A DNA stretch of 64,000 nt from Gracilibacillus orientalis. Lineage in GTDB: Bacteria > Bacillota > Bacilli > Bacillales > Amphibacillaceae. The notes under the pieces are model-generated. The model was not told where the DNA came from. It searched no databases and saw nothing but the letters and a program-made list of their open reading frames with translations. Location of the stretch: positions 558,001 through 622,000 of the forward strand of contig NZ_FOTR01000001.1 in the NCBI RefSeq assembly GCF_900114645.1, written 5' to 3'. Shown piece after piece: positions 1 to 64,000 of this stretch. Both the position numbers and the translations under genes were made by a program. Within the stretch, counting starts at the first letter, position 1. Each line of letters starts with the position of its first letter.

Positions 1-281
1 TTGCGCTCAACTAATGCTTCATAGGGACTGATATCAGTATTATTGAAAATATCAACTACCGTACGATCAATTGCAATAAACGTACCTGCCTCACGAATGT
101 TTTGGATCACACCTGATAATTTATTAGCGCTTTCATTTAATAGCGTCAGTTTTGCTTCACTAATCTCTTCAGAAGTAAAGTTAAAAAAATATTGATAAGA
201 AGAATAACTGACTCCTGCAAGAAAGAGAGCATTCACGAAAACGAAACATACAACCATCATCGTTTTTAATTTTCGAATCAT
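1..281 (-). CDS. Sensor histidine kinase, N-terminal part (cut by window edge)
   Basis: An open frame starts at an ATG at 281 and runs off the left edge. About 93 residues are visible. They begin with basic residues, followed by a hydrophobic segment at about residues 7-29 and then a polar, extracytoplasmic-looking region. This layout is typical of YesM-type kinases that sit next to carbohydrate ABC operons. No catalytic domain is in view, so the kinase call rests on architecture and on the sugar-importer genes just upstream on the same strand (310-3616). It could instead be another membrane sensor. Confidence 0.55.
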   Translation of the reverse strand, partial: MIRKLKTMMVVCFVFVNALFLAGVSYSSYQYFFNFTSEEISEAKLTLLNESANKLSGVIQNIREAGTFIAIDRTVVDIFNNTDISPYEALVER

Positions 282-309
282 GCATCCCCTCTTTCTTAGC
301 AAAATATGA

Positions 310-1152
310 CTACCCTTTAATACCGGTAGTAGCTATACCTTCCACAATATATCGTTGGAAAATGAAAAATACAGTTGTAATCGGGATTAGGGAAAGCACG
401 GACATTGCAAAAACAGATCCCCATGAGGACTCCCCTTGAGAGTCAAGGAATAAACGTAAACCTAATGGAACCGTAAAAGTATCAACAGTATTTAAATAGA
501 GAATTTGACTAAAAAAATCATCCCATGTCCAGATAAACGTAAAGATAGCTGTTGTAATTAACACAGGTACTGCCAATGGCATAATGATTCTCGTATAAAT
601 CTGGAAAATTCCACAACCATCCATAATCGCACTTTCATCTAACTCTCGTGGAATCCCTCTAAAGAATTGTACCATGAGAAAGATAAAAAAGGCATCCGTA
701 GCTAATAATTTTGGAACGGTTAATGGCAAAATAGTATTAATCCAATCTAAGTTATGGAAAATGGTATACTGTGGAATGAGTGTCGCATGTGCCGGTAACA
801 TAATAGTCATTAGCATACATGCAAACCACAGCTTTTTCAATGGAAATTTCAATCTAGCAAAGGCATATGCTGCCATGGAACAAGTGATAAGATTGGCAAG
901 TACCGCAATGATACTGATCATGAAAGAATTTTTAAAAAACTGACCAAAATTAACATTTCTTACTACATTCCAACCATTCGTATAGTTATCCAATGTCCAC
1001 TCTTTAGAAAAAATACTCGGAGATGAGAAGATAAGTGTTTCCGGTTTAAAGGAACTTGTAACCATCCATACCACCGGATATAACATAAATAACCCAAATA
1101 CGATAATGAACACGTGTGTTAAAATTTTGCTTGTATTGGTACTTTGATTCAT
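310..1152 (-). CDS. Carbohydrate ABC transporter permease (MalG/AraQ-type)
   Basis: This 280-residue inner-membrane permease has about six hydrophobic segments. The EAA-type cytoplasmic loop reads ESAIMDGCG followed by a proline (IIMPLAVPV), which contacts the ATPase. It is the second membrane subunit of a sugar importer. The ATG overlaps the upstream permease stop by one base (TAATG), and GGGGGG lies before it, so the two are translationally coupled. No ATPase gene is present in the cluster. The substrate cannot be read from the sequence; a sugar or oligosaccharide is likely from the family. Confidence 0.9.
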   Translation of the reverse strand: MNQSTNTSKILTHVFIIVFGLFMLYPVVWMVTSSFKPETLIFSSPSIFSKEWTLDNYTNGWNVVRNVNFGQFFKNSFMISIIAVLANLITCSMAAYAFARLKFPLKKLWFACMLMTIMLPAHATLIPQYTIFHNLDWINTILPLTVPKLLATDAFFIFLMVQFFRGIPRELDESAIMDGCGIFQIYTRIIMPLAVPVLITTAIFTFIWTWDDFFSQILYLNTVDTFTVPLGLRLFLDSQGESSWGSVFAMSVLSLIPITTVFFIFQRYIVEGIATTGIKG

Positions 1153-2099
1153 TACAATTTCCCCCCGTCTTCATAGTGCACCCAATATTTTGATGAGAAG
1201 AATATAAGCAGTGTCATTACACCTAATACAAACACTAATATCCATGCCATTGCAGAAGCATAACCCATTTCAAATTGAGTAAAACCTTTTTGATATAGAT
1301 AGAGGGTATAGAATAACGTCGAGTTAATCGGTCCACCTGTACCTTCACTAATAATAAAGGCTGAGGTAAACACTTGAATCGATTTAATTAATTCAATAAC
1401 TAAGTTAAAGAAAATTACTGGTGATAATAAGGGCAATGTGATTCGAAAGAATACCTGAGGTTTAGTTCCTCCATCTACTGCTGCCGCTTCATACAATTCT
1501 TTCGGTATTTGTTTTAATCCTGCTAAGAAAATAACCATCGAAGCACCAAATTGCCACGTTGCTAAAATAATGATCGTGCCTAATGCATAATCAGGATGTG
1601 AAATCCAACCTTGCCCCTGAATGTTAAAAAAGGCTAAGACTTGGTTGATTAACCCGTCAATCTCGAATAAATTTTTCCATAGAATCGCAATCGCAACACT
1701 TCCACCTAGTAACGAAGGCAGATAATATGTTGTACGGTAAAAACCTACTCCCATCATTTTTTTGTTTAATAATACTGCTACTAATAAAGCTGCAACCAAT
1801 TGTGTTGGTACTGCAACAAACACAAATGTTAAGGTAACTTTTGCGGAAGCAATCCATCGATCATCTTGGAACATCTCTTGAAAGTTCGCAAGACCTATCC
1901 ACTCTGGCGTACTTAATAAGTCAAAACGTGTAAAGGATAAATATAACGAACTGATCATCGGTCCTAATATTAATCCTAGAAAACCAATTAACCATGGTAA
2001 TAGAAATACATAGGCGGCTATATATTGCTTACGTCTTTCCTTGTTTATTTTCGATTTTTTCTTTATAGTTGTTGTTTCTAAAGCCTCTGAACCTTTCAA
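1152..2099 (-). CDS. Carbohydrate ABC transporter permease (MalF/UgpA-type)
   Basis: This 315-residue permease has a basic cytoplasmic N-terminus, then about six membrane segments. The EAA loop (ELYEAAAVDGGTKPQ followed by ITLPLLSP) is well kept. The start is a TTG at 2099 behind a strong GGAGGGG site; no better start lies nearby. It partners the permease at 310-1152 and the binding protein at 2255-3616. A hairpin between the binding protein and this gene probably lowers permease output relative to the binding protein. Confidence 0.9.
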   Translation of the reverse strand: MKGSEALETTTIKKKSKINKERRKQYIAAYVFLLPWLIGFLGLILGPMISSLYLSFTRFDLLSTPEWIGLANFQEMFQDDRWIASAKVTLTFVFVAVPTQLVAALLVAVLLNKKMMGVGFYRTTYYLPSLLGGSVAIAILWKNLFEIDGLINQVLAFFNIQGQGWISHPDYALGTIIILATWQFGASMVIFLAGLKQIPKELYEAAAVDGGTKPQVFFRITLPLLSPVIFFNLVIELIKSIQVFTSAFIISEGTGGPINSTLFYTLYLYQKGFTQFEMGYASAMAWILVFVLGVMTLLIFFSSKYWVHYEDGGKL

Positions 2100-2210
2100 T
2101 TGTCACCCCTCCTAATTTCGCTGATATTGAAGTCTTCATCTCAGCAAACCAATAACAGTTGATTTCCTGAAATTAAATATAGACCAAGACTTCAAAATGT
2201 AGATGGATGG

Positions 2211-2241
2211 AACAAAGTGACTCACACGGAGTCACTTTGTT
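2211..2241 (-). promoter_or_regulatory. Intercistronic stem-loop between binding protein and permease genes
   Basis: A perfect 12-bp stem (AACAAAGTGACT with its complement) and a 7-nt loop lie just downstream of the binding-protein stop. No long T-run follows, so partial termination or mRNA 3' end protection is more likely than full termination. Such hairpins commonly set a higher level of binding protein than permease. Confidence 0.6.
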
Positions 2242-2254
2242 ATCCAACTATTGA

Positions 2255-3616
2255 TTATTCCTCTTCCACTTCATATTTCTCAATATTGGAAAGTAGTTCC
2301 TCATAATACTCTTCTGAAGCTTCGTCTACTGATTGTTGTTCATAGTAAATGATTTGTTCTGTTTCAGTGAATAATTGCGTGTTTTCGTTGTAACCTGGTA
2401 AGTTTGGAACATATGGTGCATCTGATGTTTCACTTACTAAATCAATGTAAGAGTAAACAGCTTCATCTAATTCTGTTGCCTGATCAATTAAGTTTTTACG
2501 TACATCTGAGTTAACAGGTGCACCTCGATCATTACCTAATACTTCAGTTGCTTCGATGTTATTCACGAAGTAATCCATAAATTTTGCTGCCTCTTCTGGA
2601 TGCTCTGTATCCTTATACGCTGCGAAATACTGACTAGGTCTTAGCGAAACGCCATTTTTACCAGTCTCCGTATTAGAAGGATAAGGATATAATTCAAACT
2701 CATCCTCTGTCGCACCTGTATATGCACCTAACTGATTACTTGCAACAGACTCAATCGCAACATCACGTTGTACAATTAAAGATTGTTCCGGTGTTTGAGT
2801 TGCAGATACTTGTACTTCTGGAATTGCTGCTCCGCCGCTTTCACGAAGCTCCTTCCATAAGTTGAACCATTCTTTGACATCCTCTGCTTCAAACCCAATT
2901 TCACCATCTAAATAAGTGAATTTGTCTGTTTGTGACAAGAATACACCGAAGCCATCTTCCCCAAAGTCACCTGTACCATATGTTCCATCTAGATTCTCTG
3001 TTAATTGTGGTGTTAATTCTTTAAAATCTTCCCATGTCCACTCTTTACTTGGCATCGAAATCCCAGCTTCTTCAAAGGCTGTTTCATTTAATAATAACCC
3101 CCACGCCGTTGTGCCAAGTGTTATTCCAAATAATTGGTCATTAAATGTTGCAGACTCTAACATACTTTCACCATGTAGACTTGTATCTATTTCATTTCCA
3201 ACATAATCGTCTAATGGTAAAATTACGTCGCGAGCAACAAAGTCATTTAAGTTACCGCCAAATTGAATAACATCCGGAGCATTTCCTGCTGCCAATTGTG
3301 TATTTAATTTGTCAAAATAACCATCAAAACCGGAATATTCTGCCTCAATCGTTACATGAGGGTTTTCCTCCTCATACATTTCAATTACTTGTAATGTGCG
3401 GTCATGTCGTTCCTGACCACCCCACCATGCTACTCGTAAAGTTACTTCTTCTTTATCTGAAGCTTCTTCATCATTTTCTGTATCATTACTTTCTGTCTCT
3501 GTTGTGTCCTCAGATCCTGTATCTTCTTCATCTTCACTAGCAGAATCTGAACTGCAGGCTACAACCAAAGCAGTCAAAAATGCTAAAACTAAAAATAAGT
3601 ACCACTTTTTCATCAC
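2255..3616 (-). CDS. Sugar ABC transporter substrate-binding lipoprotein
   Basis: This 453-residue protein has a lipoprotein signal (hydrophobic core, then LVVAC with the lipidated Cys near residue 21). An acidic Asp/Glu/Ser/Thr linker of about 35 residues follows, then a family-1 extracellular solute-binding domain (VTLRVAWWGG near the start, PDVIQFGGNLNDF further on). The GTG at 3616 and the ATG after it both sit behind AAAGGGG. It would be anchored outside the membrane and deliver substrate to the permeases at 310-2099. The very acidic linker fits a salt-tolerant organism. Confidence 0.9.
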   Translation of the reverse strand: MMKKWYLFLVLAFLTALVVACSSDSASEDEEDTGSEDTTETESNDTENDEEASDKEEVTLRVAWWGGQERHDRTLQVIEMYEEENPHVTIEAEYSGFDGYFDKLNTQLAAGNAPDVIQFGGNLNDFVARDVILPLDDYVGNEIDTSLHGESMLESATFNDQLFGITLGTTAWGLLLNETAFEEAGISMPSKEWTWEDFKELTPQLTENLDGTYGTGDFGEDGFGVFLSQTDKFTYLDGEIGFEAEDVKEWFNLWKELRESGGAAIPEVQVSATQTPEQSLIVQRDVAIESVASNQLGAYTGATEDEFELYPYPSNTETGKNGVSLRPSQYFAAYKDTEHPEEAAKFMDYFVNNIEATEVLGNDRGAPVNSDVRKNLIDQATELDEAVYSYIDLVSETSDAPYVPNLPGYNENTQLFTETEQIIYYEQQSVDEASEEYYEELLSNIEKYEVEEE

Positions 3617-3657
3617 TAATAACCCCTTTCTTCATTAAGATACGTTTATTTTACATT

Positions 3658-3671
3658 GTAAGCCTTCACAA
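3658..3671. promoter_or_regulatory. Possible degenerate cre site
   Basis: TGTAAGCCTTCACA lies about 45 bp upstream of the binding-protein start. It matches the CcpA operator consensus TGNAARCGNWWNCA at all but one position (C where the core G should be). The missing core base makes this weak. It could be the operator of a local regulator instead. Confidence 0.3.
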
Positions 3672-3831
3672 ATGAATAAAGAAAAGTAAGGGCTTACATA
3701 AAATTTCTTAGGTTATTGCTTAAATTGGATAAGTTTGGACATGAATCCATGTGAGCTCGGTAGGTAAGCGGAACAGGGAAAACGTCCCATTTTTTATTTA
3801 AATTCATAAACATTTCTCATGTGCACATATT

Positions 3832-3934
3832 ATAAAGTGAAACTTCCATCAGTCGATTAGTGGGGGTTTTCTCATCCCTCACTTAGACTTTTTTGATTCT
3901 TCTAAGTCTTGTAGTGGGGGCTTACCGCGATAAT
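3832..3934. repeat. Diverged copy of the ATAAAGTGA...GTGGGGG intergenic repeat
   Basis: The stretch begins ATAAAGTGAAAC and contains AGTGGGGGTTTT near one third. It repeats TAGTGGGGGCTTACCGCGAT near its end. The order and ends resemble the repeat copies at 27679, 30803, 33326 and 35685, but the inside differs and carries its own small stem (CTTAGAC with its near complement). It is probably an old or sister-family copy. It sits in a 670-bp gene-poor gap together with a long palindrome. Confidence 0.4.
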
Positions 3935-3960
3935 CAAGCCATACAAAGGAGTTGAAAACC

Positions 3961-4059
3961 ATGCCAAAGAGGAAATATAACCTTAAAAATGTGAGGGCAA
4001 ATACAGAACGTAATTTCTTAGCGACGAATACCACGTTGCCACAACATAAAAGCAAGTGA
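3961..4059 (+). CDS. Possible 32-residue peptide, unrecognised
   Basis: An ATG preceded by AAAGGAG at good distance opens a 32-residue frame (MPKRKYNLKN...), basic and polar. It begins about 25 bp after the repeat at 3832-3934. I do not recognise it. It may be chance, or the surviving start of a lost gene or mobile element. Confidence 0.2.
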   Translation: MPKRKYNLKNVRANTERNFLATNTTLPQHKSK

Positions 4060-4080
4060 AAATAAAGTGTGTGATACGAA

Positions 4081-4120
4081 GTGCTGTTCCTTGGATAAAT
4101 ATTTATCCACGGAACAGCAC
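4081..4120. repeat. 40-bp palindrome (GTGCTGTTCC arms)
   Basis: GTGCTGTTCC pairs with GGAACAGCAC, and the inner TGGATAAATATTTATCCA is itself a perfect palindrome, with one mismatch between the two blocks. It could form a 19-bp stem on either strand. No T-run follows, and no gene ends close to it. It may be a protein-binding site or a remnant of the nearby repeat. Confidence 0.5.
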
Positions 4121-4275
4121 CTTTATCCCATAAAGATAGAAGATTCATTATCCTTCTTCATGTTCGAATAATGATCCCGTCAAAGCCATAATCGCATGTC
4201 TTCATTTCACTCCATCCTTACAATTTTTTCTGCCTCGTGGAAATTTAATGCTTTCCTATCGCTTCAAAGAGAAAA

Positions 4276-4300
4276 AGAAGGCCATTTTACTTAGCCTTCT
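4276..4300 (-). terminator. Terminator of the minus-strand Yes/Lpl operon
   Basis: AGAAGGC and GCCTTCT form a stem overlapping the stop codon of the oxidoreductase. On the minus strand a T-rich run (TTTTTCTCTTTG) follows. Confidence 0.5.
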
Positions 4301-5416
4301 CTTTCTTTTTCCATTATTTTATTTAGTTTTTCAAGATAAAGCGATTGGTCAAAAGGTATGTCCACTTCTCGTTGCAACCAATCTGATAAATAGATTGCAT
4401 TAATCAGCTCTACATTGCGTTCGCCGTCTTCTCTTGTGGCATATAATGGAGCATTTTCTGTTATGCTTTCACTAAAATTTTTCATTATATTGACATATGG
4501 ATTTTGTCCCCTATCATGAAACTCAAAAACCTTTTCCTGGTAACGTGGAGCATTCTCCTCAATAGCCTTAAATGCTGAGATATCCAAATCCTTACTCCAG
4601 AGTTGTTCCTCCTGTTCAAACACCTTCATATTCATGGAATCACCGTTTTCTATAATGATCTTTCCTTTATCACCAAGAATCTCCAGTCGGTCTGTCCCAA
4701 AAAAGTCATGGGTTCGAGTAGTGAAAACACCTGACATACCGTTAGCATAGCTAAGAACAGCTGTAACATCATCATCTACAGTAATGTTTCGTTGTGACCC
4801 ATATTTAAGATGAGCATACACTTTTTGGGGCATACCAAATAACCAGGCTATTAAATCAATATGGTGTGAAGCTTGATTGATTAATATACCGCCACCTTCC
4901 CCATTCCATGTAGCACGCCAATCATTCTGTTCGTAATAAGCCTGAGGACGCCATGTTTTTGCCGCAGTCCATTGCCAATTTCTTATCTTACCGATAGCAT
5001 TATCCGCCAATAAATCCTTTAACTTCTGATAAGCAGGCTTCGACCGTTGATTAAAGATGAGTCCGAAGTATATCTTCAGCTAATTGCCTTAGTGGTTCAA
5101 GCTCTTTTGTATGTACACTCAGCGGTTTTTCAACTAATACATGTTTGTTATGCAATAGTGCTTCAGTGGTCATTTCTACATGCTGAAAATGCGGTACACA
5201 AATGATAACAGCATCGATAGCATCATCTTGTAATAAATCTCGATAATCCTGATAAAACAGCACCTCTGTAAAATGCTCTTGTACATAGTCCCGTTTATCA
5301 CAACTACGTGAACTAATTGCTGTTAATTCCATACCTTTTACTTGTCCATCATAAATTAGCGATGCATATTTGGAGCCTTGTAGGCCGAGTCCAACGATTC
5401 CTACTTTAATTGGCAA
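4291..5416 (-). pseudogene. Gfo/Idh/MocA-type oxidoreductase, frameshifted
   Basis: Two frames together make one protein. The upstream frame (5416 to 5051, TTG start behind AGGAGG) gives the Rossmann NAD(P) motif GIVGLGLQGSKYA and the family signature EKPLS. It hits a stop after about 121 residues. The downstream frame continues without a start of its own (FGLIFNQRS and onward to GEGGGILINQASHHIDLIAW) to 4291. The switch lies near 5065-5085 and needs a one-base frame change; a few residues may also be missing. It is the last gene of the glycosidase operon and probably oxidised or epimerised a released sugar. A sequencing error remains possible. Confidence 0.75.
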
Positions 5417-5494
5417 CGTCTATTACCTCCTTTTCACAGTAATGGCTTAGATAACTGAATATACAGATCCTCACTAACCTATCACTTACCCTAA

Positions 5495-7177
5495 TTAGGT
5501 CCATTTATTTTTGATACTTTGATAGGTTTGTTTTGGTTGACGGTAGCTGTTAACGATCCCTTTGTTGTTTTGAGTTCCTGCTCTTGTCATAAACCATTCT
5601 TCTTCAGTTACTCGACAGTCGGCAAATTGCCAGATGAACATACCGGAGATGTAATCTTTTTTCATATAAGCATCCAAATTCGCCTCAATAACCATTGCCT
5701 GTCTTTCTTCTGTCCCTTTTACTGCTGTTGGGGACCGATATCCATATAATCCATCCGCACCAAACTCACTCATAATCATTGGCTTTCCTTTTCCACCTAA
5801 TTCATCTGCCCACTTTCTTGCTTGATCAGCTAACTCACTAGGATCTTCATCTGTATACCATTGGGGATATAAATTAAAAGAGACAATATCTACCAAATCA
5901 AAACAAAGTTCCGCTGCTCGATGATGAGAGGCAAAAGTTAGCGGACGACTCTGGTCGAGAGTACGAATTTGTTCCAACTGTTCCTGATACATCTCACGTC
6001 CCTGTTCGGTATTACTCGCACATTCGTTTAAAATTCCCCACATAATAATAGATGGATGATTATAATGGTTCTCTACCATTTCTCGATTCACCTGTTCACA
6101 CTGCTTACGGAAAAGTGGATGCTGCATTCGCTCTAAACTTAAACCACGAGCATGATTTTCCTCCCAGACAAGCAATCCCATCTCATCACATATGTCGAGA
6201 AAAAGCTCATCATTTGGATAATGACTAGTGCGAACAGCATTTGCCCCAATATCCTTCATTAATTCTAAATCTTTAACCATCAAACTGAACGGAAAAGAAG
6301 CACCGACAATTGCATGGTCCTCATGACGGTTAAATCCTTGTAAAACAACATTTTCACCATTTACTTGGATCTTTCCATTTTCCGTTGTAATTTCCCGAAA
6401 ACCAATCCGCTCTATATAATCGTCAATAACTATTTCATTTGTTTTGTTTACAATTTGAAGTTCTAACTCATATAAATGAGGGTTATCCGGTGACCATGCA
6501 GACACATCCAAATCTTCTATTGAATGAGTAACCTTTAAGTGTTTTGATTTGCCATTTTGCTTTATATCAGTAGCAAATGATTGATTAGCAATCTTCCCCT
6601 TGAGATAGTAACTGTCTGAGGAATTTTCCAATAATTCAATATCAACCTCTAACTCCAGTTTCCAACTCTCTCCTTCGTTGACAGGAACACTTTTTACTTG
6701 ATTTACCATTACATTGTCAATCCACTCGATCGCAACAGGACGTATGATTCCACCATAGGTATAATAATCATTAGGAATATGCAATGATGATTGGTCCGTG
6801 AAACGATTGTCAACCATGATGACCAACTCATGCTCGCCTGCTTTCACATTTTTTATTACATGAGAGAAAGGGGTATAAGCATTATAGTGAGTCGTAACAT
6901 AACTTCCATCTAAATATATTTCAGCAGTATGACTAATTCCCTTACAAACCAGATGTAAATGCGTTTCATTTTTTATCATGATCTGTTTACGATAGACTGC
7001 TTTGCCACGATAATTGGCAAAGGAAGGGTGTGATTCCCAGCAACCTGGAACAGGCAATTGATAATCATAACCCTCTACGTCCTCCACTTTACTGTTCTCA
7101 TCCATAGGCTGAAAATCCCATATGCCATCTAATTCCTGATACTTTCTTACATAATGGTGTTGAAACAAACGTATCAT
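5495..7177 (-). CDS. Glycoside hydrolase family 2 (beta-galactosidase/beta-glucuronidase type)
   Basis: This 560-residue enzyme has no signal peptide, so it acts in the cytoplasm on imported oligosaccharides. It has an N-terminal sugar-binding jelly-roll domain (about 1-165), an immunoglobulin-like domain (about 170-265) and a TIM barrel. The acid/base Glu is in WGILNECAS (about E385) and the nucleophile Glu in MSEFGADG (about E471). Its length is close to bacterial beta-glucuronidases, so a glucuronide or galactoside could be the substrate. Its ATG overlaps the yesL-like stop (ATGA), which indicates coupling. Confidence 0.88.
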   Translation of the reverse strand: MIRLFQHHYVRKYQELDGIWDFQPMDENSKVEDVEGYDYQLPVPGCWESHPSFANYRGKAVYRKQIMIKNETHLHLVCKGISHTAEIYLDGSYVTTHYNAYTPFSHVIKNVKAGEHELVIMVDNRFTDQSSLHIPNDYYTYGGIIRPVAIEWIDNVMVNQVKSVPVNEGESWKLELEVDIELLENSSDSYYLKGKIANQSFATDIKQNGKSKHLKVTHSIEDLDVSAWSPDNPHLYELELQIVNKTNEIVIDDYIERIGFREITTENGKIQVNGENVVLQGFNRHEDHAIVGASFPFSLMVKDLELMKDIGANAVRTSHYPNDELFLDICDEMGLLVWEENHARGLSLERMQHPLFRKQCEQVNREMVENHYNHPSIIMWGILNECASNTEQGREMYQEQLEQIRTLDQSRPLTFASHHRAAELCFDLVDIVSFNLYPQWYTDEDPSELADQARKWADELGGKGKPMIMSEFGADGLYGYRSPTAVKGTEERQAMVIEANLDAYMKKDYISGMFIWQFADCRVTEEEWFMTRAGTQNNKGIVNSYRQPKQTYQSIKNKWT

Positions 7178-7824
7178 AATGTGACTTCCTTTCGCTCTAT
7201 TTCTTGTATAAGGGTAACTTTTTCAAACGTTTTCAAACTAAAATGCATGACAATCAACACGAAACCACTTAGACCGCAAACTGGAATAAATCCTGGTATC
7301 GTCTTCATCATCATACAAAACATTGAAACCGTTATCAACATTAATACTGTATTTAACGGAGAAATAAATAAAAGTAAAAATGCATGCTTTAAAACAGAAA
7401 AGAAAGAAGACCGAAAATGGATATATATAGGAATGATAAATAAACATAGAAATAGGAACAATACAAAAATTGTTAAAATAGGAAAATAGCTTAATTGCAC
7501 CAGTGAATGATTGATCACATCCGCAATCGTTAAATTAATATATAACAATAAACCAATCAATGTTAATAGCCAACCAACTCCATTACTTTTAAAAAATTCC
7601 TGTTTAAAAACGGTATAGAAATTTTTTGTTATTTTAATATCACTGTAACCTGTTAACCATTTTCTCACAATATAAAAAGTAGCTGTCATGGCTGGAAACA
7701 ACCCGAAAAAAATCAGTCCCAGCAAGCTAAAGGTTATAGCTAACATATTTAAATAGACCACTCTTAAAACAAACTCAGCAAAATAGTACATCCGCTCCAT
7801 TCCTGTCATATTCAATCCCGTCAC
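7174..7824 (-). CDS. yesL: YesL-like membrane protein (DUF624)
   Basis: A 216-residue protein with about five hydrophobic helices and the start typical of the YesL family (a short polar lead, then YFAEFVLRVVYLN, and a GLFPAMTATF motif). Its biochemical role is unknown. In Bacillus it lies beside YesM/YesN kinases and Lpl/Yes ABC importers, as here. It lies 8 bp downstream of the permease at 7833-8723 and overlaps the GH2 gene. Membrane assembly or a modulatory role in oligosaccharide uptake is inference. Confidence 0.8.
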   Translation of the reverse strand: MTGLNMTGMERMYYFAEFVLRVVYLNMLAITFSLLGLIFFGLFPAMTATFYIVRKWLTGYSDIKITKNFYTVFKQEFFKSNGVGWLLTLIGLLLYINLTIADVINHSLVQLSYFPILTIFVLFLFLCLFIIPIYIHFRSSFFSVLKHAFLLLFISPLNTVLMLITVSMFCMMMKTIPGFIPVCGLSGFVLIVMHFSLKTFEKVTLIQEIERKEVTL

Positions 7825-7832
7825 TCCCCTTC

Positions 7833-8723
7833 CTACTCTTTTACAGATCCTAATGTGATTCCATGAATAAAGTATTTTTGTAAAAATGGATACACTACTA
7901 ATACGGGAATCATCGCAATAAAGATTTTGGCAGCATCTAACGTTCTATTTGATAATTCACTCATTCGTTTATATTGATCCTCTGTCATCGTAGAAGGATC
8001 CACCGAAACAACCAGTTGTTGAATATATGTCTGTAATGGATAAAATTCCTCTCTTGTCATGAAAATAAGGCCATACAAAAACTCATTCCAATGATAGACA
8101 ATACTGAAAAGCGAAACTGTCGCGAGAACCGGAATAGATAACGGAATAAATAATTTGGTTAAAATATACCATGGACCTGCGCCATCTACTAAAGCAGCCT
8201 CCTCTAAGGAAGAAGGAAGATTTCTAAAAAAGTTAATGGTGAGGATGATATTAAACACAATCGTCTGGGCACCACCAACTAAAACTAAAGCCCATACACT
8301 ATTCATTAACCCATAGGCTTTCACCGTGAGATAGAGAGGGATCAATCCACCATTAAATAACATTGTAAAAATCAACGTCCACATTAATACATTACGTCCT
8401 TTGAAATCTTTAACGGTCTTAGATAATGGATAAGCCATAAGAGGCACGATTATAAAGTTAAGTCCTGCTCCTAAGACAACCCGTTGTATCGATATCCAAA
8501 AGGATTTAAAAAATTGACTATCCTGTAATAACTGCTGATAGGAATTAAAATTAAATTCAACTGGCCATAAGGCAACAGCACCAGCTGCTGCAGCTGTTTT
8601 GGAGCTGAAAGATAAAGATAACGTATACCATAAAGGTAAGACACAAGTAAGCGCAATCGCTACTAATATACTAATCAAAACAGCATCCGCTATTTTGGAA
8701 GATAATGATTTACTTCTTAACAT
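7833..8723 (-). CDS. LplC/YtcP-type carbohydrate ABC permease
   Basis: A 296-residue permease with six predicted membrane segments, the EAA loop (LEEAALVDGAGPWYI followed by IPLSIPV) and the family ending HGITLGSVKE. The insertion before the last helix (SVDPSTMTEDQYKRMSELSN) is typical of the LplC branch used for complex plant-derived oligosaccharides. It pairs with the LplB-type permease at 8742-9632 and the lipoprotein at 9770-11473. No ATPase is encoded nearby. Confidence 0.9.
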   Translation of the reverse strand: MLRSKSLSSKIADAVLISILVAIALTCVLPLWYTLSLSFSSKTAAAAGAVALWPVEFNFNSYQQLLQDSQFFKSFWISIQRVVLGAGLNFIIVPLMAYPLSKTVKDFKGRNVLMWTLIFTMLFNGGLIPLYLTVKAYGLMNSVWALVLVGGAQTIVFNIILTINFFRNLPSSLEEAALVDGAGPWYILTKLFIPLSIPVLATVSLFSIVYHWNEFLYGLIFMTREEFYPLQTYIQQLVVSVDPSTMTEDQYKRMSELSNRTLDAAKIFIAMIPVLVVYPFLQKYFIHGITLGSVKE

Positions 8724-8741
8724 ATGCTTTTGACCCCTCTC

Positions 8742-9632
8742 TTAAAAGATTCGATAATTCGTAAACCGATAAGCCATGTAGTATGACAGACTAATTAGAA
8801 TAAAGCCTGCAACAGATTTTAATAACCCGACTGCCGTCGCCAATTCATACTGCAAATTTAATAAACCTGCCCGATAAACCCATGTATCAATAATATCCCC
8901 TGTTGAATAAACGAGAGGGTTATATAAGTTGAAAATTTGATCAAACCCTGCATTTAGTACATTTCCTAAACTTAATACAGCTAATAAAACCGCCGTAGTT
9001 CGAATTCCAGGCAATGTAACATGCCATAGCATACGGAGTCTTGAAGCACCATCAATACCTGCAGCTTCATATAATGCCGGATTGATTCCAGTTAATGCAG
9101 CTAAATATATAATCGTATTAAACCCGAATTCCTTCCAAACATCACTGCCTACTACAAGGAAAGGAAACAGATCTGCACGGCCAAAAAATAAAATAGGATT
9201 AATACCAAATGCTTCTAATAATTGATTAATCGGACCGCCATAAGCGAAAATATCGAGTAATACCCCGCCTAAAATAACCCACGAGAGAAAATGGGGTAAA
9301 TAAACAATCGTTTGGATCGACCTTTTCAAGCGCATATATCTTACTTCATTTAACATTAAGGCAAACACCAGAGGAACGATGAGGTTCCCAATAATCTTCA
9401 TGATTGCAATAAATATGGTATTAAAAAACACGTTAACCGTATCACTCAATTCAAACATATACCGAAATGTTTCCAGTCCTACAAACTCTGAACCAAAGAC
9501 ACCCGCCCCAGGGTTGTAGTCTTGGAAGGCAATCATAATACCAAACATCGGTACAATACTAAATAAGGTTAACCAAATGAATCCAGGTATCAGCATCGCA
9601 TAATAATGTTTTGCAAAACCCTTAGATCTCAC
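8742..9632 (-). CDS. LplB-type carbohydrate ABC permease
   Basis: The frame is open from 9725, but I place the start at the GTG at 9632, which has GAGGAG 8 nt upstream and gives a 296-residue product starting VRSKGFAKHYYAM. The upstream in-frame sequence has no ribosome site. It has six membrane helices and an EAA loop (LYEAAGIDGASRLRML followed by VTLPGI). LplB-type permeases work with a large LplA lipoprotein, encoded next upstream. A hairpin at 9734-9758 separates the two genes. Confidence 0.88.
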   Translation of the reverse strand: MRSKGFAKHYYAMLIPGFIWLTLFSIVPMFGIMIAFQDYNPGAGVFGSEFVGLETFRYMFELSDTVNVFFNTIFIAIMKIIGNLIVPLVFALMLNEVRYMRLKRSIQTIVYLPHFLSWVILGGVLLDIFAYGGPINQLLEAFGINPILFFGRADLFPFLVVGSDVWKEFGFNTIIYLAALTGINPALYEAAGIDGASRLRMLWHVTLPGIRTTAVLLAVLSLGNVLNAGFDQIFNLYNPLVYSTGDIIDTWVYRAGLLNLQYELATAVGLLKSVAGFILISLSYYMAYRFTNYRIF

Positions 9633-9733
9633 GACAATCTCTCCTCTCCGACAATTGTTATTCATTATTAAGAAAACCGGGCAAAATCCTCGAACGTTAC
9701 ATTTTCTAGACTTTGCACATTTCATTTTTTAGA

Positions 9734-9758
9734 AAAGCGCCGAAATCCATTCGACGCT
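9734..9758 (-). promoter_or_regulatory. Intercistronic stem-loop after the LplA-type gene
   Basis: AAGCG-CGAA and TTCG-CGCTT form a short GC-containing stem with one mismatch, directly downstream of the binding-protein stop. Its place matches the hairpin at 2211-2241, so differential expression of binding protein over permeases is a reasonable inference. Confidence 0.45.
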
Positions 9759-9769
9759 TGTTGGTTTAT

Positions 9770-11473
9770 TTATTTGTTTACAACTTCTGCGACTTCTTCG
9801 GTAATCTGGTCTCCACCTTGGCTATTCCAATTTTCCACAAATTGATCAAAGGAATCGAGCGGCTCTGTACCCATAATGATTTTTAAAAATGTTTCGTCCT
9901 CTAATTTTTTTAGATTCACCCATCTGTCTTCCATCGTTTCTGTTTGAGAATAAATTAAGCTCATGACACCATTTATTTCATTATCGACTAAAGGAGCTGT
10001 TCCGACTAAAGCTGAATAAGCCCTGGTCCATTGTCCTAAATTTGCTTCTGGATCCCAATGTTCAATATCCGTATTGTCATATGGTTCTAATTTAATTTCA
10101 TGAATGCTGTCCACATCAGATTTCAACAATTTGTAGGCTGGCATATCATAGAAATCTTCTGGTTCTTTCGTTCCTGCAAGCACTTCTCGAAGTGCTACAG
10201 TTGTTACTTCCATTTCATCTGCAGGTGCATAAACCAGACGTAATGGATAATAACCTGGACCACCAATACTAGGGTCAAATTCTGATTCGTTAGCTAATAA
10301 ATTATTTAAGATCTTCATGGCAGCTTCTGGATGTTCATAACCTTTTCGAACAACTACAAATTGAGTTGTTGTAGTACTTAAGTGTGGTGTATATTCACCA
10401 TTTGCATTAAGTGGAAGACCGTAAGATTGCCAGTTTGCTTCTGGATTATTCGTCACAGCATCTGTAATCGGACCATACGGCATCCAAAACGGTCCGAAGA
10501 ACATGCCTGTATTCCCACTAATAACAGATTCACCAGAATCCTCTCGCACACCCATTTCCGGATCAATTAATCCTTCACTGTACATATCCCGTAAAACAGA
10601 TAATGCCTCTTTCGTTTCTGGTAAGGTTGAGCCGTAGACTGGCTGTCCGTCATCTCCTTCTAACCAATAGCCTGGATAAGCGTTCAACGCTGAGAATATC
10701 CCATCAAAACCATATAAATTGTTCGTGGATTCCAAGAAGTTAGCATACAATTTATTAGTGGTATCCGGTCCAGCTAAACCAATCGTATCATCCTGCCCAT
10801 TGCCATCAGGATCTTGTTCTACAAATGCTTTTGCTACTTCTTTAAAATCTTCAATGGTTTCTGGTGGCTCAAGTCCAAGCTTATCAAGCCAGTCTTTTCT
10901 GATCCATAGATTGTGTACACCATCGGCACTAGCTTGGGAGTTAGGTATTGCCATGATTTTTCCATCAAACGTAACATTTTCAAGTGCAACTCCTTCTGAA
11001 CTATCGATAATTTCTTTAATTGCAGGAGATGCATAATTCTCATATATGTCTGTCATGTCGGCAATTTGATCGGCTTCTACGAGCTGCCTTAACTCGACAG
11101 GACCTACGACCATCGCATCTGGCAAGTCATTACTAGCGATCGCCAGACTTACTTTTTGATCGTAGTTAGAAGGAGAAGCAGTAAATGCATGTTCCACTTC
11201 AATGTTCAAATTTTCGTTAACATGCCTTGTGTACTGATTATCAAGTGGCGTATCTCCATCTTGTAAACTGGTATCACTAGGATCAACTTCTTGACCAATA
11301 GCAATCGTAATCTTTTCTTCATATGCACTAAATGGATCCGCGGTCTCAGAAGATGTTTCCGTGTCACCATTTTCGGTCTCATCTCCATCATTTGGTTCAG
11401 AGCCTGCATTATCATCAGAACAAGCGACTAACACCAACGCAAATAATAATAAAAATAAGTACTTTCTTAGCAT
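9770..11473 (-). CDS. LplA-type ABC substrate-binding lipoprotein
   Basis: Start placed at the ATG at 11473 (AGAGGGG just upstream) rather than at 11518, giving 567 residues that begin MLRKYLFLLLFALVLVAC with the lipid Cys at residue 18. An acidic linker follows, then a large family-1 solute-binding fold. It carries an acidic motif EQDPDGNGQDDTIGLAG that could bind calcium, as in many LplA/YtcQ proteins. It is the first transport gene after the YesM/YesN pair and has a cre site upstream. The ligand is unknown. Confidence 0.88.
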   Translation of the reverse strand: MLRKYLFLLLFALVLVACSDDNAGSEPNDGDETENGDTETSSETADPFSAYEEKITIAIGQEVDPSDTSLQDGDTPLDNQYTRHVNENLNIEVEHAFTASPSNYDQKVSLAIASNDLPDAMVVGPVELRQLVEADQIADMTDIYENYASPAIKEIIDSSEGVALENVTFDGKIMAIPNSQASADGVHNLWIRKDWLDKLGLEPPETIEDFKEVAKAFVEQDPDGNGQDDTIGLAGPDTTNKLYANFLESTNNLYGFDGIFSALNAYPGYWLEGDDGQPVYGSTLPETKEALSVLRDMYSEGLIDPEMGVREDSGESVISGNTGMFFGPFWMPYGPITDAVTNNPEANWQSYGLPLNANGEYTPHLSTTTTQFVVVRKGYEHPEAAMKILNNLLANESEFDPSIGGPGYYPLRLVYAPADEMEVTTVALREVLAGTKEPEDFYDMPAYKLLKSDVDSIHEIKLEPYDNTDIEHWDPEANLGQWTRAYSALVGTAPLVDNEINGVMSLIYSQTETMEDRWVNLKKLEDETFLKIIMGTEPLDSFDQFVENWNSQGGDQITEEVAEVVNK

Positions 11474-11526
11474 CCATTTCCCCTCTTTTCCTTGGATTTT
11501 ATTTTTCCATTTAATCATAACAAAAT

Positions 11527-11540
11527 TGTAAGCGCATTCA
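11527..11540. promoter_or_regulatory. cre (CcpA) site upstream of the LplA-type gene
   Basis: TGTAAGCGCATTCA matches the consensus TGNAARCGNWWNCA at every defined position and lies about 55 bp upstream of the lipoprotein start. It suggests glucose repression of the importer, YesL, GH2 and oxidoreductase genes separately from the kinase/regulator pair. Confidence 0.7.
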
Positions 11541-11615
11541 ATAAGAGGGTTGTTTCGAAAAAAAGGGGGGAATTGTACTTTCTAATCTCCTTCTAAAAAG
11601 GAAACAACATTTCCC

Positions 11616-13016
11616 TTACAATATCGAAACATTTGACCCTTTTTTATTCAATTTTCGATACTCACTTGGTAAGAGTCCTGTCGTCTGGCGAAATATTTTA
11701 CTGAAATATTTAACATCAGAATAACCAACTTTTTCAGAAATAACACCAATTTTTTCTCGCGTATATAATAGATAATCTTTCGCTTTATTAATTCTCGCAA
11801 TCCGGATATATTCATTAAATGTTTCTCCAACTATATCTTTAAAACAAGTAGAAAAATAACTTCGACTGATATTGACTTGTTGAGCAATATATTGAGCTGT
11901 CAACGGGGACGAAAGCTCACGTTCAATAATAGATATAGCATTTAAGATGCATTGGTTTGTCTCAGGAGAGTATGCTGGACTGAATACAGTTGTATACATA
12001 ACTCGCTGAAATTGTTTGAACCATTGTTCCAAGTCACTCCAATAATTCATTCGAACAGGGTATGTAACCTCCTGAGGAAGAATATCTCGATATATTCGTT
12101 TATATTCATGAATCAGCCAGGACAACAGTTCTTCTAATTGACTAATTGAAAAACCGGTCTCATATAAATCACCTAATATATCCGTTAGTTCTCGTTTATT
12201 AGCTATCCAATCCGATAAAATTAACCTTTTTTTCCACTTTTCCAGTTGGTGCTTCGTTTCCTGTAAAGGTTTATGCAGATCATGAAACGCCTTTATAGCT
12301 ATTTGCCTATCCTGGCTGATTTCATAAAACAATAACTGTTGATGATAAAGAGGTGTCCATTCTTTTATTTCGTTAAAATCATCTTCCGTTTCTGGATAAA
12401 CTAGAAGCAATGGGCGGATATCATACTTTGAATCTACTATTTTCCGTATGATACCCTCAGTGGTGAACGTATCGCTTCTTATCAGAACAGCATGATCATT
12501 CCATTTACAGATATTTTTTACCTCCAGAAACTCTTTCAGTGCCTTTTCAACAGTAAGAATTTCCTCTGATATCAATGTGTATCCATTAGTCCATGTAGTT
12601 TCTTCGGCAGTTGGCATAGAAGATTGCTTTTCTGATTCTTTTTCAATCCTGTTCTGAATACGAACCAAAATATCATCCATGTTATTACCATCCAGCTCAA
12701 TTTTTGCTATATAATCAATTGCTCCTAAGCGCATCGCTTCCTGTATATACTCAAAATCCTGATGCAAAGAAAGCACGACAATAAAGATTTCTGGATATTT
12801 TTCTTTGACAATTCGAATAAGTTCGATTCCTGACATAATTGGCATCGCTAAATCGGTAATGATCAAGTCAACCTGATTGTCTTCGATAAACTGCAAAGCT
12901 TTTTCCCCATTTTTCGCATCTCCAACTATCTTCATGTCAAATTGTTCCCATTGAAAGGAAGAGATGAAACTTTTTCTGACTAACTTGTCATCTTCCACTA
13001 TTAACACTTTAATCAT
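11616..13016 (-). CDS. yesN: YesN-type response regulator (receiver plus AraC HTH)
   Basis: This 466-residue protein has an N-terminal receiver with acidic pair D9/D10 and the phosphoacceptor Asp55 (LIITDLAMP). A long middle region follows, then a C-terminal pair of AraC helix-turn-helix motifs (about 360-455; IAQQVNISRSYFSTCFK and IGVISEKVGYSDVKYFSKIF). It should activate the adjacent importer and glycosidase genes when phosphorylated by the kinase at 13013-14749. The two genes overlap by 4 bp. Confidence 0.92.
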   Translation of the reverse strand: MIKVLIVEDDKLVRKSFISSFQWEQFDMKIVGDAKNGEKALQFIEDNQVDLIITDLAMPIMSGIELIRIVKEKYPEIFIVVLSLHQDFEYIQEAMRLGAIDYIAKIELDGNNMDDILVRIQNRIEKESEKQSSMPTAEETTWTNGYTLISEEILTVEKALKEFLEVKNICKWNDHAVLIRSDTFTTEGIIRKIVDSKYDIRPLLLVYPETEDDFNEIKEWTPLYHQQLLFYEISQDRQIAIKAFHDLHKPLQETKHQLEKWKKRLILSDWIANKRELTDILGDLYETGFSISQLEELLSWLIHEYKRIYRDILPQEVTYPVRMNYWSDLEQWFKQFQRVMYTTVFSPAYSPETNQCILNAISIIERELSSPLTAQYIAQQVNISRSYFSTCFKDIVGETFNEYIRIARINKAKDYLLYTREKIGVISEKVGYSDVKYFSKIFRQTTGLLPSEYRKLNKKGSNVSIL

Positions 13017-14749
13017 TTCATATCACCCTTTATATATGGTATTCGCAACCGGACAATCGTCCCTTCCCCAACCATGCTATCCATTTCAATTTCTGCATAC
13101 TTTCCATACGTTCTTTCCATCATTCTCTTAACATAATTCAATCCAATGCCCATTCCATTCTTTGTCTGCTTAAAGACTTGATTATTTAAAATTTCGTTCA
13201 TTTTCTCTCTCGTCATGCCTCTGCCATCATCACGCACTTCGATAACAATCATTTCCCCTTCAAGGTTGATGGTTATATCAATTGTTCCTTCATCCACAAG
13301 CCCATGGTACAGTGAGTTCTCTACTAGTGGCTGCAGGATAAATCTTGGGATCGGAGCTAGTAAGACATTTTCTGGTACATTTACATTTGTGACATATTCA
13401 AAATCATACCGAATTTGCTGCAACATTAAATATTGCTTCATCGAATCTATCTCTTCTTCAAGTGTTGATAGAATCCCCAGTTTTCCCATGTTGTAATAGA
13501 GCAATTTATTTAAAGAGGTTAATAGACCAGTAAGTTCCTTCTTGTCTCCGGAGATAGCCAACCATTTTGCCGTGTCTAATGTATTCATTAAAAAATGAGG
13601 ATTGATTTGATGTTTTAACTTTTCTACTTCTAAATCAGCTCGTTTCCTTTCCTTCTGTTCGATCTCCTGAATTAGACTGACTATTTGCACTCTCATATTA
13701 CGAAACCGACCTATTAAATCAACAAATTCAGGTATTTTGGTATGAACAATTTCTGAATGAAAATTGTTATTTCCCATTAATTTAATTTCATGACGAAATT
13801 CATTTAAAGGCTTGTAAAGTGTCTTCCATAACAACAAGGAAACAACGAGACTGATAAAAACAAAAAGAATCGCAATATAGATCATCAAAATAACCCATTG
13901 ATTCATTTCCTCGTTGTACTCCGATATAGGTATTAACGCAATAATACTCCATCCTTTGTCCGTAGGCTCTTCAAACCAGTAAAATCCATTATTTTTACCA
14001 TAACCTTTGTCATTACTGTCGAAGGAACTATTTACCGGAAAGGTTGCATTTTCACTATATATGATATGTTTGGTATCATCTGAAATTATGTAGTCTGCAT
14101 GATTCAATACATTGTCTACTTCTAAAAGATCCTTCGTTAAATCAAGGTTTGATTCTAAATAAATATAAATGTCATCAGCATAGTTAACATCTAGTTTTCT
14201 GGCGACAGACAGTACATATTTATCTTTGTATTGTTCCATGCTTATGTGAGGACCATAAGTATGCATGTTATATCCTTCATCCAACAATGGATCATTGTCT
14301 AATGAAAATTCTTCTTTGACTCCATGATTATAAAAAAAATATTTATCATTTTCTTTCAAATAAAGTAGTGATAAACCGATACCAGGGTTACTAAAGGTAA
14401 TCACATTTAATTCATTTTTTATTTCCTCATAAACTTTGACTCTATCGTAGGACGGAGAGGAATGTAAATAATCATCAAGCTTAAAGGTGAGATTCTCAGA
14501 AAAGGCAATTTGTTGGGCAACATAGTTTAAATCTTCTATTGTATTTTCCATAGACAACCGAATTTGTTGTAAATTGCTATTGAAGGTAGCATGTAATTTA
14601 TTTGTTAGAATATTCGACATGGATTGATAGGAAAACATAATCGTAAACATGAGAAGTAAAAAAGTACTTAAAGCAAATACTAAAGAGATCCTGCTTTTCA
14701 AACTTAATTTTTCAAAAAAAGCAACCACTTCCCTAAATAATCGTTTCAA
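13013..14749 (-). CDS. yesM: YesM-type sensor histidine kinase
   Basis: This 578-residue membrane kinase has TM1 near 18-45, an extracytoplasmic sensor domain of about 235 residues, TM2 near 283-308, a HAMP-like linker, the His_kinase motif QINPHFLMN (His near 385) and a HATPase domain with PLVENSLYHG and GMGIGLNYVK. Kinases of this class sense sugars outside the cell, often with the binding protein. Its stop overlaps the start of the YesN gene. Confidence 0.92.
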   Translation of the reverse strand: MKRLFREVVAFFEKLSLKSRISLVFALSTFLLLMFTIMFSYQSMSNILTNKLHATFNSNLQQIRLSMENTIEDLNYVAQQIAFSENLTFKLDDYLHSSPSYDRVKVYEEIKNELNVITFSNPGIGLSLLYLKENDKYFFYNHGVKEEFSLDNDPLLDEGYNMHTYGPHISMEQYKDKYVLSVARKLDVNYADDIYIYLESNLDLTKDLLEVDNVLNHADYIISDDTKHIIYSENATFPVNSSFDSNDKGYGKNNGFYWFEEPTDKGWSIIALIPISEYNEEMNQWVILMIYIAILFVFISLVVSLLLWKTLYKPLNEFRHEIKLMGNNNFHSEIVHTKIPEFVDLIGRFRNMRVQIVSLIQEIEQKERKRADLEVEKLKHQINPHFLMNTLDTAKWLAISGDKKELTGLLTSLNKLLYYNMGKLGILSTLEEEIDSMKQYLMLQQIRYDFEYVTNVNVPENVLLAPIPRFILQPLVENSLYHGLVDEGTIDITINLEGEMIVIEVRDDGRGMTREKMNEILNNQVFKQTKNGMGIGLNYVKRMMERTYGKYAEIEMDSMVGEGTIVRLRIPYIKGDMK

Positions 14750-14918
14750 GTGAATACACTCCCTTCTTGTGATAGCGGTTACATAAAAGTATCATTACAA
14801 TAGCATCTTTTACATGCTTATTCAAGGAATCGTACAATTTACGAGAAGTTCACAAAATCGTCACTTACAGTAGTTATAATAAATCTTTATACTACGAATA
14901 TATGTCATGAAAGGATGA

Positions 14919-15413
14919 ATGAATTTGCCAACAACAAAAAAAGAAAGTATACAATTTGGTTTAATAATGTGTTTTGGAATGGTATTAGTTATGACGATGT
15001 ATAACTATTATCTTAATGGAATGATTGGAAAAATGACTTTTTATGAAGGAATAACAGATTTCTTGATTGCTTTTATCATTGCAATAATACTTGACCTATT
15101 TCTCGTTGGTCCCAACGCAAAAAAATTAGCATTGAAATTAACTGCAAACACTAAAAGTGAATTATTTACTGTACTAACTTTTTCAACTTTCATGGTTATA
15201 GGAATGGCGTTATTCATGTCTGTTTTTGGGTTAGTTACAACCATTTTACACAACGGATATACCTCCAACTTTATCATAGGTGATTATCTATCAGTGTTTG
15301 GTAAAAATTTTATTATGGCATTACCTTTACAAATATTTGTTATGGGACCACTTGTGCGTTTTATATTTACTAAGTATATGAAACCCAATAAAAATGAAGT
15401 TAGAGAAGCATAA
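14919..15413 (+). CDS. DUF2798-type membrane protein
   Basis: A 164-residue protein with four hydrophobic segments arranged as two similar halves (FGLIMCFGMVLVMTMYNYY and FSTFMVIGMALFMSVFGLV), which is the DUF2798 pattern. The function of the family is unknown. It is transcribed away from the YesM gene and shares a bidirectional terminator with the ligase-like gene at 15508-17520. The start is the ATG at 14919 behind AAGGATG. Confidence 0.75.
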   Translation: MNLPTTKKESIQFGLIMCFGMVLVMTMYNYYLNGMIGKMTFYEGITDFLIAFIIAIILDLFLVGPNAKKLALKLTANTKSELFTVLTFSTFMVIGMALFMSVFGLVTTILHNGYTSNFIIGDYLSVFGKNFIMALPLQIFVMGPLVRFIFTKYMKPNKNEVREA

Positions 15414-15459
15414 AGGAGCTTCCATTCGTGGCAATTAGCACCATGATAAACAAAAAGAT

Positions 15460-15498
15460 AGCCTAATCTCCTACTATTAATATAGAGGAAATTAGGCT
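15460..15498. terminator. Bidirectional terminator
   Basis: AGCCTAAT and ATTAGGCT form a stem extended by TCCT/AGGA, in the gap between two converging genes, with T/A-rich flanks on both sides. Confidence 0.6.
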
Positions 15499-15507
15499 TT
15501 ATAATTA

Positions 15508-17520
15508 CTATTGACGTAAAGATTTTATCTGCTCTATATCCTCCTCTATTTTATCCGTTATCTCAAATTCACGACTATTGTGATATGAACCAACCGGATT
15601 CATTTCAAATCGTTCATATTCATTTAACAGCTTTTTATAGGTTTCCATCGCTATATTAGTATATGAATATTTCTGTTCCTTTGCCAAGTCAACAGAAATT
15701 GAGATGATTGCCTGATAAATTCTTGAATCAAAAGGATCTAGTTCTAGTGCGCGCTCAAATTGATTTAGCGCGTCTTTCCTTTCATTGATTTTTGCCAGTA
15801 ATACACCCGATTGATACATTACTTGCGAATTCATCGGTTCCAACTCAGCCATTATATATGCTGTATTTTTTATAGAAGAGTCGCTTGTTTTATTTTCATC
15901 TGACTGATTTATTAACGTATCACTTAACTGATACCAGTATTCTGTATCAAATTGATTGTAGCTCGTTGCCTTGATCAGATACTGTTCACGTTCTGCTAGA
16001 TTATTAGTATCCATCGCCTTATGATAGGCAACATCTGCTTGCATAAATCGATAGGAAAAGATTAGTGCAAATAATAAAATGACTGCATACACTCCTAATG
16101 TATAGAAAGGCCATTTTTGGGGTTTATTTAGTTCAACAGATGGTTTTAATCCGATTGCTATTAACCAGAAAATCATAAAGACAACAAATCCGAATGCTAA
16201 GTTAAAATCGATAAAGCTGTGAACAAAAATGGTTGATAAACTTAATAGAATCGCAATATATAAGGACCTATCTTCTGCATGACGCATAGTTTTCCATATT
16301 CGGACTATTAAATATACCAAAATACTAATCATGATTAAAAAACCGAGATAACCAATATCTACTATCATTTCGGCATATTCATTATGAATTTTATTAGCTT
16401 GATAGGGTAACTGCTGGTAATCACGATATATCGATTCCCAAGCTTGTCCCCCATATCCTATAAAAGGAGAATTCATACTTGCTTCCATTGCATCTTCTAA
16501 AATGAGCAGTCTTTCTCTTGCTGTCTCACTATCACTAATACTGAGAATTCTTTCTTGTAATGGAGTGGGCAGTTGCTTGTATACCAAGCCTTGATTACTT
16601 ATATCTAGTAATAACAGCAATCCAAATAGAACGATTATAGCTGGCAACACAACACGATGGATTTTAAACTTTTTCATGTGTTCCTCTTTATCTAGTGCAT
16701 CAGCTCTGGAAATCCACCAAATCACCAAAACGGATAGCAAAGACATGACAACAGCGCTGATACCTGTCAAAAACATATTTCCTGCTTGTAAAATAAGAAA
16801 TACAGAAAAACCGCTCAGCGTGGTAATCATAGAATACAGCATATAACGTAATTGATAATGAAAGGTGAAAAAGCATACACCAATCACCCAAACAATTGGA
16901 AAGATAAGATACATACCTCTTGAATACGATTCAAGGAAAGTTACAATAAAAGCGGTTAAGGGAAAGGAGTAAAAGAATATATATCGCCAATCTTGCCTTT
17001 TACCTAGAAGCATAACTAACCCGAACATATAAAAAGCAATCATAACCATACCAAACGTATTCGGATATTGAAAGACGCCAGCAAACCGATCTTTTATAAA
17101 TGCACTTGGATAATTTAATAAGCCAAATTGATTGAGTAACATATGATAAGCAATCAGCACACCAGAAATATAAAAAATATAAGGAGCAAGTTGTCTTATT
17201 TTATGGTGTTTATTTACACTCCAATACAATATATAAAAAAAACTTATGTAAGTTGTCCAACGAAATACCATTTCAAACGCACCACTTGGATGCTTTGCCT
17301 GGACCAATGAAAGGATGTAACAAATCGGAATAAACAAGCTTAATACCAGATCATTCCAAGCAGTAAATTTCCTATAATATAATATCCTTATCAGCAACAA
17401 AAATGCAAACAAATAAATCAAAATATGTATCAGATAAAAATCCGAATCAAAATACAACCCCTGTTGAAAGGGGGAAACAATAAAAAGAATCGCAAGGAAA
17501 ATAAATAAAAACCAATGCAT
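15508..17520 (-). CDS. O-antigen ligase-like (Wzy_C) membrane protein with TPR tail
   Basis: This 670-residue protein has about twelve hydrophobic segments over residues 1-475. A long loop includes PFIGYGGQAWESIYRDY and HNEYAEMIVDIGYLGF, the conserved Wzy_C/WaaL region. A soluble C-terminal part (about 500-660) carries TPR-like helices (DALNQFERALELDPFDSRIYQ). Family members polymerise or ligate surface polysaccharides. In Gram-positive bacteria such orphan proteins may glycosylate surface polymers or proteins. No glycosyltransferase cluster surrounds it. Confidence 0.8.
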   Translation of the reverse strand: MHWFLFIFLAILFIVSPFQQGLYFDSDFYLIHILIYLFAFLLLIRILYYRKFTAWNDLVLSLFIPICYILSLVQAKHPSGAFEMVFRWTTYISFFYILYWSVNKHHKIRQLAPYIFYISGVLIAYHMLLNQFGLLNYPSAFIKDRFAGVFQYPNTFGMVMIAFYMFGLVMLLGKRQDWRYIFFYSFPLTAFIVTFLESYSRGMYLIFPIVWVIGVCFFTFHYQLRYMLYSMITTLSGFSVFLILQAGNMFLTGISAVVMSLLSVLVIWWISRADALDKEEHMKKFKIHRVVLPAIIVLFGLLLLLDISNQGLVYKQLPTPLQERILSISDSETARERLLILEDAMEASMNSPFIGYGGQAWESIYRDYQQLPYQANKIHNEYAEMIVDIGYLGFLIMISILVYLIVRIWKTMRHAEDRSLYIAILLSLSTIFVHSFIDFNLAFGFVVFMIFWLIAIGLKPSVELNKPQKWPFYTLGVYAVILLFALIFSYRFMQADVAYHKAMDTNNLAEREQYLIKATSYNQFDTEYWYQLSDTLINQSDENKTSDSSIKNTAYIMAELEPMNSQVMYQSGVLLAKINERKDALNQFERALELDPFDSRIYQAIISISVDLAKEQKYSYTNIAMETYKKLLNEYERFEMNPVGSYHNSREFEITDKIEEDIEQIKSLRQ

Positions 17521-17566
17521 TACAAACCTCCATCACCTGGATCAGTGGGACAGGTGAATTGTCCCA

Positions 17567-18424
17567 TTATTCAAGATAATCATAAATACGTTTTCGATAA
17601 TATTGCTGCAACCTTTTGGTGATATCCCCTATTTCATTATTATTCACAGGGTTCTTATCTATTTGGATGATCGGAACTACTTCTAAAGGAGTAGCCGTAA
17701 GAAAACATTCATCAGCATCCTGTAATTCCTCTACTTTTATTTCTCTTTCTTTGACCGGAATTTCTAGTTCTTTAGCAAATAACAGTACTTTTTTTCTAGT
17801 AATACCACCAAGAATATAGTGATTAGTTGGATGCGTATGTATCACTCCATCTTTAATCATATAAAAGTTGGAAGCACCACATTCCCTAACAATACCTTCA
17901 CGGTGAAAAAGAGGTTCATGATATCCGCTGCGTTGTGCTTTTGTTCTCGCTATCACATTCCCCAGTAAATTTAATGACTTAATATCACAACGAAGCCAGC
18001 GAATATCTTCTTGCAACATGACCTTCACACCTTTATCCCACATTTCAACTGGCTGGTCAAAACGGTCCACTGTCGCATAGAAAAGCGCATCTAAATCTTC
18101 CATATAAACATGATCCCTTGGTTGTATCCCTCTTGTTACTTGTAAATAAATCTTTCCATCGATAGTGAATTTATTTTTTTCGATAAGTTGTTTTAATAAT
18201 TGCTTGATCTCGGATCGGGAAAAGGGAGCTCGAATCGCCAACTGTTCCATCGAATAAAATAAACGGTCTAAATGCCAATCCAAAACGTGAAGCTTTCCAT
18301 CATATATACGAATAACTTCATAGACACCATCACCAAATTGATAGCCACGGTCTTCAAAAGAAACCATTGCATTTTCTGGTTTACGCTCCACTATCTCATT
18401 TTTCCATAGCATGTAATCTGTCAT
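17567..18424 (-). CDS. dat: D-amino acid aminotransferase
   Basis: A 285-residue fold-type IV PLP enzyme. The hallmark start FEDRGYQFGDGVYEVIR and the catalytic Lys in CDIKSLNLLGNV (about K149) match Bacillus Dat, which interconverts D-alanine and D-glutamate via 2-oxo acids for peptidoglycan. The length is normal. It stands alone, 46 bp from the ligase-like gene. A branched-chain aminotransferase is less likely given the GDGVYEVIRI and RDHVY motifs. Confidence 0.9.
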   Translation of the reverse strand: MTDYMLWKNEIVERKPENAMVSFEDRGYQFGDGVYEVIRIYDGKLHVLDWHLDRLFYSMEQLAIRAPFSRSEIKQLLKQLIEKNKFTIDGKIYLQVTRGIQPRDHVYMEDLDALFYATVDRFDQPVEMWDKGVKVMLQEDIRWLRCDIKSLNLLGNVIARTKAQRSGYHEPLFHREGIVRECGASNFYMIKDGVIHTHPTNHYILGGITRKKVLLFAKELEIPVKEREIKVEELQDADECFLTATPLEVVPIIQIDKNPVNNNEIGDITKRLQQYYRKRIYDYLE

Positions 18425-18613
18425 TGCGAATTCCCCCTTTATGGTTTCATTTTATCATATGTCTTAGAACTGTTGTTTAGGATTCTATTACTACCTCTTT
18501 CCTAATCCTTTAACCCAATTCGGCAAAACTTTCTTTATTTCCCGGGAAATGGACAAGCTAATTTCCGACAGGTGATTTCATTTGCATCTTATTGTTCATT
18601 GCCTTGTTCAATC

Positions 18614-19588
18614 CTAGACTGTCAGAATAATTTTCCCAATATTTTTGTTGGCTTCCATGTGTTTGTGAGCGTTCGCTGCTTCGGTAATGGGGAAAGTGAT
18701 GTCGATTACCGGTTTAATGGTGTCTTGTTCAAAATGATCGATCGTTTTGTTAATGAAATCCTTGCTAAGTTCAGCTTTATATTCGTCACTTCTTGGCGTT
18801 AGCAGTGTTCCTGTTAATTGAATTCGTTTTGCCATTAAATCCATTAAGTTAACTTGATTTACTGTATTGCCACCCAGCACGCCGATCAATACCCATCTGC
18901 CATCGACTGCGATACTCTTATAATTTTGTTTCCAATAGCTTGCCCCAACAAAATCGAGGATTAAATCGACACCTTTTTTGTTAGTTGCTTGTAATACTTC
19001 CTCAGCGAAATCCTGTTCCTTATAATTAATCACCGTATCGGCACCTAATTTACGGCAATAGTCCAGTTTCTCTTCAGAACCAGCCGTTATGATTACTTGT
19101 GCATCGGACATCACTTTAGCTAATTGAATGGCAGCAGTACCTACACCACTTGCACCTGCATGAATCAGAATTGTTTCGTTCTCTTTCAATTGACCAATCC
19201 AATATAAGGTTTGAAATGCTGTTAAAAATACTTCCGGAATCGCTGCAGCTTCTGCAAAGCTTAAGGAATCAGGGATCTTCATCGCTCGTTCTGCCGGCAT
19301 AGCTGCTTTTTCAGCATATGCACCGCCATTCACTAATCCCATTACACGATCACCTTGTTTAAATGCATGATGGCCGTTAGCATCTGTTACTACACCTGCT
19401 ACTTCTACTCCAATAATCGGATTGTTTACATAACCTAATTTACCTTCTCGATTTAAAATATCTGTGCGATTAACTGCTGTCGCATGCACTTCAATGAGTA
19501 AATCACCAGCTTCTAACTCCGGTTCAGGCATTTCCGTATATATTAATTGATCTGCTCCACCTGGTTCTTTCGCTATAATTCCTTTCAT
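18614..19588 (-). CDS. Quinone oxidoreductase-type MDR protein
   Basis: A 324-residue zinc-free medium-chain reductase. It has an N-terminal GroES-like domain (EVHATAVNRTDILNREG) and a nucleotide-binding motif ILIHAGASGVGTAAIQLAK typical of NADPH:quinone reductases of the PIG3/QOR type. It reduces quinones or unsaturated carbonyls in the cytoplasm. The ATG has AGGAGG upstream. It looks monocistronic. Confidence 0.85.
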   Translation of the reverse strand: MKGIIAKEPGGADQLIYTEMPEPELEAGDLLIEVHATAVNRTDILNREGKLGYVNNPIIGVEVAGVVTDANGHHAFKQGDRVMGLVNGGAYAEKAAMPAERAMKIPDSLSFAEAAAIPEVFLTAFQTLYWIGQLKENETILIHAGASGVGTAAIQLAKVMSDAQVIITAGSEEKLDYCRKLGADTVINYKEQDFAEEVLQATNKKGVDLILDFVGASYWKQNYKSIAVDGRWVLIGVLGGNTVNQVNLMDLMAKRIQLTGTLLTPRSDEYKAELSKDFINKTIDHFEQDTIKPVIDITFPITEAANAHKHMEANKNIGKIILTV

Positions 19589-19648
19589 TTACATCCTCCT
19601 AGTCAACATTTTTAATAACATTATTTTGTAGGATAAACATGCCCAATT

Positions 19649-19807
19649 CTATACTTTTCGATATGCTCTACGTTCTGCATATGGTACACATTGAAAACAA
19701 ACAGGGATTTTTTCATCCTTATCATTATAATAGTAACTTGGATTAACTGGCTTTTTCCCACAAATACCACAATTTTTCCTGCGAAAAATTCGTGTAAGTA
19801 ACTTCAT
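19649..19807 (-). CDS. Small zinc-ribbon-like protein
   Basis: A 52-residue frame with a strong site (TAAGGAG) before its ATG at 19807. It is basic at both ends and carries two Cys pairs, CGIC (about residue 13) and CFQC (about residue 37), spaced for a zinc ribbon. I do not know a function for it. It lies between the quinone reductase and the VOC gene on the same strand and could be co-transcribed. Confidence 0.6.
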   Translation of the reverse strand: MKLLTRIFRRKNCGICGKKPVNPSYYYNDKDEKIPVCFQCVPYAERRAYRKV

Positions 19808-19858
19808 ATTTACCGCTCCTTATCATGCAGTTTCAATAGTTACCAGATACATTATTCA

Positions 19859-20242
19859 TTATACCTCATAAAGTTCTATAGGTAATTGATCAGGATCTTG
19901 AAAAAAGGTAAAGCGTTTATTCGTCATCGAATCCACTCTTATCTTTTCTACCATAATCCCCTTATCTTCGAGAATTGTTGCAGTCTGCTCTACGTCTTCC
20001 ACTGAAAAGGCAAGATGTCTTAATCCGCATGCTTCTGGAAAACTTGGTCGTTCTGGTGGATTTGGAAAGGAAAAGAGCTCGATGACATATTTATCATGTA
20101 AAGCCAAGTCCAACTTATAAGAATTACGTTCTTCACGGTATACCTCTTTAATTATTGACAATCCTAATTTATTAACATAGAACTCTTTCGACACTTGATA
20201 ATCAGAACAAATTACTGCAATATGATGAACACCTGCAAACAA
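19859..20242 (-). CDS. VOC (glyoxalase/dioxygenase superfamily) protein, YwkD/YaeR-like
   Basis: I use the TTG at 20242 (AGGGAGAG upstream) rather than the frame limit at 20290, giving 127 residues. The sequence GVHHIAVICSDYQVSKEFY, then NPPERPSFPEACGLRHLAFSV, ending in IELYE, follows the two-betaalphabetabetabeta metal-binding VOC fold. His and Glu ligands are in the expected places. Members include methylmalonyl-CoA epimerase and glyoxalase-like enzymes; the substrate of this branch is not established. Confidence 0.75.
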   Translation of the reverse strand: MFAGVHHIAVICSDYQVSKEFYVNKLGLSIIKEVYREERNSYKLDLALHDKYVIELFSFPNPPERPSFPEACGLRHLAFSVEDVEQTATILEDKGIMVEKIRVDSMTNKRFTFFQDPDQLPIELYEV

Positions 20243-20401
20243 ACCAACACTCTCCCTTATCAATAAGTTATCTGCCCTTATTTTACACAAAAAATACCAC
20301 AGATGGACAGGGATAGTATCCTATATAGCAAAAATGAATTATATTCAAAGTAAACGAACAATACATTTCTTTATATAGTACAAAAATATGGATGTGATAC
20401 T

Positions 20402-20800
20402 ATGAAACAAGTCTTAATTTATATCTTCTTTCTATTAGTGCCTAGTCTTGCATCAGTTGCGATTCATTCCAAGGATAATTTCTACTTTTGATATGGGAAG
20501 GTTGAAATGCGGGCTAAACTTCAGAAGAGGCAAAATTCAATAGAAATGATTCGAAATATACAGAATAAGAGTGATGTATTGGAATTTGAAAGCCATACTT
20601 ATTACGCATCTTCGCCTCCCCATACGGAGCATTTGACGAAGACAATATTCAACTATTTAAAGAAATAGGCTTCAACATGGCAGTTACCGTCGTTCCAGAA
20701 ACCGGTCCAGCCAGGTACAAACATCTACCAAATCCCAAGAAAAGAAGTCTATTCAAATGAAAAGGTAGAAGACTTCAAAGAAAAAATCGGATTAACAGAG
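20402..20800 (+). pseudogene. Decayed polysaccharide deacetylase
   Basis: The stretch contains broken pieces in different frames: an ATG with a signal-like hydrophobic start, then EFESHTY (the deacetylase His motif region), then YGAFDEDNIQLFKEIGF, then PGTNIYQIPRKEVY. These are in the order of secreted polysaccharide deacetylases of the YxkH type. At least two stops and frame changes separate them, and much of the catalytic domain is missing. It is clearly not functional. Confidence 0.65.
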
Positions 20801-20836
20801 AATGGAGAGGGGTCATTGCCCCTATCCCTGTATTTC

Positions 20837-22123
20837 TTACTCACGCCATAATTGTTCAAGGATAATAACCAATCCAGTCCCCACCAGGAGACCATTGCTC
20901 ATGATGTTCTGAATAATTAGTGGCAGTTCCGAGAATACTTCTGCTGGTAGAAACATAGTCCCCATCCCGATCAGATAAGCAATTCCCAAAATAGTCATTC
21001 GTCTATTGTCTAATGGCTGTACCGTGACGTTTCGTATCGCCAGTCCAACAAGCTGTACAAATGATGCCATTAATGCAGCATTTGCAATTGGTGCTGGAAT
21101 CCCAGAGATAAACGAAACAATCGGCGGAAAAAAGGCAAACAGCATTAACAAAAAGGAAGCATAGATAAAAGGTGCTTTTCGCTTTTGACCGGTTAGTCCT
21201 ATAAATCCTGCTGAAGTGGACAATGGTACATTAGCAATAGAAGAAAATATCCCCGCTAAACCATGGTTAATTCCAAAAACCGATGTCCCGTGATTAATTT
21301 CTTTATGTCGGTCTTTCCCCTCATTTCCTAAAACTTGATCAACTGCAACAACTGATGCAATCATATTAGAAATTAATATCACTGCGATTAGTAATGCAAT
21401 CGGAATCACACTAATATTAAAGGTTGGCATCCCAAAAGCAAACATATCCGGTAATGAAAATATCTTCACATCCCCGACAACAGGCGCTTCTCCTTCGACC
21501 AGAATAAAAATAATCCAGCCAATCAAAATCCCAATGAACATCGAATAACTTTTCATCCATCCTCTAGCAAAAAAGGATAAACCTAATACTACTAAAAAGA
21601 TAAAAGAAGCAATCAATGCTTCCTTAACTTGAATATTACTTGATTCACCTTGCAGGCCTAGCATACCTTCCAAAAAGGTGCCGCTCAACTGTACGGTTAA
21701 CAGAAAGAAGAAAGTCCCTGTGACAAGTGGTGTAAAAATCGGTAAAATAAATTGAGAAATTTTAAAGATACCAAATATAAATAAAAATACACCCGTCAAT
21801 ATCATCGTTGTTTGTAATAATTGGAGTGTCCCATCAAGTGACGTACCACTTTGCAACCCTGTTGCTGCCATCACCGAAAAAATACTGATCCAAATCCCGG
21901 CAGGCCCTTCCATAATCGGCATTCTGTGCCCTATGATACTTTGGAGAAAAGAAGCCAGTCCTACTACAAAGAAAGTCCGCTGCATCAGCCCAGCTATTTC
22001 AGCAAGGCTCATATCAAAAATGCCGCCTACCACAATAGGTAAAGCAACAGAACTGGCTAAAAGAAATATAAACCACTGGATGGTTTCCATCGACGTTTGA
22101 ACTAGTTTTTGTTTATCCAACAT
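20837..22123 (-). CDS. NCS2-family nucleobase permease (xanthine/uracil type)
   Basis: I place the start at the ATG at 22123 (GTGGGAG upstream), giving 428 residues with about 13 hydrophobic segments. The family pattern is seen in SFLQSIIGHRMPIMEGPAG and in the later NHGLAGIFSSIANVPLSTSAG segment. It imports a purine or pyrimidine with protons. It resembles the YwdJ/YbbY branch, whose substrates are less certain than UraA or PbuX. No purine riboswitch is visible upstream. Confidence 0.8.
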   Translation of the reverse strand: MLDKQKLVQTSMETIQWFIFLLASSVALPIVVGGIFDMSLAEIAGLMQRTFFVVGLASFLQSIIGHRMPIMEGPAGIWISIFSVMAATGLQSGTSLDGTLQLLQTTMILTGVFLFIFGIFKISQFILPIFTPLVTGTFFFLLTVQLSGTFLEGMLGLQGESSNIQVKEALIASFIFLVVLGLSFFARGWMKSYSMFIGILIGWIIFILVEGEAPVVGDVKIFSLPDMFAFGMPTFNISVIPIALLIAVILISNMIASVVAVDQVLGNEGKDRHKEINHGTSVFGINHGLAGIFSSIANVPLSTSAGFIGLTGQKRKAPFIYASFLLMLFAFFPPIVSFISGIPAPIANAALMASFVQLVGLAIRNVTVQPLDNRRMTILGIAYLIGMGTMFLPAEVFSELPLIIQNIMSNGLLVGTGLVIILEQLWRE

Positions 22124-22312
22124 AAACGCTCCCACTCTATCCATTTTCACTTAACGTATCATATCATGATATCACATAAGAAGAAAAGCGAGGCAAAAGT
22201 GCTAGAATACACTTCAGCAATATACTTCACTTTGTTTATGTCATTGACAAAACACAACAAAACTTTTCAATAAAGGTTTTTTCATGAGAATCTTTCTTTT
22301 TTTATGCAAAAA

Positions 22313-22339
22313 GTGTAATGTTTTCGTATAAACGTCGTC
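22313..22339 (+). promoter_or_regulatory. Possible ECF-type promoter of the sigma operon
   Basis: TGTAAT is followed 17 bp later by CGTC (22336-22339), about 48 bp before the sigma gene start. This resembles SigX/SigW-type promoters (TGWAAC...CGWC), which often autoregulate. The T in place of C in the -35 lowers certainty. Confidence 0.35.
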
Positions 22340-22386
22340 TTATAAGTAAAGAACAACCAAAGACAGACAAACAGGGAGGTCACGGA

Positions 22387-22890
22387 ATGAATGAAGAGTT
22401 AATTACAGATTGGTTTGATGCCTATGCTGATGATGTATACCGCTTTTTGGTCTATTACACATCCACATCCGATGTCGAAGATCTAGTACAAGAGGTATTC
22501 ATTAAAGCAATCAATCGATATGATTCTTTCAAAGGTGATTCCAGTCCTAAGACATGGTTAATCTCGATAGCACGAAATGTGGCCATAGATGAAACAAGAA
22601 AACAAAAACGGAAAGACTGGCGCAAGCTGATTAAAACCTATGAGGACAAAGTCGACATATCTCCAGAAGATAAACACCTTTTAAATGAAAAAAAATTGGA
22701 GCTGCACAAAGCAATAGCAAAACTCAAGCAAGATTATCGTGATGTCGTTATCCTTCGTGGAATCGAGGAATTATCTGTATCTGAAACAGCAAACATTTTA
22801 AAATGGTCTGATTCAAAGGTTCGTGTAACATTTCATCGTGCTTTGAAGGTTTTGAAATTGCAAGTGAAGGAGGTCCATTATGAGTCATAA
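22387..22890 (+). CDS. sigX: ECF sigma factor (SigX-like)
   Basis: The start at 22387 has GGGAGG upstream; the frame is open earlier but lacks a site. The product is 167 residues, with region 2 (EDLVQEVFIKAINRYDSF and TWLISIARNVAIDETRKQK) and region 4 (LSVSETANILKWSDSKVRVTFHRAL). The order and the downstream anti-sigma gene match SigX of Bacillus, which controls cell-envelope charge and antimicrobial peptide resistance. The stop overlaps the next gene by 11 bp. Confidence 0.8.
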   Translation: MNEELITDWFDAYADDVYRFLVYYTSTSDVEDLVQEVFIKAINRYDSFKGDSSPKTWLISIARNVAIDETRKQKRKDWRKLIKTYEDKVDISPEDKHLLNEKKLELHKAIAKLKQDYRDVVILRGIEELSVSETANILKWSDSKVRVTFHRALKVLKLQVKEVHYES

Positions 22891-23743
22891 CGAAGACGAA
22901 TTAATAAAGGAGCTAAAGAATTTGAAATCTAATGCCAAATTAGATCCACAAAAAAAGGAATCGATGAAGATGGTTCTCCAGCAACATGCGAAGAAAAAAC
23001 GGGCAAAGTCAAAGACAAAACATAGTTTCATCTGGTTTTCCACTGCTGCAGCTATCTTGATTTGCGGGGGACTTATTTACACTCTGATCAATACAGACCA
23101 AATCACATTACCTGCAGATGACAATCAACAAATTGAAGAAGTTGGTAATGCTGGGGGAGATCCAAAAGAACCGAATGATATGGAAGGTTTAGGTATGGAA
23201 GAGTCGGATGATAATGACGAGCAAGCGACACCAGGAGAGGAAGATTCTGGTAATGAAGAAGTCAGTCAACAGGAATTTAAAGTAGATAAGCTAGGTAACG
23301 AAACACAAACCATTATCCCTGAAGGAACAGAAGAAAAAATAAATGTGGTAAACTTTCGGATCGAACCATATGGAATTGATTACCAAGTTGCCGAATTATT
23401 AAATAAGTATGTAATCGAAGAAAATACTGTAAAACACCACGGTGAAGATGATATGGTTGGATCGATTCGATTATCCGTAGAGGAAAATGAAACGATAGAA
23501 CAACTTTCAAAAGAATTTCAAGAGAAATACAGTGAAGAGTTTGACAATGTAAGTGAAGTCACGGAACCAACAGATGGAGATAATCCTTATTCCGGGTTAA
23601 CACAACGCGTTTCCGCTACACCACAAGGATATTATCTTTATCAAATCGAAGAAAATGTACTCGTTATTCAATACGAATACGATGCAGGAGCCAGTGATGG
23701 AATGGGACCAAGGCTTCAGAAATTCATTGAATCTATTCGATAA
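22880..23743 (+). CDS. rsiX: Membrane anti-sigma factor (RsiX-like)
   Basis: A 287-residue single-pass protein: a basic cytoplasmic N-terminus of about 50 residues that would hold the sigma factor, one TM helix (about 51-69), a strongly acidic linker, then an extracellular domain with VNFRIEPYGIDYQVAELLNKY. It is translated from an ATG inside the sigma gene end, with AAGGAGG before it. The layout fits RsiX. Confidence 0.75.
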   Translation: MSHNEDELIKELKNLKSNAKLDPQKKESMKMVLQQHAKKKRAKSKTKHSFIWFSTAAAILICGGLIYTLINTDQITLPADDNQQIEEVGNAGGDPKEPNDMEGLGMEESDDNDEQATPGEEDSGNEEVSQQEFKVDKLGNETQTIIPEGTEEKINVVNFRIEPYGIDYQVAELLNKYVIEENTVKHHGEDDMVGSIRLSVEENETIEQLSKEFQEKYSEEFDNVSEVTEPTDGDNPYSGLTQRVSATPQGYYLYQIEENVLVIQYEYDAGASDGMGPRLQKFIESIR

Positions 23744-23747
23744 TATT

Positions 23748-23782
23748 AAACTCCAGCATATAAGCTTATGTTGGAGTTTTAT
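23748..23782 (+). terminator. Terminator after the sigma/anti-sigma operon
   Basis: AAACTCCAGCATA pairs with its near complement TATGTTGGAGTTT, followed by TTATT. It lies 5 bp after the stop. Confidence 0.7.
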
Positions 23783-24098
23783 TATTGCAAATTCACTTAA
23801 ATCTTTACTCATTACCTCTTACCACCTTGATTACTAACTTCACATGTTTAAATAGTTTTAAGTGCTAGCATATTTAAAATATCTTTTTTTCTAAAACTTC
23901 TAGAACACTAGTCCTATAGAACTATTATACGACCGACTTTAAATAAGGATCTTTTATTTTTCTAACAACAAACATCAAAAAATAGATATTTATTTATAAA
24001 AAACAGACATTACCTTGACTAATATAGTTCACTTCTCTAATCTATATTGTAATCAAGTAATCCGGATTCTTGATTGAAGATATGTACTTCTTTTTAAA

Positions 24099-24112
24099 TG
24101 TAAGCGTTATCA
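24099..24112 (+). promoter_or_regulatory. cre (CcpA) site before the rhamnogalacturonan lyase
   Basis: TGTAAGCGTTATCA is a full match to TGNAARCGNWWNCA. It lies 153 bp upstream of the lyase start in a 470-bp gap that otherwise holds AT-rich sequence and a possible leader peptide. It predicts glucose repression of pectin degradation. Confidence 0.7.
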
Positions 24113-24166
24113 CTATTTAGGCCTATGACTTATGAACCTACTAATATCCTAGGAAGGTGGTGATAC

Positions 24167-24214
24167 ATGCACACTTCAACCCCATTATTACACCATAGAA
24201 CCCACATAAAGTAA
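24167..24214 (+). CDS. Possible His-rich leader peptide
   Basis: A 15-codon frame (MHTSTPLLHHRTHIK) starts 7 nt after a very strong site (AGGAAGGTGG) and ends 37 bp before the lyase start. Four of 15 residues are His. No terminator/antiterminator pair is obvious, so attenuation is only an idea. Translation of it could instead tune access to the lyase start. Confidence 0.35.
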   Translation: MHTSTPLLHHRTHIK

Positions 24215-24251
24215 TCTATTACAATCCAAAATAAATAGGAGGTTTTTTCTT

Positions 24252-27176
24252 TTGATGAAGAAAATTTCCCTGGTCCTGATTACTGTATTAGTGGTTAGTC
24301 TACTTCCCACCAATCTATCAAATTCTATTCAAGCAGAAACAGATAACAGTTATTTATTTGACTTTGGCTCAGCAGATAGTCCTGTTGCTGATGGCTACAC
24401 ACAAGTGTCCAATACCTTACTTTATGATGAGGAAAGAGGTTATGGTTTAAGTGATGAAATCGATAACCGTGATCGCGGTAATCCCGATGACTTACGACGT
24501 GATTTCATCATTGGATCTGATTATTCTTTCAACCTTGATATACCAAATGGAGAGTACTTCGTACGTATTATTGCAGGTGATGATATTGCCTTCAATCGTT
24601 CAAGTTTTGCCATCAATGGCGAGGATTATGGAAATATTACCTCAAGTGGTGGTGAATATGCTGAGTTAACAACCGATATAGCTATTACAGATGAAAAATT
24701 AATGATTGATATCGGAGAAAATGGGCGAATTAACGGGCTGGAAATTGTGCCAATGGAGCAAATTGACAGTTTGGCAGTTGACTCCATTTCGTATTCAGCA
24801 GACAGTGAGGTTACTTTGTCTTGGCAAAGTGATCCAAACGCCAGTCATTATAATATCTATCGTAAAGGAGAAAATGACGAAGACTTCAAAAAAATAGATG
24901 ACTCCACGGAAGCGAATTATACTGATACTAGCGTAGAATTAGGATACTCTTACACGTATGCGGTAACACTTGTGCATTCATCTGGTATCGAATCAGACAA
25001 AAGTAACGAAGTATCCGCTTCTATCATCAATGAAGAAGCTGAAAAACCTCAACCGCCTAGTGAATTGTCCTTAAGTAATGCTGAGCTTGATAACGTAACG
25101 CTGAGTTGGGATGCAGTTGATAATGCTAGCCTGTATTATGTCTATCGTGCTAATTTTAATCCGGACGATTATCCAGAAGGAGCTGTTGAATTTGAAAAAA
25201 TCGATACCACTTCTGATACTAGTTTTACCGATGATTCAATTTTAACCTATAACAACTACTATTATCAGGTGCGCACTGTAAATGAAGGTGGCATTTCGGA
25301 TCCATCCAATACAACAGAATCTCCTGTTACCGAAGTGCAAAAACGCCAGATGGAGCAACTTGATCGTGCGTTAGTAGCAGTTGAATCGGATGAAGGTGTG
25401 TATGTAGGCTGGAAGATGCTAGGCACCGATCCGAAAGATGTCAAATTTAATTTGTTCCGTGATGGTGAAAAAGTGAACAAAAAACCGATTGAAAACAGCA
25501 CGAACTTCTTCGATGAGGATGGAACTACTGATTCCACCTATCAAGTAAAAATTATTAAAGGCAGTGGAGATAAAGTAACAAAAGAAGTTGATGTATGGTC
25601 AGAAAACTACTTAAGTATTGCATTAGATAAGCCTGAAGGTGGTACAACACCAGATGGCGTAGACTATACGTATAGTGCAAATGACGCAAGTGTTGGTGAT
25701 CTTGACGGAGACGGTGAATATGAAATCATATTAAAATGGGATCCGTCTAATTCAAAAGACAATTCCCGATCTGGTTATACAGGCAACGTCTACCTTGATG
25801 CTTATAAACTGGATGGTACGAAAATGTGGCGTCTAGATCTCGGTAAAAATATTCGCGCCGGCGCTCATTATACGCAATTCTTAGTGTACGACTTTGACGG
25901 CAATGGCAAATCAGAGGTTGTCCTAAAAACAGGTGATGGAACCGTCGATGGTGAAGGTAATGTGATTGGAGATCCAGAGGCTGATTGGCGAAACAGCAGT
26001 GGTTATATTTTAGAAGGTCCTGAATACCTCACTGTGTTTGAAGGTGAAACAGGCAAAGAGTTGACAACAACTGACTACGCTCCTTCTAGAGGTAATCTCA
26101 ATGATTGGGGAGATAACTATGGCAATCGTGCTGATCGCTTCTTAGCAGGTGTTGCCTACCTTGATGGAGAACGCCCAAGTATTGTGATGGCTCGTGGTTA
26201 CTATACACGCGCCGTGCTTGTTGCCTACAACTGGCGTGATGGCGAACTAACACAGGAATGGATATTTGATAGTGATGAAGAAGGTAATGAAGACTATGCC
26301 GGACAAGGAAATCATAGTCTATCTGTAGCCGATGTTGATCAAGATGGTAAGGACGAAATCATCTACGGTGCAGCGGTTGTAGATGACGACGGTACCGGAC
26401 TTCATACAACTGGCTGGGGACATGGTGATGCACAACACGTTAGTGATTTAAATCCAAATCGTCCAGGTCTGGAAATTTTTCAAGTTCACGAAAATACATC
26501 AATTCCAATTGGTTACGGTATTCGAGATGCTGCAACCGGTGAAAAATTGTTTGGTGTAGATCTCAATACAGATGTCGGTCGAGGACTAGCTGCAGATATC
26601 GATCCACGCTATGATGGTGTTGAATTCTGGGCATCTGGTGCTTGGGATGGCAGTACAGGAAATGGCCTTCACGCAGCAGACGGGGAACTGATTTCTCAAA
26701 ATACTCCATCTGTTAACCATGCTGTTTGGTGGGATGGCGATCTTGGCCGTGAATTGCTTGATCATACTTTTGATTCCAACAATGACCCACACGGTGTTGG
26801 CAGCATTGATAAATGGGATTATGAAAATGAAGAACTAGTTAACTTGTTAACTCCAGAAGGTACACGAACTAGTAACTGGACAAAAGGTAATCCATCTTTA
26901 CAAGCAGATTTAGTTGGTGACTGGCGTGAGGAAGTGATCTGGCCATCAGCTGATAGCGAAGAATTACGTCTTTACACGACAACTGATCAGACAGAAGAGA
27001 AAATTCATACATTAATGCATGATCCAGTTTACCGTTTATCGATCGCATGGCAAAATGTCGCTTATAACCAGCCCCCACATACGGGCTTTTTCCTAGGTTA
27101 TGACATGGATGAGCCACCGCGACCTACCATTGAAACAGGCGATGAATTGTTTGGATCAGATAAAAATAAGCAGTAA
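24252..27176 (+). CDS. yesW: Secreted rhamnogalacturonan lyase (PL11) with FnIII domains
   Basis: A 974-residue exoenzyme: signal peptide (about 1-29), an N-terminal carbohydrate-binding-like domain (about 33-160, starting YLFDFGSADSP), two fibronectin III-like modules (about 170-262 and 266-360), and a PL11 beta-propeller catalytic domain (about 365-965). The last shows repeated calcium-loop motifs such as VGDLDGDGEYEI, YDFDGNGKSE and VADVDQDGKDE. It cleaves the rhamnose-galacturonate backbone of pectin outside the cell. Bacillus YesW lacks the extra front modules. Start TTG at 24252 or ATG at 24255, behind AGGAGG. Confidence 0.88.
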   Translation: MMKKISLVLITVLVVSLLPTNLSNSIQAETDNSYLFDFGSADSPVADGYTQVSNTLLYDEERGYGLSDEIDNRDRGNPDDLRRDFIIGSDYSFNLDIPNGEYFVRIIAGDDIAFNRSSFAINGEDYGNITSSGGEYAELTTDIAITDEKLMIDIGENGRINGLEIVPMEQIDSLAVDSISYSADSEVTLSWQSDPNASHYNIYRKGENDEDFKKIDDSTEANYTDTSVELGYSYTYAVTLVHSSGIESDKSNEVSASIINEEAEKPQPPSELSLSNAELDNVTLSWDAVDNASLYYVYRANFNPDDYPEGAVEFEKIDTTSDTSFTDDSILTYNNYYYQVRTVNEGGISDPSNTTESPVTEVQKRQMEQLDRALVAVESDEGVYVGWKMLGTDPKDVKFNLFRDGEKVNKKPIENSTNFFDEDGTTDSTYQVKIIKGSGDKVTKEVDVWSENYLSIALDKPEGGTTPDGVDYTYSANDASVGDLDGDGEYEIILKWDPSNSKDNSRSGYTGNVYLDAYKLDGTKMWRLDLGKNIRAGAHYTQFLVYDFDGNGKSEVVLKTGDGTVDGEGNVIGDPEADWRNSSGYILEGPEYLTVFEGETGKELTTTDYAPSRGNLNDWGDNYGNRADRFLAGVAYLDGERPSIVMARGYYTRAVLVAYNWRDGELTQEWIFDSDEEGNEDYAGQGNHSLSVADVDQDGKDEIIYGAAVVDDDGTGLHTTGWGHGDAQHVSDLNPNRPGLEIFQVHENTSIPIGYGIRDAATGEKLFGVDLNTDVGRGLAADIDPRYDGVEFWASGAWDGSTGNGLHAADGELISQNTPSVNHAVWWDGDLGRELLDHTFDSNNDPHGVGSIDKWDYENEELVNLLTPEGTRTSNWTKGNPSLQADLVGDWREEVIWPSADSEELRLYTTTDQTEEKIHTLMHDPVYRLSIAWQNVAYNQPPHTGFFLGYDMDEPPRPTIETGDELFGSDKNKQ

Positions 27177-27186
27177 TCCGTTTTAA

Positions 27187-27215
27187 GGCGAGAGTATATT
27201 TGCTCTCGCCTTTTT
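27187..27215 (+). terminator. Terminator after the rhamnogalacturonan lyase
   Basis: GGCGAGAG and CTCTCGCC make a GC-rich stem followed by TTTTT, 10 bp after the stop. Confidence 0.85.
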
Positions 27216-27413
27216 CATAAGACAAGAAAGTATATAACCATTGGTATCACAACTTTTTTATCACGGTAACTCCATGTAGTAATATTGACATGTTTATACA
27301 GCAACCCCTCCGCTTCGACTGCCCACTCCCCTTTCCATGAGCTTTTCTTATGTATATTTCCAGTGATATTACATCACATTATTACTGTGATGATATACAG
27401 AGGAGGAGTAACA

Positions 27414-27680
27414 TTGAAAAAAGGTAACAATATCTCCAGTTTGCAGGATCAAAACCAGCTTGCGCAAGCTCAACAGTCCATCCTGCATTTGCAGCGAGCA
27501 ATGAATCAGGCACAAAGTCATATGAATGAAGAAATTCTTGAGCAAATCAAGCATACAATGGATAGGGCTGAGCGTTCCCTGGTTCAAGCAGAGAATGTAA
27601 CCGATGATCAAAATGCACTAAACCTTGTACGACAAGAGTTAGTACAGCAACAACAAGCTTTCCATGACTTAACGCAATAA
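27414..27680 (+). CDS. Small helical protein of unknown function
   Basis: The TTG at 27414 has AGGAGGAG upstream and gives 88 residues rich in Gln, Glu and Ala with no hydrophobic segment. It looks like two or three amphipathic helices (LAQAQQSILHLQRAMNQAQ and so on), in the manner of small Bacillaceae proteins such as DUF2564, though I cannot confirm that. Its TAA stop coincides with the left end of a short repeat copy. Confidence 0.6.
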   Translation: MKKGNNISSLQDQNQLAQAQQSILHLQRAMNQAQSHMNEEILEQIKHTMDRAERSLVQAENVTDDQNALNLVRQELVQQQQAFHDLTQ

Positions 27681-27733
27681 AGTGAGACTATGATCAGTGG
27701 GGGTCTTACAGACGGGGTTAACACCGTGATAAA
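27679..27733 (+). repeat. Short-form copy A of the GTGAGAC/GTGGGGG repeat
   Basis: About 55 bp: AAAGTGAGACTATGATCAGT, then GGGGTCTTACAGACGGGG and CACCGTGATAAA. It equals the two ends of the long copies at 33326 and 35685 joined at AGTGGGGGT, with the inside missing. The left end overlaps the stop codon of the gene at 27414-27680. Confidence 0.8.
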
Positions 27734-27852
27734 ACAGGTAAGTGCTATTGCATAGAAATTGGGTTCTAATTCGACGTTTCTACGCACTGGAATTTTCACT
27801 CCATGGAATTTAAAAGCGTCAGACAGGCCTTTCGTCTGACGCGCATTTCTTA

Positions 27853-28833
27853 TTACCAAGCATATGCTTCTGGTGTCTGTCCTCCTGGGCCAGGGAAAAT
27901 GTTATCTAAACGATCAAGAATTTCATCATTCAACTTCACTTCAACTGCACGGAGAGACTTCTCTAATTGTTCTGCGGTTCGCACACCAATAATCGGTGCA
28001 ACAACTGCCGGATTGGCTAATAACCATGCTAATGCCACCGTATCCTCTCTCTCACCAATTTCCTTACACAAGTCACTAAATTGCTCCAATTGATGGCGCT
28101 GTTGTTCTGCGCGTTCTTTGTTATCACTGCTACGTGAATTCTTCGCTGGGTTTAATGCATTTCCACCTAATAAACCTCCATCTAACGGACTCCACGGTAC
28201 GACACCAACTCCATATCTTTTGGCAGCAGGTAATACTTCTAATTCAGGTAAACGGCAATTTAAGTTATATTTATGTTGTTCCATAATTATTCCCAAAAAA
28301 TTTCTCGATTTTGCATGTGCCTGCGCTTCTGCTAAAGCCCATCCAGGAAAATTACTGGAACCAACATAATCGATTTTTCCTTGATAATTCGCATTCTCAA
28401 ATGCCGGCCAAATTTCTTCCCATGATGTATGGCGGTCAATATGGTGCATCATGTAGATTTCAACATGATCTGTTTGTAACCTTCTTAATGAGTCCTCCAG
28501 ATGACGTCTTATTTTGTAAGCTGATAATCCAGGTTCATCATTTGGTCCGTAATTGGGATCAAACATCTTTTCATGCATCTTCGTCGCTAACACTACTTTT
28601 TCTCTGCGGTTACCACCTTGTCTAAACCATTTGCCGATTATTTTTTCTGTTAAACCGGCATTCTCTCCCCATCCGTAATTGTTAGCGGTGTCAAAATAAT
28701 TAATGCCGGCATCAAGTGCTGCATCCATGATTCGAAAGGCTTCTTTTTCCTCCGTACCCACTCCAAAATTCATTGTCCCTAAACAAAGTTTGCTCACTTG
28801 TAGCCCTGAGCGACCTAAATATGTATACTCCAT
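27853..28833 (-). CDS. Aldo/keto reductase
   Basis: I use the ATG at 28833 (GAGGTG 6 nt before), giving 326 residues beginning MEYTYLGRSGLQVSKLCLG. The tetrad is visible: Asp in YFDTANNYG, Tyr in the same motif, Lys in VLATKMHEK and His in YMMHHID. The C-terminal NADP site is also present (PIIGVRTAEQLEKSL). It reduces carbonyls of sugars or aldehydes with NADPH. The branch resembles AKRs of the YhdN/IolS group. Confidence 0.85.
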   Translation of the reverse strand: MEYTYLGRSGLQVSKLCLGTMNFGVGTEEKEAFRIMDAALDAGINYFDTANNYGWGENAGLTEKIIGKWFRQGGNRREKVVLATKMHEKMFDPNYGPNDEPGLSAYKIRRHLEDSLRRLQTDHVEIYMMHHIDRHTSWEEIWPAFENANYQGKIDYVGSSNFPGWALAEAQAHAKSRNFLGIIMEQHKYNLNCRLPELEVLPAAKRYGVGVVPWSPLDGGLLGGNALNPAKNSRSSDNKERAEQQRHQLEQFSDLCKEIGEREDTVALAWLLANPAVVAPIIGVRTAEQLEKSLRAVEVKLNDEILDRLDNIFPGPGGQTPEAYAW

Positions 28834-28885
28834 TCCCTTCACCTCTTTATCTTTTGTTTAAAATGTACCACCGCTTTATCGCGAA

Positions 28886-28899
28886 TGCAAACGTTACCG
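28886..28899. promoter_or_regulatory. Possible cre-like site between AKR and SDR genes
   Basis: TGCAAACGTTACCG matches the cre consensus at all but the last base. It lies between the two divergent oxidoreductase genes and could affect either. Confidence 0.3.
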
Positions 28900-28968
28900 T
28901 ACATCTTAATGTGTAAATACATTAAAAATGGGGAAAGTTTATCAAAAAGAAATAAGGAGGTATCACCC

Positions 28969-29754
28969 TTGAATCATCAATTTGAAGATAGAGTAGCTGT
29001 AGTAACCGGTGGGAGTTCAGGTATTGGGCGCGCTTCTGCCATCCAACTTGCAAAAGAAGGTGCCAAAGTTTGCTTAATGGATTTGAAAGAAGAACAAGCA
29101 GAAAAGGTGAAAAAAGAAATAGAAAATAACGGTGGGGAAGCTCTCATTACCGATGTTGATTTATCCGACCCTGCAAGAGTTGAAAAAGGAATGAAAGAAG
29201 TAGTCGACAACTGGGGAAGAATTGATATCGTTTTTGCAAATGGCGGGATAAATGGTGTCCTTGCACCAATAGAAGATCTAACTACCGAAGATTGGGACAA
29301 CACTATTAATACTAATTTAAAGGGAACCTTCCATACAATTAAATATGCAATACCTTATTTGAAAGAAAAAGGAGGTAGTGTAATCATCACAAGTTCAGTT
29401 AATGGTAACCGGATCTTTTCTAATTTCGGGATGTCAGCTTACAGTACATCCAAAGCAGGACAGATGGCCTTTGGCAAAATGGCGGCATTAGAATTAGCCA
29501 AGTATAAAATCAGAGTCAATATTATTTGCCCTGGTGCTATTAACACAAATATCGGGGAAAACACCGAGAAAACACCTGAATTAGATAAGATTGATATTCC
29601 TGTTGAATATCCAGAAGGAGATAAACCATTAGAACATCAACCAGGAAAGCCCGAGCAAGTTGCCAATCTTGTTACCTTCCTTGCCTCCGACCAATCCAGT
29701 CATATAACTGGCACCGAGCTGTTTATTGACGGCGCAGAATCGTTGCTGAAATAA
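28969..29754 (+). CDS. Short-chain dehydrogenase/reductase
   Basis: The TTG at 28969 follows AAGGAGG and gives 261 residues. It has the classical SDR motifs: cofactor loop TGGSSGIG near residue 14, an NGGINGV variant of the NNAG motif, catalytic Ser in ITSSVNG, YSTSK, and an IKYAIPYL segment. An acidic Asp after the second strand (CLMDLKE) suggests NAD rather than NADP. The substrate is unknown. It is divergent from the aldo/keto reductase. Confidence 0.85.
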   Translation: MNHQFEDRVAVVTGGSSGIGRASAIQLAKEGAKVCLMDLKEEQAEKVKKEIENNGGEALITDVDLSDPARVEKGMKEVVDNWGRIDIVFANGGINGVLAPIEDLTTEDWDNTINTNLKGTFHTIKYAIPYLKEKGGSVIITSSVNGNRIFSNFGMSAYSTSKAGQMAFGKMAALELAKYKIRVNIICPGAINTNIGENTEKTPELDKIDIPVEYPEGDKPLEHQPGKPEQVANLVTFLASDQSSHITGTELFIDGAESLLK

Positions 29755-29759
29755 TTTAT

Positions 29760-29797
29760 TAAGGCTTATCGTTATTCTTACGTGGCGATAAGCCTTA
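29760..29797 (+). terminator. Terminator after the SDR gene
   Basis: TAAGGCTTATCG pairs perfectly with CGATAAGCCTTA, and AT-rich sequence follows. The stem starts 6 bp after the stop. Confidence 0.7.
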
Positions 29798-29898
29798 ATT
29801 ATATTTGATATAATATGGAGAGTATCGTAAAATTATTTCCTAAAGGCAAAATTGTGATATTATATAATGAGAAGATGTAACGAATTGGAGGTTAGGAA

Positions 29899-30804
29899 AT
29901 GGGAAAGCGTTTGTTATTGTTTATATTAACGAATATCTTAGTGATGACGACGATTGTTATCGTATGGTCAGTTATCACTAGATATACAAATATTGGTGGA
30001 ACCATTCAGAGTGATGGTTCTATTGGTTACACTTCACTCATGGTCTTTAGTATGATAGTTGGTTTTGCTGGAGCTTTCATCTCATTAGCTATGTCTCGTT
30101 GGATAGCGAAGAAGATGATGAAAGTAAAAGTAATTGATCCGAGTCGTCCAGGATCAGCTCAAGAACGTGCAGTATATGAAAAAGTAGAACGATTATCCCG
30201 TGCTGCCGGATTAGTGCACACACCGGAAGTTGGGATTTATCAATCCAGAGAAGTGAATGCTTTTGCTACAGGACCAACGAAAAAACGTTCATTGGTTGCT
30301 GTTTCACAAGGGCTTTTAGAAACGATGGATGACGATGCTATAGAAGGTATTATCGCACACGAAGTAGCACACGTTGCTAATGGTGATATGGTTACAATGA
30401 CGCTTTTACAAGGTATTGTCAACACGTTTGTCGTGTTCTTCTCCCGAATTGCTGCCATTATCGTATCGCGGTTTGTTCGTTCAGAAATACAATGGGTCGT
30501 ACGATTTGCAGCCATTATTGTCTTTCAAATATTATTCTCTATTCTCGGAAGTATTGTCGTCAGTGCCTACTCCCGACACCGAGAATATCATGCGGACCGA
30601 GGTGGAGCGGATCTGGCCGGTCGCGACAAAATGGCACATGCATTACGCTCCTTAAAAATGCATGTCGATCGAGCAACAATTAAAGATCGTTCCGACGACT
30701 CTGCCATCCAAACGATGAAAATCAGCGGAAAAGGTAGCAAAATATCGTTATTCTCGTCACACCCACCATTAGAAGAACGCATTGCTAAACTAGAACAACG
30801 ATAA
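29899..30804 (+). CDS. htpX: HtpX membrane zinc metalloprotease
   Basis: A 301-residue M48B protease: two N-terminal TM helices (about 4-26 and 45-70), the zinc motif HEVAH (H154, E155, H158), two more hydrophobic segments (about 163-205), then the third zinc ligand in the [18 protein letters not shown] region. It removes damaged membrane proteins under heat or envelope stress. The stop TAA coincides with the left edge of a short repeat copy. Confidence 0.93.
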
Positions 30805-30855
30805 AGTGAGACTATGATCAGTGGGGGTCTTACAGACGTTTAGCACCGTGATAAA
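30803..30855 (+). repeat. Short-form copy B of the GTGAGAC/GTGGGGG repeat
   Basis: AAAGTGAGACTATGATCAGT, then GGGGGTCTTACAGACG and TTAGCACCGTGATAAA. It is nearly identical to copy A and lies between the htpX stop and the terminator at 30863-30897. The first bases supply or overlap the htpX TAA. Confidence 0.8.
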
Positions 30856-30862
30856 ATATAGC

Positions 30863-30897
30863 AAAGGGACAGAGGTGCATACCTCTGTCCCTTTTTA
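30863..30897 (+). terminator. Terminator downstream of htpX
   Basis: AAGGGACAGAGGT and ACCTCTGTCCCTT form a perfect 13-bp stem with a 4-nt loop and a TTTT tail. Confidence 0.85.
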
Positions 30898-30987
30898 TAC
30901 ACAGACAAACACGTTTATTTCCATCATCCACCTTATGCTTTTTTATTATACCTTTTAAACATAAGGATTTTTAGCAGAAATTAGATT

Positions 30988-31581
30988 TTAATGCTCTTCT
31001 TTCTTTGCAACAATAATGTATAGAAAATCAGTCGGATGCACTACCTGTGTTACACTGAGTCCTGCATTCTTCATTTCTTGTTCCATGACTGATGAAGTAA
31101 TTCTAGGATGGTTTGCATTATGGTTTTCCTGCTTTTCAAATTCAACACATACGAAATATCCACTAGATTTAAGGACACGTTTAATTTGTTTTAAAGCAGT
31201 AGGTAAATCCATAAGTTCATGTAAGACTAAGGAAGCTAATACAATGTCAACAGTCATATCATTTAACGGGATGCTATCAATACTACCTTGCAATGTTTGG
31301 ACATTTGTTATATTTTCTTTGTTTGCCTTGGCATTTACAATGTCTAACATGTTAGTATCTATATCTAATGCATACACTAACCCATCCACGATTTTAGCAG
31401 CTGGGATTGAAATATATCCTGTGCCTGCACCTAAATCTAAGATAGTATCATCTTTATTAACAGGAAACATTCGCAGTAGCTGTTCTGGCGGTATATCTCC
31501 TCTTCTTTTAGGATTATCAAGGAATTCAACTTTTTTTGCAAAATGTGCCATTCCTTTGGGACTAAACTCTTTGTTATCCAT
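30988..31581 (-). CDS. Class I SAM-dependent methyltransferase
   Basis: The ATG at 31581 has AAAAGGAG upstream, giving 197 residues. The SAM-binding motif ILDLGAGTGYISIPAA (about 48-63), an acidic residue at the end of strand 2 (YALDID) and VDIVLASLVLHEL (motif IV) are typical of UbiE/Methyltransf_11 proteins. The substrate is unknown. It is the last gene of an Rrf2/flavoprotein/methyltransferase group and so may respond to redox or electrophile stress. Confidence 0.8.
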   Translation of the reverse strand: MDNKEFSPKGMAHFAKKVEFLDNPKRRGDIPPEQLLRMFPVNKDDTILDLGAGTGYISIPAAKIVDGLVYALDIDTNMLDIVNAKANKENITNVQTLQGSIDSIPLNDMTVDIVLASLVLHELMDLPTALKQIKRVLKSSGYFVCVEFEKQENHNANHPRITSSVMEQEMKNAGLSVTQVVHPTDFLYIIVAKKEEH

Positions 31582-31622
31582 ATAAATCAATCTCCTTTTT
31601 AATTAATACGAAGTAAGTTCCT

Positions 31623-32519
31623 TTAAAAATCTTCATTTATTAAATCACCTATTACTCTACTAGCAACTTTGCTCCCTTCACTTGCAGCAACAATTAATTG
31701 AGGAAGTGCGAAAGTGCTATCTCCGCTGGCATAGATTCCTTCAATATTCGTAAGTCCCAAATCATCTGTTTCTATTCCACCCATCTTATTCATGACACAC
31801 CCTAAAGTCTCAGCCAAAGATGATGCTTGCCTTAGTTCACCAGCGACAAAACCTCCTTCCCTTTCGATTTCTTTACCATTCTTAAACTTCACCTTTTGCA
31901 AGTTGCCATTATCTCCTTGTAAACTTTCTATTTCATCTACCATAACCTTGATATTTTTCTTAGTTAATAAGTCTTCCTCCTCTTTTGAAAATATATTTTT
32001 TCCATTTGTACAAACAACGAGGTTATTGCTCCAATTAGAAACCATTTTTGTCAAATGCATCGCACGCTCGTTTTCTGAAATAACAACTAACCGGCGATCT
32101 TTTAATTCCCATCCATCACAAAACGGACAAACGAATAAGCTCGTACCATAAAAATCATGAATTCCTTCTATATCAGGCAGTACATCTTGAAGACCGGTAG
32201 CTACAATAACCTTTCTAGAACGATAATAATGCCCATCACTTGTTTGAATAATAAAGAATCCATTTTCTTTTTTGATATCAGTCACTCGTTGATTTTCTAT
32301 TGAAAGATTGGAGTATTTCTTCAAATCTTGCTTAGCAATTCTTTTAAATTCTGAAGGTTTGATACCATCTCTTGTTATAAATCCGTGAGATTCGTGGGTT
32401 ACAGCATTTCTAGGTTTATCATCGTCAAACAAGATGACATTCTTTTTTGCTCTCGCAAGGACAAGAGAAGCATTAAGGCCTGATGGTCCTCCTCCAATAA
32501 TTACGCAATCTAACAACAT
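31623..32519 (-). CDS. Thioredoxin-reductase-like FAD oxidoreductase
   Basis: A 298-residue flavoprotein: FAD motif VIIGGGPSGLNASLVLARA at the N-terminus, redox-active CPFCDG near 133-138, and a C-terminal ASGDSTFALPQLIVAASEG FAD loop. The stretch where true TrxR has a glycine-rich NADPH motif reads LVVISENERAMHLTK and lacks the GxGxxA pattern, so NADPH use is doubtful. The start follows AAAGGAGG. Its upstream region carries the same 28-bp motif as the Rrf2 gene. Confidence 0.85.
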   Translation of the reverse strand: MLLDCVIIGGGPSGLNASLVLARAKKNVILFDDDKPRNAVTHESHGFITRDGIKPSEFKRIAKQDLKKYSNLSIENQRVTDIKKENGFFIIQTSDGHYYRSRKVIVATGLQDVLPDIEGIHDFYGTSLFVCPFCDGWELKDRRLVVISENERAMHLTKMVSNWSNNLVVCTNGKNIFSKEEEDLLTKKNIKVMVDEIESLQGDNGNLQKVKFKNGKEIEREGGFVAGELRQASSLAETLGCVMNKMGGIETDDLGLTNIEGIYASGDSTFALPQLIVAASEGSKVASRVIGDLINEDF

Positions 32520-32545
32520 TTTATCTTCCTCCTTTTATAAAGTAC

Positions 32546-32573
32546 ATTAGAGACTCTTAATATCTATGATTGA
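32546..32573 (-). promoter_or_regulatory. Shared operator-like motif, copy 1 (flavoprotein promoter)
   Basis: ATTAGAGACTCTTAATATCT followed by ATGATTGA matches the motif at 33046-33073 at 23 of 28 positions. It lies 27 bp before the flavoprotein start. GAGAC/TCT half sites make it partly symmetric. It is the likely binding site of the Rrf2 repressor encoded next to it. Confidence 0.55.
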
Positions 32574-32595
32574 GGTAAAAAAATAATGTGATTAT

Positions 32596-33024
32596 TCATC
32601 GTTTATTCATGTTTTTTTCCAAGTCGATTTGTTCTGCAATATCAATAATGTATTGTTTGTCTAAATCATCTTTCATTTTTCTTTCTGCTTCAATCATTAC
32701 ATTTTCAATTAAACATTCTCCATTTTTATTTTCTTCATGTTCCAATGAACAGCTAAATAAGGTTGTTTCTCCTTCAATAGCATGAATTACATCTAAAAAT
32801 GAAATTTCATGAGAATGTTTTACAATACTATATCCTCCTTTGACACCAGGAGTTGATTCAATTAGTCCTGCTTTTACAAGTTTTGTTAATATCTTCGAAA
32901 GGTATGTTGAAGAAAGATTTTGGATTGTGGCTAATTGATCTACTCCAACAGACTTTCCCTTTGGTGTTAACGTTAAATATGCCATTGTGTGTAAAGCATA
33001 GTTTGTCGCTCTTGAATATTTCAT
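32596..33024 (-). CDS. Rrf2-family transcriptional regulator
   Basis: A 142-residue protein with a winged helix-turn-helix (MKYSRATNYALHTMAYL, then VDQLATIQNLSSTYLSKILTKL) and a Cys-containing loop FSCSLEHEENKNGEC near residues 90-103. NsrR/IscR-type iron-sulfur regulators have three Cys in this loop; here only two are seen, so thiol sensing (as in HypR or CymR-like members) is more likely than a standard cluster. It should control itself and the flavoprotein operon. Confidence 0.85.
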   Translation of the reverse strand: MKYSRATNYALHTMAYLTLTPKGKSVGVDQLATIQNLSSTYLSKILTKLVKAGLIESTPGVKGGYSIVKHSHEISFLDVIHAIEGETTLFSCSLEHEENKNGECLIENVMIEAERKMKDDLDKQYIIDIAEQIDLEKNMNKR

Positions 33025-33045
33025 TACTTTTCACCTCATAGATAT

Positions 33046-33073
33046 ATTAGAGACCTTTTATGTCTATAATTGA
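33046..33073 (-). promoter_or_regulatory. Shared operator-like motif, copy 2 (Rrf2 promoter)
   Basis: ATTAGAGACCTTTTATGTCT followed by ATAATTGA lies 22 bp before the Rrf2 start. It is the partner of the motif at 32546-32573 and suggests autoregulation. Confidence 0.55.
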
Positions 33074-33192
33074 TATTAAACGAAAATGGCATAAATCACA
33101 AGTTTTTTACTTAGATATTTTTTTTTAACCATGCAAAAAGACGATCATTATGATGACCGCCTGATTCCATTCTTGGCATATTAAAGAAGCAA

Positions 33193-33273
33193 TTATTTCT
33201 TTTTCGACTTTCCAAACAGACCTATTGCAACAGCTACGGCAATCCCTAAGGCAACCCATGAACCTATCCCCAT
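33193..33273 (-). CDS. Possible 26-residue membrane peptide
   Basis: The ATG at 33273 has GGGGTG 6 nt upstream. The product is one hydrophobic helix (GIGSWVALGIAVAVAIGLFG) with a basic KSKKK tail, as in many tiny bacterial membrane peptides. A second short frame (22 codons, 33111-33179) follows but has no ribosome site. Confidence 0.4.
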   Translation of the reverse strand: MGIGSWVALGIAVAVAIGLFGKSKKK

Positions 33274-33325
33274 TACCATCACCCCATTATAATGTTTATG
33301 CTATATTATACGATCTATAAATATT

Positions 33326-33476
33326 AAAGTGAGACTATGATCAGTGGGGGTTTTGACCCCAACTGATCATTAGCGAAACTCATCAGGGTGTTAGCGTCTG
33401 TTATCCTCCACTTAGCTTCCTTGTGTTACTTGAAGCTTGAAGTGGGGGTCTTACAGACGGTTAGCACCGTGATAAA
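33326..33476 (+). repeat. Long-form copy C of the GTGAGAC/GTGGGGG repeat
   Basis: About 151 bp beginning AAAGTGAGACTATGATCAGT and ending TTAGCACCGTGATAAA. The first hairpin is GATCAGTGGGG with CCCCAACTGATC. A second, longer imperfect stem pairs GTGTTAGCGTCTGTTATCC with the CAGACGGTTAGCAC end. AGTGGGGGT occurs twice inside as a direct repeat. It has no coding potential. Confidence 0.8.
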
Positions 33477-33493
33477 GTTTCACAAATCAACCA

Positions 33494-34087
33494 CTAGCTA
33501 CCGCTTTTTAAATTCCAAGTACATAAGCTTGTAACAATACCAACACAAATAATGGTTATAGTCGATAATAGCATGGTTTCTGTTGAAATAATTATTCCAC
33601 CAATCATTATAATTAACGCATCAATTATAAAAATAATAATACCAACATTCATTCTAGTTATTCTAGAAAGGAGTTGTGCCAATAGATCAGTTCCACCAGT
33701 ACTTGTCCTATAACGAAGCATGATACCAGTTCCAATCCCGATTAGCACCCCACCAAGAACTGAACTAACTACAGAAGGCAATTGAAATTTAGTTATGTAA
33801 GAATAATGTAAAGGAGCGAGGTAATCAATAGCAAAAGATGAGACCAGCAATCCGTGTAAACTGTTATAAAAGTATTCCCTTTGATACATCCAAGCTAATA
33901 TAAAAATTGGCACACTTAGAAAGATGATGACCAAACCAGCTTTTACACCTGCTAAGTATTTAAAAATTAAGCCTAATCCTATCATTCCTCCATCCAACAA
34001 TTTAAAAGGAATCAAGAAAAAGTTTACGCCAATCGCTAATAAGATACTGCCAATAATTATCGTATAAATTTTTTTAGTTATAAACAT
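33494..34087 (-). CDS. YitT/YczE-type membrane protein
   Basis: The ATG at 34087 follows TTGGAG and gives 197 residues with five or six hydrophobic helices. The family signatures are visible: FFLIPFKLLDGGMIGLGL near the start and GIGTGIMLRYRTSTGGTDLLAQLL in the middle. It lacks the C-terminal DUF2179 domain that most YitT proteins carry, so it is short for that branch. Its function is unknown. Confidence 0.75.
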   Translation of the reverse strand: MFITKKIYTIIIGSILLAIGVNFFLIPFKLLDGGMIGLGLIFKYLAGVKAGLVIIFLSVPIFILAWMYQREYFYNSLHGLLVSSFAIDYLAPLHYSYITKFQLPSVVSSVLGGVLIGIGTGIMLRYRTSTGGTDLLAQLLSRITRMNVGIIIFIIDALIIMIGGIIISTETMLLSTITIICVGIVTSLCTWNLKSGS

Positions 34088-34177
34088 ATCAATCATCTCC
34101 AAATTTCACTTGGATTATAGACATGTTTATTTATATGAATATAATGTGCCAATTTGAACCATACATTTGTTTATACT

Positions 34178-34332
34178 AAGAAAAGCGCAAAGCGCCCGCT
34201 TAGAAACGTAGCGGCTGGAGCGAATCAACTGAGATAAAGGAATCACGGTGAGTTTACGAACCGATGATGACTTATCGTAGGGTGATTCGTGAAGTCGCCT
34301 AGTTTCTGGGCGCTTGAAGCTAGACATCTCCG
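34178..34332. repeat. Palindrome-ended intergenic repeat (AAGCGCCC...GGGCGCTT)
   Basis: About 155 bp whose ends are inverted (GCGCCCGCTTAGAAAC and GTTTCTGGGCGCTT, allowing for a 4-base bulge). Internal GAATCAC/GTGATTC also pair. Elements with AAGCGC...GCGCTT ends recur between genes in Bacillaceae. A shorter relative lies at 59022-59135. No ORF is inside. Confidence 0.65.
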
Positions 34333-34377
34333 TTTATACTTTCTTACCTTACTAAAAAAAAGACTGGAGACCAGCCT

Positions 34378-34566
34378 TTATATTACATATTTCTGTAATT
34401 TTTGTAGCATACCTTTTGCTTTTACAGAACCATTATTTTCTAATTTTTTCATAAGTCTCTGTATTAATTGATCATCACACTTTTCAAGAATAAGAAACGC
34501 TTTTATTTCATTAGAAGTCATAATCTTCCGATACAATTTGGAGACACTTCTCTCATCGTCAACCAT
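34378..34566 (-). CDS. Small basic hypothetical protein
   Basis: A 62-residue frame, Lys-rich and helical (SVSKLYRKIMTSNEIKAFLI then LIQRLMKKLENNGS). The only upstream site is AAAGGGG, 17 nt from the ATG, so initiation is weak as read. A small stem (CTGGAGACCAG) follows the stop. I do not recognise it; it may be a fragment of a longer helical protein. Confidence 0.4.
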   Translation of the reverse strand: MVDDERSVSKLYRKIMTSNEIKAFLILEKCDDQLIQRLMKKLENNGSVKAKGMLQKLQKYVI

Positions 34567-34697
34567 TTTTTGAAGATGAAACCCCTTTCAATATAATTTA
34601 ATTTCATTATATATGTTTTTATTTTAATTGTAAACCGAAGACAATTCCACTTTATATTTACTTCTCCTTCAACTACTTGTCATAAATAAGCTGTGGC

Positions 34698-35123
34698 TCA
34701 GTGATTGTCTTGTTCATAAAATTCAACATAGAAAGGATGAAGACTATCATTTAAACAATATTCCATTCTTTGCTTGAAATTGCCCCAAGTAATCATTTCT
34801 AATGCTTGATGAATGGGAAAGAAACCTACTTCTAAACTTTCAGGACTAGTAGTTAGTTTTCCACCAATTGCCTTACCCACAAACAACGTGTTACAAATGG
34901 AACGACTTACATATTGAAAAATTCCACAAAATTTTTCGATTTCAATATCAATACCTGACTCTTCCTTTGTCTCCCTAATTGCAGCACTCTTTAATGACTC
35001 TCCTTCTTCTACTTGGCCACCAGGCATTTCCCAACCTCTTCTAGGACTTTTTATTAATAAAACTTCATTCTTTTCGTTTAAAACAAAAGTAGCAGCTGAA
35101 ACAATATGTTTTGGTATTGCCAT
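34698..35123 (-). CDS. Nudix hydrolase
   Basis: A 141-residue protein with a complete Nudix box (GX5EX7REUXEEXGU) read as GGQVEEGESLKSAAIRETKE followed by ESGI, at about residues 35-58. It hydrolyses nucleoside diphosphate-X compounds with Mg2+; the substrate of this one is not evident. The start has GAGGAGTGG upstream. Confidence 0.88.
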   Translation of the reverse strand: MAIPKHIVSAATFVLNEKNEVLLIKSPRRGWEMPGGQVEEGESLKSAAIRETKEESGIDIEIEKFCGIFQYVSRSICNTLFVGKAIGGKLTTSPESLEVGFFPIHQALEMITWGNFKQRMEYCLNDSLHPFYVEFYEQDNH

Positions 35124-35166
35124 AATTCCACTCCTCTATAATCAAAACATAATTAAATTCGCCTCA

Positions 35167-35340
35167 TTAAAACATAGAATTAGCAATCATAGCCAATATT
35201 CCCATTAGGATCATCCCACCGAACAGGAAATATCCAATTATTTTGATTGGAAGTGGAAGTCGGCCACCTTTATTTGTAGGAGCTCCCTCTATATTTTGTT
35301 TATGCTTCATTACATCATTAAAAGGTTTGTATGGTGCCAT
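35167..35340 (-). CDS. Small membrane protein, 57 residues
   Basis: The ATG at 35340 has AAAAGGGG 7 nt upstream. A polar N-terminal half (APYKPFNDVMKHKQ) is followed by one hydrophobic helix (IIGYFLFGGMILMGILAMI). I have no functional match. It is the first of three tiny membrane-protein frames in tandem on this strand. Confidence 0.55.
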   Translation of the reverse strand: MAPYKPFNDVMKHKQNIEGAPTNKGGRLPLPIKIIGYFLFGGMILMGILAMIANSMF

Positions 35341-35362
35341 TTAAATCCCCTTTTTAAATAAA

Positions 35363-35458
35363 TCATTTTCTGTTTTTAAAACCATTAAATAAAATAAACG
35401 ATACTAATAGTAAAAGGACAAATCCTACTCCAAGTACTACGTTAATTATCATTTCCAA
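35363..35458 (-). CDS. Tiny membrane peptide, 31 residues
   Basis: The TTG at 35458 sits 7 nt after GGAGGG. The product is nearly all one helix (VVLGVGFVLLLLVSFILF) with a basic FKNRK end. The ribosome site and clean membrane topology argue for a real gene, as for many sub-50-residue membrane peptides; its role is unknown. Confidence 0.5.
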   Translation of the reverse strand: MEMIINVVLGVGFVLLLLVSFILFNGFKNRK

Positions 35459-35557
35459 ATAGCAACCCTCCAAGTTTAAAGCTTTATGTTCCTATTACAC
35501 TTATCTCCTGAATAGAGAGAGTTATCTCGCGAACAGAAACTAGTGTCTTGTAAAACT

Positions 35558-35899
35558 TTACTTAGCACTTTGGATTTTGCTTAGCATGATACCATTTGCC
35601 ACAACTCCAATTAATCCAGTAAACACAAAGATGTATGCTACAAACAAAAGTGTTGAAGTAAGTGATTCAGTTAGTATTCTAAATAAAGTGAGACTATGAT
35701 CAGTGGGGGGTTTTGACTCCCCACTGATCATTTGCGAAACTTATCAGGGTGTTAGCGTCTGTTATCCCCCACTTTGCTTCCATGTGTTACTTGAAGCTTG
35801 AAATGGGGGGATTACAGACGGTTAGCACCGTGGTACACCAACAGCAAAAATAAGAAAACTACATATAATTGTAGTGATTGTTCGAACCTTACTTTTCAT
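35558..35899 (-). pseudogene. Small membrane protein gene split by a repeat insertion
   Basis: An ATG at 35899 behind GGAGGG opens a frame (MKSKVRTITTIICSFLIF...) that runs into repeat copy D at 35832. Beyond the other end of the repeat the frame resumes and runs to a TAA at 35558 (ending NGIMLSKIQSAK). Taking the repeat out at one of two adjacent positions gives an uninterrupted 63-residue protein with two membrane helices. The insertion makes the gene non-functional as read. Confidence 0.65.
35685..35832 (+). repeat. Long-form copy D of the GTGAGAC/GTGGGGG repeat, inserted in a gene
   Basis: About 148 bp, close to copy C. The first hairpin is perfect here (GATCAGTGGGG with CCCCACTGATC). 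The second stem pairs GTGTTAGCGTCTGTTATCCC with its 3' partner. It splits the small gene at 35558-35899. Its right end reads GTGGTACA where the other copies have GTGATAAA. Confidence 0.8.
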
Positions 35900-36068
35900 T
35901 TTCAAGCCCTCCGAAAAAGTAAATTATTTCCTAAATAAAATGTTAACATATCCTCTTACCATTGTTAACATCATCCCTTAAAAGCTCCTACCATTAATAT
36001 TCTATTTTTGAAAAAGGTTGTCTTTTTATATATGATGAAAGTAATAATGATGAAAGAAGGGATTTCAT

Positions 36069-36509
36069 ATGCAATTGACTGTTTATTTAGCAGGACAAAT
36101 CCATGATGATTGGCGAAAAGAAGTAGAAGCAAAATCAAAGGAGCAAAGCCTTCCGTTACTATTTGTCGGACCACAAACAAATCATGAACGTTCGGATAAT
36201 GTCGGGAAGAACATCTTAGGTGAACAACCTAGTAATCTATATAAAGACAATGCAGCTTCAGATATTAACAATTTCAGAACACAGGTTTTGCTGAAAAAAT
36301 CGGATGTCGTCATTGCTCTTTTTGGGGAAAAATTTAAGCAATGGAATACTGCAATGGATGCTAGTACTGCCATTGCAATGAATATACCTACCATTATTGT
36401 CAGACCCACTTCACTTATTCACCCTTTAAAAGAATTGTCTAATAAAGCGAATGTCACTGTCGAATCTATTGATCAAGCAATTGAGGTCATATCTTATATT
36501 TATGAATAA
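36069..36509 (+). CDS. ytoQ: YtoQ-family protein
   Basis: A 146-residue protein of the nucleoside 2-deoxyribosyltransferase-like fold. It starts LTVYLAGQIHDDWR and carries DINNFRTQVLLKKSDVVIALFG and FKQWNTAMDASTAIA, which are YtoQ hallmarks. The biochemical role is not known. It is monocistronic, with AGAAGGG upstream and a perfect terminator downstream. Confidence 0.8.
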   Translation: MQLTVYLAGQIHDDWRKEVEAKSKEQSLPLLFVGPQTNHERSDNVGKNILGEQPSNLYKDNAASDINNFRTQVLLKKSDVVIALFGEKFKQWNTAMDASTAIAMNIPTIIVRPTSLIHPLKELSNKANVTVESIDQAIEVISYIYE

Positions 36510-36517
36510 AAATAATG

Positions 36518-36545
36518 GAGCCAGGCTTATATATAAGCCTGGCTC
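36518..36545 (+). terminator. Terminator after the ytoQ-like gene
   Basis: GAGCCAGGCTTATA is followed by TATAAGCCTGGCTC, a perfect 28-bp palindrome 8 bp after the stop. A T-run is lacking, but position and stability support termination. Confidence 0.6.
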
Positions 36546-36633
36546 TAAGTATCTATTAATCCTCCCTTAAGTATCATCTCTCTTCTTCCTAAAAAATTTC
36601 TTTTCTATCAATCAACTACCACCTACATTTATT

Positions 36634-36665
36634 TTTGTCATACTTATTATCCATTTGTCATACAA
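36634..36665 (+). promoter_or_regulatory. Candidate GntR/FadR operator, two boxes 20 bp apart
   Basis: TTTGTCATAC occurs at 36634 and 36654. The second box continues to TTGTCATACAA, a perfect odd-centred palindrome of the GntR form TNGTN3ACNA. It lies 54 bp before the regulator start. Autoregulation of the transketolase/importer operon is likely. Confidence 0.5.
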
Positions 36666-36718
36666 ATCTAATAATTGTTGAACAAGTAAAAGATGTCCTT
36701 ATTGGTTGGAGGAAAATC

Positions 36719-37408
36719 ATGAAAAAGAATGCTGAGAAAAAAGTGGCACAAAAGAGTGAAATTATCGACATCATCGTAGAATGCCTATCAGCAAAGAAAT
36801 ACCTACCATCAGAAAAAGAATTAACAGAACGACTTGGTGTCAGCAGACCCGTTTTACGAGAATTGTTAAGTGAATTTGAGGCAAGTGGAATTATTGTACC
36901 TACACAAGGAAGAGGAAGAGAAGTGAAATTCCCCGACGTCAGCAACTCTATATTGGGTGGTTGGAACATCCTGCTTCGCGCTAGACCTGCATCCTTACTG
37001 GAACTATTAGAAGTTCGCTATAACCTTGAAAGGGGGTTTTTGCCTTCCGCCATTGAAGCATTAACTTTAGAAGATTTACAGATGATGAGAGATTTAGTTA
37101 ATCGGATGGAAGCAAAAGCACAGAGAAAGCAACTATTCAAAGAAGAGGATCAATTATTTCACCGTATTCTTTATTCACGAACAAAAAACCTGGTATTAGA
37201 TCAGTTACTTCATGCATTTTGGGAATTGTTCGAACAAAAAAGTGAACTGCATCATTCCGCAAATTTAGCACAAGCTGCTGAACTTCATCACCAATTATAT
37301 CAAGCTATTCTTACGGAAAATACGGAAGAAGCAGAAAAATTACTAAAATTGCAGTTTCATGATGTTAGACAACGAATTGTAAACATGATGAAGAGCAATC
37401 AAAACTAA
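36719..37408 (+). CDS. FadR-subfamily GntR transcriptional regulator
   Basis: The start is the ATG at 36719 (GGAGG 6 nt before), giving 229 residues. It has an N-terminal winged HTH (LPSEKELTERLGVSRPVLRE, then GIIVPTQGRGREV) and a C-terminal all-helical FCD ligand domain (about 85-220) with His residues in EDQLFHRILYSR and AELHHQLYQAI that usually bind a metal and an acid or sugar-acid ligand. It heads the operon with split transketolase and a sugar importer. Confidence 0.88.
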   Translation: MKKNAEKKVAQKSEIIDIIVECLSAKKYLPSEKELTERLGVSRPVLRELLSEFEASGIIVPTQGRGREVKFPDVSNSILGGWNILLRARPASLLELLEVRYNLERGFLPSAIEALTLEDLQMMRDLVNRMEAKAQRKQLFKEEDQLFHRILYSRTKNLVLDQLLHAFWELFEQKSELHHSANLAQAAELHHQLYQAILTENTEEAEKLLKLQFHDVRQRIVNMMKSNQN

Positions 37409-37438
37409 GAACCTATTACAAAGGAGGATGAAGAGTTA

Positions 37439-38290
37439 ATGGCAAATACAAGAGAAGTAAAAGAAATTGCAAAAAGAATAAAACGTGATGTCATTCAATT
37501 AACAAGTAAAAATACTGGCCATCCAGGAGGTGCAATAGGTGCTGCCGATATCATTGCCGAATTATACTTCAATCGATTACATCACCGGCCTTCACACCCT
37601 GACTGGGAAGACCGTGATCGATTTGTTTTAAGTAATGGGCATATTTGTACAGCGCTATATTCAGCGATGGCAAGAAGTGGTTACTTCCCGATTGAGGAAT
37701 TATGGACTTTCCGAAAGCTAAATTCCAGATTACAGGGACACCCATCACGTATTGACTTACCTGGACTAGAAACCTCAGCAGGCCCACTGGGACAAGGGCT
37801 TTCGATTGCGAATGGAATGGCACTTGCCCATCGCCTTCGAGGCAGCGATGCGAAGATCTATTGCTTAGTTGGTGATGGTGAAATTCAAGAAGGGCAAGTG
37901 TGGGAGTCAGCAATGACAGCGGCACATCACCATTTGGATCAAATCGCATTGATTGTTAGCTGGAATGACATTCAAATTGACGGCCATGTCAAGGATGTGA
38001 TGAATATTGAGCCAATCGCCGAGAAATTCAAAGCGTTTGGCTGGCATACTATCGAAATAGATGGAAACAAAGTAAATGAAATCAAAAATGCATTTGATCA
38101 ATTTGAACAAAACACTGGTGCCCCAACAGCCATTATTGCAAAAACAGTGATTGGAAAAGACGTTTCTTTTATGGAAGATGAAGCGATCTGGCACGGCAAG
38201 GCTCCTTCAGCAGAAGAAGCCACTCGTGCACTAGAAGAAATCGGTACCTGTAGCTTTGGAACTGACTTAATTACCAAGGAGGAATACTGA
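37439..38290 (+). CDS. Transketolase-like protein, N-terminal (TPP-binding) subunit
   Basis: A 283-residue half-transketolase: SKNTGHPGGAIGAADI near the start, SNGHICTALYSAMA, ETSAGPLGQGLSIANG and the TPP/Mg motif GDGEIQEGQVWESAM ending in WNDIQIDG. Split transketolases take part in special sugar pathways (for example apiose or sulfosugar catabolism, ascorbate-PTS clusters) rather than in the normal pentose phosphate path. The stop overlaps the next start (ATGA). Confidence 0.88.
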   Translation: MANTREVKEIAKRIKRDVIQLTSKNTGHPGGAIGAADIIAELYFNRLHHRPSHPDWEDRDRFVLSNGHICTALYSAMARSGYFPIEELWTFRKLNSRLQGHPSRIDLPGLETSAGPLGQGLSIANGMALAHRLRGSDAKIYCLVGDGEIQEGQVWESAMTAAHHHLDQIALIVSWNDIQIDGHVKDVMNIEPIAEKFKAFGWHTIEIDGNKVNEIKNAFDQFEQNTGAPTAIIAKTVIGKDVSFMEDEAIWHGKAPSAEEATRALEEIGTCSFGTDLITKEEY

Positions 38291-39255
38291 TGACTAAGGC
38301 AAAAAGTGGTCGTGATGGTTTTGGAAAAGCGTTATTGGAACTGGGAGAAAAAAATCAAAATGTCGTCGCATTATGTGCCGATTTGGCTGAATCTGTCAGG
38401 GTCGAAGCTTTTGCGAATAAATATCCCGAAAGATACTTTCAAATTGGAATATCAGAGCAAGATATGATCGGAACAGCTTCAGGTTTAGCATTATCAAATT
38501 ACATTCCTTTCGCTACAACTTATGCTGTTTTTGCTGCACAAAGAGCAAACGAACAAATACGTCTAGCCGCTTGCTACAACCAGGCAAACGTTAAAATAGC
38601 CGTCAGCCATGCAGGATTGACATGTGGAGAAGATGGAGCAACCCACCAAGCTTTAGAAGATATTGCATCGATGAGAGTCATGCCTGAAATGACTGTCATT
38701 GTTCCGGCAGATGAAAACGAAGCATACGAAGCCACAAAAGCTAGCGTTGAATGGATCGGACCTATTTACCTAAGATTAGGCCGCACACCGGTTCCAATCG
38801 TTACAAACGATACTTCCCCCTTTCAAATTGGTAAAGCCCGGACACTAAAAAATGGGACAGATGTATCTATTTTTGCATGTGGAATCATGGTAGAACGTGC
38901 ACTGCAAGCTAGAGAGCAACTAGCTTCTGAAGGAATAAATGCTTCCGTTATTAACATCCATACGATAAAACCACTGGATAAGGAAACTATTATTAATGAA
39001 GTGCAACACACAGATTGTGTGGTGACAGCAGAAGAACATTCCATTATCGGGGGGCTAGGTGGTGCTATTTCGGAACTTTTAGCGGAAGAGCACCCTGTAC
39101 CAGTGCATAAAGTTGGTACTCAAGATACATTTGGCGAATCCGCATCACCTGAAGAACTGCTCGAAAAGTATGGGTTAACTGCTGCTAAAATTGTCACTGC
39201 TTGCAAGGAAGCTTTAGGACAAAAAGAACAAAATTTAAAAAGAGTAAGGAGTTGA
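38290..39255 (+). CDS. Transketolase-like protein, C-terminal subunit
   Basis: A 321-residue partner: pyrimidine-binding domain with the catalytic Glu region FQIGISEQDMIGTASGLAL and SHAGLTCGEDGATHQALEDI, followed by the C-terminal transketolase domain (about 195-310; SIFACGIMVERALQA, EEHSIIGGLGGAI). Together with the upstream subunit it transfers a two-carbon unit between sugar phosphates. The stop is followed directly by the binding-protein gene, whose ribosome site lies in the end of this gene. Confidence 0.88.
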   Translation: MTKAKSGRDGFGKALLELGEKNQNVVALCADLAESVRVEAFANKYPERYFQIGISEQDMIGTASGLALSNYIPFATTYAVFAAQRANEQIRLAACYNQANVKIAVSHAGLTCGEDGATHQALEDIASMRVMPEMTVIVPADENEAYEATKASVEWIGPIYLRLGRTPVPIVTNDTSPFQIGKARTLKNGTDVSIFACGIMVERALQAREQLASEGINASVINIHTIKPLDKETIINEVQHTDCVVTAEEHSIIGGLGGAISELLAEEHPVPVHKVGTQDTFGESASPEELLEKYGLTAAKIVTACKEALGQKEQNLKRVRS

Positions 39256-39257
39256 AC

Positions 39258-40583
39258 ATGATGAAGAAATTAATAGCATTGATGTTCATATTAGCTTTAT
39301 CTGTCCTTTTAGTTGCTTGTGTCTCTAACCATAACTCCACTTCCAATCAAGATACCGACAACTCTGAAGATGGCACATCAACCGAAACGGAACAAGAAGA
39401 AACGCAGTCAGATGAGGAAGAAGAGGTTGAACTCACCTATTGGTATTGGGCAGATAACTCTGAATACTCTAACTTAATGCAAGATATTATTGCAGAGTTT
39501 AATCAAACAAATGATAAAGGTATTACAGTTATCGGCGAAGAGTACCCATGGGATGGCGGTGGTTATAGTGAAACATTATTTACTGCTGGAGTTGGTGGTG
39601 GCGGGCCAGATGTAGCTGCTTTTAAACTAACCTCCACCCCGCTTTTCACTGCAAATGATTTACTGGTGAATCTCGATGACTATATAAATAATTGGAAAGA
39701 TAAAGCCGATATTGAAGAGAATTTATACGATATTATGAAAAGCGCAAGCGGTACAGAAAATTTATATGTCATGCCCTGGAATACACAAATATTATACATG
39801 TATTATCGTCCTTCGATTTTTGAAAAAGCTGGTGTCGATGTCCCAACCACCTATGAAGAATTGTTAACCGCCATTGAAAAAACAACGATGGATACCGATG
39901 GTGATGGAAATACCGATATTTACGGTTTCGGCATGCGTGGCGCTACTGGTGGCCAGGAACCTTGGGGAAGTTTTATCCATGCCCGTGGCGGGGACTTTAA
40001 GAATATGACCAGTGAAGAAGCAATTCAAGGTATGCAGGACTTTATTGATATATACGAAAATGGATACGCTCCCCCATCTGCAACTACTGATGGCTTTAAT
40101 GAAATAATTGCTAATTTCAAATCAGGACGAACTGCCATGACCGTTCACCACACAGGTTCTTCAGCTGAAATGGTGGAAACATTCGGTGATGATGTATCTG
40201 CATTTCCCTTCCCTGAAGGTGTCGGACAATGGACATCAATGGGAGATACCAATAATGTTATTTTCGAGTCCACCGAACACAAGGAAGCAGCATTCGAATG
40301 GGTTTCCTATTTAGCTACTGGTAAAGGTCAAGAAGATTGGACAATTGCAACAGGTAATGTACCAGTAAGTACTCGAGTTCAGGAAATGGATCATTTTCAA
40401 AACGATAAATTTATGAAAGCTTCAATTGAAGGAGTGCCTTTCGCGGGTATTTTGCCGATAAAAGATACTACTACAGAATGGATCAGTACTGTTTGGCCCA
40501 ACACTACCGCTTCTGCCTTATTAGGAGATATCACAGCAGAAGAAGCTATGCAGCAATTACACGAAAGCCTACACGAAGAATAA
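39258..40583 (+). CDS. Sugar ABC transporter substrate-binding lipoprotein
   Basis: The ATG at 39258 follows AAGGAG and gives 441 residues. The signal ends in LLVAC (Cys about 21), then comes an acidic linker, then a family-1 solute-binding domain (VELTYWYWADNSEYSNLMQD, PDVAAFKLT) with an acidic DTDGDGNTDIYGFG loop that may bind calcium. It lies in the same operon as the transketolase subunits, which suggests that the imported sugar feeds that reaction. Confidence 0.9.
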   Translation: MMKKLIALMFILALSVLLVACVSNHNSTSNQDTDNSEDGTSTETEQEETQSDEEEEVELTYWYWADNSEYSNLMQDIIAEFNQTNDKGITVIGEEYPWDGGGYSETLFTAGVGGGGPDVAAFKLTSTPLFTANDLLVNLDDYINNWKDKADIEENLYDIMKSASGTENLYVMPWNTQILYMYYRPSIFEKAGVDVPTTYEELLTAIEKTTMDTDGDGNTDIYGFGMRGATGGQEPWGSFIHARGGDFKNMTSEEAIQGMQDFIDIYENGYAPPSATTDGFNEIIANFKSGRTAMTVHHTGSSAEMVETFGDDVSAFPFPEGVGQWTSMGDTNNVIFESTEHKEAAFEWVSYLATGKGQEDWTIATGNVPVSTRVQEMDHFQNDKFMKASIEGVPFAGILPIKDTTTEWISTVWPNTTASALLGDITAEEAMQQLHESLHEE

Positions 40584-40589
40584 CAAAAA

Positions 40590-40603
40590 TGTAAACGTAT
40601 TCA
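40590..40603 (+). promoter_or_regulatory. cre (CcpA) site inside the importer operon
   Basis: TGTAAACGTATTCA fits the cre consensus fully. It lies just after the binding-protein stop and 72 bp before the first permease, not at the operon promoter. CcpA here could act as a transcription roadblock, or an extra promoter may exist. Confidence 0.6.
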
Positions 40604-40674
40604 AATAAAGAGTTGATCAATATTTGTGTTATGAATCCTCCTACCAAGTTACTACGAAACAGAGGTGAAAAAAA

Positions 40675-41547
40675 GTGCGACGCAAAAAAATAAATTTATG
40701 GCCTTATCTCCTAGTATTACCGGCATTATTAATTGTCACCTTTGTTGTTTTTATACCCGTTATTGAGGCCATTTTCATGAGTTTTCAAAGCTATGATTTA
40801 AGGCGTCCTGATAAGATTGCTTATCTTGGTTTTAAAAATTTTGCGGAGATGTTTTCCGATCCAATCTTTTGGCTTGCCTTTAAAAACACGATTATTTGGG
40901 TTGTTTTTGGTGTTGGACTGCAATTTTTATTCGGTTTTATATTGGCTTTATTATTAAATCAATCCTTTCGGGGACGTGGGATGATTCGGGCGGTTAGCCT
41001 TATCCCATGGGCTACACCTGGTGTATTAATCGGGCTGATGTGGAAGTGGATCTACGATGGAAATTATGGGGTTTTAAACGACTTGTTAATCAAGCTAGGA
41101 CTGATTGATCAAGGCATTACCTTCTTGTCTCAGACATCCACCGCCTTTGGTTCCGTCATTGTTACGATCATTTGGCAGGGCATTCCCTTTTTTGCCATTA
41201 TGATATTGGCTGGACTACAAGTAATATCACAAGAAATGTATGAAGCTGCCGATATTGACGGTGCCAGCAAACTGCAAAAGTTGTTCCATATCACGATTCC
41301 ATCATTAAAGAATGTCATTATTATTACCATTTTACTTCGAATTATCTGGGTTTCTAATTCTGTTGACATTATCCACAACATGACTGGTGGTGGCCCGTCA
41401 TATTCTACACAAACCTTGAGTGTTTATATTTTCAATAAAGCTACAGTTCTAGACTTAGGCTATTCTTCCAGTATGGCACTTTTCTTAATGTTCATGTTAG
41501 CAATGGTAGCTGTTCCATATCTCAAAAATGCGTTTAAGGAGAGGTAA
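40675..41547 (+). CDS. Carbohydrate ABC permease (MalF-type)
   Basis: A 290-residue permease from a GTG with AGAGGTG 7 nt upstream. It has six membrane helices and the EAA loop MYEAADIDGASKLQKL followed by ITIPSL. It pairs with the permease at 41554-42375, 6 bp downstream. No ATPase is encoded in the operon, so a shared MsmX-type ATPase elsewhere is likely. Confidence 0.9.
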   Translation: MRRKKINLWPYLLVLPALLIVTFVVFIPVIEAIFMSFQSYDLRRPDKIAYLGFKNFAEMFSDPIFWLAFKNTIIWVVFGVGLQFLFGFILALLLNQSFRGRGMIRAVSLIPWATPGVLIGLMWKWIYDGNYGVLNDLLIKLGLIDQGITFLSQTSTAFGSVIVTIIWQGIPFFAIMILAGLQVISQEMYEAADIDGASKLQKLFHITIPSLKNVIIITILLRIIWVSNSVDIIHNMTGGGPSYSTQTLSVYIFNKATVLDLGYSSSMALFLMFMLAMVAVPYLKNAFKER

Positions 41548-41553
41548 TGATCA

Positions 41554-42375
41554 ATGCGTTGGAAGAAAATCTTTTCATTATATTTTCCATTGGGTACTAT
41601 TCTATTATTTTTGTTATTTCCATTTTATTGGACATTTGTCACATCCATTAAACCTGAAGATGAGTTATATGGTTCCACCGTCACCTACTGGCCAAAGGAG
41701 TTAACACTAGCTTCTTATCAAAAATTATTTGGAGAATTTAATTTTCTTTTGCCGATGTGGAATAGTTTCTTAGTGGCGACGATCACTACCTTTGTTACAC
41801 TTTTTGTCTCTACTTTGGCAGCTTATTCTTTCACCAGATACGAATTCAAAGGGAAAGGTCTCCTGATGGGTTTATTTTTAACGAATAATATGTTTCCGAA
41901 TGTATTGTTGCTTATTCCCTTGTTTGCGATCATGCGTAGTTTTGATTTACTATATACACCTATGTCACTAGTGATGGCTTATGCTACATTTACGATTCCC
42001 TTCTCTGTGTGGATGCTTACAGGCTATTTGAAAGACTTGCCTAATGCATTAGAGGAAGCAGCCATGATTGATGGTGCAAATCGCGCTATAGCTTTTATAA
42101 AGGTAATCCTTCCAGTCCTTACGCCATCAATAGTTGCAACCGGGGTCTATATCTTTATTCAATCATGGAATGAATACACCTTTGCCGTACTTTTTACCAA
42201 TGAAGCTACCAGAACGATACCTGTTACATTAAAGAATTTAATTGGTCAGTTGGGTGTGCAGTGGGATTTATTAACGGCAGGTGGCATCATTACCATTATT
42301 CCTGTCTGTATCATGTTCTTCTTTGCACAGAAAAAGTTAATTGAGGGGATGACTGCGGGATCTGTGAAAGGATAA
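41554..42375 (+). CDS. Carbohydrate ABC permease (MalG-type)
   Basis: A 273-residue permease with six helices, the EAA loop ALEEAAMIDGANRAIAF followed by ILPVLTPS, and the family ending EGMTAGSVKG. The start follows GAGGTAATG. It is the last gene of the regulator-transketolase-importer operon and ends before a bidirectional terminator. Confidence 0.9.
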   Translation: MRWKKIFSLYFPLGTILLFLLFPFYWTFVTSIKPEDELYGSTVTYWPKELTLASYQKLFGEFNFLLPMWNSFLVATITTFVTLFVSTLAAYSFTRYEFKGKGLLMGLFLTNNMFPNVLLLIPLFAIMRSFDLLYTPMSLVMAYATFTIPFSVWMLTGYLKDLPNALEEAAMIDGANRAIAFIKVILPVLTPSIVATGVYIFIQSWNEYTFAVLFTNEATRTIPVTLKNLIGQLGVQWDLLTAGGIITIIPVCIMFFFAQKKLIEGMTAGSVKG

Positions 42376-42384
42376 ATAATCTAA

Positions 42385-42418
42385 AAAACCAGCCGTGAAA
42401 ATGGTCACGACTGGTTTT
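42385..42418. terminator. Bidirectional terminator between importer and PTS operons
   Basis: AAAACCAG-CGTGA pairs with TCACG-CTGGTTTT, with A-run and T-run on either side. It serves the two converging operons. Confidence 0.8.
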
Positions 42419-42424
42419 ATCTAT

Positions 42425-43690
42425 TTATTGAAACAAAGATGCAAAAATACCAATCAGTATACCAACTATTCCAAAGTCCGTATCTCCAAAAGTGGTATTA
42501 GCAAATCCTAGATCACCTAACACTGGTAACAAAAAAGCTGGAATAAAGCTTATGAGCACCCCATTAACAAAACCACCTAAAGCAGCACCAAAGCGGCCAC
42601 CCGTTGCATTTCCAAATACACCGGCACCTGCTCCTGTAAAAAAGTGTGGCACTAACCCCGGAATGATCAACGGAAGAGCAAGCACCCCTAAAACCGCCAT
42701 ACTAATTAATCCACCCGCAAAACTAAACAAGAAACCAATCATCACCGCTGTTGGTGCATACGGAAAAACGATTGGCACATCTAATGCAGGTTTAGCACCT
42801 GGGACAATCTTATCTGCTATTCCTTTAAATGCAGGGATAATTTCATTTAGTATCATTCGTACACCTAATAAAATAATACTAAGCCCTGCTGCAAAGGTGA
42901 TCCCTTGCATGATACTATACATTAAATAATTTTGGTCTCCACTGTAATTAGAGACAACATCCGAACCTGCTAGGACAGCAATAATAATAAAAATAGCAAC
43001 CATCGTTAAAGCAGTAGAAACTAAAGAATCTTTGATAAATGCCCATCGATCAGAGATTTTGATATCTTCAGTTGACTTTGCTTTATTGCCAAACCATTTT
43101 CCAACTAACCCGGCAGAAATATACCCAAATGTACCAAAATGACCAATTGCTACTTGATCATTACCAGTTATATGGCGCATAAAAGGCTGACCTAACGCCG
43201 GCATAACTACCATTAAAAAACCTAATATCAAGGAACCAATAAACACTAACCAAAATCCGCTTAGTCCTGCTGTACCAAGAACAGCCGATAATAAGGCTGC
43301 CATAAATAAAGTATGATGTCCCGTTAAAAAAATATATTTCCATGAGGTAATCCGTGCAAATAAGATGTTTGCAACAAATCCAAATCCCATAATTAAGGCA
43401 GTCTCAGCACCAAATGTTTGCTGAGCCAATGCCACTATTGCCTCATTATTGGGTACAACCCCTTGAATATGGAATGCTTCTTCAATAATGCCACCCAACG
43501 AATCTAACGAACCAATAATAACCCCTGCACCAGCACCTAATATGACAAACCCAATCACACTTTTTAACGTTCCCGTTAGAACCTTCGATACAATTGCGCG
43601 TTGAGCAACAAGTCCAATTAATACCATCAGACCAACTAATACCTCAGGAATACTTAGTACTTCATTCATTAAAAATTCAAAAAAGCCCAT
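42425..43690 (-). CDS. ulaA: Ascorbate-type PTS permease EIIC (UlaA/SgaT family)
   Basis: A 421-residue membrane protein with 10-11 helices and the UlaA layout: a GTLKSVIGFVILGAGAG helix near the start, GFVANILFARITSWKYIFLTGHH and GVFGNATGGRFGAALGGF later. It takes up L-ascorbate or a related sugar acid or pentose with phosphorylation by the EIIB and EIIA encoded upstream. No ulaD/E/F-like catabolic genes are adjacent; the nearest candidates are the convergent transketolase subunits. Confidence 0.85.
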   Translation of the reverse strand: MGFFEFLMNEVLSIPEVLVGLMVLIGLVAQRAIVSKVLTGTLKSVIGFVILGAGAGVIIGSLDSLGGIIEEAFHIQGVVPNNEAIVALAQQTFGAETALIMGFGFVANILFARITSWKYIFLTGHHTLFMAALLSAVLGTAGLSGFWLVFIGSLILGFLMVVMPALGQPFMRHITGNDQVAIGHFGTFGYISAGLVGKWFGNKAKSTEDIKISDRWAFIKDSLVSTALTMVAIFIIIAVLAGSDVVSNYSGDQNYLMYSIMQGITFAAGLSIILLGVRMILNEIIPAFKGIADKIVPGAKPALDVPIVFPYAPTAVMIGFLFSFAGGLISMAVLGVLALPLIIPGLVPHFFTGAGAGVFGNATGGRFGAALGGFVNGVLISFIPAFLLPVLGDLGFANTTFGDTDFGIVGILIGIFASLFQ

Positions 43691-43728
43691 TTCTCCACCC
43701 CCTAGGTTATCAAAAACGGTCTTCAGTG

Positions 43729-43995
43729 CTATCCAACATATACAATCAATTTTTCTTTAACCTCTTGGCTATCCGCTATATTTTCTATCGCTATTACTGG
43801 TTTTGATCCATCATCCAGCTGCTTAGCAAATTCTTCATTGGTCACGATAAGATCTGCTGGCAAACTAGCTGCTGTACTAAAATCTGCGGTCTCGACATCT
43901 GCCACTTGGTTTAATTCTTTTAACACCTGTTCCACTGTCATTTTCAGCATCATACTGGAACCAAAACCCATTCCACAAACAGCTAATATTTTCAT
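43729..43995 (-). CDS. ulaB: Ascorbate-type PTS EIIB
   Basis: The ATG at 43995 (GTGGGTG upstream) gives 88 residues. The phosphocysteine loop is KILAVCGMGFGSSMMLKM, with Cys7. The size and loop match UlaB-type EIIB. It lies 38 bp upstream of the EIIC gene and 4 bp downstream of EIIA. Confidence 0.85.
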   Translation of the reverse strand: MKILAVCGMGFGSSMMLKMTVEQVLKELNQVADVETADFSTAASLPADLIVTNEEFAKQLDDGSKPVIAIENIADSQEVKEKLIVYVG

Positions 43996-43999
43996 CACT

Positions 44000-44434
44000 T
44001 CACCCACTTTCTTTATCAAACAACTGTTGTACTTCACGTACCGTTCTTGCTTTTTTTAATTGTACTAGCTGTTCACTATCTCCTATCACCTCCGCAACCG
44101 CTTTCATTAAATTTAAATGCATTACTTTATTTTGCGCAGCTAAACCAATAAAGACAATAGCTTCTTTATCTGAGGAAAAAGAAACAGGTTTTCGCAAAAT
44201 ATAAACGCTTATCCCTTGTTGTAAAACCCCATCCTCTGGCCTAGCATGCGGTAATGCCACTCCTGGTGCAATGACGATATACGGACCTAATGTATGAACC
44301 GTCTCCACCATTGCACTGACATAGCGTGCTTCCACATTTCCATTTTCTATCAATAACTGTCCACACTGTTTCACCGCTTCTTCCCAATCCGACGCCAACT
44401 GCCCTACACGAATAACCTCTTTATTTAGCTTCAA
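44000..44434 (-). CDS. ulaC: PTS EIIA (mannitol/fructose/ascorbate type)
   Basis: A 144-residue PTS_EIIA_2 domain with the phosphohistidine in ALPHARPEDGV (about H63). The start is a TTG at 44434 behind AAGGTGG. It is the first gene of a three-gene EIIA-EIIB-EIIC operon, so a promoter should lie just upstream; none is convincing by eye, and no PTS-type regulator is adjacent. Confidence 0.83.
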   Translation of the reverse strand: MKLNKEVIRVGQLASDWEEAVKQCGQLLIENGNVEARYVSAMVETVHTLGPYIVIAPGVALPHARPEDGVLQQGISVYILRKPVSFSSDKEAIVFIGLAAQNKVMHLNLMKAVAEVIGDSEQLVQLKKARTVREVQQLFDKESG

Positions 44435-44553
44435 TCAGATACCACCTTTGAAACGTACTAGTCCTAATACAATATATCGTTGACAGTCTGATTTTATGTA
44501 CAGTGATTTATCAGCGAGAAAAATAGGTGTACACAAAAAAGAGAACCCCTCAT

Positions 44554-44738
44554 TCACTGGGATTCTCTATTCTTCTCCACTATAATTCTTCTAACAATCC
44601 AACGATGATCTCCGTAATCATCTTCCTCATTTTGATTTGAGAAATCTTCATACAGTTGAAAACCATTTATCCAAGCATATGTGTTTTCACGTCTTTCTGC
44701 TTCTTTTTACTAGCACTAATGATGATTTTCTTTTTCAT
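44554..44738 (-). pseudogene. Small hypothetical gene with a one-base frameshift
   Basis: The ATG at 44738 (GAGGAAAGG upstream) opens MKKKIIISAS. The frame then meets a five-A run and goes to an early stop. Adding one A restores a frame of about 61 residues (continuing AERRENTYAWINGFQLYED and ending EKNRESQ, stop 44554). The restored protein is charged and soluble, with no family I know. The run of A makes a sequencing error or phase variation possible. Confidence 0.45.
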
Positions 44739-44762
44739 AAACTTTCCTTTCCTCTTCTAAGA

Positions 44763-45878
44763 TCACTTTGCTACCTTATTCAAACCACGTCTTTCGATAA
44801 GATTAATGCCGATGCCCATGGCTATAACACCAATCAGAAGCATGAATAACAGAGGCATCAGGATGTCACTGAAGTTGGCGTCGTAGAAGATAACGGACAT
44901 AAGTGCATCCATTGCATGTGCCATAGGAAATAAGTCTGCAATAAACAACAATACTTGATTTGTGATCGTACCCGGCATCATGTATGCTCCACTTACTAAT
45001 GGTATTAGCGGTATTAAAGACGGATAGATGGCATAAAATTGCTCCGGTGACTTGACGATTCCGGTTAAAAGCATCGCAATACTGATCATGCTGAACGTAA
45101 AAAACGCTGAAATTAATACAAGCATCCACAAATTATCGCCCAGTTCATAATCCATCACATACTTAAAGACTACCAGAACAACAACAATTTGGAACATTGT
45201 AATTAAAAAACTGTACAGAATATAGCCGAAATACATACTTGTTTTACTGATCGGAGATAGAATCATCCGATTCCATACACCGGAAGCTTTATCATTTGTG
45301 ACATTATTGACTTTAAATCCAACAAGAAACATCGAGATCAGAAAGGTAAAAGCAAACATTAACTGAATACTCATGTTATAGTTCGGCACCTCTTCACTAT
45401 CTAATCCTTGAGCTTCCATTTGCACAGGTGCATCAGCCAAATAATTTTCGACTTCACCTCGGACATTTTCATCCCCTGTAGAGCGAATCAGTGAGCTAAT
45501 TTGAGCCTCCTGTTGAAACACCTTATCCACATGCTGTCTGACTAAAGAAACAGTCGGAAGCTCAGAAATAACTAAAAGTCTGTAATCCATCTCCATTAAT
45601 TGCACAGCTACATCTATATTGCCATCACGCACTTCCTCACGTGCTTCATCAGGGTCTGTTACAACAAAATTCAAGGAATCATCCGCATTTAAAAGTTCTT
45701 CCCATTTTGCTTCAATCTCCTCAGCGTTCACTTCCTCACTAAAAATAGCTACTTTTGTTGGTGTTTGTATGCCACCTGCAAAAAAGAGGGTCGCCAGAAT
45801 GCTTCCAATAATAAATGCGAGAACAAGGATCGGATTACGTTTATCTTTAGAAAATTGTGCCCATATTACCGACTTCAT
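44763..45878 (-). CDS. lnrN: ABC-2 type exporter permease (LnrN-like)
   Basis: A 371-residue permease: one TM helix near residues 15-35, a large extracytoplasmic domain (about 36-165), then five helices (from about 170). This is the ABC2_membrane_3 pattern of YhaP/LnrN. With its partner at 45878-47143 and the ATPase at 47156-48088 it forms a drug or lipid exporter. The start overlaps the upstream stop (TAATG). Confidence 0.8.
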   Translation of the reverse strand: MKSVIWAQFSKDKRNPILVLAFIIGSILATLFFAGGIQTPTKVAIFSEEVNAEEIEAKWEELLNADDSLNFVVTDPDEAREEVRDGNIDVAVQLMEMDYRLLVISELPTVSLVRQHVDKVFQQEAQISSLIRSTGDENVRGEVENYLADAPVQMEAQGLDSEEVPNYNMSIQLMFAFTFLISMFLVGFKVNNVTNDKASGVWNRMILSPISKTSMYFGYILYSFLITMFQIVVVLVVFKYVMDYELGDNLWMLVLISAFFTFSMISIAMLLTGIVKSPEQFYAIYPSLIPLIPLVSGAYMMPGTITNQVLLFIADLFPMAHAMDALMSVIFYDANFSDILMPLLFMLLIGVIAMGIGINLIERRGLNKVAK

Positions 45879-47143
45879 TATGCTTCCCCCCTTCTAGGAT
45901 ACATTGCTAATCCGATCACCAAACATAAAATAAAGAAACCTATCAGCATCAGACTCGGCATCATTAAAGAAGATGTTTCTTCGTATTGAATCCATTCCAT
46001 CAACACGGAAAGCGATAAGCCATTTGGTGTCCATTCACCAAGTTTCTGCATCCAGTCAGGGAAAACGTAGATCGGAACGAAATTCCCTCCAAGTACACCT
46101 AATACCATAACAACGGCTGAAAATACACCATTCGCAGCATCGATGTCTTTCATTCTTAAAGAAATGGATGTGAACACTGCTGATAAACCGGCAACTCCCA
46201 GAGAAAACAGTGAAATGATCACCCCAACTCCTAGCCAAAAGTCGACGGAACGACCAGGAAATACATCTAATATAAAGTGCGCTAAAATAAAGACGACAGT
46301 CATTTGCAACGATGCTAAAATAAATGTTGATACCATTTTCCCAATCAAAAACAGCATAGGATGACTATTGGTCACCAAAATCCGATTGAAAACCTTCTGC
46401 CTGATTTCTTCACCTGTCTTAGCTGCTACCGTAATCGCTAAGAATAATGCAAACAAAATCCCCATTGCGAGCGTAAAATACTGGGCCAAAGTAAAAGTTT
46501 CTCCTTCGCCTAATTGTTCCACACCACCTTGTGGCTGAACTATTTCAGTTTCATTACTACCACCAATTTGCTGGATGGCAAATTGATAATTGAGATTATC
46601 TATAAACCCGTGAATGATATCATATAAGGTTCCATTGTTTGTCGTTTCCTCTTCCATTTTGTAGGCGAGCGAAACATTTGGTGCTTTACCGGTAAAGCCG
46701 GCATATAGACTTTCCACCGTAAAGCCATTCGGAATCACGAGCATACCATCGATCTCACCTTGCTCTACTTTTTCTGCCGCTGTTACTTCATCTAGTTCGT
46801 GTACAGTGATCCACTCTTGCAGATCCTCACTCTCAAGAAAATCAAACAAAGCTTGCACAGGATCACTATAGCTTGCTCGTTCTGCGATCATAGCTGCTTC
46901 TGCTTCGTCAACCGAACCCTCTGCAACCAACTTGTCCTCTAATTGTTCTGCTATATTCTCATCATCATCCTGATTGACCAAGGCCAATTGTAAATCTAAT
47001 GTTGTTTCCTCATCATTGTCTAACAATCCGGCAAAAGCAAAGTTCAATACAGCGATGATAAGAATAGGCAGTGCTAGTGTAATAATGATTTCTTTACGAT
47101 CACGTAAAAACAATAATAAATCCTTTTTGATAAAACTACCCAT
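45878..47143 (-). CDS. lnrM: ABC-2 type exporter permease (LnrM-like)
   Basis: A 421-residue permease with the same pattern as LnrN (TM near 20-40, a large and very acidic outer domain, five C-terminal helices; QKVFNRILVTNSHP connects two of them). The outer domain contains long acidic runs (NQDDDENIAEQLEDKL). The start follows AGGAGGTG. By order and size it corresponds to LnrM, half of the linearmycin exporter membrane channel. Confidence 0.8.
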   Translation of the reverse strand: MGSFIKKDLLLFLRDRKEIIITLALPILIIAVLNFAFAGLLDNDEETTLDLQLALVNQDDDENIAEQLEDKLVAEGSVDEAEAAMIAERASYSDPVQALFDFLESEDLQEWITVHELDEVTAAEKVEQGEIDGMLVIPNGFTVESLYAGFTGKAPNVSLAYKMEEETTNNGTLYDIIHGFIDNLNYQFAIQQIGGSNETEIVQPQGGVEQLGEGETFTLAQYFTLAMGILFALFLAITVAAKTGEEIRQKVFNRILVTNSHPMLFLIGKMVSTFILASLQMTVVFILAHFILDVFPGRSVDFWLGVGVIISLFSLGVAGLSAVFTSISLRMKDIDAANGVFSAVVMVLGVLGGNFVPIYVFPDWMQKLGEWTPNGLSLSVLMEWIQYEETSSLMMPSLMLIGFFILCLVIGLAMYPRRGEA

Positions 47144-47155
47144 ACCTACACCTCC

Positions 47156-48088
47156 TTAATCTCTCAACGTCCGGCCTGTTAAATGGAGAAATACATCCTC
47201 CAAGCTTGGTGTCTCAGTTTGATAATGGAGCAATTGAATTTGGTATCTATCAGCTAGATGGACAAGCTCACTGATCAAATTACTTCCTTTTTTTGCAATG
47301 ATCTTTAACTGCGAATTAGCCGATTCTACCTTACGAACACCTTCCATTGATTTCAGCTTTTCCACAAAATCTTCATTAATCTTGCTTAATTCCAATTTGA
47401 TCGTATCTTCCGACGATAAAATACTGAGCAATTCCGCTTTACTCCCTGCTGCAATCACTTCGCTATCATCCATAATGTATACACGGTCACATAGCTGCTC
47501 AACTTCCTCCATATAATGACTCGTATATAACACTGTCGTGCCTTCCGTTTCATTTAATAATCGTACGGTTTCAAGAATATGATTCCTCGATTGTGGATCA
47601 ATACCGACTGTCGGCTCATCGAGAATCAATATTTGCGGTTGATGCAACAAGGCCGCAGCTATATTGATTCTTCGCTTCATACCTCCGGAAAAAGTTTTCA
47701 CTAAATCCTTTTGGCGGTCCTTCAATCCGACAATTTCCAAAGCATGTTGAATGCTTTTCTCCAATTCTTTACCTTTCATTTTATAAATCGATCCGAAAAA
47801 TTTTAGATTTTCATAAGCAGAAAGCTCTTGATAAAGCGCTAATTCCTGTGGAACCACACCTAAAATTTTTCTTATTTCCCCTGGTTTATTTACCGTATTG
47901 ATTCCGTTCAACTTTATTTCCCCAGAAGTAGGCTTTAGTAAAGTGGATATCATCGAAATCGTTGTTGATTTGCCGGCACCGTTTGGACCTAACAAACCTA
48001 CTGACTCCCCGTTATCGAGATATAAATTAACGTCCTGCACCGCTTTTTTGCCCTTAAATGACTTACTTAAATGTATTGTTTCAAGCAT
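47156..48088 (-). CDS. lnrL: ABC exporter ATPase (LnrL-like)
   Basis: The ATG at 48088 (GGAGG upstream) gives 310 residues. Walker A is GLLGPNGAGKSTT, the signature is KTFSGGMKRRI, Walker B ILILDEPTVGIDP and the switch His YTSHYMEE. It powers the LnrMN-like permeases. The cluster order (kinase, regulator, ATPase, two permeases) equals the Bacillus linearmycin resistance operon. Confidence 0.88.
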   Translation of the reverse strand: MLETIHLSKSFKGKKAVQDVNLYLDNGESVGLLGPNGAGKSTTISMISTLLKPTSGEIKLNGINTVNKPGEIRKILGVVPQELALYQELSAYENLKFFGSIYKMKGKELEKSIQHALEIVGLKDRQKDLVKTFSGGMKRRINIAAALLHQPQILILDEPTVGIDPQSRNHILETVRLLNETEGTTVLYTSHYMEEVEQLCDRVYIMDDSEVIAAGSKAELLSILSSEDTIKLELSKINEDFVEKLKSMEGVRKVESANSQLKIIAKKGSNLISELVHLADRYQIQLLHYQTETPSLEDVFLHLTGRTLRD

Positions 48089-48146
48089 GTAATTGCCTCC
48101 TTTTTTCTCTTGCATCCTTCATATGTATCCATCATAAAACAAAAAA

Positions 48147-48170
48147 ACCAAAGTCACTACTGACTCTGGT
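48147..48170 (-). terminator. Terminator between the two-component genes and the ABC genes
   Basis: On the minus strand ACCAGAGTCAG and TGACTTTGGT form a stem followed by TTTTTTT. It would end the kinase/regulator transcript. The core AGTCAGTAGTGACT is also symmetric and might double as a regulator site for the lnrL promoter. Confidence 0.65.
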
Positions 48171-48216
48171 CATTTAATCTTCTTACAAATATTACTTTAG
48201 TCACTTTTTCTTTGAA

Positions 48217-48849
48217 TTATACTAAACGGTGACGAATTGCATATATCGCTAATTGGGTCCGGTCTCGTAATTCTAATTTATCTAATATTTGACTGGTTTG
48301 ATTTTTAACCGTACCGACTGACAGTCCTAGTCGTTCTGCCATCTCTTTATTACTCAATCCTTCCCCAATACACTTCAAGATAGCTCTTTCTCGTGGTGTT
48401 AACGTCGGATCAATGGTCACTTTTTCTTCGTTTTCCAGCAATGCTGGCATCACTTTTGCCGCTACTTGATCTTGAAGCGAGAGACCTCCTTTTAAAGCAC
48501 TTTTGATCGAGCGGATCAGTGATTCAGTATCGCCGTCTTTCAGCATATAACCGCTTACTCCCAGTTTTAGTGCATCCATCACATACTGATTATCATCAAA
48601 AGTTGTCAGCATTAAAATTTTTAGATGAGGGAAACGGGATCGCAATACCTTAGCCGCTTCAATACCATCCATTTCAGGCATACGAATATCTAACACGGCG
48701 ACATCGAATAATTGTTTTTCACATAATACTACTGCTTGCCTGCCGTTATCCGCTTCCCCGGTAACTTCGATTTCCTCATCCACTTCGATCATCGCCTTCA
48801 AACCTTGGCGTACCATCACTTGATCCTCTGCTAACAATACCTTAATCAT
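48217..48849 (-). CDS. lnrK: NarL/LuxR-family response regulator (LnrK-like)
   Basis: A 210-residue regulator: receiver with Asp54 (VAVLDIRMPEMDG) and a C-terminal LuxR HTH (LTPRERAILKCIGEGLSNKE, then VGTVKNQTSQILDKL). It is the partner of the kinase one base upstream and probably activates the exporter genes beyond the terminator. Confidence 0.9.
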   Translation of the reverse strand: MIKVLLAEDQVMVRQGLKAMIEVDEEIEVTGEADNGRQAVVLCEKQLFDVAVLDIRMPEMDGIEAAKVLRSRFPHLKILMLTTFDDNQYVMDALKLGVSGYMLKDGDTESLIRSIKSALKGGLSLQDQVAAKVMPALLENEEKVTIDPTLTPRERAILKCIGEGLSNKEMAERLGLSVGTVKNQTSQILDKLELRDRTQLAIYAIRHRLV

Positions 48850-48850
48850 T

Positions 48851-49978
48851 CTACACTCTCCGTTCCGTTATTCGAATACTGCCTCTGATCGCAAATTGCC
48901 GCTCATCATGATGTATTTCCAAAGAGCCGCCTACCTTTTCCAAGCGTTCTCGCATTGCTATTAACCCATAACCTTCTTGAAAAAAGGAACTCGCTTTTGC
49001 AGGATTCATCACTTCAAAGCGAAAAATGCTTCCACCCGGAGCCTCGAAAGAAATGTAAGCCTCTCTTGAAGAACTATGCTTTATAATATTAGTTAGTGCC
49101 TCTTGTACAGCACGGTAAATCGCAAATGACTGTTCTCCCGTCAATGATGCAGCGAATGCACCATGCTTTACGGAAAAGTTGATTTTCATGAATTTTTCCA
49201 TTTCTAATTTACGAATTAATCTTATCAAACCTTGCAATCCGCCAACTTCATTTTGTTTAAAGGATTTCACGGCTCGCCTTGTTTCCTCCAAGCTCTGTTC
49301 TGCTAACTCTTTTAGTTTTTCGACCTTTTTTTTATCTTTTTCATCCGCAGTTAAGCGAAATGCCTCTAATTGCATTAACAGCGCAGTGAGTTTATGCCCG
49401 ACAGAATCATGGATTTCATGCCCAATCAGCATCCGTTCATCCTGTCTAGTGTTCTCCTCCTCTGTCACCAGTTGTCTCTTCATCTTTCTGTATTCATCTA
49501 GTAAGACATCATTCTTTTTCTGTACCTCTACCTCACGTCTTTTTACAAATTGAAAATACGACAGCCCGATAATGACTAAAATGTAAAAAAGGATCGTCCA
49601 CGCTAATTGGTAAGTGGATAGAGCTGTTTGCGTTAGAAGCCAGAGTAATCCTGCAAACTGAACCACCATCACGATCATACTATTTATCAGTGGTAATCGG
49701 AAAATCGCTTCTGCTATTACTAATGCTTGTACAAGTAACAAAAATTGAATTAAATCATGATCAGCAGGGTAAAAAATAATCAATAGTGTCAACGCCTGTA
49801 TGCTGCATAATATCGTTTGTATCAGCGGTTTCTCTGAAAAAAGTGGAATAATGAACAAGATGATTAAAAATAAACAGAAACTCGCCAGCTTCGGTAAAGA
49901 TAACGGATCCAACCCAAGAAATGCTAAAGGCCATACTAGGCAATGAATAGCTATCCACATAAAATACGTTTTCTTCAT
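48851..49978 (-). CDS. lnrJ: NarL-type sensor histidine kinase (LnrJ-like)
   Basis: A 375-residue kinase with five short N-terminal TM segments and almost no outer loops. The HisKA_3 motif is GHEIHDSVGHKL (His190), and the HATPase ends in a GYGLIAMRERLEKVGG G-box. Kinases of this form sense membrane-active compounds inside the bilayer. The ATG follows AAGGAG. The regulator start lies 1 bp past its stop. Confidence 0.9.
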   Translation of the reverse strand: MKKTYFMWIAIHCLVWPLAFLGLDPLSLPKLASFCLFLIILFIIPLFSEKPLIQTILCSIQALTLLIIFYPADHDLIQFLLLVQALVIAEAIFRLPLINSMIVMVVQFAGLLWLLTQTALSTYQLAWTILFYILVIIGLSYFQFVKRREVEVQKKNDVLLDEYRKMKRQLVTEEENTRQDERMLIGHEIHDSVGHKLTALLMQLEAFRLTADEKDKKKVEKLKELAEQSLEETRRAVKSFKQNEVGGLQGLIRLIRKLEMEKFMKINFSVKHGAFAASLTGEQSFAIYRAVQEALTNIIKHSSSREAYISFEAPGGSIFRFEVMNPAKASSFFQEGYGLIAMRERLEKVGGSLEIHHDERQFAIRGSIRITERRV

Positions 49979-50048
49979 ATAGAAATACTCCTTCGAAAAT
50001 AACGGTCACCTTTTTTTCTCATTATACTATGATTCATCAAGCATCGCA

Positions 50049-50579
50049 TTAAGGATGTAAGGAGTTATTTTTTACTACCATCGTTCCAGCTATTAAATCT
50101 GCAACATGGCGATAATCCCGACGTACAAGAACCATCATAATATAGAGAAAAGCTAACAACATTGAGGTGCTTAGAAGCGTCATCGCCACCCAATTGAAAT
50201 TATGATACATCCCATGAATAACTCCCATATGACCTAGCTGCCACGGCAGAAACTTCACTATATTGCGTATTATACTCCTTGTTTTTGGATGATCTGGATA
50301 GCTTATTTTCAATCGTTTGATTCTTTTACCAAAAGTGGAAGCACGAGCTGATCCTTCCATAAGCGAAAACAAGATAATGATTGGAATCACAGAGGTTAGG
50401 GTAGATATAAGTTGCGTTTGTCCACTCGAAAAAGTAGGAGTTTCGTTAAAGACGAGTAAATAAACTAGCTGCATAATACCTAAGAGCAGGATAAGATAGG
50501 CACTGATGCATATCCAATCAATAAATAGAGCAATAAACCGTCGTTTTCTTGTAGCAACAGTTTGTAAGTTATCAAACAT
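50049..50579 (-). CDS. RDD-family membrane protein
   Basis: A 176-residue protein with four hydrophobic segments. It has the RDD signature pieces: RKRRFIALFIDWICISAYL at the start, ASTFGKRIKRLKI in the middle and RRDYRHVADLIAGTMVV at the end. The role is not settled; some members act in ion homeostasis. It is monocistronic with AGGAGG upstream. Confidence 0.82.
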   Translation of the reverse strand: MFDNLQTVATRKRRFIALFIDWICISAYLILLLGIMQLVYLLVFNETPTFSSGQTQLISTLTSVIPIIILFSLMEGSARASTFGKRIKRLKISYPDHPKTRSIIRNIVKFLPWQLGHMGVIHGMYHNFNWVAMTLLSTSMLLAFLYIMMVLVRRDYRHVADLIAGTMVVKNNSLHP

Positions 50580-50822
50580 ACGGACACCTCCTTTTCTGTG
50601 AAAGGTATAAGGCTGTTCGTGAGGTAAGCAACTACCCTTGATAAAATAGCCTTTTAAAAAGTATTCGGTGACTTCTATTCTATTATACTGGGAGCTTTTC
50701 AGAAAATTACTTTTCCCAAAAAGAAAACTGCAACACCTCCTTCATCTAAATAATACTTAAAATAACTGACAGTTTAGTGAAAGAAGTTACATGTTAAAAT
50801 GGAGAAAAAAAGGAGGTCTAAA

Positions 50823-51107
50823 ATGAAGAAAAAGATTAACATTTGGTCATTTATCTTATCCATAATTTGCATTTTATTGTTTTTTATCATTTCTTTTTCA
50901 GGTCTAATTGATTATTCACTCATGGACACACACCCTTTAAATCTGGTCTTATATATTACATTGATTACTTTTGTTCTGGGGGTATTGGGTTTTTCTGGTA
51001 TCCAAGATTGGAAAGGGATGGCAAGAAGCGTAACTACTTTAATTCTTACATTGGGATTATCAGCGTTTTTAACTTTTGTTATATTTTTTGGAGACTTATT
51101 AAGTTAA
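50823..51107 (+). CDS. Small membrane protein, 94 residues
   Basis: The ATG at 50823 follows AGGAGG with ideal spacing. There are three hydrophobic helices and a short polar stretch GIQDWKGMARS. I know no family for it. A hairpin-like AAGGCT/AGCCTT pair lies in the 240-bp gap before it, with otherwise unremarkable AT-rich DNA. Confidence 0.6.
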   Translation: MKKKINIWSFILSIICILLFFIISFSGLIDYSLMDTHPLNLVLYITLITFVLGVLGFSGIQDWKGMARSVTTLILTLGLSAFLTFVIFFGDLLS

Positions 51108-51291
51108 CTGGTGCAAGAGTTAACCATGGCGATCATAAAATATCGTCTTTTTTTCATGATTTACATTTAAAATGAATTATTGGAATATTATGTTAGAATG
51201 ATGGATGAAGTCATTCTGCTATTGACAGGATTACAGAAAAGAAATTTAGGATATTAAATTAAATTAAGTTATATAATTACGGAGTGATATG

Positions 51292-51453
51292 ATGGAAATG
51301 CCAATTGGTTTATTTATATTCCTTTGTGTTGTTTCTCTAATCATTTTTTACGCAGTTATTGAAACAGCAGTGAGAAGAGGAATTGATAGTTCGCAAACCA
51401 GTCAAATGATTAAGGAATTACTTGATAAACAGAATGAAAAGGATGACAAATAA
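51292..51453 (+). CDS. Small membrane-anchored protein, 53 residues
   Basis: The ATG at 51292 has GGAG 7 nt upstream. The product has one N-terminal helix (IGLFIFLCVVSLIIFYAVI) and a polar tail (RRGIDSSQTSQMIKELLDKQ). The form recalls short Bacillus proteins with a single anchor and a coiled tail; no function can be given. Confidence 0.55.
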   Translation: MEMPIGLFIFLCVVSLIIFYAVIETAVRRGIDSSQTSQMIKELLDKQNEKDDK

Positions 51454-51589
51454 GTTAAATAAAACGTCATTGGACTGTGAAAAAATAATGCAACATTCCT
51501 TGGAATATGATCTTAGGTGCTTCGTTAAAGGATTATAATATTTATTGCATAATTGTTGCTGTATGCTAGTTTGATTGGAGGTTAATGGA

Positions 51590-52333
51590 ATGCAAATCTT
51601 TGATTCACATTTACATATTATTGATACTAGGTTTCCATTGATTGAAAACAAAGGATATATCCCTGATGCTTTTACCAGTCAAGATTACCTCGACAGCGTA
51701 AATAATTTAAATGTAGTTGGAGGAGCTGTTGTATCAGGCTCTTTTCAGGAGTTTGATCAAACATATTTAATCGATGCATTACAAACCCTAGGTGAAAATT
51801 TTGTTGGAGTAACTCAATTACCTTACGATACAACAGATGACGAAATCATTAAGCTTAATAAACTAGGGGTGAGAGCCCTTCGATTTAATGTGAATCGTGG
51901 AGGTTCTGAGGACATATCGCGTTTGGATTACTTTGCGAGAAGAGTTTATGAATTGGTGAATTGGCATACAGAGCTATACATCAATTCTAACTCTTTAAAG
52001 GAGATAGCAACTACAGTCGAAAAGCTCCCAGCGGTTTCAATAGACCATCTGGGTTTATCAAAAAACGGGTTTTCCACCCTTTTATCTTTAGTAGATAAAG
52101 GTGTAAAAGTAAAAGCATCTGGTTTTGGAAGAATTGATTTTGATCCAGGAGAAGCAATTCGAAAAATTCATTCTATAAACCCAGATGCATTAATGTTCGG
52201 AACCGACTTACCTTCAACAAGAGCCAAAAGACCTTTTGAAGTTTCAGATATAGAACTGGTTTACAAAGTTCTTGAGGATGAACAAGTTAACAAGGTTCTA
52301 TATAAGAATGCTGTTAATTGGTATTTAAAATAA
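51590..52333 (+). CDS. TIM-barrel metal-dependent hydrolase (amidohydrolase 2 type)
   Basis: The ATG at 51590 follows GGAGG and gives 247 residues. The metal motif HLHIID (FDSHLHIID) at the start, SIDHLG in the middle and FGTDLPSTRAKRPF near the end fit COG3618-type lactonases and hydrolases. It is somewhat short for the family. Possible substrates are sugar lactones, but nothing nearby fixes this. Confidence 0.78.
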   Translation: MQIFDSHLHIIDTRFPLIENKGYIPDAFTSQDYLDSVNNLNVVGGAVVSGSFQEFDQTYLIDALQTLGENFVGVTQLPYDTTDDEIIKLNKLGVRALRFNVNRGGSEDISRLDYFARRVYELVNWHTELYINSNSLKEIATTVEKLPAVSIDHLGLSKNGFSTLLSLVDKGVKVKASGFGRIDFDPGEAIRKIHSINPDALMFGTDLPSTRAKRPFEVSDIELVYKVLEDEQVNKVLYKNAVNWYLK

Positions 52334-52359
52334 CATTTCCTGAAGTGATTCGTTTTTCA

Positions 52360-53328
52360 TTAATCCTTTCTTACTAAAATAGAATAAGCTCCACTAAACA
52401 TGGCAAATAACAAACCTGTAACAGGAAATACAATCCAATTAATATGCCATTGATCATAAACTAGACCGCTTATCAAGAAAATAATGACAACTAACGGCCA
52501 AATAATTGACGCCACCGCACCAATGACACGATCTTCTTCTCTTTCATTTGTTCTTTTGGATTTACCCCTTAATAGTTTTTCGTATGCAGCATATACATTG
52601 CCAAAATAAACAAATAAATACACTGCTATAGAGACAAGTACTAACATAATACACACACCAAAATTAGCTGTGTTTTCATTAAAAGCCATCATAGTAAAGA
52701 GAACAATCGGTGAGAAAATAATAAGAATAACACCAACAATCATTACTATCATATAAGTTGACTGGAAAGCATCCTTCTTTGCTCTAACCTTATTCTTAAG
52801 ATCCATTGACAAATCAAAATCCCCTTCGAAACTGATAAATTTATACTTTTCTAATTTCATCCCAGCATAAATAAACAAACCAACTGCTATCGCTACAAAT
52901 AATAATAGTACAATTAATCCAAGATATGTTCCGGTTTCGCTGGAGATTTCATTGTATCCATTTTCAATTACACCAAGTAAAAGAACAAGCATCGCAGCAC
53001 CTAAAATACACAAAGTCACACCAATTCCGATCCATCTACCAGATTTTCTAGTGGTGTTGAGGTATTCTTCCACCTCTACCTCTGTTAGTAATGGATTTGT
53101 CACTCTATCTTCCTCAAGTGAAACCCCAAATTCTTCAATAATTTCATCAATATTACCGAATTCCGAAATAACAATACCAACTGCTTCATTCTCCGTTTTG
53201 CCAACCTGTTTTAATTCATGATACTTCTCCTCCATATTAGCTAACAGCTCATCTCTTAGGTGCCTCATTTCAGCTGATTTAGGTAATGAAGCAAACATAT
53301 TATCCAGGTAATTAATAATGGTATTCAT
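52360..53328 (-). CDS. HAAS/DUF1700-domain membrane protein
   Basis: A 322-residue protein with an N-terminal helical HAAS-like domain (about 1-75; LRDELLANMEEKYHELKQVG, EAVGIVISEFGNIDEI) and about six hydrophobic helices in the C-terminal part. Such proteins are typically encoded with PadR regulators, as here (53370-53693), and are thought to respond to or transmit membrane stress. The function is unproven. Confidence 0.8.
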   Translation of the reverse strand: MNTIINYLDNMFASLPKSAEMRHLRDELLANMEEKYHELKQVGKTENEAVGIVISEFGNIDEIIEEFGVSLEEDRVTNPLLTEVEVEEYLNTTRKSGRWIGIGVTLCILGAAMLVLLLGVIENGYNEISSETGTYLGLIVLLLFVAIAVGLFIYAGMKLEKYKFISFEGDFDLSMDLKNKVRAKKDAFQSTYMIVMIVGVILIIFSPIVLFTMMAFNENTANFGVCIMLVLVSIAVYLFVYFGNVYAAYEKLLRGKSKRTNEREEDRVIGAVASIIWPLVVIIFLISGLVYDQWHINWIVFPVTGLLFAMFSGAYSILVRKD

Positions 53329-53369
53329 TATAGAAACTCCTCCCTCTATAAAGTATAAATATCTCCCGA

Positions 53370-53693
53370 TTACTCCTTAATAAATCGATTAATGACTTCT
53401 TTCGTTAACTCCCACTCTCGACATTTTTCTTTGTAATAAAGCAATCCTGCTTCGGTAATTTTATAATACGTTCGTTTTTTCCCAAAGGTTTGTTCTTTAT
53501 GAAAAGATTGAATAAAGCCTTTTTTCAATAGACGGTTGAAAGCAGAGTAAAGAGTAGTTTCTTTGATGATGTACTTTTCATCGGATAGCTCTTTGATTCT
53601 TTTCGATATTTCATATCCATATGACTCTTTTTCTAACAATAAATATAGAATAATTGTATCATTGTATCCACGAATAACATCACTACTAATCAA
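53370..53693 (-). CDS. PadR-family transcriptional regulator
   Basis: I place the start at the TTG at 53693 (AAAGGAGG 9 nt before) instead of 53723, giving 107 residues. The winged helix is clear: GYNDTIILYLLLEKESYGYE, TTLYSAFNRLLKKGFIQ and the wing GKKRTYYKITEAGLLYY. It heads a two-gene operon with the HAAS protein and probably represses it through the inverted repeat at 53724-53781. Confidence 0.85.
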   Translation of the reverse strand: MISSDVIRGYNDTIILYLLLEKESYGYEISKRIKELSDEKYIIKETTLYSAFNRLLKKGFIQSFHKEQTFGKKRTYYKITEAGLLYYKEKCREWELTKEVINRFIKE

Positions 53694-53723
53694 AAAGCTG
53701 ATCCTCCTTTCTTCAAGATCCAT

Positions 53724-53781
53724 TTACTTCATCTGTCGTAGTAATTATATTTTAGCACAATTACTACGACAGGTGAAGTAA
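53724..53781. promoter_or_regulatory. 23-bp inverted repeat, candidate PadR operator
   Basis: TTACTTCATCTGTCGTAGTA plus ATT is mirrored 12 bp later with one mismatch (22 of 23). The TATAAT-like -10 sequence for the PadR gene lies between and inside the arms. It is much longer than usual PadR sites, so it may bind two dimers or form a hairpin. Confidence 0.6.
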
Positions 53782-53810
53782 AATAGTTAGAATTTTAACT
53801 AAAATGAAAA

Positions 53811-53839
53811 GATAGCGTGAAATATCCATTCACACTATC
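53811..53839 (-). terminator. Terminator after the zinT-like gene
   Basis: GATAGTGTGAA and TTCACGCTATC (minus strand, one G-T pair) are followed by TTTTCATTTT, 20 bp after the stop. Confidence 0.65.
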
Positions 53840-53858
53840 TCTTTATTGCTTTTTTTAT

Positions 53859-54647
53859 TTAATGTGCCATCATCTCATGAGCAATATCATGTCCATCCAT
53901 ATCTGATGGATAGTAGGTAGGCCAGTTTGTAACTTCCTCCAATAAAGCCTCACGATCGTCACCCCAGTACAGGTGATAATGATCAGCTTCAGTCGGATAG
54001 ATACTATGATCACTAAATTGAATGTACTGAGGAAGTCCTTCAGCATCATCTTCTAGTGCAAATATGTATCTTACACCTCTATTTCCTGCTTCATATGTTA
54101 AAATTTCATATCCATCATAGCTGTACTCTCCAGAATTCTCTTCTCCATCTTCATAGAATGTTACTTTATTTCCATCCATTACGATTCGGTCAACCTCTGT
54201 CTCGTATCCCTCATCATAATATTCCTTATATTCTTCTGCTGTCTTATCTCCATCATGTTCTTCCTTGTGTTCAAATACTTCATCAAGCGTTCCATCCAGA
54301 AGATATGGATATACAGATTGCCAGTCTCCTTCCCAATCAGAAAGCGGGCGATCCTCTACTTGGCTGTCTTCAAAATAGCCGGCATAAATATCTTCATCTT
54401 GTTCATGACTATGATCGTGACTGTGTTCATCTTCATCATGTTCGTGTTCATCTTCATGTATGTGATCTTCGCCCTCTGATGTTTGTTCCTCTTCTTCAGA
54501 AGAATTGTCCGTTTCGGCAGCTGCTGAAGATGAATCTGTTTCACCAGCATCAGACTCGTCTTGCGATGACTCTTCATTCTGACACCCTGCTAGTAGCAGA
54601 ATACTGATGGCTAATACACTTAACCCTTTTACAAATAAAATTTTCAC
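53859..54647 (-). CDS. zinT: ZinT-type zinc-binding lipoprotein
   Basis: A 262-residue lipoprotein (signal ending LLLAGC, Cys about 22) with a Ser/Asp/Glu linker. A His/Asp/Glu-rich stretch follows (DHIHEDEHEHDEDEHSHDHS), then a full ZinT/YodA domain (about 90-262) starting SDWEGDWQSVYPYLLDGTLD and holding HYHLYWGD near the end. In most Bacilli this domain is fused to the AdcA/ZnuA binding protein; here it stands alone. It captures zinc outside the cell for an ABC importer encoded elsewhere. Start GTG behind AAAAGGAG. Confidence 0.88.
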   Translation of the reverse strand: MKILFVKGLSVLAISILLLAGCQNEESSQDESDAGETDSSSAAAETDNSSEEEEQTSEGEDHIHEDEHEHDEDEHSHDHSHEQDEDIYAGYFEDSQVEDRPLSDWEGDWQSVYPYLLDGTLDEVFEHKEEHDGDKTAEEYKEYYDEGYETEVDRIVMDGNKVTFYEDGEENSGEYSYDGYEILTYEAGNRGVRYIFALEDDAEGLPQYIQFSDHSIYPTEADHYHLYWGDDREALLEEVTNWPTYYPSDMDGHDIAHEMMAH

Positions 54648-54664
54648 TTTGCTACACTCCTTTT

Positions 54665-54685
54665 AAAACGTAATGGTTACGATTT
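54665..54685. promoter_or_regulatory. Zur box upstream of the zinT-like gene
   Basis: On the minus strand it reads AAATCGTAACCATTACGTTTT, close to the Bacillus Zur operator AAATCGTAATNATTACGATTT. It lies 18 bp before the GTG start, overlapping the expected promoter, so repression by Zur with zinc is very likely. Confidence 0.75.
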
Positions 54686-54774
54686 ATAATTATACATACA
54701 CCTTTTATATTCGTCAAGAAAAAAATGGTATTTATAGCGGGATATAATGGGATATGTGAAACTGTTGAATATTA

Positions 54775-54816
54775 AAAAGCCTATCGCATCACATAAAGTG
54801 ACACAATAGGCTTTTT
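54775..54816 (-). terminator. Terminator after the TM2 gene
   Basis: AAAAAGCCTAT pairs with ATAGGCTTTTT around an inner GTGAC-type stem. It lies 3 bp beyond the stop on the minus strand and has T/A tails on both sides. Confidence 0.75.
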
Positions 54817-54818
54817 CT

Positions 54819-55052
54819 TTATCTAGGATTCCGGCACATTCCCGGAATTAAGAATATATCTATAAATAACCAAATCCATAGCACGACTAATGGAATCCAG
54901 CCAATTAAGAGCCATGTTGTACTCCATCCTACGATTCCAAGTAAGAGTTGGGCAATACCACTACCAACACGACCTGTATAAAAGCGATGCACACCGATTT
55001 GTCCGAAGAAAAACCATAATAAGTATGCAATAGCCAAATTTCTTTCTCTCAT
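54819..55052 (-). CDS. TM2-domain protein
   Basis: A 77-residue protein with two TM helices and the TM2 pattern: YLLWFFFGQIGVHRFYTGR, then GSGIAQLLLGIVGW and a conserved Asp in WLFIDIFLIPGM. The domain is widespread in bacteria and its role is unclear. It is monocistronic with GGAGG upstream. Confidence 0.85.
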   Translation of the reverse strand: MRERNLAIAYLLWFFFGQIGVHRFYTGRVGSGIAQLLLGIVGWSTTWLLIGWIPLVVLWIWLFIDIFLIPGMCRNPR

Positions 55053-55363
55053 ATTAAATCCTCCTGTTTATCATAAACTGCACTTTTCCATTCTAGCATG
55101 CGGATTAATTATAGTATATGTTTAGTGAATTAACATATTTCTAACAGGGAATTTATTAGTTTTTGGATAATATAATAAGTATACTGTGTATATATAGCAC
55201 AAAGAAGTTTTAGAAAATAATAACCGGAGCATAGAATATATATAAATTTTATTTTGCCCGTATCTTTTTATTCCCTCAATTAGTTATATAAGTGAGGGGT
55301 TGCAAAGGAGTGAATGCATTGAATGTTAACAAACGTTTTTCTGCCAATGAAGGAGGTCATCAT

Positions 55364-56011
55364 GTGAAAGGAAAAAGACAGATAAACCAATTATATCCTG
55401 GTCTTAAGAAGTATTCGTATTTTCTTACCAAAAATAAATGGGATGCAGAAGATCTCATCCAGGATACAATGCTAAAAGCCATGCATTATTATCAATCATC
55501 TGATCTAAGCCCAGCACTGTTAAACAAGATTGCTTACCATCAATGGATTGATACAGTAAAAAAAAGAAAGCATGAGATTATAAAAGCTTTGGATGATGAA
55601 TCACAAGAGGACAATGCATGGAAGGCAGACAGATTGATTGATTTGGTGAAGTATATAGTGAATAATTTAACTCCAAAGCAAGCAGTCATTTTCATGCTGA
55701 AAGAAGCATTCAGTTACCAAGCAAAGGAAATTGCTGATTTACTGAATACAACGGAAATGGCGGTCAAATCTACCCTGCACAGAGCAAAAAAAAGAGTTAA
55801 AAATGAGTCCTCTCTTCAATCCGTCGATTCCTTTTGGAGAGAAGAAGAAAAGAAATTATTATATGAACTGCTATACCACTCCCTTCAGGCAGAAGACCCG
55901 GTTATATTAATTGATTGCATTTCAGAAATACCTTCATTGGCAGAAACTCCTAAGCTGACGCAACAAAAACATGCAAGTTCACCTCTCAATATGTATTCTA
56001 TGGCCGCATAG
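55364..56011 (+). CDS. ECF-like sigma factor with C-terminal extension
   Basis: I choose the GTG at 55364 (AAGGAGG 7 nt before), giving 215 residues. Region 2 is [19 protein letters not shown] and [19 protein letters not shown]; region 4 is [20 protein letters not shown] and [11 protein letters not shown] tail of about 60 residues after region 4 is unlike short ECF factors. No anti-sigma gene is adjacent. Instead a ClpP paralogue follows after 16 bp, so control may be proteolytic or at the level of its own promoter. Confidence 0.78.
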
Positions 56012-56027
56012 AAAAGGAGGAAATGTA

Positions 56028-56609
56028 ATGACTACCATTCCATATGTCATTGAACAATCAAGTCACGGGGAACGTTCCTATGATATTTACTCACGTTTGT
56101 TAAAAGATCGAATTATTATCATTGGTGATGAAATTAATGATCAGGTAGCGAATATAGTGACAGCCCAATTACTGTTTTTAGAAGCTGATGATCCTGAAAA
56201 AGATATTTCCATTTATATTAATAGCCCAGGTGGGTCCACTTCAGCAGGATTTTCCATTTTTGATACGATGGAACTTATTAAACCAGATGTTAGAACTATT
56301 TGCACCGGGATCGCCGCATCTTTTGGAGCATTGCTACTTCTTGCGGGGACACAAGGAAAAAGATATGCTCTTCCCAACAGTGAAATTATGCTTCACCAAC
56401 CTATCGGCGGAACTAAAGGGCAGGCAACAGAAATTGAAATTACTGCTCGAAGAATCTTAAAACTCAAAAGCCACATTAACGAAATAATTTCCGAGCGAAC
56501 AGGTCAATCCGTTGAAAAAGTCGCAAAAGATACAGAACGCGACTATTTTCTAAGTGCACAAGAAGCAATGGAGTATGGGATCATCGATCAAATTGTTAAG
56601 AAAAAATGA
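56028..56609 (+). CDS. clpP: ClpP-type serine peptidase (paralogue)
   Basis: A 193-residue ClpP with an intact triad: S98 ([10 protein letters not shown]), H123 (MLHQP) and D172 (TERDYFL). The body is typical ([20 protein letters not shown]), but GIAASFG replaces the usual GMAASMG, so this is likely a second, accessory ClpP rather than the main housekeeping one. The start follows AAAGGAGG. It shares an operon with the sigma factor. Confidence 0.88.
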
Positions 56610-56633
56610 TCTGAAATTCCTCCCCCAACAGTA

Positions 56634-56670
56634 ACATCCTGTATTCGTCATTTATTCGAATACAGGATGT
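56634..56670 (+). terminator. Terminator after the sigma/clpP operon
   Basis: ACATCCTGTATTCG and CGAATACAGGATGT form a perfect 14-bp stem with a 9-nt loop, 25 bp after the stop. Two or three T's follow. Confidence 0.7.
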
Positions 56671-56890
56671 TTAAGTGGATGTTAACAATAAACCAATTAT
56701 CATCCAACTCTGCATCCATTTTTCCATTCATCTTTTCAACTAATTTTTTAGACAGATACAGGCCTAACCCACTTGCTTCCGTATTCGTTCTACTGGTTAC
56801 TTCTGTATAAAAACGCATAAACACTTTTTCCACGGCCATTTTACTATCTGGTTTGATATCATTTTCTTCATTCCTATAGATGATAACCAC
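56648..56890 (-). pseudogene. C-terminal remnant of a sensor histidine kinase
   Basis: An 80-residue frame holds only the end of a HATPase domain: VFMRFYTEVTSRTNTEASGL followed by GLYLSKKLVEKMNG (F-box and G2-box). The rest of the kinase is absent upstream, and the tail overlaps the clpP terminator. It is probably a relic. The remaining DNA to 57019 holds nothing I can identify. Confidence 0.6.
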
Positions 56891-57019
56891 TGTACTTTTA
56901 AAGAACTACTCTAATCACTTAAAATGATCAAAAAAATATGTGAGGAAGTAACGTGGCGTATATCAAGAGGAACTTTTACTGTTAGATGGTCTATTTTAAG
57001 AAACATTTTTAACTTTTTT

Positions 57020-57053
57020 GTTCAGCAATCAGACCTATGCCCGATTGCTGAAC
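57020..57053 (-). promoter_or_regulatory. 3' stem-loop after the pectate lyase gene
   Basis: GTTCAGCAATC and GATTGCTGAAC make a perfect 11-bp stem 22 bp after the pectate lyase stop. On the minus strand an A-run, not a T-run, follows, so mRNA end protection is as likely as termination. Confidence 0.45.
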
Positions 57054-57074
57054 AGTTAACACTTATATCCGGTT

Positions 57075-58724
57075 TTATTCCGTTTTTAACCAATCTTTAA
57101 TATTATTATTAATTTTGTTTACTCCTGCGTATTCACTTAGAGTTTCCACAACGCTATTTAATGGAAGTACATTATAAGTATAAGGTAGCTCCTCATTAAA
57201 ATTATATTCGAAGGCAAATGGTTCAGACGGTGGATTCATTTTATCCATATTCTCACTTCCCACGATATGAGAAGACCATGCCCAATTTCCTATTGTTGAT
57301 TTGTCATACCATGTAAATCCTTTGGTAAATAGATTTTCACCATTATTATCCCAACTGCTTCCTTCATAAGTTCCATATTTATTTGTTATGCGGGAGTTTA
57401 CAATTAAATTTCTGTTATAAGCGTCATGGAATAGTTCAGCCCATTGTGCATCCATGTTTTTTGTATCTAATCCTTGAATCTCAGCACCTATAATTGGCTC
57501 GTTGATGTCATGAAATACAGAGGTCTCTGCTGCAATCGAAGCACCATTCCTTGCATTAAGAGCTCGTGAAAGTTTATCTCTTCCGTATTCATGAATAGCG
57601 CTTACATTATCTAAAACATCTTCATGAGTCGAGTTGTCAAGATACAGGTTGTAGGCATGACCACTACCTTGACGAATCATCGGAACTCGCTGTCCAATAT
57701 TGGTATAACGGTTGTAGGCAAGGGTTAATCGAATTCTTTGATTGCCATCTTTATAATTCTTTCCACTACTACTCACATAATCCACATAGTCCTTATCTCC
57801 AGAACCTGTTAAATGCACCTTACTGTGGTATGCTGCATATGCCATGATCTGCTCTTTGGTCGCACCGCCATTACGCATGTTAAAATACACGCTATCGGAA
57901 TCCAGTTCATTTGCATCATATTTCCCTTCCATATACTGGATCGATTGATATATATCACTATCCTCTGGCGGATTCTCATTTGCAGGTAATCCAAATTCAG
58001 ACCAGGAAATAGTAATATTGGAGCCACCGTTCTCCGTATCAATCAATCCGTCCGCACCAATGGAAAATTTACTATGATCGATCCACACATTATTTGCCCC
58101 ATTCACCTTAATAAAAGTCCAACCTACTTCCTTATGTCTTCCAGTGTCATCCCATTGCCACATTCCATCAAAATTAAGATTCCTTAAGACAATATCATTC
58201 GTTGATCTTTGTAAATTTATTTCTACATGCCTAATTGTTTTTCCTTTTTTCGAAAAAATAGTTAATCCATCGACATTATTTATATCTAATTGTGAAACAC
58301 CAGAAGCAGCTAATTTTGGATTAGTAAATCCGTTCATAGGATCTCGATATTCTCTGATAAAGCGATACTTACTAGCTTCTTCTGAACTTAAATTTAATTC
58401 TTTCCATCCTAAATTTAGATCTCTCGCCACTTCAATTACTTTGACACTTCCATTTCCAGCATCCAAAATGGCCTGCAAAAACTCTCGTTCCGTTTTAACT
58501 TTGCGATAATAAGAAGTTCCGATATAGTTGCTTCGGTCATTAACTCCTAATGATGCATAACCAGTTACGGACAGAAAACTATCATCGTAGTCCTTTATAT
58601 TACTTTCTGTGTTTGGTATAGAATCGATTTCTGCTGCATTTGTTACTGTCGTTTCACCCAATAATAATGATGATGTAAAAAAGGCTAGAACCAATAACCA
58701 GATAGTGGTCTTTTTCCAATTCAT
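57075..58724 (-). CDS. Secreted pectate lyase (PL1)
   Basis: The ATG at 58724 follows AGGAGG and gives 549 residues; the longer frame start lacks a site. A signal peptide (about 1-31, ending TNAAE) is followed by a right-handed beta-helix with PL1 marks: NNVWIDHSKFSIGADGLIDT (calcium-binding Asp residues), NITISWSEFG and RVPMIRQGSGHAYNLYLDN with the catalytic RXPXXR Arg. It cleaves polygalacturonate outside the cell by beta-elimination. It is longer than typical 400-residue PL1 enzymes and has extra sequence at both ends. Confidence 0.88.
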   Translation of the reverse strand: MNWKKTTIWLLVLAFFTSSLLLGETTVTNAAEIDSIPNTESNIKDYDDSFLSVTGYASLGVNDRSNYIGTSYYRKVKTEREFLQAILDAGNGSVKVIEVARDLNLGWKELNLSSEEASKYRFIREYRDPMNGFTNPKLAASGVSQLDINNVDGLTIFSKKGKTIRHVEINLQRSTNDIVLRNLNFDGMWQWDDTGRHKEVGWTFIKVNGANNVWIDHSKFSIGADGLIDTENGGSNITISWSEFGLPANENPPEDSDIYQSIQYMEGKYDANELDSDSVYFNMRNGGATKEQIMAYAAYHSKVHLTGSGDKDYVDYVSSSGKNYKDGNQRIRLTLAYNRYTNIGQRVPMIRQGSGHAYNLYLDNSTHEDVLDNVSAIHEYGRDKLSRALNARNGASIAAETSVFHDINEPIIGAEIQGLDTKNMDAQWAELFHDAYNRNLIVNSRITNKYGTYEGSSWDNNGENLFTKGFTWYDKSTIGNWAWSSHIVGSENMDKMNPPSEPFAFEYNFNEELPYTYNVLPLNSVVETLSEYAGVNKINNNIKDWLKTE

Positions 58725-58902
58725 AACATTACCTCCTGTTAATATAAAGTTTAAAATGTATCTCTTAACAATGCTCCAGTGAAATTCTGATGGGCTTTTA
58801 TTATCCCACTTATGTTTGATCATGAACGGAGGCCTGTCTACTTGTTTTTCTCATATATGAGTCATTCCCTTATCTTTCTAACACCTCCTTCTTTTTATAA
58901 AA

Positions 58903-58916
58903 AGAAAACGTTTTCA
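58903..58916. promoter_or_regulatory. cre-like site upstream of the pectate lyase
   Basis: On the minus strand TGAAAACGTTTTCT matches the cre consensus at 13 of 14 positions and contains the symmetric GAAAACGTTTTC core. It lies about 180 bp before the lyase start. Confidence 0.55.
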
Positions 58917-59021
58917 TTAACTGTATTATAGCATGATTTTGTCGATTTCTAATAATGAAATATTGTTGAATAATATTCCTATATTGCTATTCAATGAAGT
59001 TCTGTGATAAATATACTTTCT

Positions 59022-59135
59022 AAGAAAAGCTTAGTGCGCCTGTCTAGAAACGTACTTCAGAATCACGGAGAACAAGTGACGTAATGATAACTTTCGCCCA
59101 AGGGCATAAGGAAGGTTGCGAACCTCTCGCACTTA
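59022..59135. repeat. Truncated copy of the AAGAAAAGC...TAGAAACGTA repeat
   Basis: AAGAAAAGC, then TAGAAACGTA and GAATCACGG-GA occur in the same order as in the element at 34178-34332, but the GGGCGCTT end is degenerate. It is an old copy in the 720-bp gene-free gap behind the pectate lyase promoter. Confidence 0.5.
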
Positions 59136-59210
59136 ATATACATGGCTAGGACAGAAAAATTCGAATATATGACAAAACACGAATATCGAGTTTGATGTTC
59201 ATGTTTGTTG

Positions 59211-59325
59211 TTCCTTGGAAAAGTATCATTCTTCCTTGGAAAAATGAGTATTTCCAAGGAAGAGATAGAGAATTCCAAGGAAGCGGAGCACTTTTCCAAG
59301 GAAGGGAACAAGAATTCAAAGGAAG
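59211..59325. repeat. Six TTCCWWGGAA palindromes phased at 21 bp
   Basis: Units start at 59211, 59232, 59252, 59273, 59294 and 59315 (spacings 21, 20, 21, 21, 21). The first two read TTCCTTGGAA (the second extended by A's), the next three TTCCAAGGAA and the last TTCAAAGGAA, so the orientation flips between units 2 and 3. The linkers differ in sequence while the spacing is held. Confidence 0.75.
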
Positions 59326-59447
59326 AAGCAACAAGTCCAAGAAATAGATCATTGCCCCTATGCAGATGAGAAAGACCCTCACATTCACGAGGGCGGTATT
59401 CAATCTGATTTTCAGTATTAAGTTTATTTTTTGTCCCCCTTCTTTCG

Positions 59448-59606
59448 TCACTCACTTTCATTCTTATATTGTTTAATAAACTCACTAAGAACTAAAACTG
59501 CAACAATAGCCATAACAGCACCATCTATGTAACTGTCGTTAATAAAATTAATTACTGATACAACAATTGATAAAACCAGCGAACACAAAAGAGCTAATTT
59601 GCTCAA
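59448..59606 (-). CDS. Small membrane protein, 52 residues
   Basis: A TTG at 59606 sits 8 nt after AGAGGT. The product has two hydrophobic segments (LALLCSLVLSIVVSVINFI and GAVMAIVAVLVLSEFI) and a charged KQYKNESE end. No family is recognised. The ribosome site and topology support it moderately. Confidence 0.45.
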   Translation of the reverse strand: MSKLALLCSLVLSIVVSVINFINDSYIDGAVMAIVAVLVLSEFIKQYKNESE

Positions 59607-60126
59607 TAATATCAACCTCTGCTTTCTTCATTATACAATCCCTTGAGCAATATAAAAGCAAGTAGTAGCAAACCTTCAGTCCCAGACATATGGTGTTAAA
59701 GCATCAGCAACTGTATTTTAAACTTTATCTGAAGGTCCCATTAAAATTTAAATTATCATGTAAGAGTTTAAGGATTTTTAAATCCAAACATACCAACGAA
59801 CGCAAATAGTGTATTTAAAAATAAAAATAGTACTCCAAGAATAATTAACAATATAGCATCATAGAGTAATGTTTCTATTGTTACAAGAGTTGAATTTTGT
59901 ATTTTTATTATAATCCACCACTCTTCTTAATTTACATTTTTTTCTGATTAAACCTAAAAATGTTACATTATTTATAATAGTATATTAGATTAAGATGAAC
60001 AGGTAAATAAATACATGTTTCTTATAATTTGTTAAGAAATAAGAAAAGTGGATCAAAATGGAGAAGAAAAAATGTAACACATCCGCAAAAAAATATTTAT
60101 CCCCTATTTTAAGTATTCATCCTGCC
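59607..60126. other. Gene-poor AT-rich stretch
   Basis: No convincing gene. A hydrophobic minus-strand frame ending near 59777 (residues such as LLIILGVLFLFLNTLFAFVG) lacks a usable start codon with a ribosome site and may be a remnant. The rest shows no promoter, repeat or RNA structure that I can defend. Confidence 0.4.
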
Positions 60127-60262
60127 TTTTCATTGCCTGAATACCGATTATGCATTTTTAAAAGGGATTCACTCTCCTTTTCCAATGCTCGAATAACGAT
60201 TATACGCTTTTTTAAGGGATTCACTCTCCTTTTCAAGTGTACGAATCCCTATTAACGTTTCG
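60127..60262. repeat. Tandem repeat, period 51-52 bp
   Basis: Three units start at 60127, 60178 and 60230, each beginning TTTTC and containing a CGATTAT- or CCTATTA-type core; the first two end in GGGATTCACTCTCC. The third is partial. Read on the minus strand each unit would encode a Lys/Glu-rich helix (LEKESESLKKAYNRY), but the frame is not kept, so this is either a repeat of intergenic origin or a decayed coiled-coil gene. Confidence 0.6.
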
Positions 60263-60345
60263 CTCTGTTTATATACCTGAGTCTTGATTATTTCTCCTTG
60301 TGTAGTACGTCCCTTTTTTGTTTCCTTTTTTATCAAAATTTTTAG

Positions 60346-60942
60346 CTAATGCGTATTGAATTCGCTCTTTAGAAGCGATTGCTCCACACCTATTGCTAAG
60401 GAATGAAAAATAGGATCAATTGGTGTATTCTTTTGAAATTGACGGAAATAACGATTCAACTGTGTAGATAATAAAATTTTGGGATGGCGTGATTCGAGGT
60501 ATAACGTAAATTCTGAATTAACAAAGACAACTCGAGCTTGAATGGATATGTGAAATCCTAACCCCGATACCAATTGACGCAGTAATGATTCAGATCTCTT
60601 CAATTGAGTTAATGGATCATCGACTTCAACACCTTGTTCCAAGTAGAGCTTGTCCTTTTCATAATAGTATTCGCCTTGATAGTTTTTTACTTCAAATAAA
60701 TGGAGTTGATTGTTAATGATAAGGATACTGTCGATTTGGAAGTAGCGATTTTTGAAGGAAAGGGAAAGGTCTTGTAACATAATGCATTCATCAGGTATTT
60801 TACCAACATAGTCATCCAATAATAATTCGCCTTGATACCCAACTTGGAGCTTGTTATACTTTTTTCTTTCTTCTTTCGATAACAACTTTCTTCTATTTAA
60901 AGCATCATACAATTGTAACTCATACGGTTTATCCCGCCACAT
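60346..60942 (-). CDS. NERD-domain protein
   Basis: A 198-residue protein with a nuclease-related domain: GYQGELLLDDYV, FQIDSILIINNQLHLFEVKN (the D...E.K catalytic-like core) and a C-terminal helical part. NERD proteins resemble restriction endonuclease folds; activity in the family is mostly unproven. It stands alone, with GGAGG upstream of the ATG. Confidence 0.82.
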   Translation of the reverse strand: MWRDKPYELQLYDALNRRKLLSKEERKKYNKLQVGYQGELLLDDYVGKIPDECIMLQDLSLSFKNRYFQIDSILIINNQLHLFEVKNYQGEYYYEKDKLYLEQGVEVDDPLTQLKRSESLLRQLVSGLGFHISIQARVVFVNSEFTLYLESRHPKILLSTQLNRYFRQFQKNTPIDPIFHSLAIGVEQSLLKSEFNTH

Positions 60943-61039
60943 CTTATCAAGCCTCCTTTCTATTAGTCTTGCTCTAAAGATAATAAAAACTATTATGACA
61001 GTCTAGTAGCAAGATAAGCTACGTGATTGCAAAAATAAC

Positions 61040-61220
61040 CACGCCTTAAGATTTCCAGTAAAACCTTGAGGCGTGACTTATATTCAAATCAATTGCTATT
61101 ATTTCAATATCATCACACGTATATTCCTCAATCGTGATGCCCACAAGATCTTTAATAGTCCCAGGGATTGCTTTCATATATGTTTGATTTGATTTCCACT
61201 TCTTGAGCCGAACCAAAGTT
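61040..61220 (-). pseudogene. Possible remnant of a larger gene
   Basis: A minus-strand frame without a start reads LVRLKKWKSNQTYMKAIPGT then IKDLVGITIEEYTCDD and stops at 61047. The phrase resembles a glycosidase trimerisation-type segment (DLVG-EVEEYD), but the match is thin. CACGCCT/AGGCGTG at 61040-61075 could be its old terminator. Confidence 0.25.
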
Positions 61221-61247
61221 ATGAGAAGGTTATCTTATATCAAGAAA

Positions 61248-61685
61248 CTACAACTTTTTATACATAATGGTTTGCAAATCCTGAAAACCAATTCGGTTAT
61301 ATATTTCTTTTGCAAAGTTATTGGCAAACACATTGAGCCTAATCTCTTTAAAACCATAAAGTTTACTGTCTGTTATCGCAGCCTGTAATAATTGCTTGGC
61401 TATGCCTACATTCCGATATTTAGGTAAAACATACAGTTCGTAAATAAATGCATGTGTTTGATTGGTCATATAATCGATGTTTTTTCCCAGCAAAATCCAA
61501 CCAGCAATTTCTTTATTTACATTTTCACATACTAAGTAATATCCGTTTTGTTCAATGGTAAATAGGGCCATTTTCACAGCCTGTTCTTGACTTATAGTAT
61601 CTTCTAATAACGTAGCTTCATTTGCTACATCTTTCGCTTTTGATAAAATAAACTGTACATCTTTATACGTCGCATTCCTAATCAT
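61248..61685 (-). CDS. GNAT-family N-acetyltransferase
   Basis: I use the ATG at 61685 (GAGGGGC upstream), giving 145 residues. The acetyl-CoA motif A is YVLPKYRNVGIAKQLLQAAI and motif B is KEIRLNVFANNFAKEIYNRI then GFQDLQTIMYK. It acetylates a small molecule or protein amine; the substrate is unknown. Confidence 0.85.
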   Translation of the reverse strand: MIRNATYKDVQFILSKAKDVANEATLLEDTISQEQAVKMALFTIEQNGYYLVCENVNKEIAGWILLGKNIDYMTNQTHAFIYELYVLPKYRNVGIAKQLLQAAITDSKLYGFKEIRLNVFANNFAKEIYNRIGFQDLQTIMYKKL

Positions 61686-61828
61686 CTTTACGCCCCTCAA
61701 AAAAAATGTAATATCCATCAGCTAGGGTTTTTATTCACCGTGATAAATCATATGTTATAAATCAATATTTGTTCAGCTATGGCAGAGAAACAGATACACT
61801 GATCTGAAAATATCTTAGCAAAACAATT

Positions 61829-61877
61829 AAAGGCTGCCATCCAAGATATGAAAGGATATCTCAGATAGCAGCCTTTT
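61829..61877 (-). terminator. Terminator downstream of aprX
   Basis: AAAGGCTGC and GCAGCCTTT flank an inner GATAT/ATATC stem. It lies 63 bp past the protease stop on the minus strand, and an AAAGG/CCTTTTG border gives a T-run. Confidence 0.6.
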
Positions 61878-61939
61878 GTTTATAGGAAAAGTTTTTCAGA
61901 TGAAGAATTTAGCGTGAGGTTGACCCATCAAATCTTCAC

Positions 61940-63268
61940 CTATTGTGGTATAGAGTTTTCTGCGTTAATATAACCAGCACCATAAATATTATTATCTCGG
62001 TCTTCCCATAAATCCGCACCGTTTTTCAGTAACTCTTTTATCTCATCAGGTGTTAAATCCGGGTTGTGTTGTTTCATCAAACTAACTATCCCAGCACAGA
62101 TTGGTGTCGCCATTGACGTACCCGACATGGTAAAGTAAAAATCTTCGACACGATTGGGTTTTTGCAGTTTATCAATATAAGAATTCGGTGAACGTAAGGA
62201 TATAATATCTGCTCCAGGTGCAAGAATATCTGGTTTTACTTCACCGTAAATCGTTGGTCCTCTACTGGAGAAACTTGCTACGTCATCATCACTGCGCGTA
62301 TCGGCTGTGTCACGATCATCTAATGCTCCCACGGTAATGACTCGATCACTGAGAGCTGGACTTGAAATGGTTTGTGGGTCAGGTCCACTATTACCAGCTG
62401 CAACACAGACGGTAATACCACTTCTCCAAGCCTCTTCTGCGATTTGAACCAATGGATCCTGATCTTCTTCTCCATAATCCTGTGGTTGTGTCCCCAGAGA
62501 CATACTTAAAATGTCAATCGGACTATCCGGATTATCTTCATTATATTGAATACACCATTCAACACCTTGCATGATCGTATCTAAGGAACCCGATCCCATA
62601 TTATTTAATACTTTTACGCCTGCCACATTTGCTTCTGGAGCCGGTCCCATGTACTTCCCGGAAGAAGCGGATCCATTTCCGGCTACATCTCCGGCGCAAT
62701 GCGTCCCATGACCATTATCATCATAAGGTTCAGACCGGCCATTAATAAAATCTACAAAATCAGTGATTCTTCCCGATAAATCCTGATGAGGATAGATACC
62801 TGTATCAACAATCGCAACTTTAGTACCCTGTCCTGTTAACGTCGTATTATTTCGAACCACTTGTTTCGCGTTAGATGATTCAACCGCAACGTCTAATAAC
62901 GCGTGAATTTCTTTATTCCCATAGACCTTCTTGACATGCTTACAATTTGATAACATCTCATCTAAACTGTCAGGAGTCATATCCGCTGAACAACAGGAAA
63001 TTCTGGAGTAATAGTTGTATAGTTTATTCTTTCGATGTTTTTTAGTAATCTGTCCTATTTGATAACACCCTGACTCATAAGCATCAGGATGAAACTGAAC
63101 AATAACCGACAACTTTTTCTTACGCTTTAACCTTTTTTCAAATAATCGATGCAAAAAGCACGGTGTATATTTAAAAGGATGATAAAGATTAACTAACTCA
63201 TTACGCAAAGGTCGATCTAATTGCTTTGCATGGTTACGCACCGTCTGAATCATAGAATACCCAAACAA
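61940..63268 (-). CDS. aprX: AprX-type subtilisin-like serine protease
   Basis: A 442-residue protease without a signal peptide, the same length and plan as Bacillus AprX. It starts MFGYSMIQTVRNHAKQLDRP, has an N-terminal inhibitor-like region (about 45-125), then the S8 domain with D155 (AIVDTGIYPH), H187 (DDNGHGTH) and S385 (MSGTSMATP). It is thought to act inside the cell or after lysis in late stationary phase. It is monocistronic. Confidence 0.92.
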   Translation of the reverse strand: MFGYSMIQTVRNHAKQLDRPLRNELVNLYHPFKYTPCFLHRLFEKRLKRKKKLSVIVQFHPDAYESGCYQIGQITKKHRKNKLYNYYSRISCCSADMTPDSLDEMLSNCKHVKKVYGNKEIHALLDVAVESSNAKQVVRNNTTLTGQGTKVAIVDTGIYPHQDLSGRITDFVDFINGRSEPYDDNGHGTHCAGDVAGNGSASSGKYMGPAPEANVAGVKVLNNMGSGSLDTIMQGVEWCIQYNEDNPDSPIDILSMSLGTQPQDYGEEDQDPLVQIAEEAWRSGITVCVAAGNSGPDPQTISSPALSDRVITVGALDDRDTADTRSDDDVASFSSRGPTIYGEVKPDILAPGADIISLRSPNSYIDKLQKPNRVEDFYFTMSGTSMATPICAGIVSLMKQHNPDLTPDEIKELLKNGADLWEDRDNNIYGAGYINAENSIPQ

Positions 63269-63536
63269 ATTATCCCCTCATTTCTACTTTTCTTACACTC
63301 TATGAGGGAATGAAAGGTTTGGAATCCATGATTGTCCATGAATTGTCGAAAATAGGCGAATCGGAAAAGTGAGAGAATATATTCATACCTTTGCCACCTT
63401 CATTCCATTACCTTTTCAGCAATTTTCTAGATGTTTCTAGTAATATATTACATTCATTAATTTTCTTTATATTTATATACTATACTAAGTACAATATTTT
63501 TATTTCTTCTAATTAAATCAAAGAGAGGAGAACAAA

Positions 63537-64000
63537 ATGAGCAATAAAACTAGAATTGTCCGAAACCTTAATTTAAATTGGAAATTTCACAGAGGAGATG
63601 AACCGAAAGCATGGTATAAAGGGCATGACGATTCCGGCTGGCGGGACATTACTCTTCCTCATGATTGGTCTGTCGAAGAACCTTTTTCGAAGGAGCACTC
63701 CAGCGGGTCCGGTTACGTAGCTGGCGGTACAGGATGGTATAGAAAAAGGTTTACACTTTCCCCTGAATCAGAAGAAAAGAGAGTATATATTACCTTTGAA
63801 GGCATTTATAATCATTCCCAAGTCTGGTGCAATAGCTACTACATTGGAAAAAGACCGTATGGATATAGCACCTTTACATATGACATCACAGATTTCATCA
63901 CTTCTGAAGGAAACAATGTTATATCTGTAAAAGTTAATCATAAAGATGTTGCTGATTCCCGATGGTATACTGGTTCTGGAATTTATCGTGATGTTTACCT
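63537..64000 (+). CDS. GH2 beta-galactosidase, N-terminal part (cut by window edge)
   Basis: The ATG at 63537 follows AGAGAGGAG. The 154 residues in view are the sugar-binding domain of a large GH2 enzyme (WRDITLPHDWSVEEPFSKEH, GGTGWYRKRF, VYITFEGIYNHSQVW, DSRWYTGSGIYRDVY). These motifs mark the BgaA-like beta-galactosidase branch. No signal peptide is present, so it is intracellular. The catalytic domain lies outside the window. Confidence 0.85.
   Translation, partial: MSNKTRIVRNLNLNWKFHRGDEPKAWYKGHDDSGWRDITLPHDWSVEEPFSKEHSSGSGYVAGGTGWYRKRFTLSPESEEKRVYITFEGIYNHSQVWCNSYYIGKRPYGYSTFTYDITDFITSEGNNVISVKVNHKDVADSRWYTGSGIYRDVY

Follow-up and report, generated by a model that had tools for sequence, protein, structure and literature searches.

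The closest known counterpart of the repeat described here is likely bcr1 of the Bacillus cereus group, of which our repeat would be a relative or a parallel, as judged on descriptions. Together with bcr2 and bcr3, bcr1 is described as an intergenic element of about 147-167 bp with a conserved fold, TTTAT at its ends, tens of copies and no gene, and is presumed to be mobile (PMC6542083, PMC2267715, PMC3446304, PMC8725734). Compared by description only, our repeat is alike in size, terminal TTTAT, intergenic location, copy number, fold and lack of a gene. Plasmid searches with four members returned no B. cereus record, and a literature search that included the strings of the repeat yielded, among the matches listed, no description outside the B. 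cereus group and none with the four longer strings.

Two other systems offer points of comparison. The PATEs and IS200/IS605 elements (IS608, ISDra2), as described in the sources cited, share with our repeat a fixed pentanucleotide, the use of the lagging-strand template and, as it seems, subterminal hairpins (PMC6006769, PMC7290912); a PATE, however, is defined by an insertion sequence with the same ends, and no TnpA or TnpB gene with the ends of the repeat was found in the loci searched. REP/BIME sequences are presented as hairpin repeats between genes, whose spread is ascribed to a Y1 protein, TnpA-REP (RAYT), that works on single-stranded DNA (PMC8266576). Our repeat is likewise an intergenic hairpin repeat, but differs in its size of about 155 bp, its TTTAT rule and its precise insertion product.

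A repeat family in Gracilibacillus and the Bacillales

The window, by which we mean the whole 64-kb stretch analysed, holds the two long and two short copies within 8 kb that the original prediction had placed there, and a fifth, divergent member additional to these four (Table 1). Its description of the copies was largely borne out. Each long copy folds into two hairpins, with z-scores of -7.8 to -8.2 against shuffles on either strand and none of 200 shuffles as good, whereas the short copies, which lack those hairpins, score -0.1 and -2.2 on the strand as read. Taking out of the long form everything that separates the two AGTGGGGGT copies yields the short form. As for the pentamers said to border most copies, read before GTGAGAC and after CACCGTG, each short copy has ATAAA on either side, long copy 1 has TTAAA on the left and ATAAA on the right, and long copy 2 has ATAAA on the left and GTACA on the right. 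A reading of the repeat as a terminator was rejected, no terminator-like match falling on any of the four copies. The window also contains, at about 34177-34361, a second dispersed repeat of some 184 bp with many copies in the source and related genomes and, at 59211-59325 and 60115-60218, direct and inverted TTCCAAGGAA repeats plus a 52-bp tandem pair.

Table 1. Location of the repeat copies, their parts and related loci (window coordinates unless a contig or locus is named)
Feature	Position	Strand	Details
Fifth member, divergent	3833-3947	+	model R2 E 2.6e-5; R1 E 0.0035
Short copy 1	27677-27733	+	left border ATAAA 27677-27681; remainder, with the right border, as far as 27733
Short copy 2	30801-30855	+	ATAAA borders 30801-30805 (left), 30851-30855 (right)
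Long copy 1	33324-33476	+	left TTAAA 33324-33328, right ATAAA 33472-33476
Hairpin 1 of long copy 1	33338-33371 (approximate ends)	+	folding and covariation
First AGTGGGGGT of long copy 1	33343-33351	+	inside hairpin-1 5' arm; one long-to-short deletion end
Hairpin 2 of long copy 1	33382-33473 (approximate ends)	+	folding and covariation
Second AGTGGGGGT of long copy 1	33441-33449	+	inside hairpin-2 3' arm; other deletion end
Long copy 2	35683-35837	+	left ATAAA 35683-35687, right GTACA 35833-35837
Carrier repeat	G000:C19:78640-79600 and seven more places		eight copies aligned
Larger-variant loci	L145, L146, L148, L150, L162, L166, L167, L174, L177, L188, L192, L203

Searches of the source genome and its relatives, which had been proposed as a check, extend the family far beyond four copies and across genera. 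The source genome (G000) contains 68 exact occurrences of AAAGTGAGAC, as opposed to 9 of a reversed control; BLAST with long copy 1 gives 54 matches, and model R1, built from 22 source-genome copies, gives 43 at E 1e-4. From the stretches around AAAGTGAGAC and the BLAST matches we collected 77 copies or remnants (83 intervals minus 6 opposite-strand overlaps), of which 24 measure at least 125 bp, 40 at most 60 bp and 13 fall in between. They form two subfamilies, one pairing ATGATCAGTGG with TTACAGACGG and the other TTCCATCAGTGG with TTACGGACGA, each with long and short forms. Within Gracilibacillus, R1 matches occur in 15 of 17 genomes, at 0 to 134 copies per genome with 150 candidates scored in each. 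Descriptions of bcr1 confine it to the B. cereus group, whereas R1 with stricter filters finds our two-hairpin form of about 155 bp in 87 of the 397 genomes sampled across the order, representing 49 of 136 genera. Among the matches listed, most span 150-160 bp, and the hosts named, from loci built on 80 of 119 stretches, include at least Oceanobacillus, Lysinibacillus, Cytobacillus, Niallia, Peribacillus, Psychrobacillus and Ectobacillus. Members were also seen in a 4.6-kb contig labelled Modestobacter (L184) and in the Klebsiella grimontii plasmid CP079755.1, possibly through contamination or mislabelling.

Insertion sites, hairpins and replication strand

The repeat is a mobile element, since the orthologous positions of related genomes can lack it exactly and then show a single ATAAA, while filled sites carry ATAAA at both ends. 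G007 and G014 precisely lack long copy 2, and G012 lacks short copy 1, with a single ATAAA at each join; the site of short copy 2 in G014 keeps a GTGAGAC-like remnant, and the flanks of long copy 1 in G012, G007 and G014 are too diverged for scoring. In the comparison with G012 (about 86% identical), which covered 1.46 Mb of that genome and was judged by eye, both flanks could be placed for 29 of the 77 source-genome copies. Ten of these are cleanly empty in G012 (copies 4, 5, 8, 24, 30, 32, 34, 36, 62 and 73) and two likely so (13 and 31); copy 12 faces a filled site in the opposite orientation at TTTATAAA, copy 33 is short in both genomes but of different subfamilies, and the other 15, with diverged flanks or larger changes, stand outside the empty-site count. 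Copy 34 interrupts a reading frame; in G012 this frame is uninterrupted over 217 codons from stop to stop and looks HAD-like by eye. The presence/absence variation that the original prediction had made a test of mobility is thus found, and its statement that no target duplication is visible needs rewording, for empty sites hold one ATAAA and filled sites two. The target rule holds widely: among the 113 copies with clear ends out of 121 full-length matches, ATAAA borders the left end in 102, the right in 90 and both in 83. Tandem copies with one common ATAAA occur at 7 of 30 loci, and arrays reach three in a row in Lysinibacillus parviboronicapiens and seven in G002. Insertion thus lies 3' of a fixed pentanucleotide with no further target duplication, as in IS200/IS605 elements, and the orientation bias towards the lagging-strand template, set out below, is a second trait in common with them.

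The two hairpins covary. In an alignment of 30 copies from 30 genomes, built without structure and with the structure then predicted from the same alignment, 95.7% of cells pair, a value that falls to 40-51% once the partners are slid, and 19 of 35 pairs show both-sided changes (shuffle mean 11.4; none of 500 shuffles reaches 19). A TAG adjoining hairpin 1 is invariant (30 of 30), as is the AC after it; the TAG could be a guide sequence. Larger variants of 203-258 nt carry extra hairpins in the hairpin-1 loop or between the hairpins, several of which end in an RTCCTG-type loop.

In the source genome, the orientation of the element follows replication, whichever way the neighbouring genes point. 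With the leading strand assigned from GC skew and gene direction, the copies that run against it, as read here, number 79 of 101 in G011 (17 of 118 excluded because their zone gave no clear strand), 53 of 69 in G012 (7 of 76 excluded) and 54 of 65 in the source genome (12 of 77 excluded). The bias in the latter persists among neighbours co-directional with the fork (17 of 20), head-on (11 of 14) and mixed (23 of 27), and the corresponding counts in the G012 stretch are 9 of 13, 4 of 5 and 13 of 14. A half-chromosome axis fitted to orientation alone accounts for 86 of 107 copies in G011 and 56 of 73 in G012, where it falls at 0.00 and 2.54 Mb and the skew turns there too; in other genera it accounts for 58 of 64 in G351 and 29 of 31 in G258, based on the copies among the matches listed (77 of 122 and 32 of 43, respectively). 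Tandems were collapsed before counting, no count is equalled in more than 1 of 20,000 permutations, and 3-kb skew samples agree in sign at 7 of 9 places in both G351 and G258. Orientation thus follows replication in five genomes of three genera, at 77-94%. Because the element as read opposes the leading strand, the complementary strand bearing TTTAT is the lagging-strand template. The sources cited report targeting of that template for IS608 and ISDra2 (PMC6006769) and, in one studied genome, an IS605 without such a bias, with 10 of 22 copies on the leading strand (PMC7290912).

Border pentamers alone fit a target duplication and an element-borne end equally, and the single ATAAA of empty sites against the two of filled ones is also what a classical MITE would leave if a DDE transposase acting on double strands inserted it strictly at ATAAA/TTTAT and duplicated these 5 bp. 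In addition, where both borders deviate they are alike in 2 of 4 copies, although both of these lie in tandem arrays and are not decisive. We nevertheless consider a MITE quite unlikely, given that the GTGAGAC and CACCGTG ends are not inverted copies of each other and no matching terminal inverted repeats exist, that the element forms two separate covarying hairpins, and that its replication-strand bias is strong in five genomes. The structured-RNA alternative raised in the original prediction, here a conserved structural or regulatory RNA gene that is multicopy by chance, draws on the strong folding and covariation and on the report that about half of the bcr1-bcr18 copies lie within transcripts in B. 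cereus (PMC3446304). Covariation had indeed been named as a mark of such a gene, but it was found alongside presence/absence variation, and it is not decisive for RNA, since recognition of the hairpins in single-stranded DNA would produce such covariation as well. Precise boundaries at variable sites, insertion within an open reading frame (copy 34), tandem copies and an orientation that tracks replication and not gene direction all speak against an RNA gene, as does the lack of an Rfam match: the whole window gives none at gathering score, and a relaxed search of 33200-36000 gives chance-level matches only. We thus regard this reading as very improbable.

Origin of the short form

The most likely origin of short copies is a deletion in place that joins the two AGTGGGGG arms, because a single site within a carrier repeat holds long, short and empty versions. 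This carrier is non-coding, spans several hundred bp and has two sites at which the element occurs. Among the eight copies analysed, the first site (A) holds two long forms, two short forms, three other deletions and one empty version (with TTTAA), and the copy on C27 has the short form at both sites. A remnant of the carrier lies in the window at 27210-27300, where two outer parts are joined and nearly all of the interior is missing. Deletion between short repeats flanking palindromes is a known slippage geometry, and slippage may well be the route here. Shortening in place is demonstrated by one prophage-edge insertion common to 25 of 28 IMG/VR loci outside Gracilibacillus, of which 2 are full (159 bp) and 23 shortened. 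In 15 of the latter (108-111 bp) the 3' arm of hairpin 1 and the linker are gone, and in 8 (100-102 bp) most of hairpin 2 is; these deletions differ from that between the AGTGGGGG arms. The loci encode a heterocycloanthracin-type precursor (TIGR03601, 137.3 bits, L395) and an AimR regulator (L385), which presumably point to hosts of the B. cereus group; no phage match was found for the locus.

That the short form might instead be a mobile subfamily in its own right is suggested by its greater abundance, with 40 of 77 copies at or below 60 bp against 24 at or above 125 bp, by the clean empty sites of some short copies in G012 (5, 8, 36 and 73), and by an orientation like that of long copies (30 of 39 versus 15 of 17). 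We consider such a subfamily unlikely, however, as long and short versions occupy the same sites of the carrier repeat and as other internal deletions occurred in place at the prophage edge. Short copies are also more worn than long ones, with mean edits of 3.11 versus 1.44 in subfamily A and 5.5 versus 5.0 in subfamily B. Finally, short forms in Ectobacillus, Peribacillus, Gottfriedia, Bacillus sp. MRMR6 and the Modestobacter-labelled contig bear the ends of their own lineage, which argues for a repeated origin.

A single-strand model and its missing partner

We propose that the repeat is probably a non-autonomous element, some 155 bp long, which transposes in single-stranded form, and that its short form is mostly a scar. 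The strand with TTTAT at both ends (the - strand here) would fold into two hairpins, one near each end, which a putative HUH-type transposase supplied in trans would recognise when single-stranded. As a replication fork passes, the element would be joined to the 3' side of a TTTAT on the lagging-strand template, adjoining this pre-existing TTTAT and bringing a second, so that a later copy could land beside it and give tandem arrays with one common pentamer. Deletion from the AGTGGGGG of the hairpin-1 5' arm to the AGTGGGGG of the hairpin-2 3' arm would remove both hairpins in place and leave a short form of about 53 bp, presumably immobile. Several observations run against this model, the first being the missing transposase described below. 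On the TTTAT strand, hairpin 2 starts some 3 nt from the left end, which is closer than the left-end spacing in IS608. The border pentamers are ambiguous, as noted above. No long/short pairs were seen at orthologous sites between G000 and G012, and copy 33 is short in both of these genomes yet of different subfamilies.

The original prediction had likened the repeat to non-autonomous derivatives of IS200/IS605 elements. Mobility and a single-strand mode of insertion agree with the empty and filled sites, the ATAAA/TTTAT rule and the strand bias; the partner that would establish membership did not turn up. In the source genome the search gave a single Y1 fragment, which is broken, and no match to TnpB. 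Of 49 TnpA matches in Gracilibacillus, the loci of 30 were tested, and none is bounded on both sides by the ends of the repeat; no TnpA or TnpB with such ends was found in five loci of other genera. At one locus (L084), a weak copy (2028-2118, E 0.25) lies beside, not around, TnpA. Among the matches listed, the ends of IS200-type copies in Gracilibacillus differ from those of the repeat, and no repeat copy adjoins the short Y1 proteins of G258 and G369 (L427, L428), which we read as RAYT-like. Hence, we liken the repeat to IS200/IS605 PATEs as a mechanism and do not file it as a member. Since most source-genome copies are at most 95% alike (two pairs are closer, one of 100% inside the carrier repeat, the other of 97.9% in tandem), the partner may since have been lost from this genome.

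Y1_Tnp matches occur in 12 of 17 Gracilibacillus genomes, and their distribution departs from that of the repeat: G005 has 15 matches and zero copies, whereas G002, G007, G012 and G013, with 31, 42, 76 and 90 copies, have no match, nor does G351 with 122. Because copy-rich genomes may thus lack a Y1 transposase match, we also considered an order-wide Bacillales hairpin family, including or paralleling bcr1, that would insert as a single strand at replication forks by means of an enzyme outside Y1 (PF01797) or of a host fork enzyme, a reading we hold as tentative and somewhat unlikely. The replication-strand rule makes the single-strand model testable, and the missing transposase offers a concrete search target. 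More generally, the wide spread of the repeat suggests a kind of element common to much of the Bacillales.
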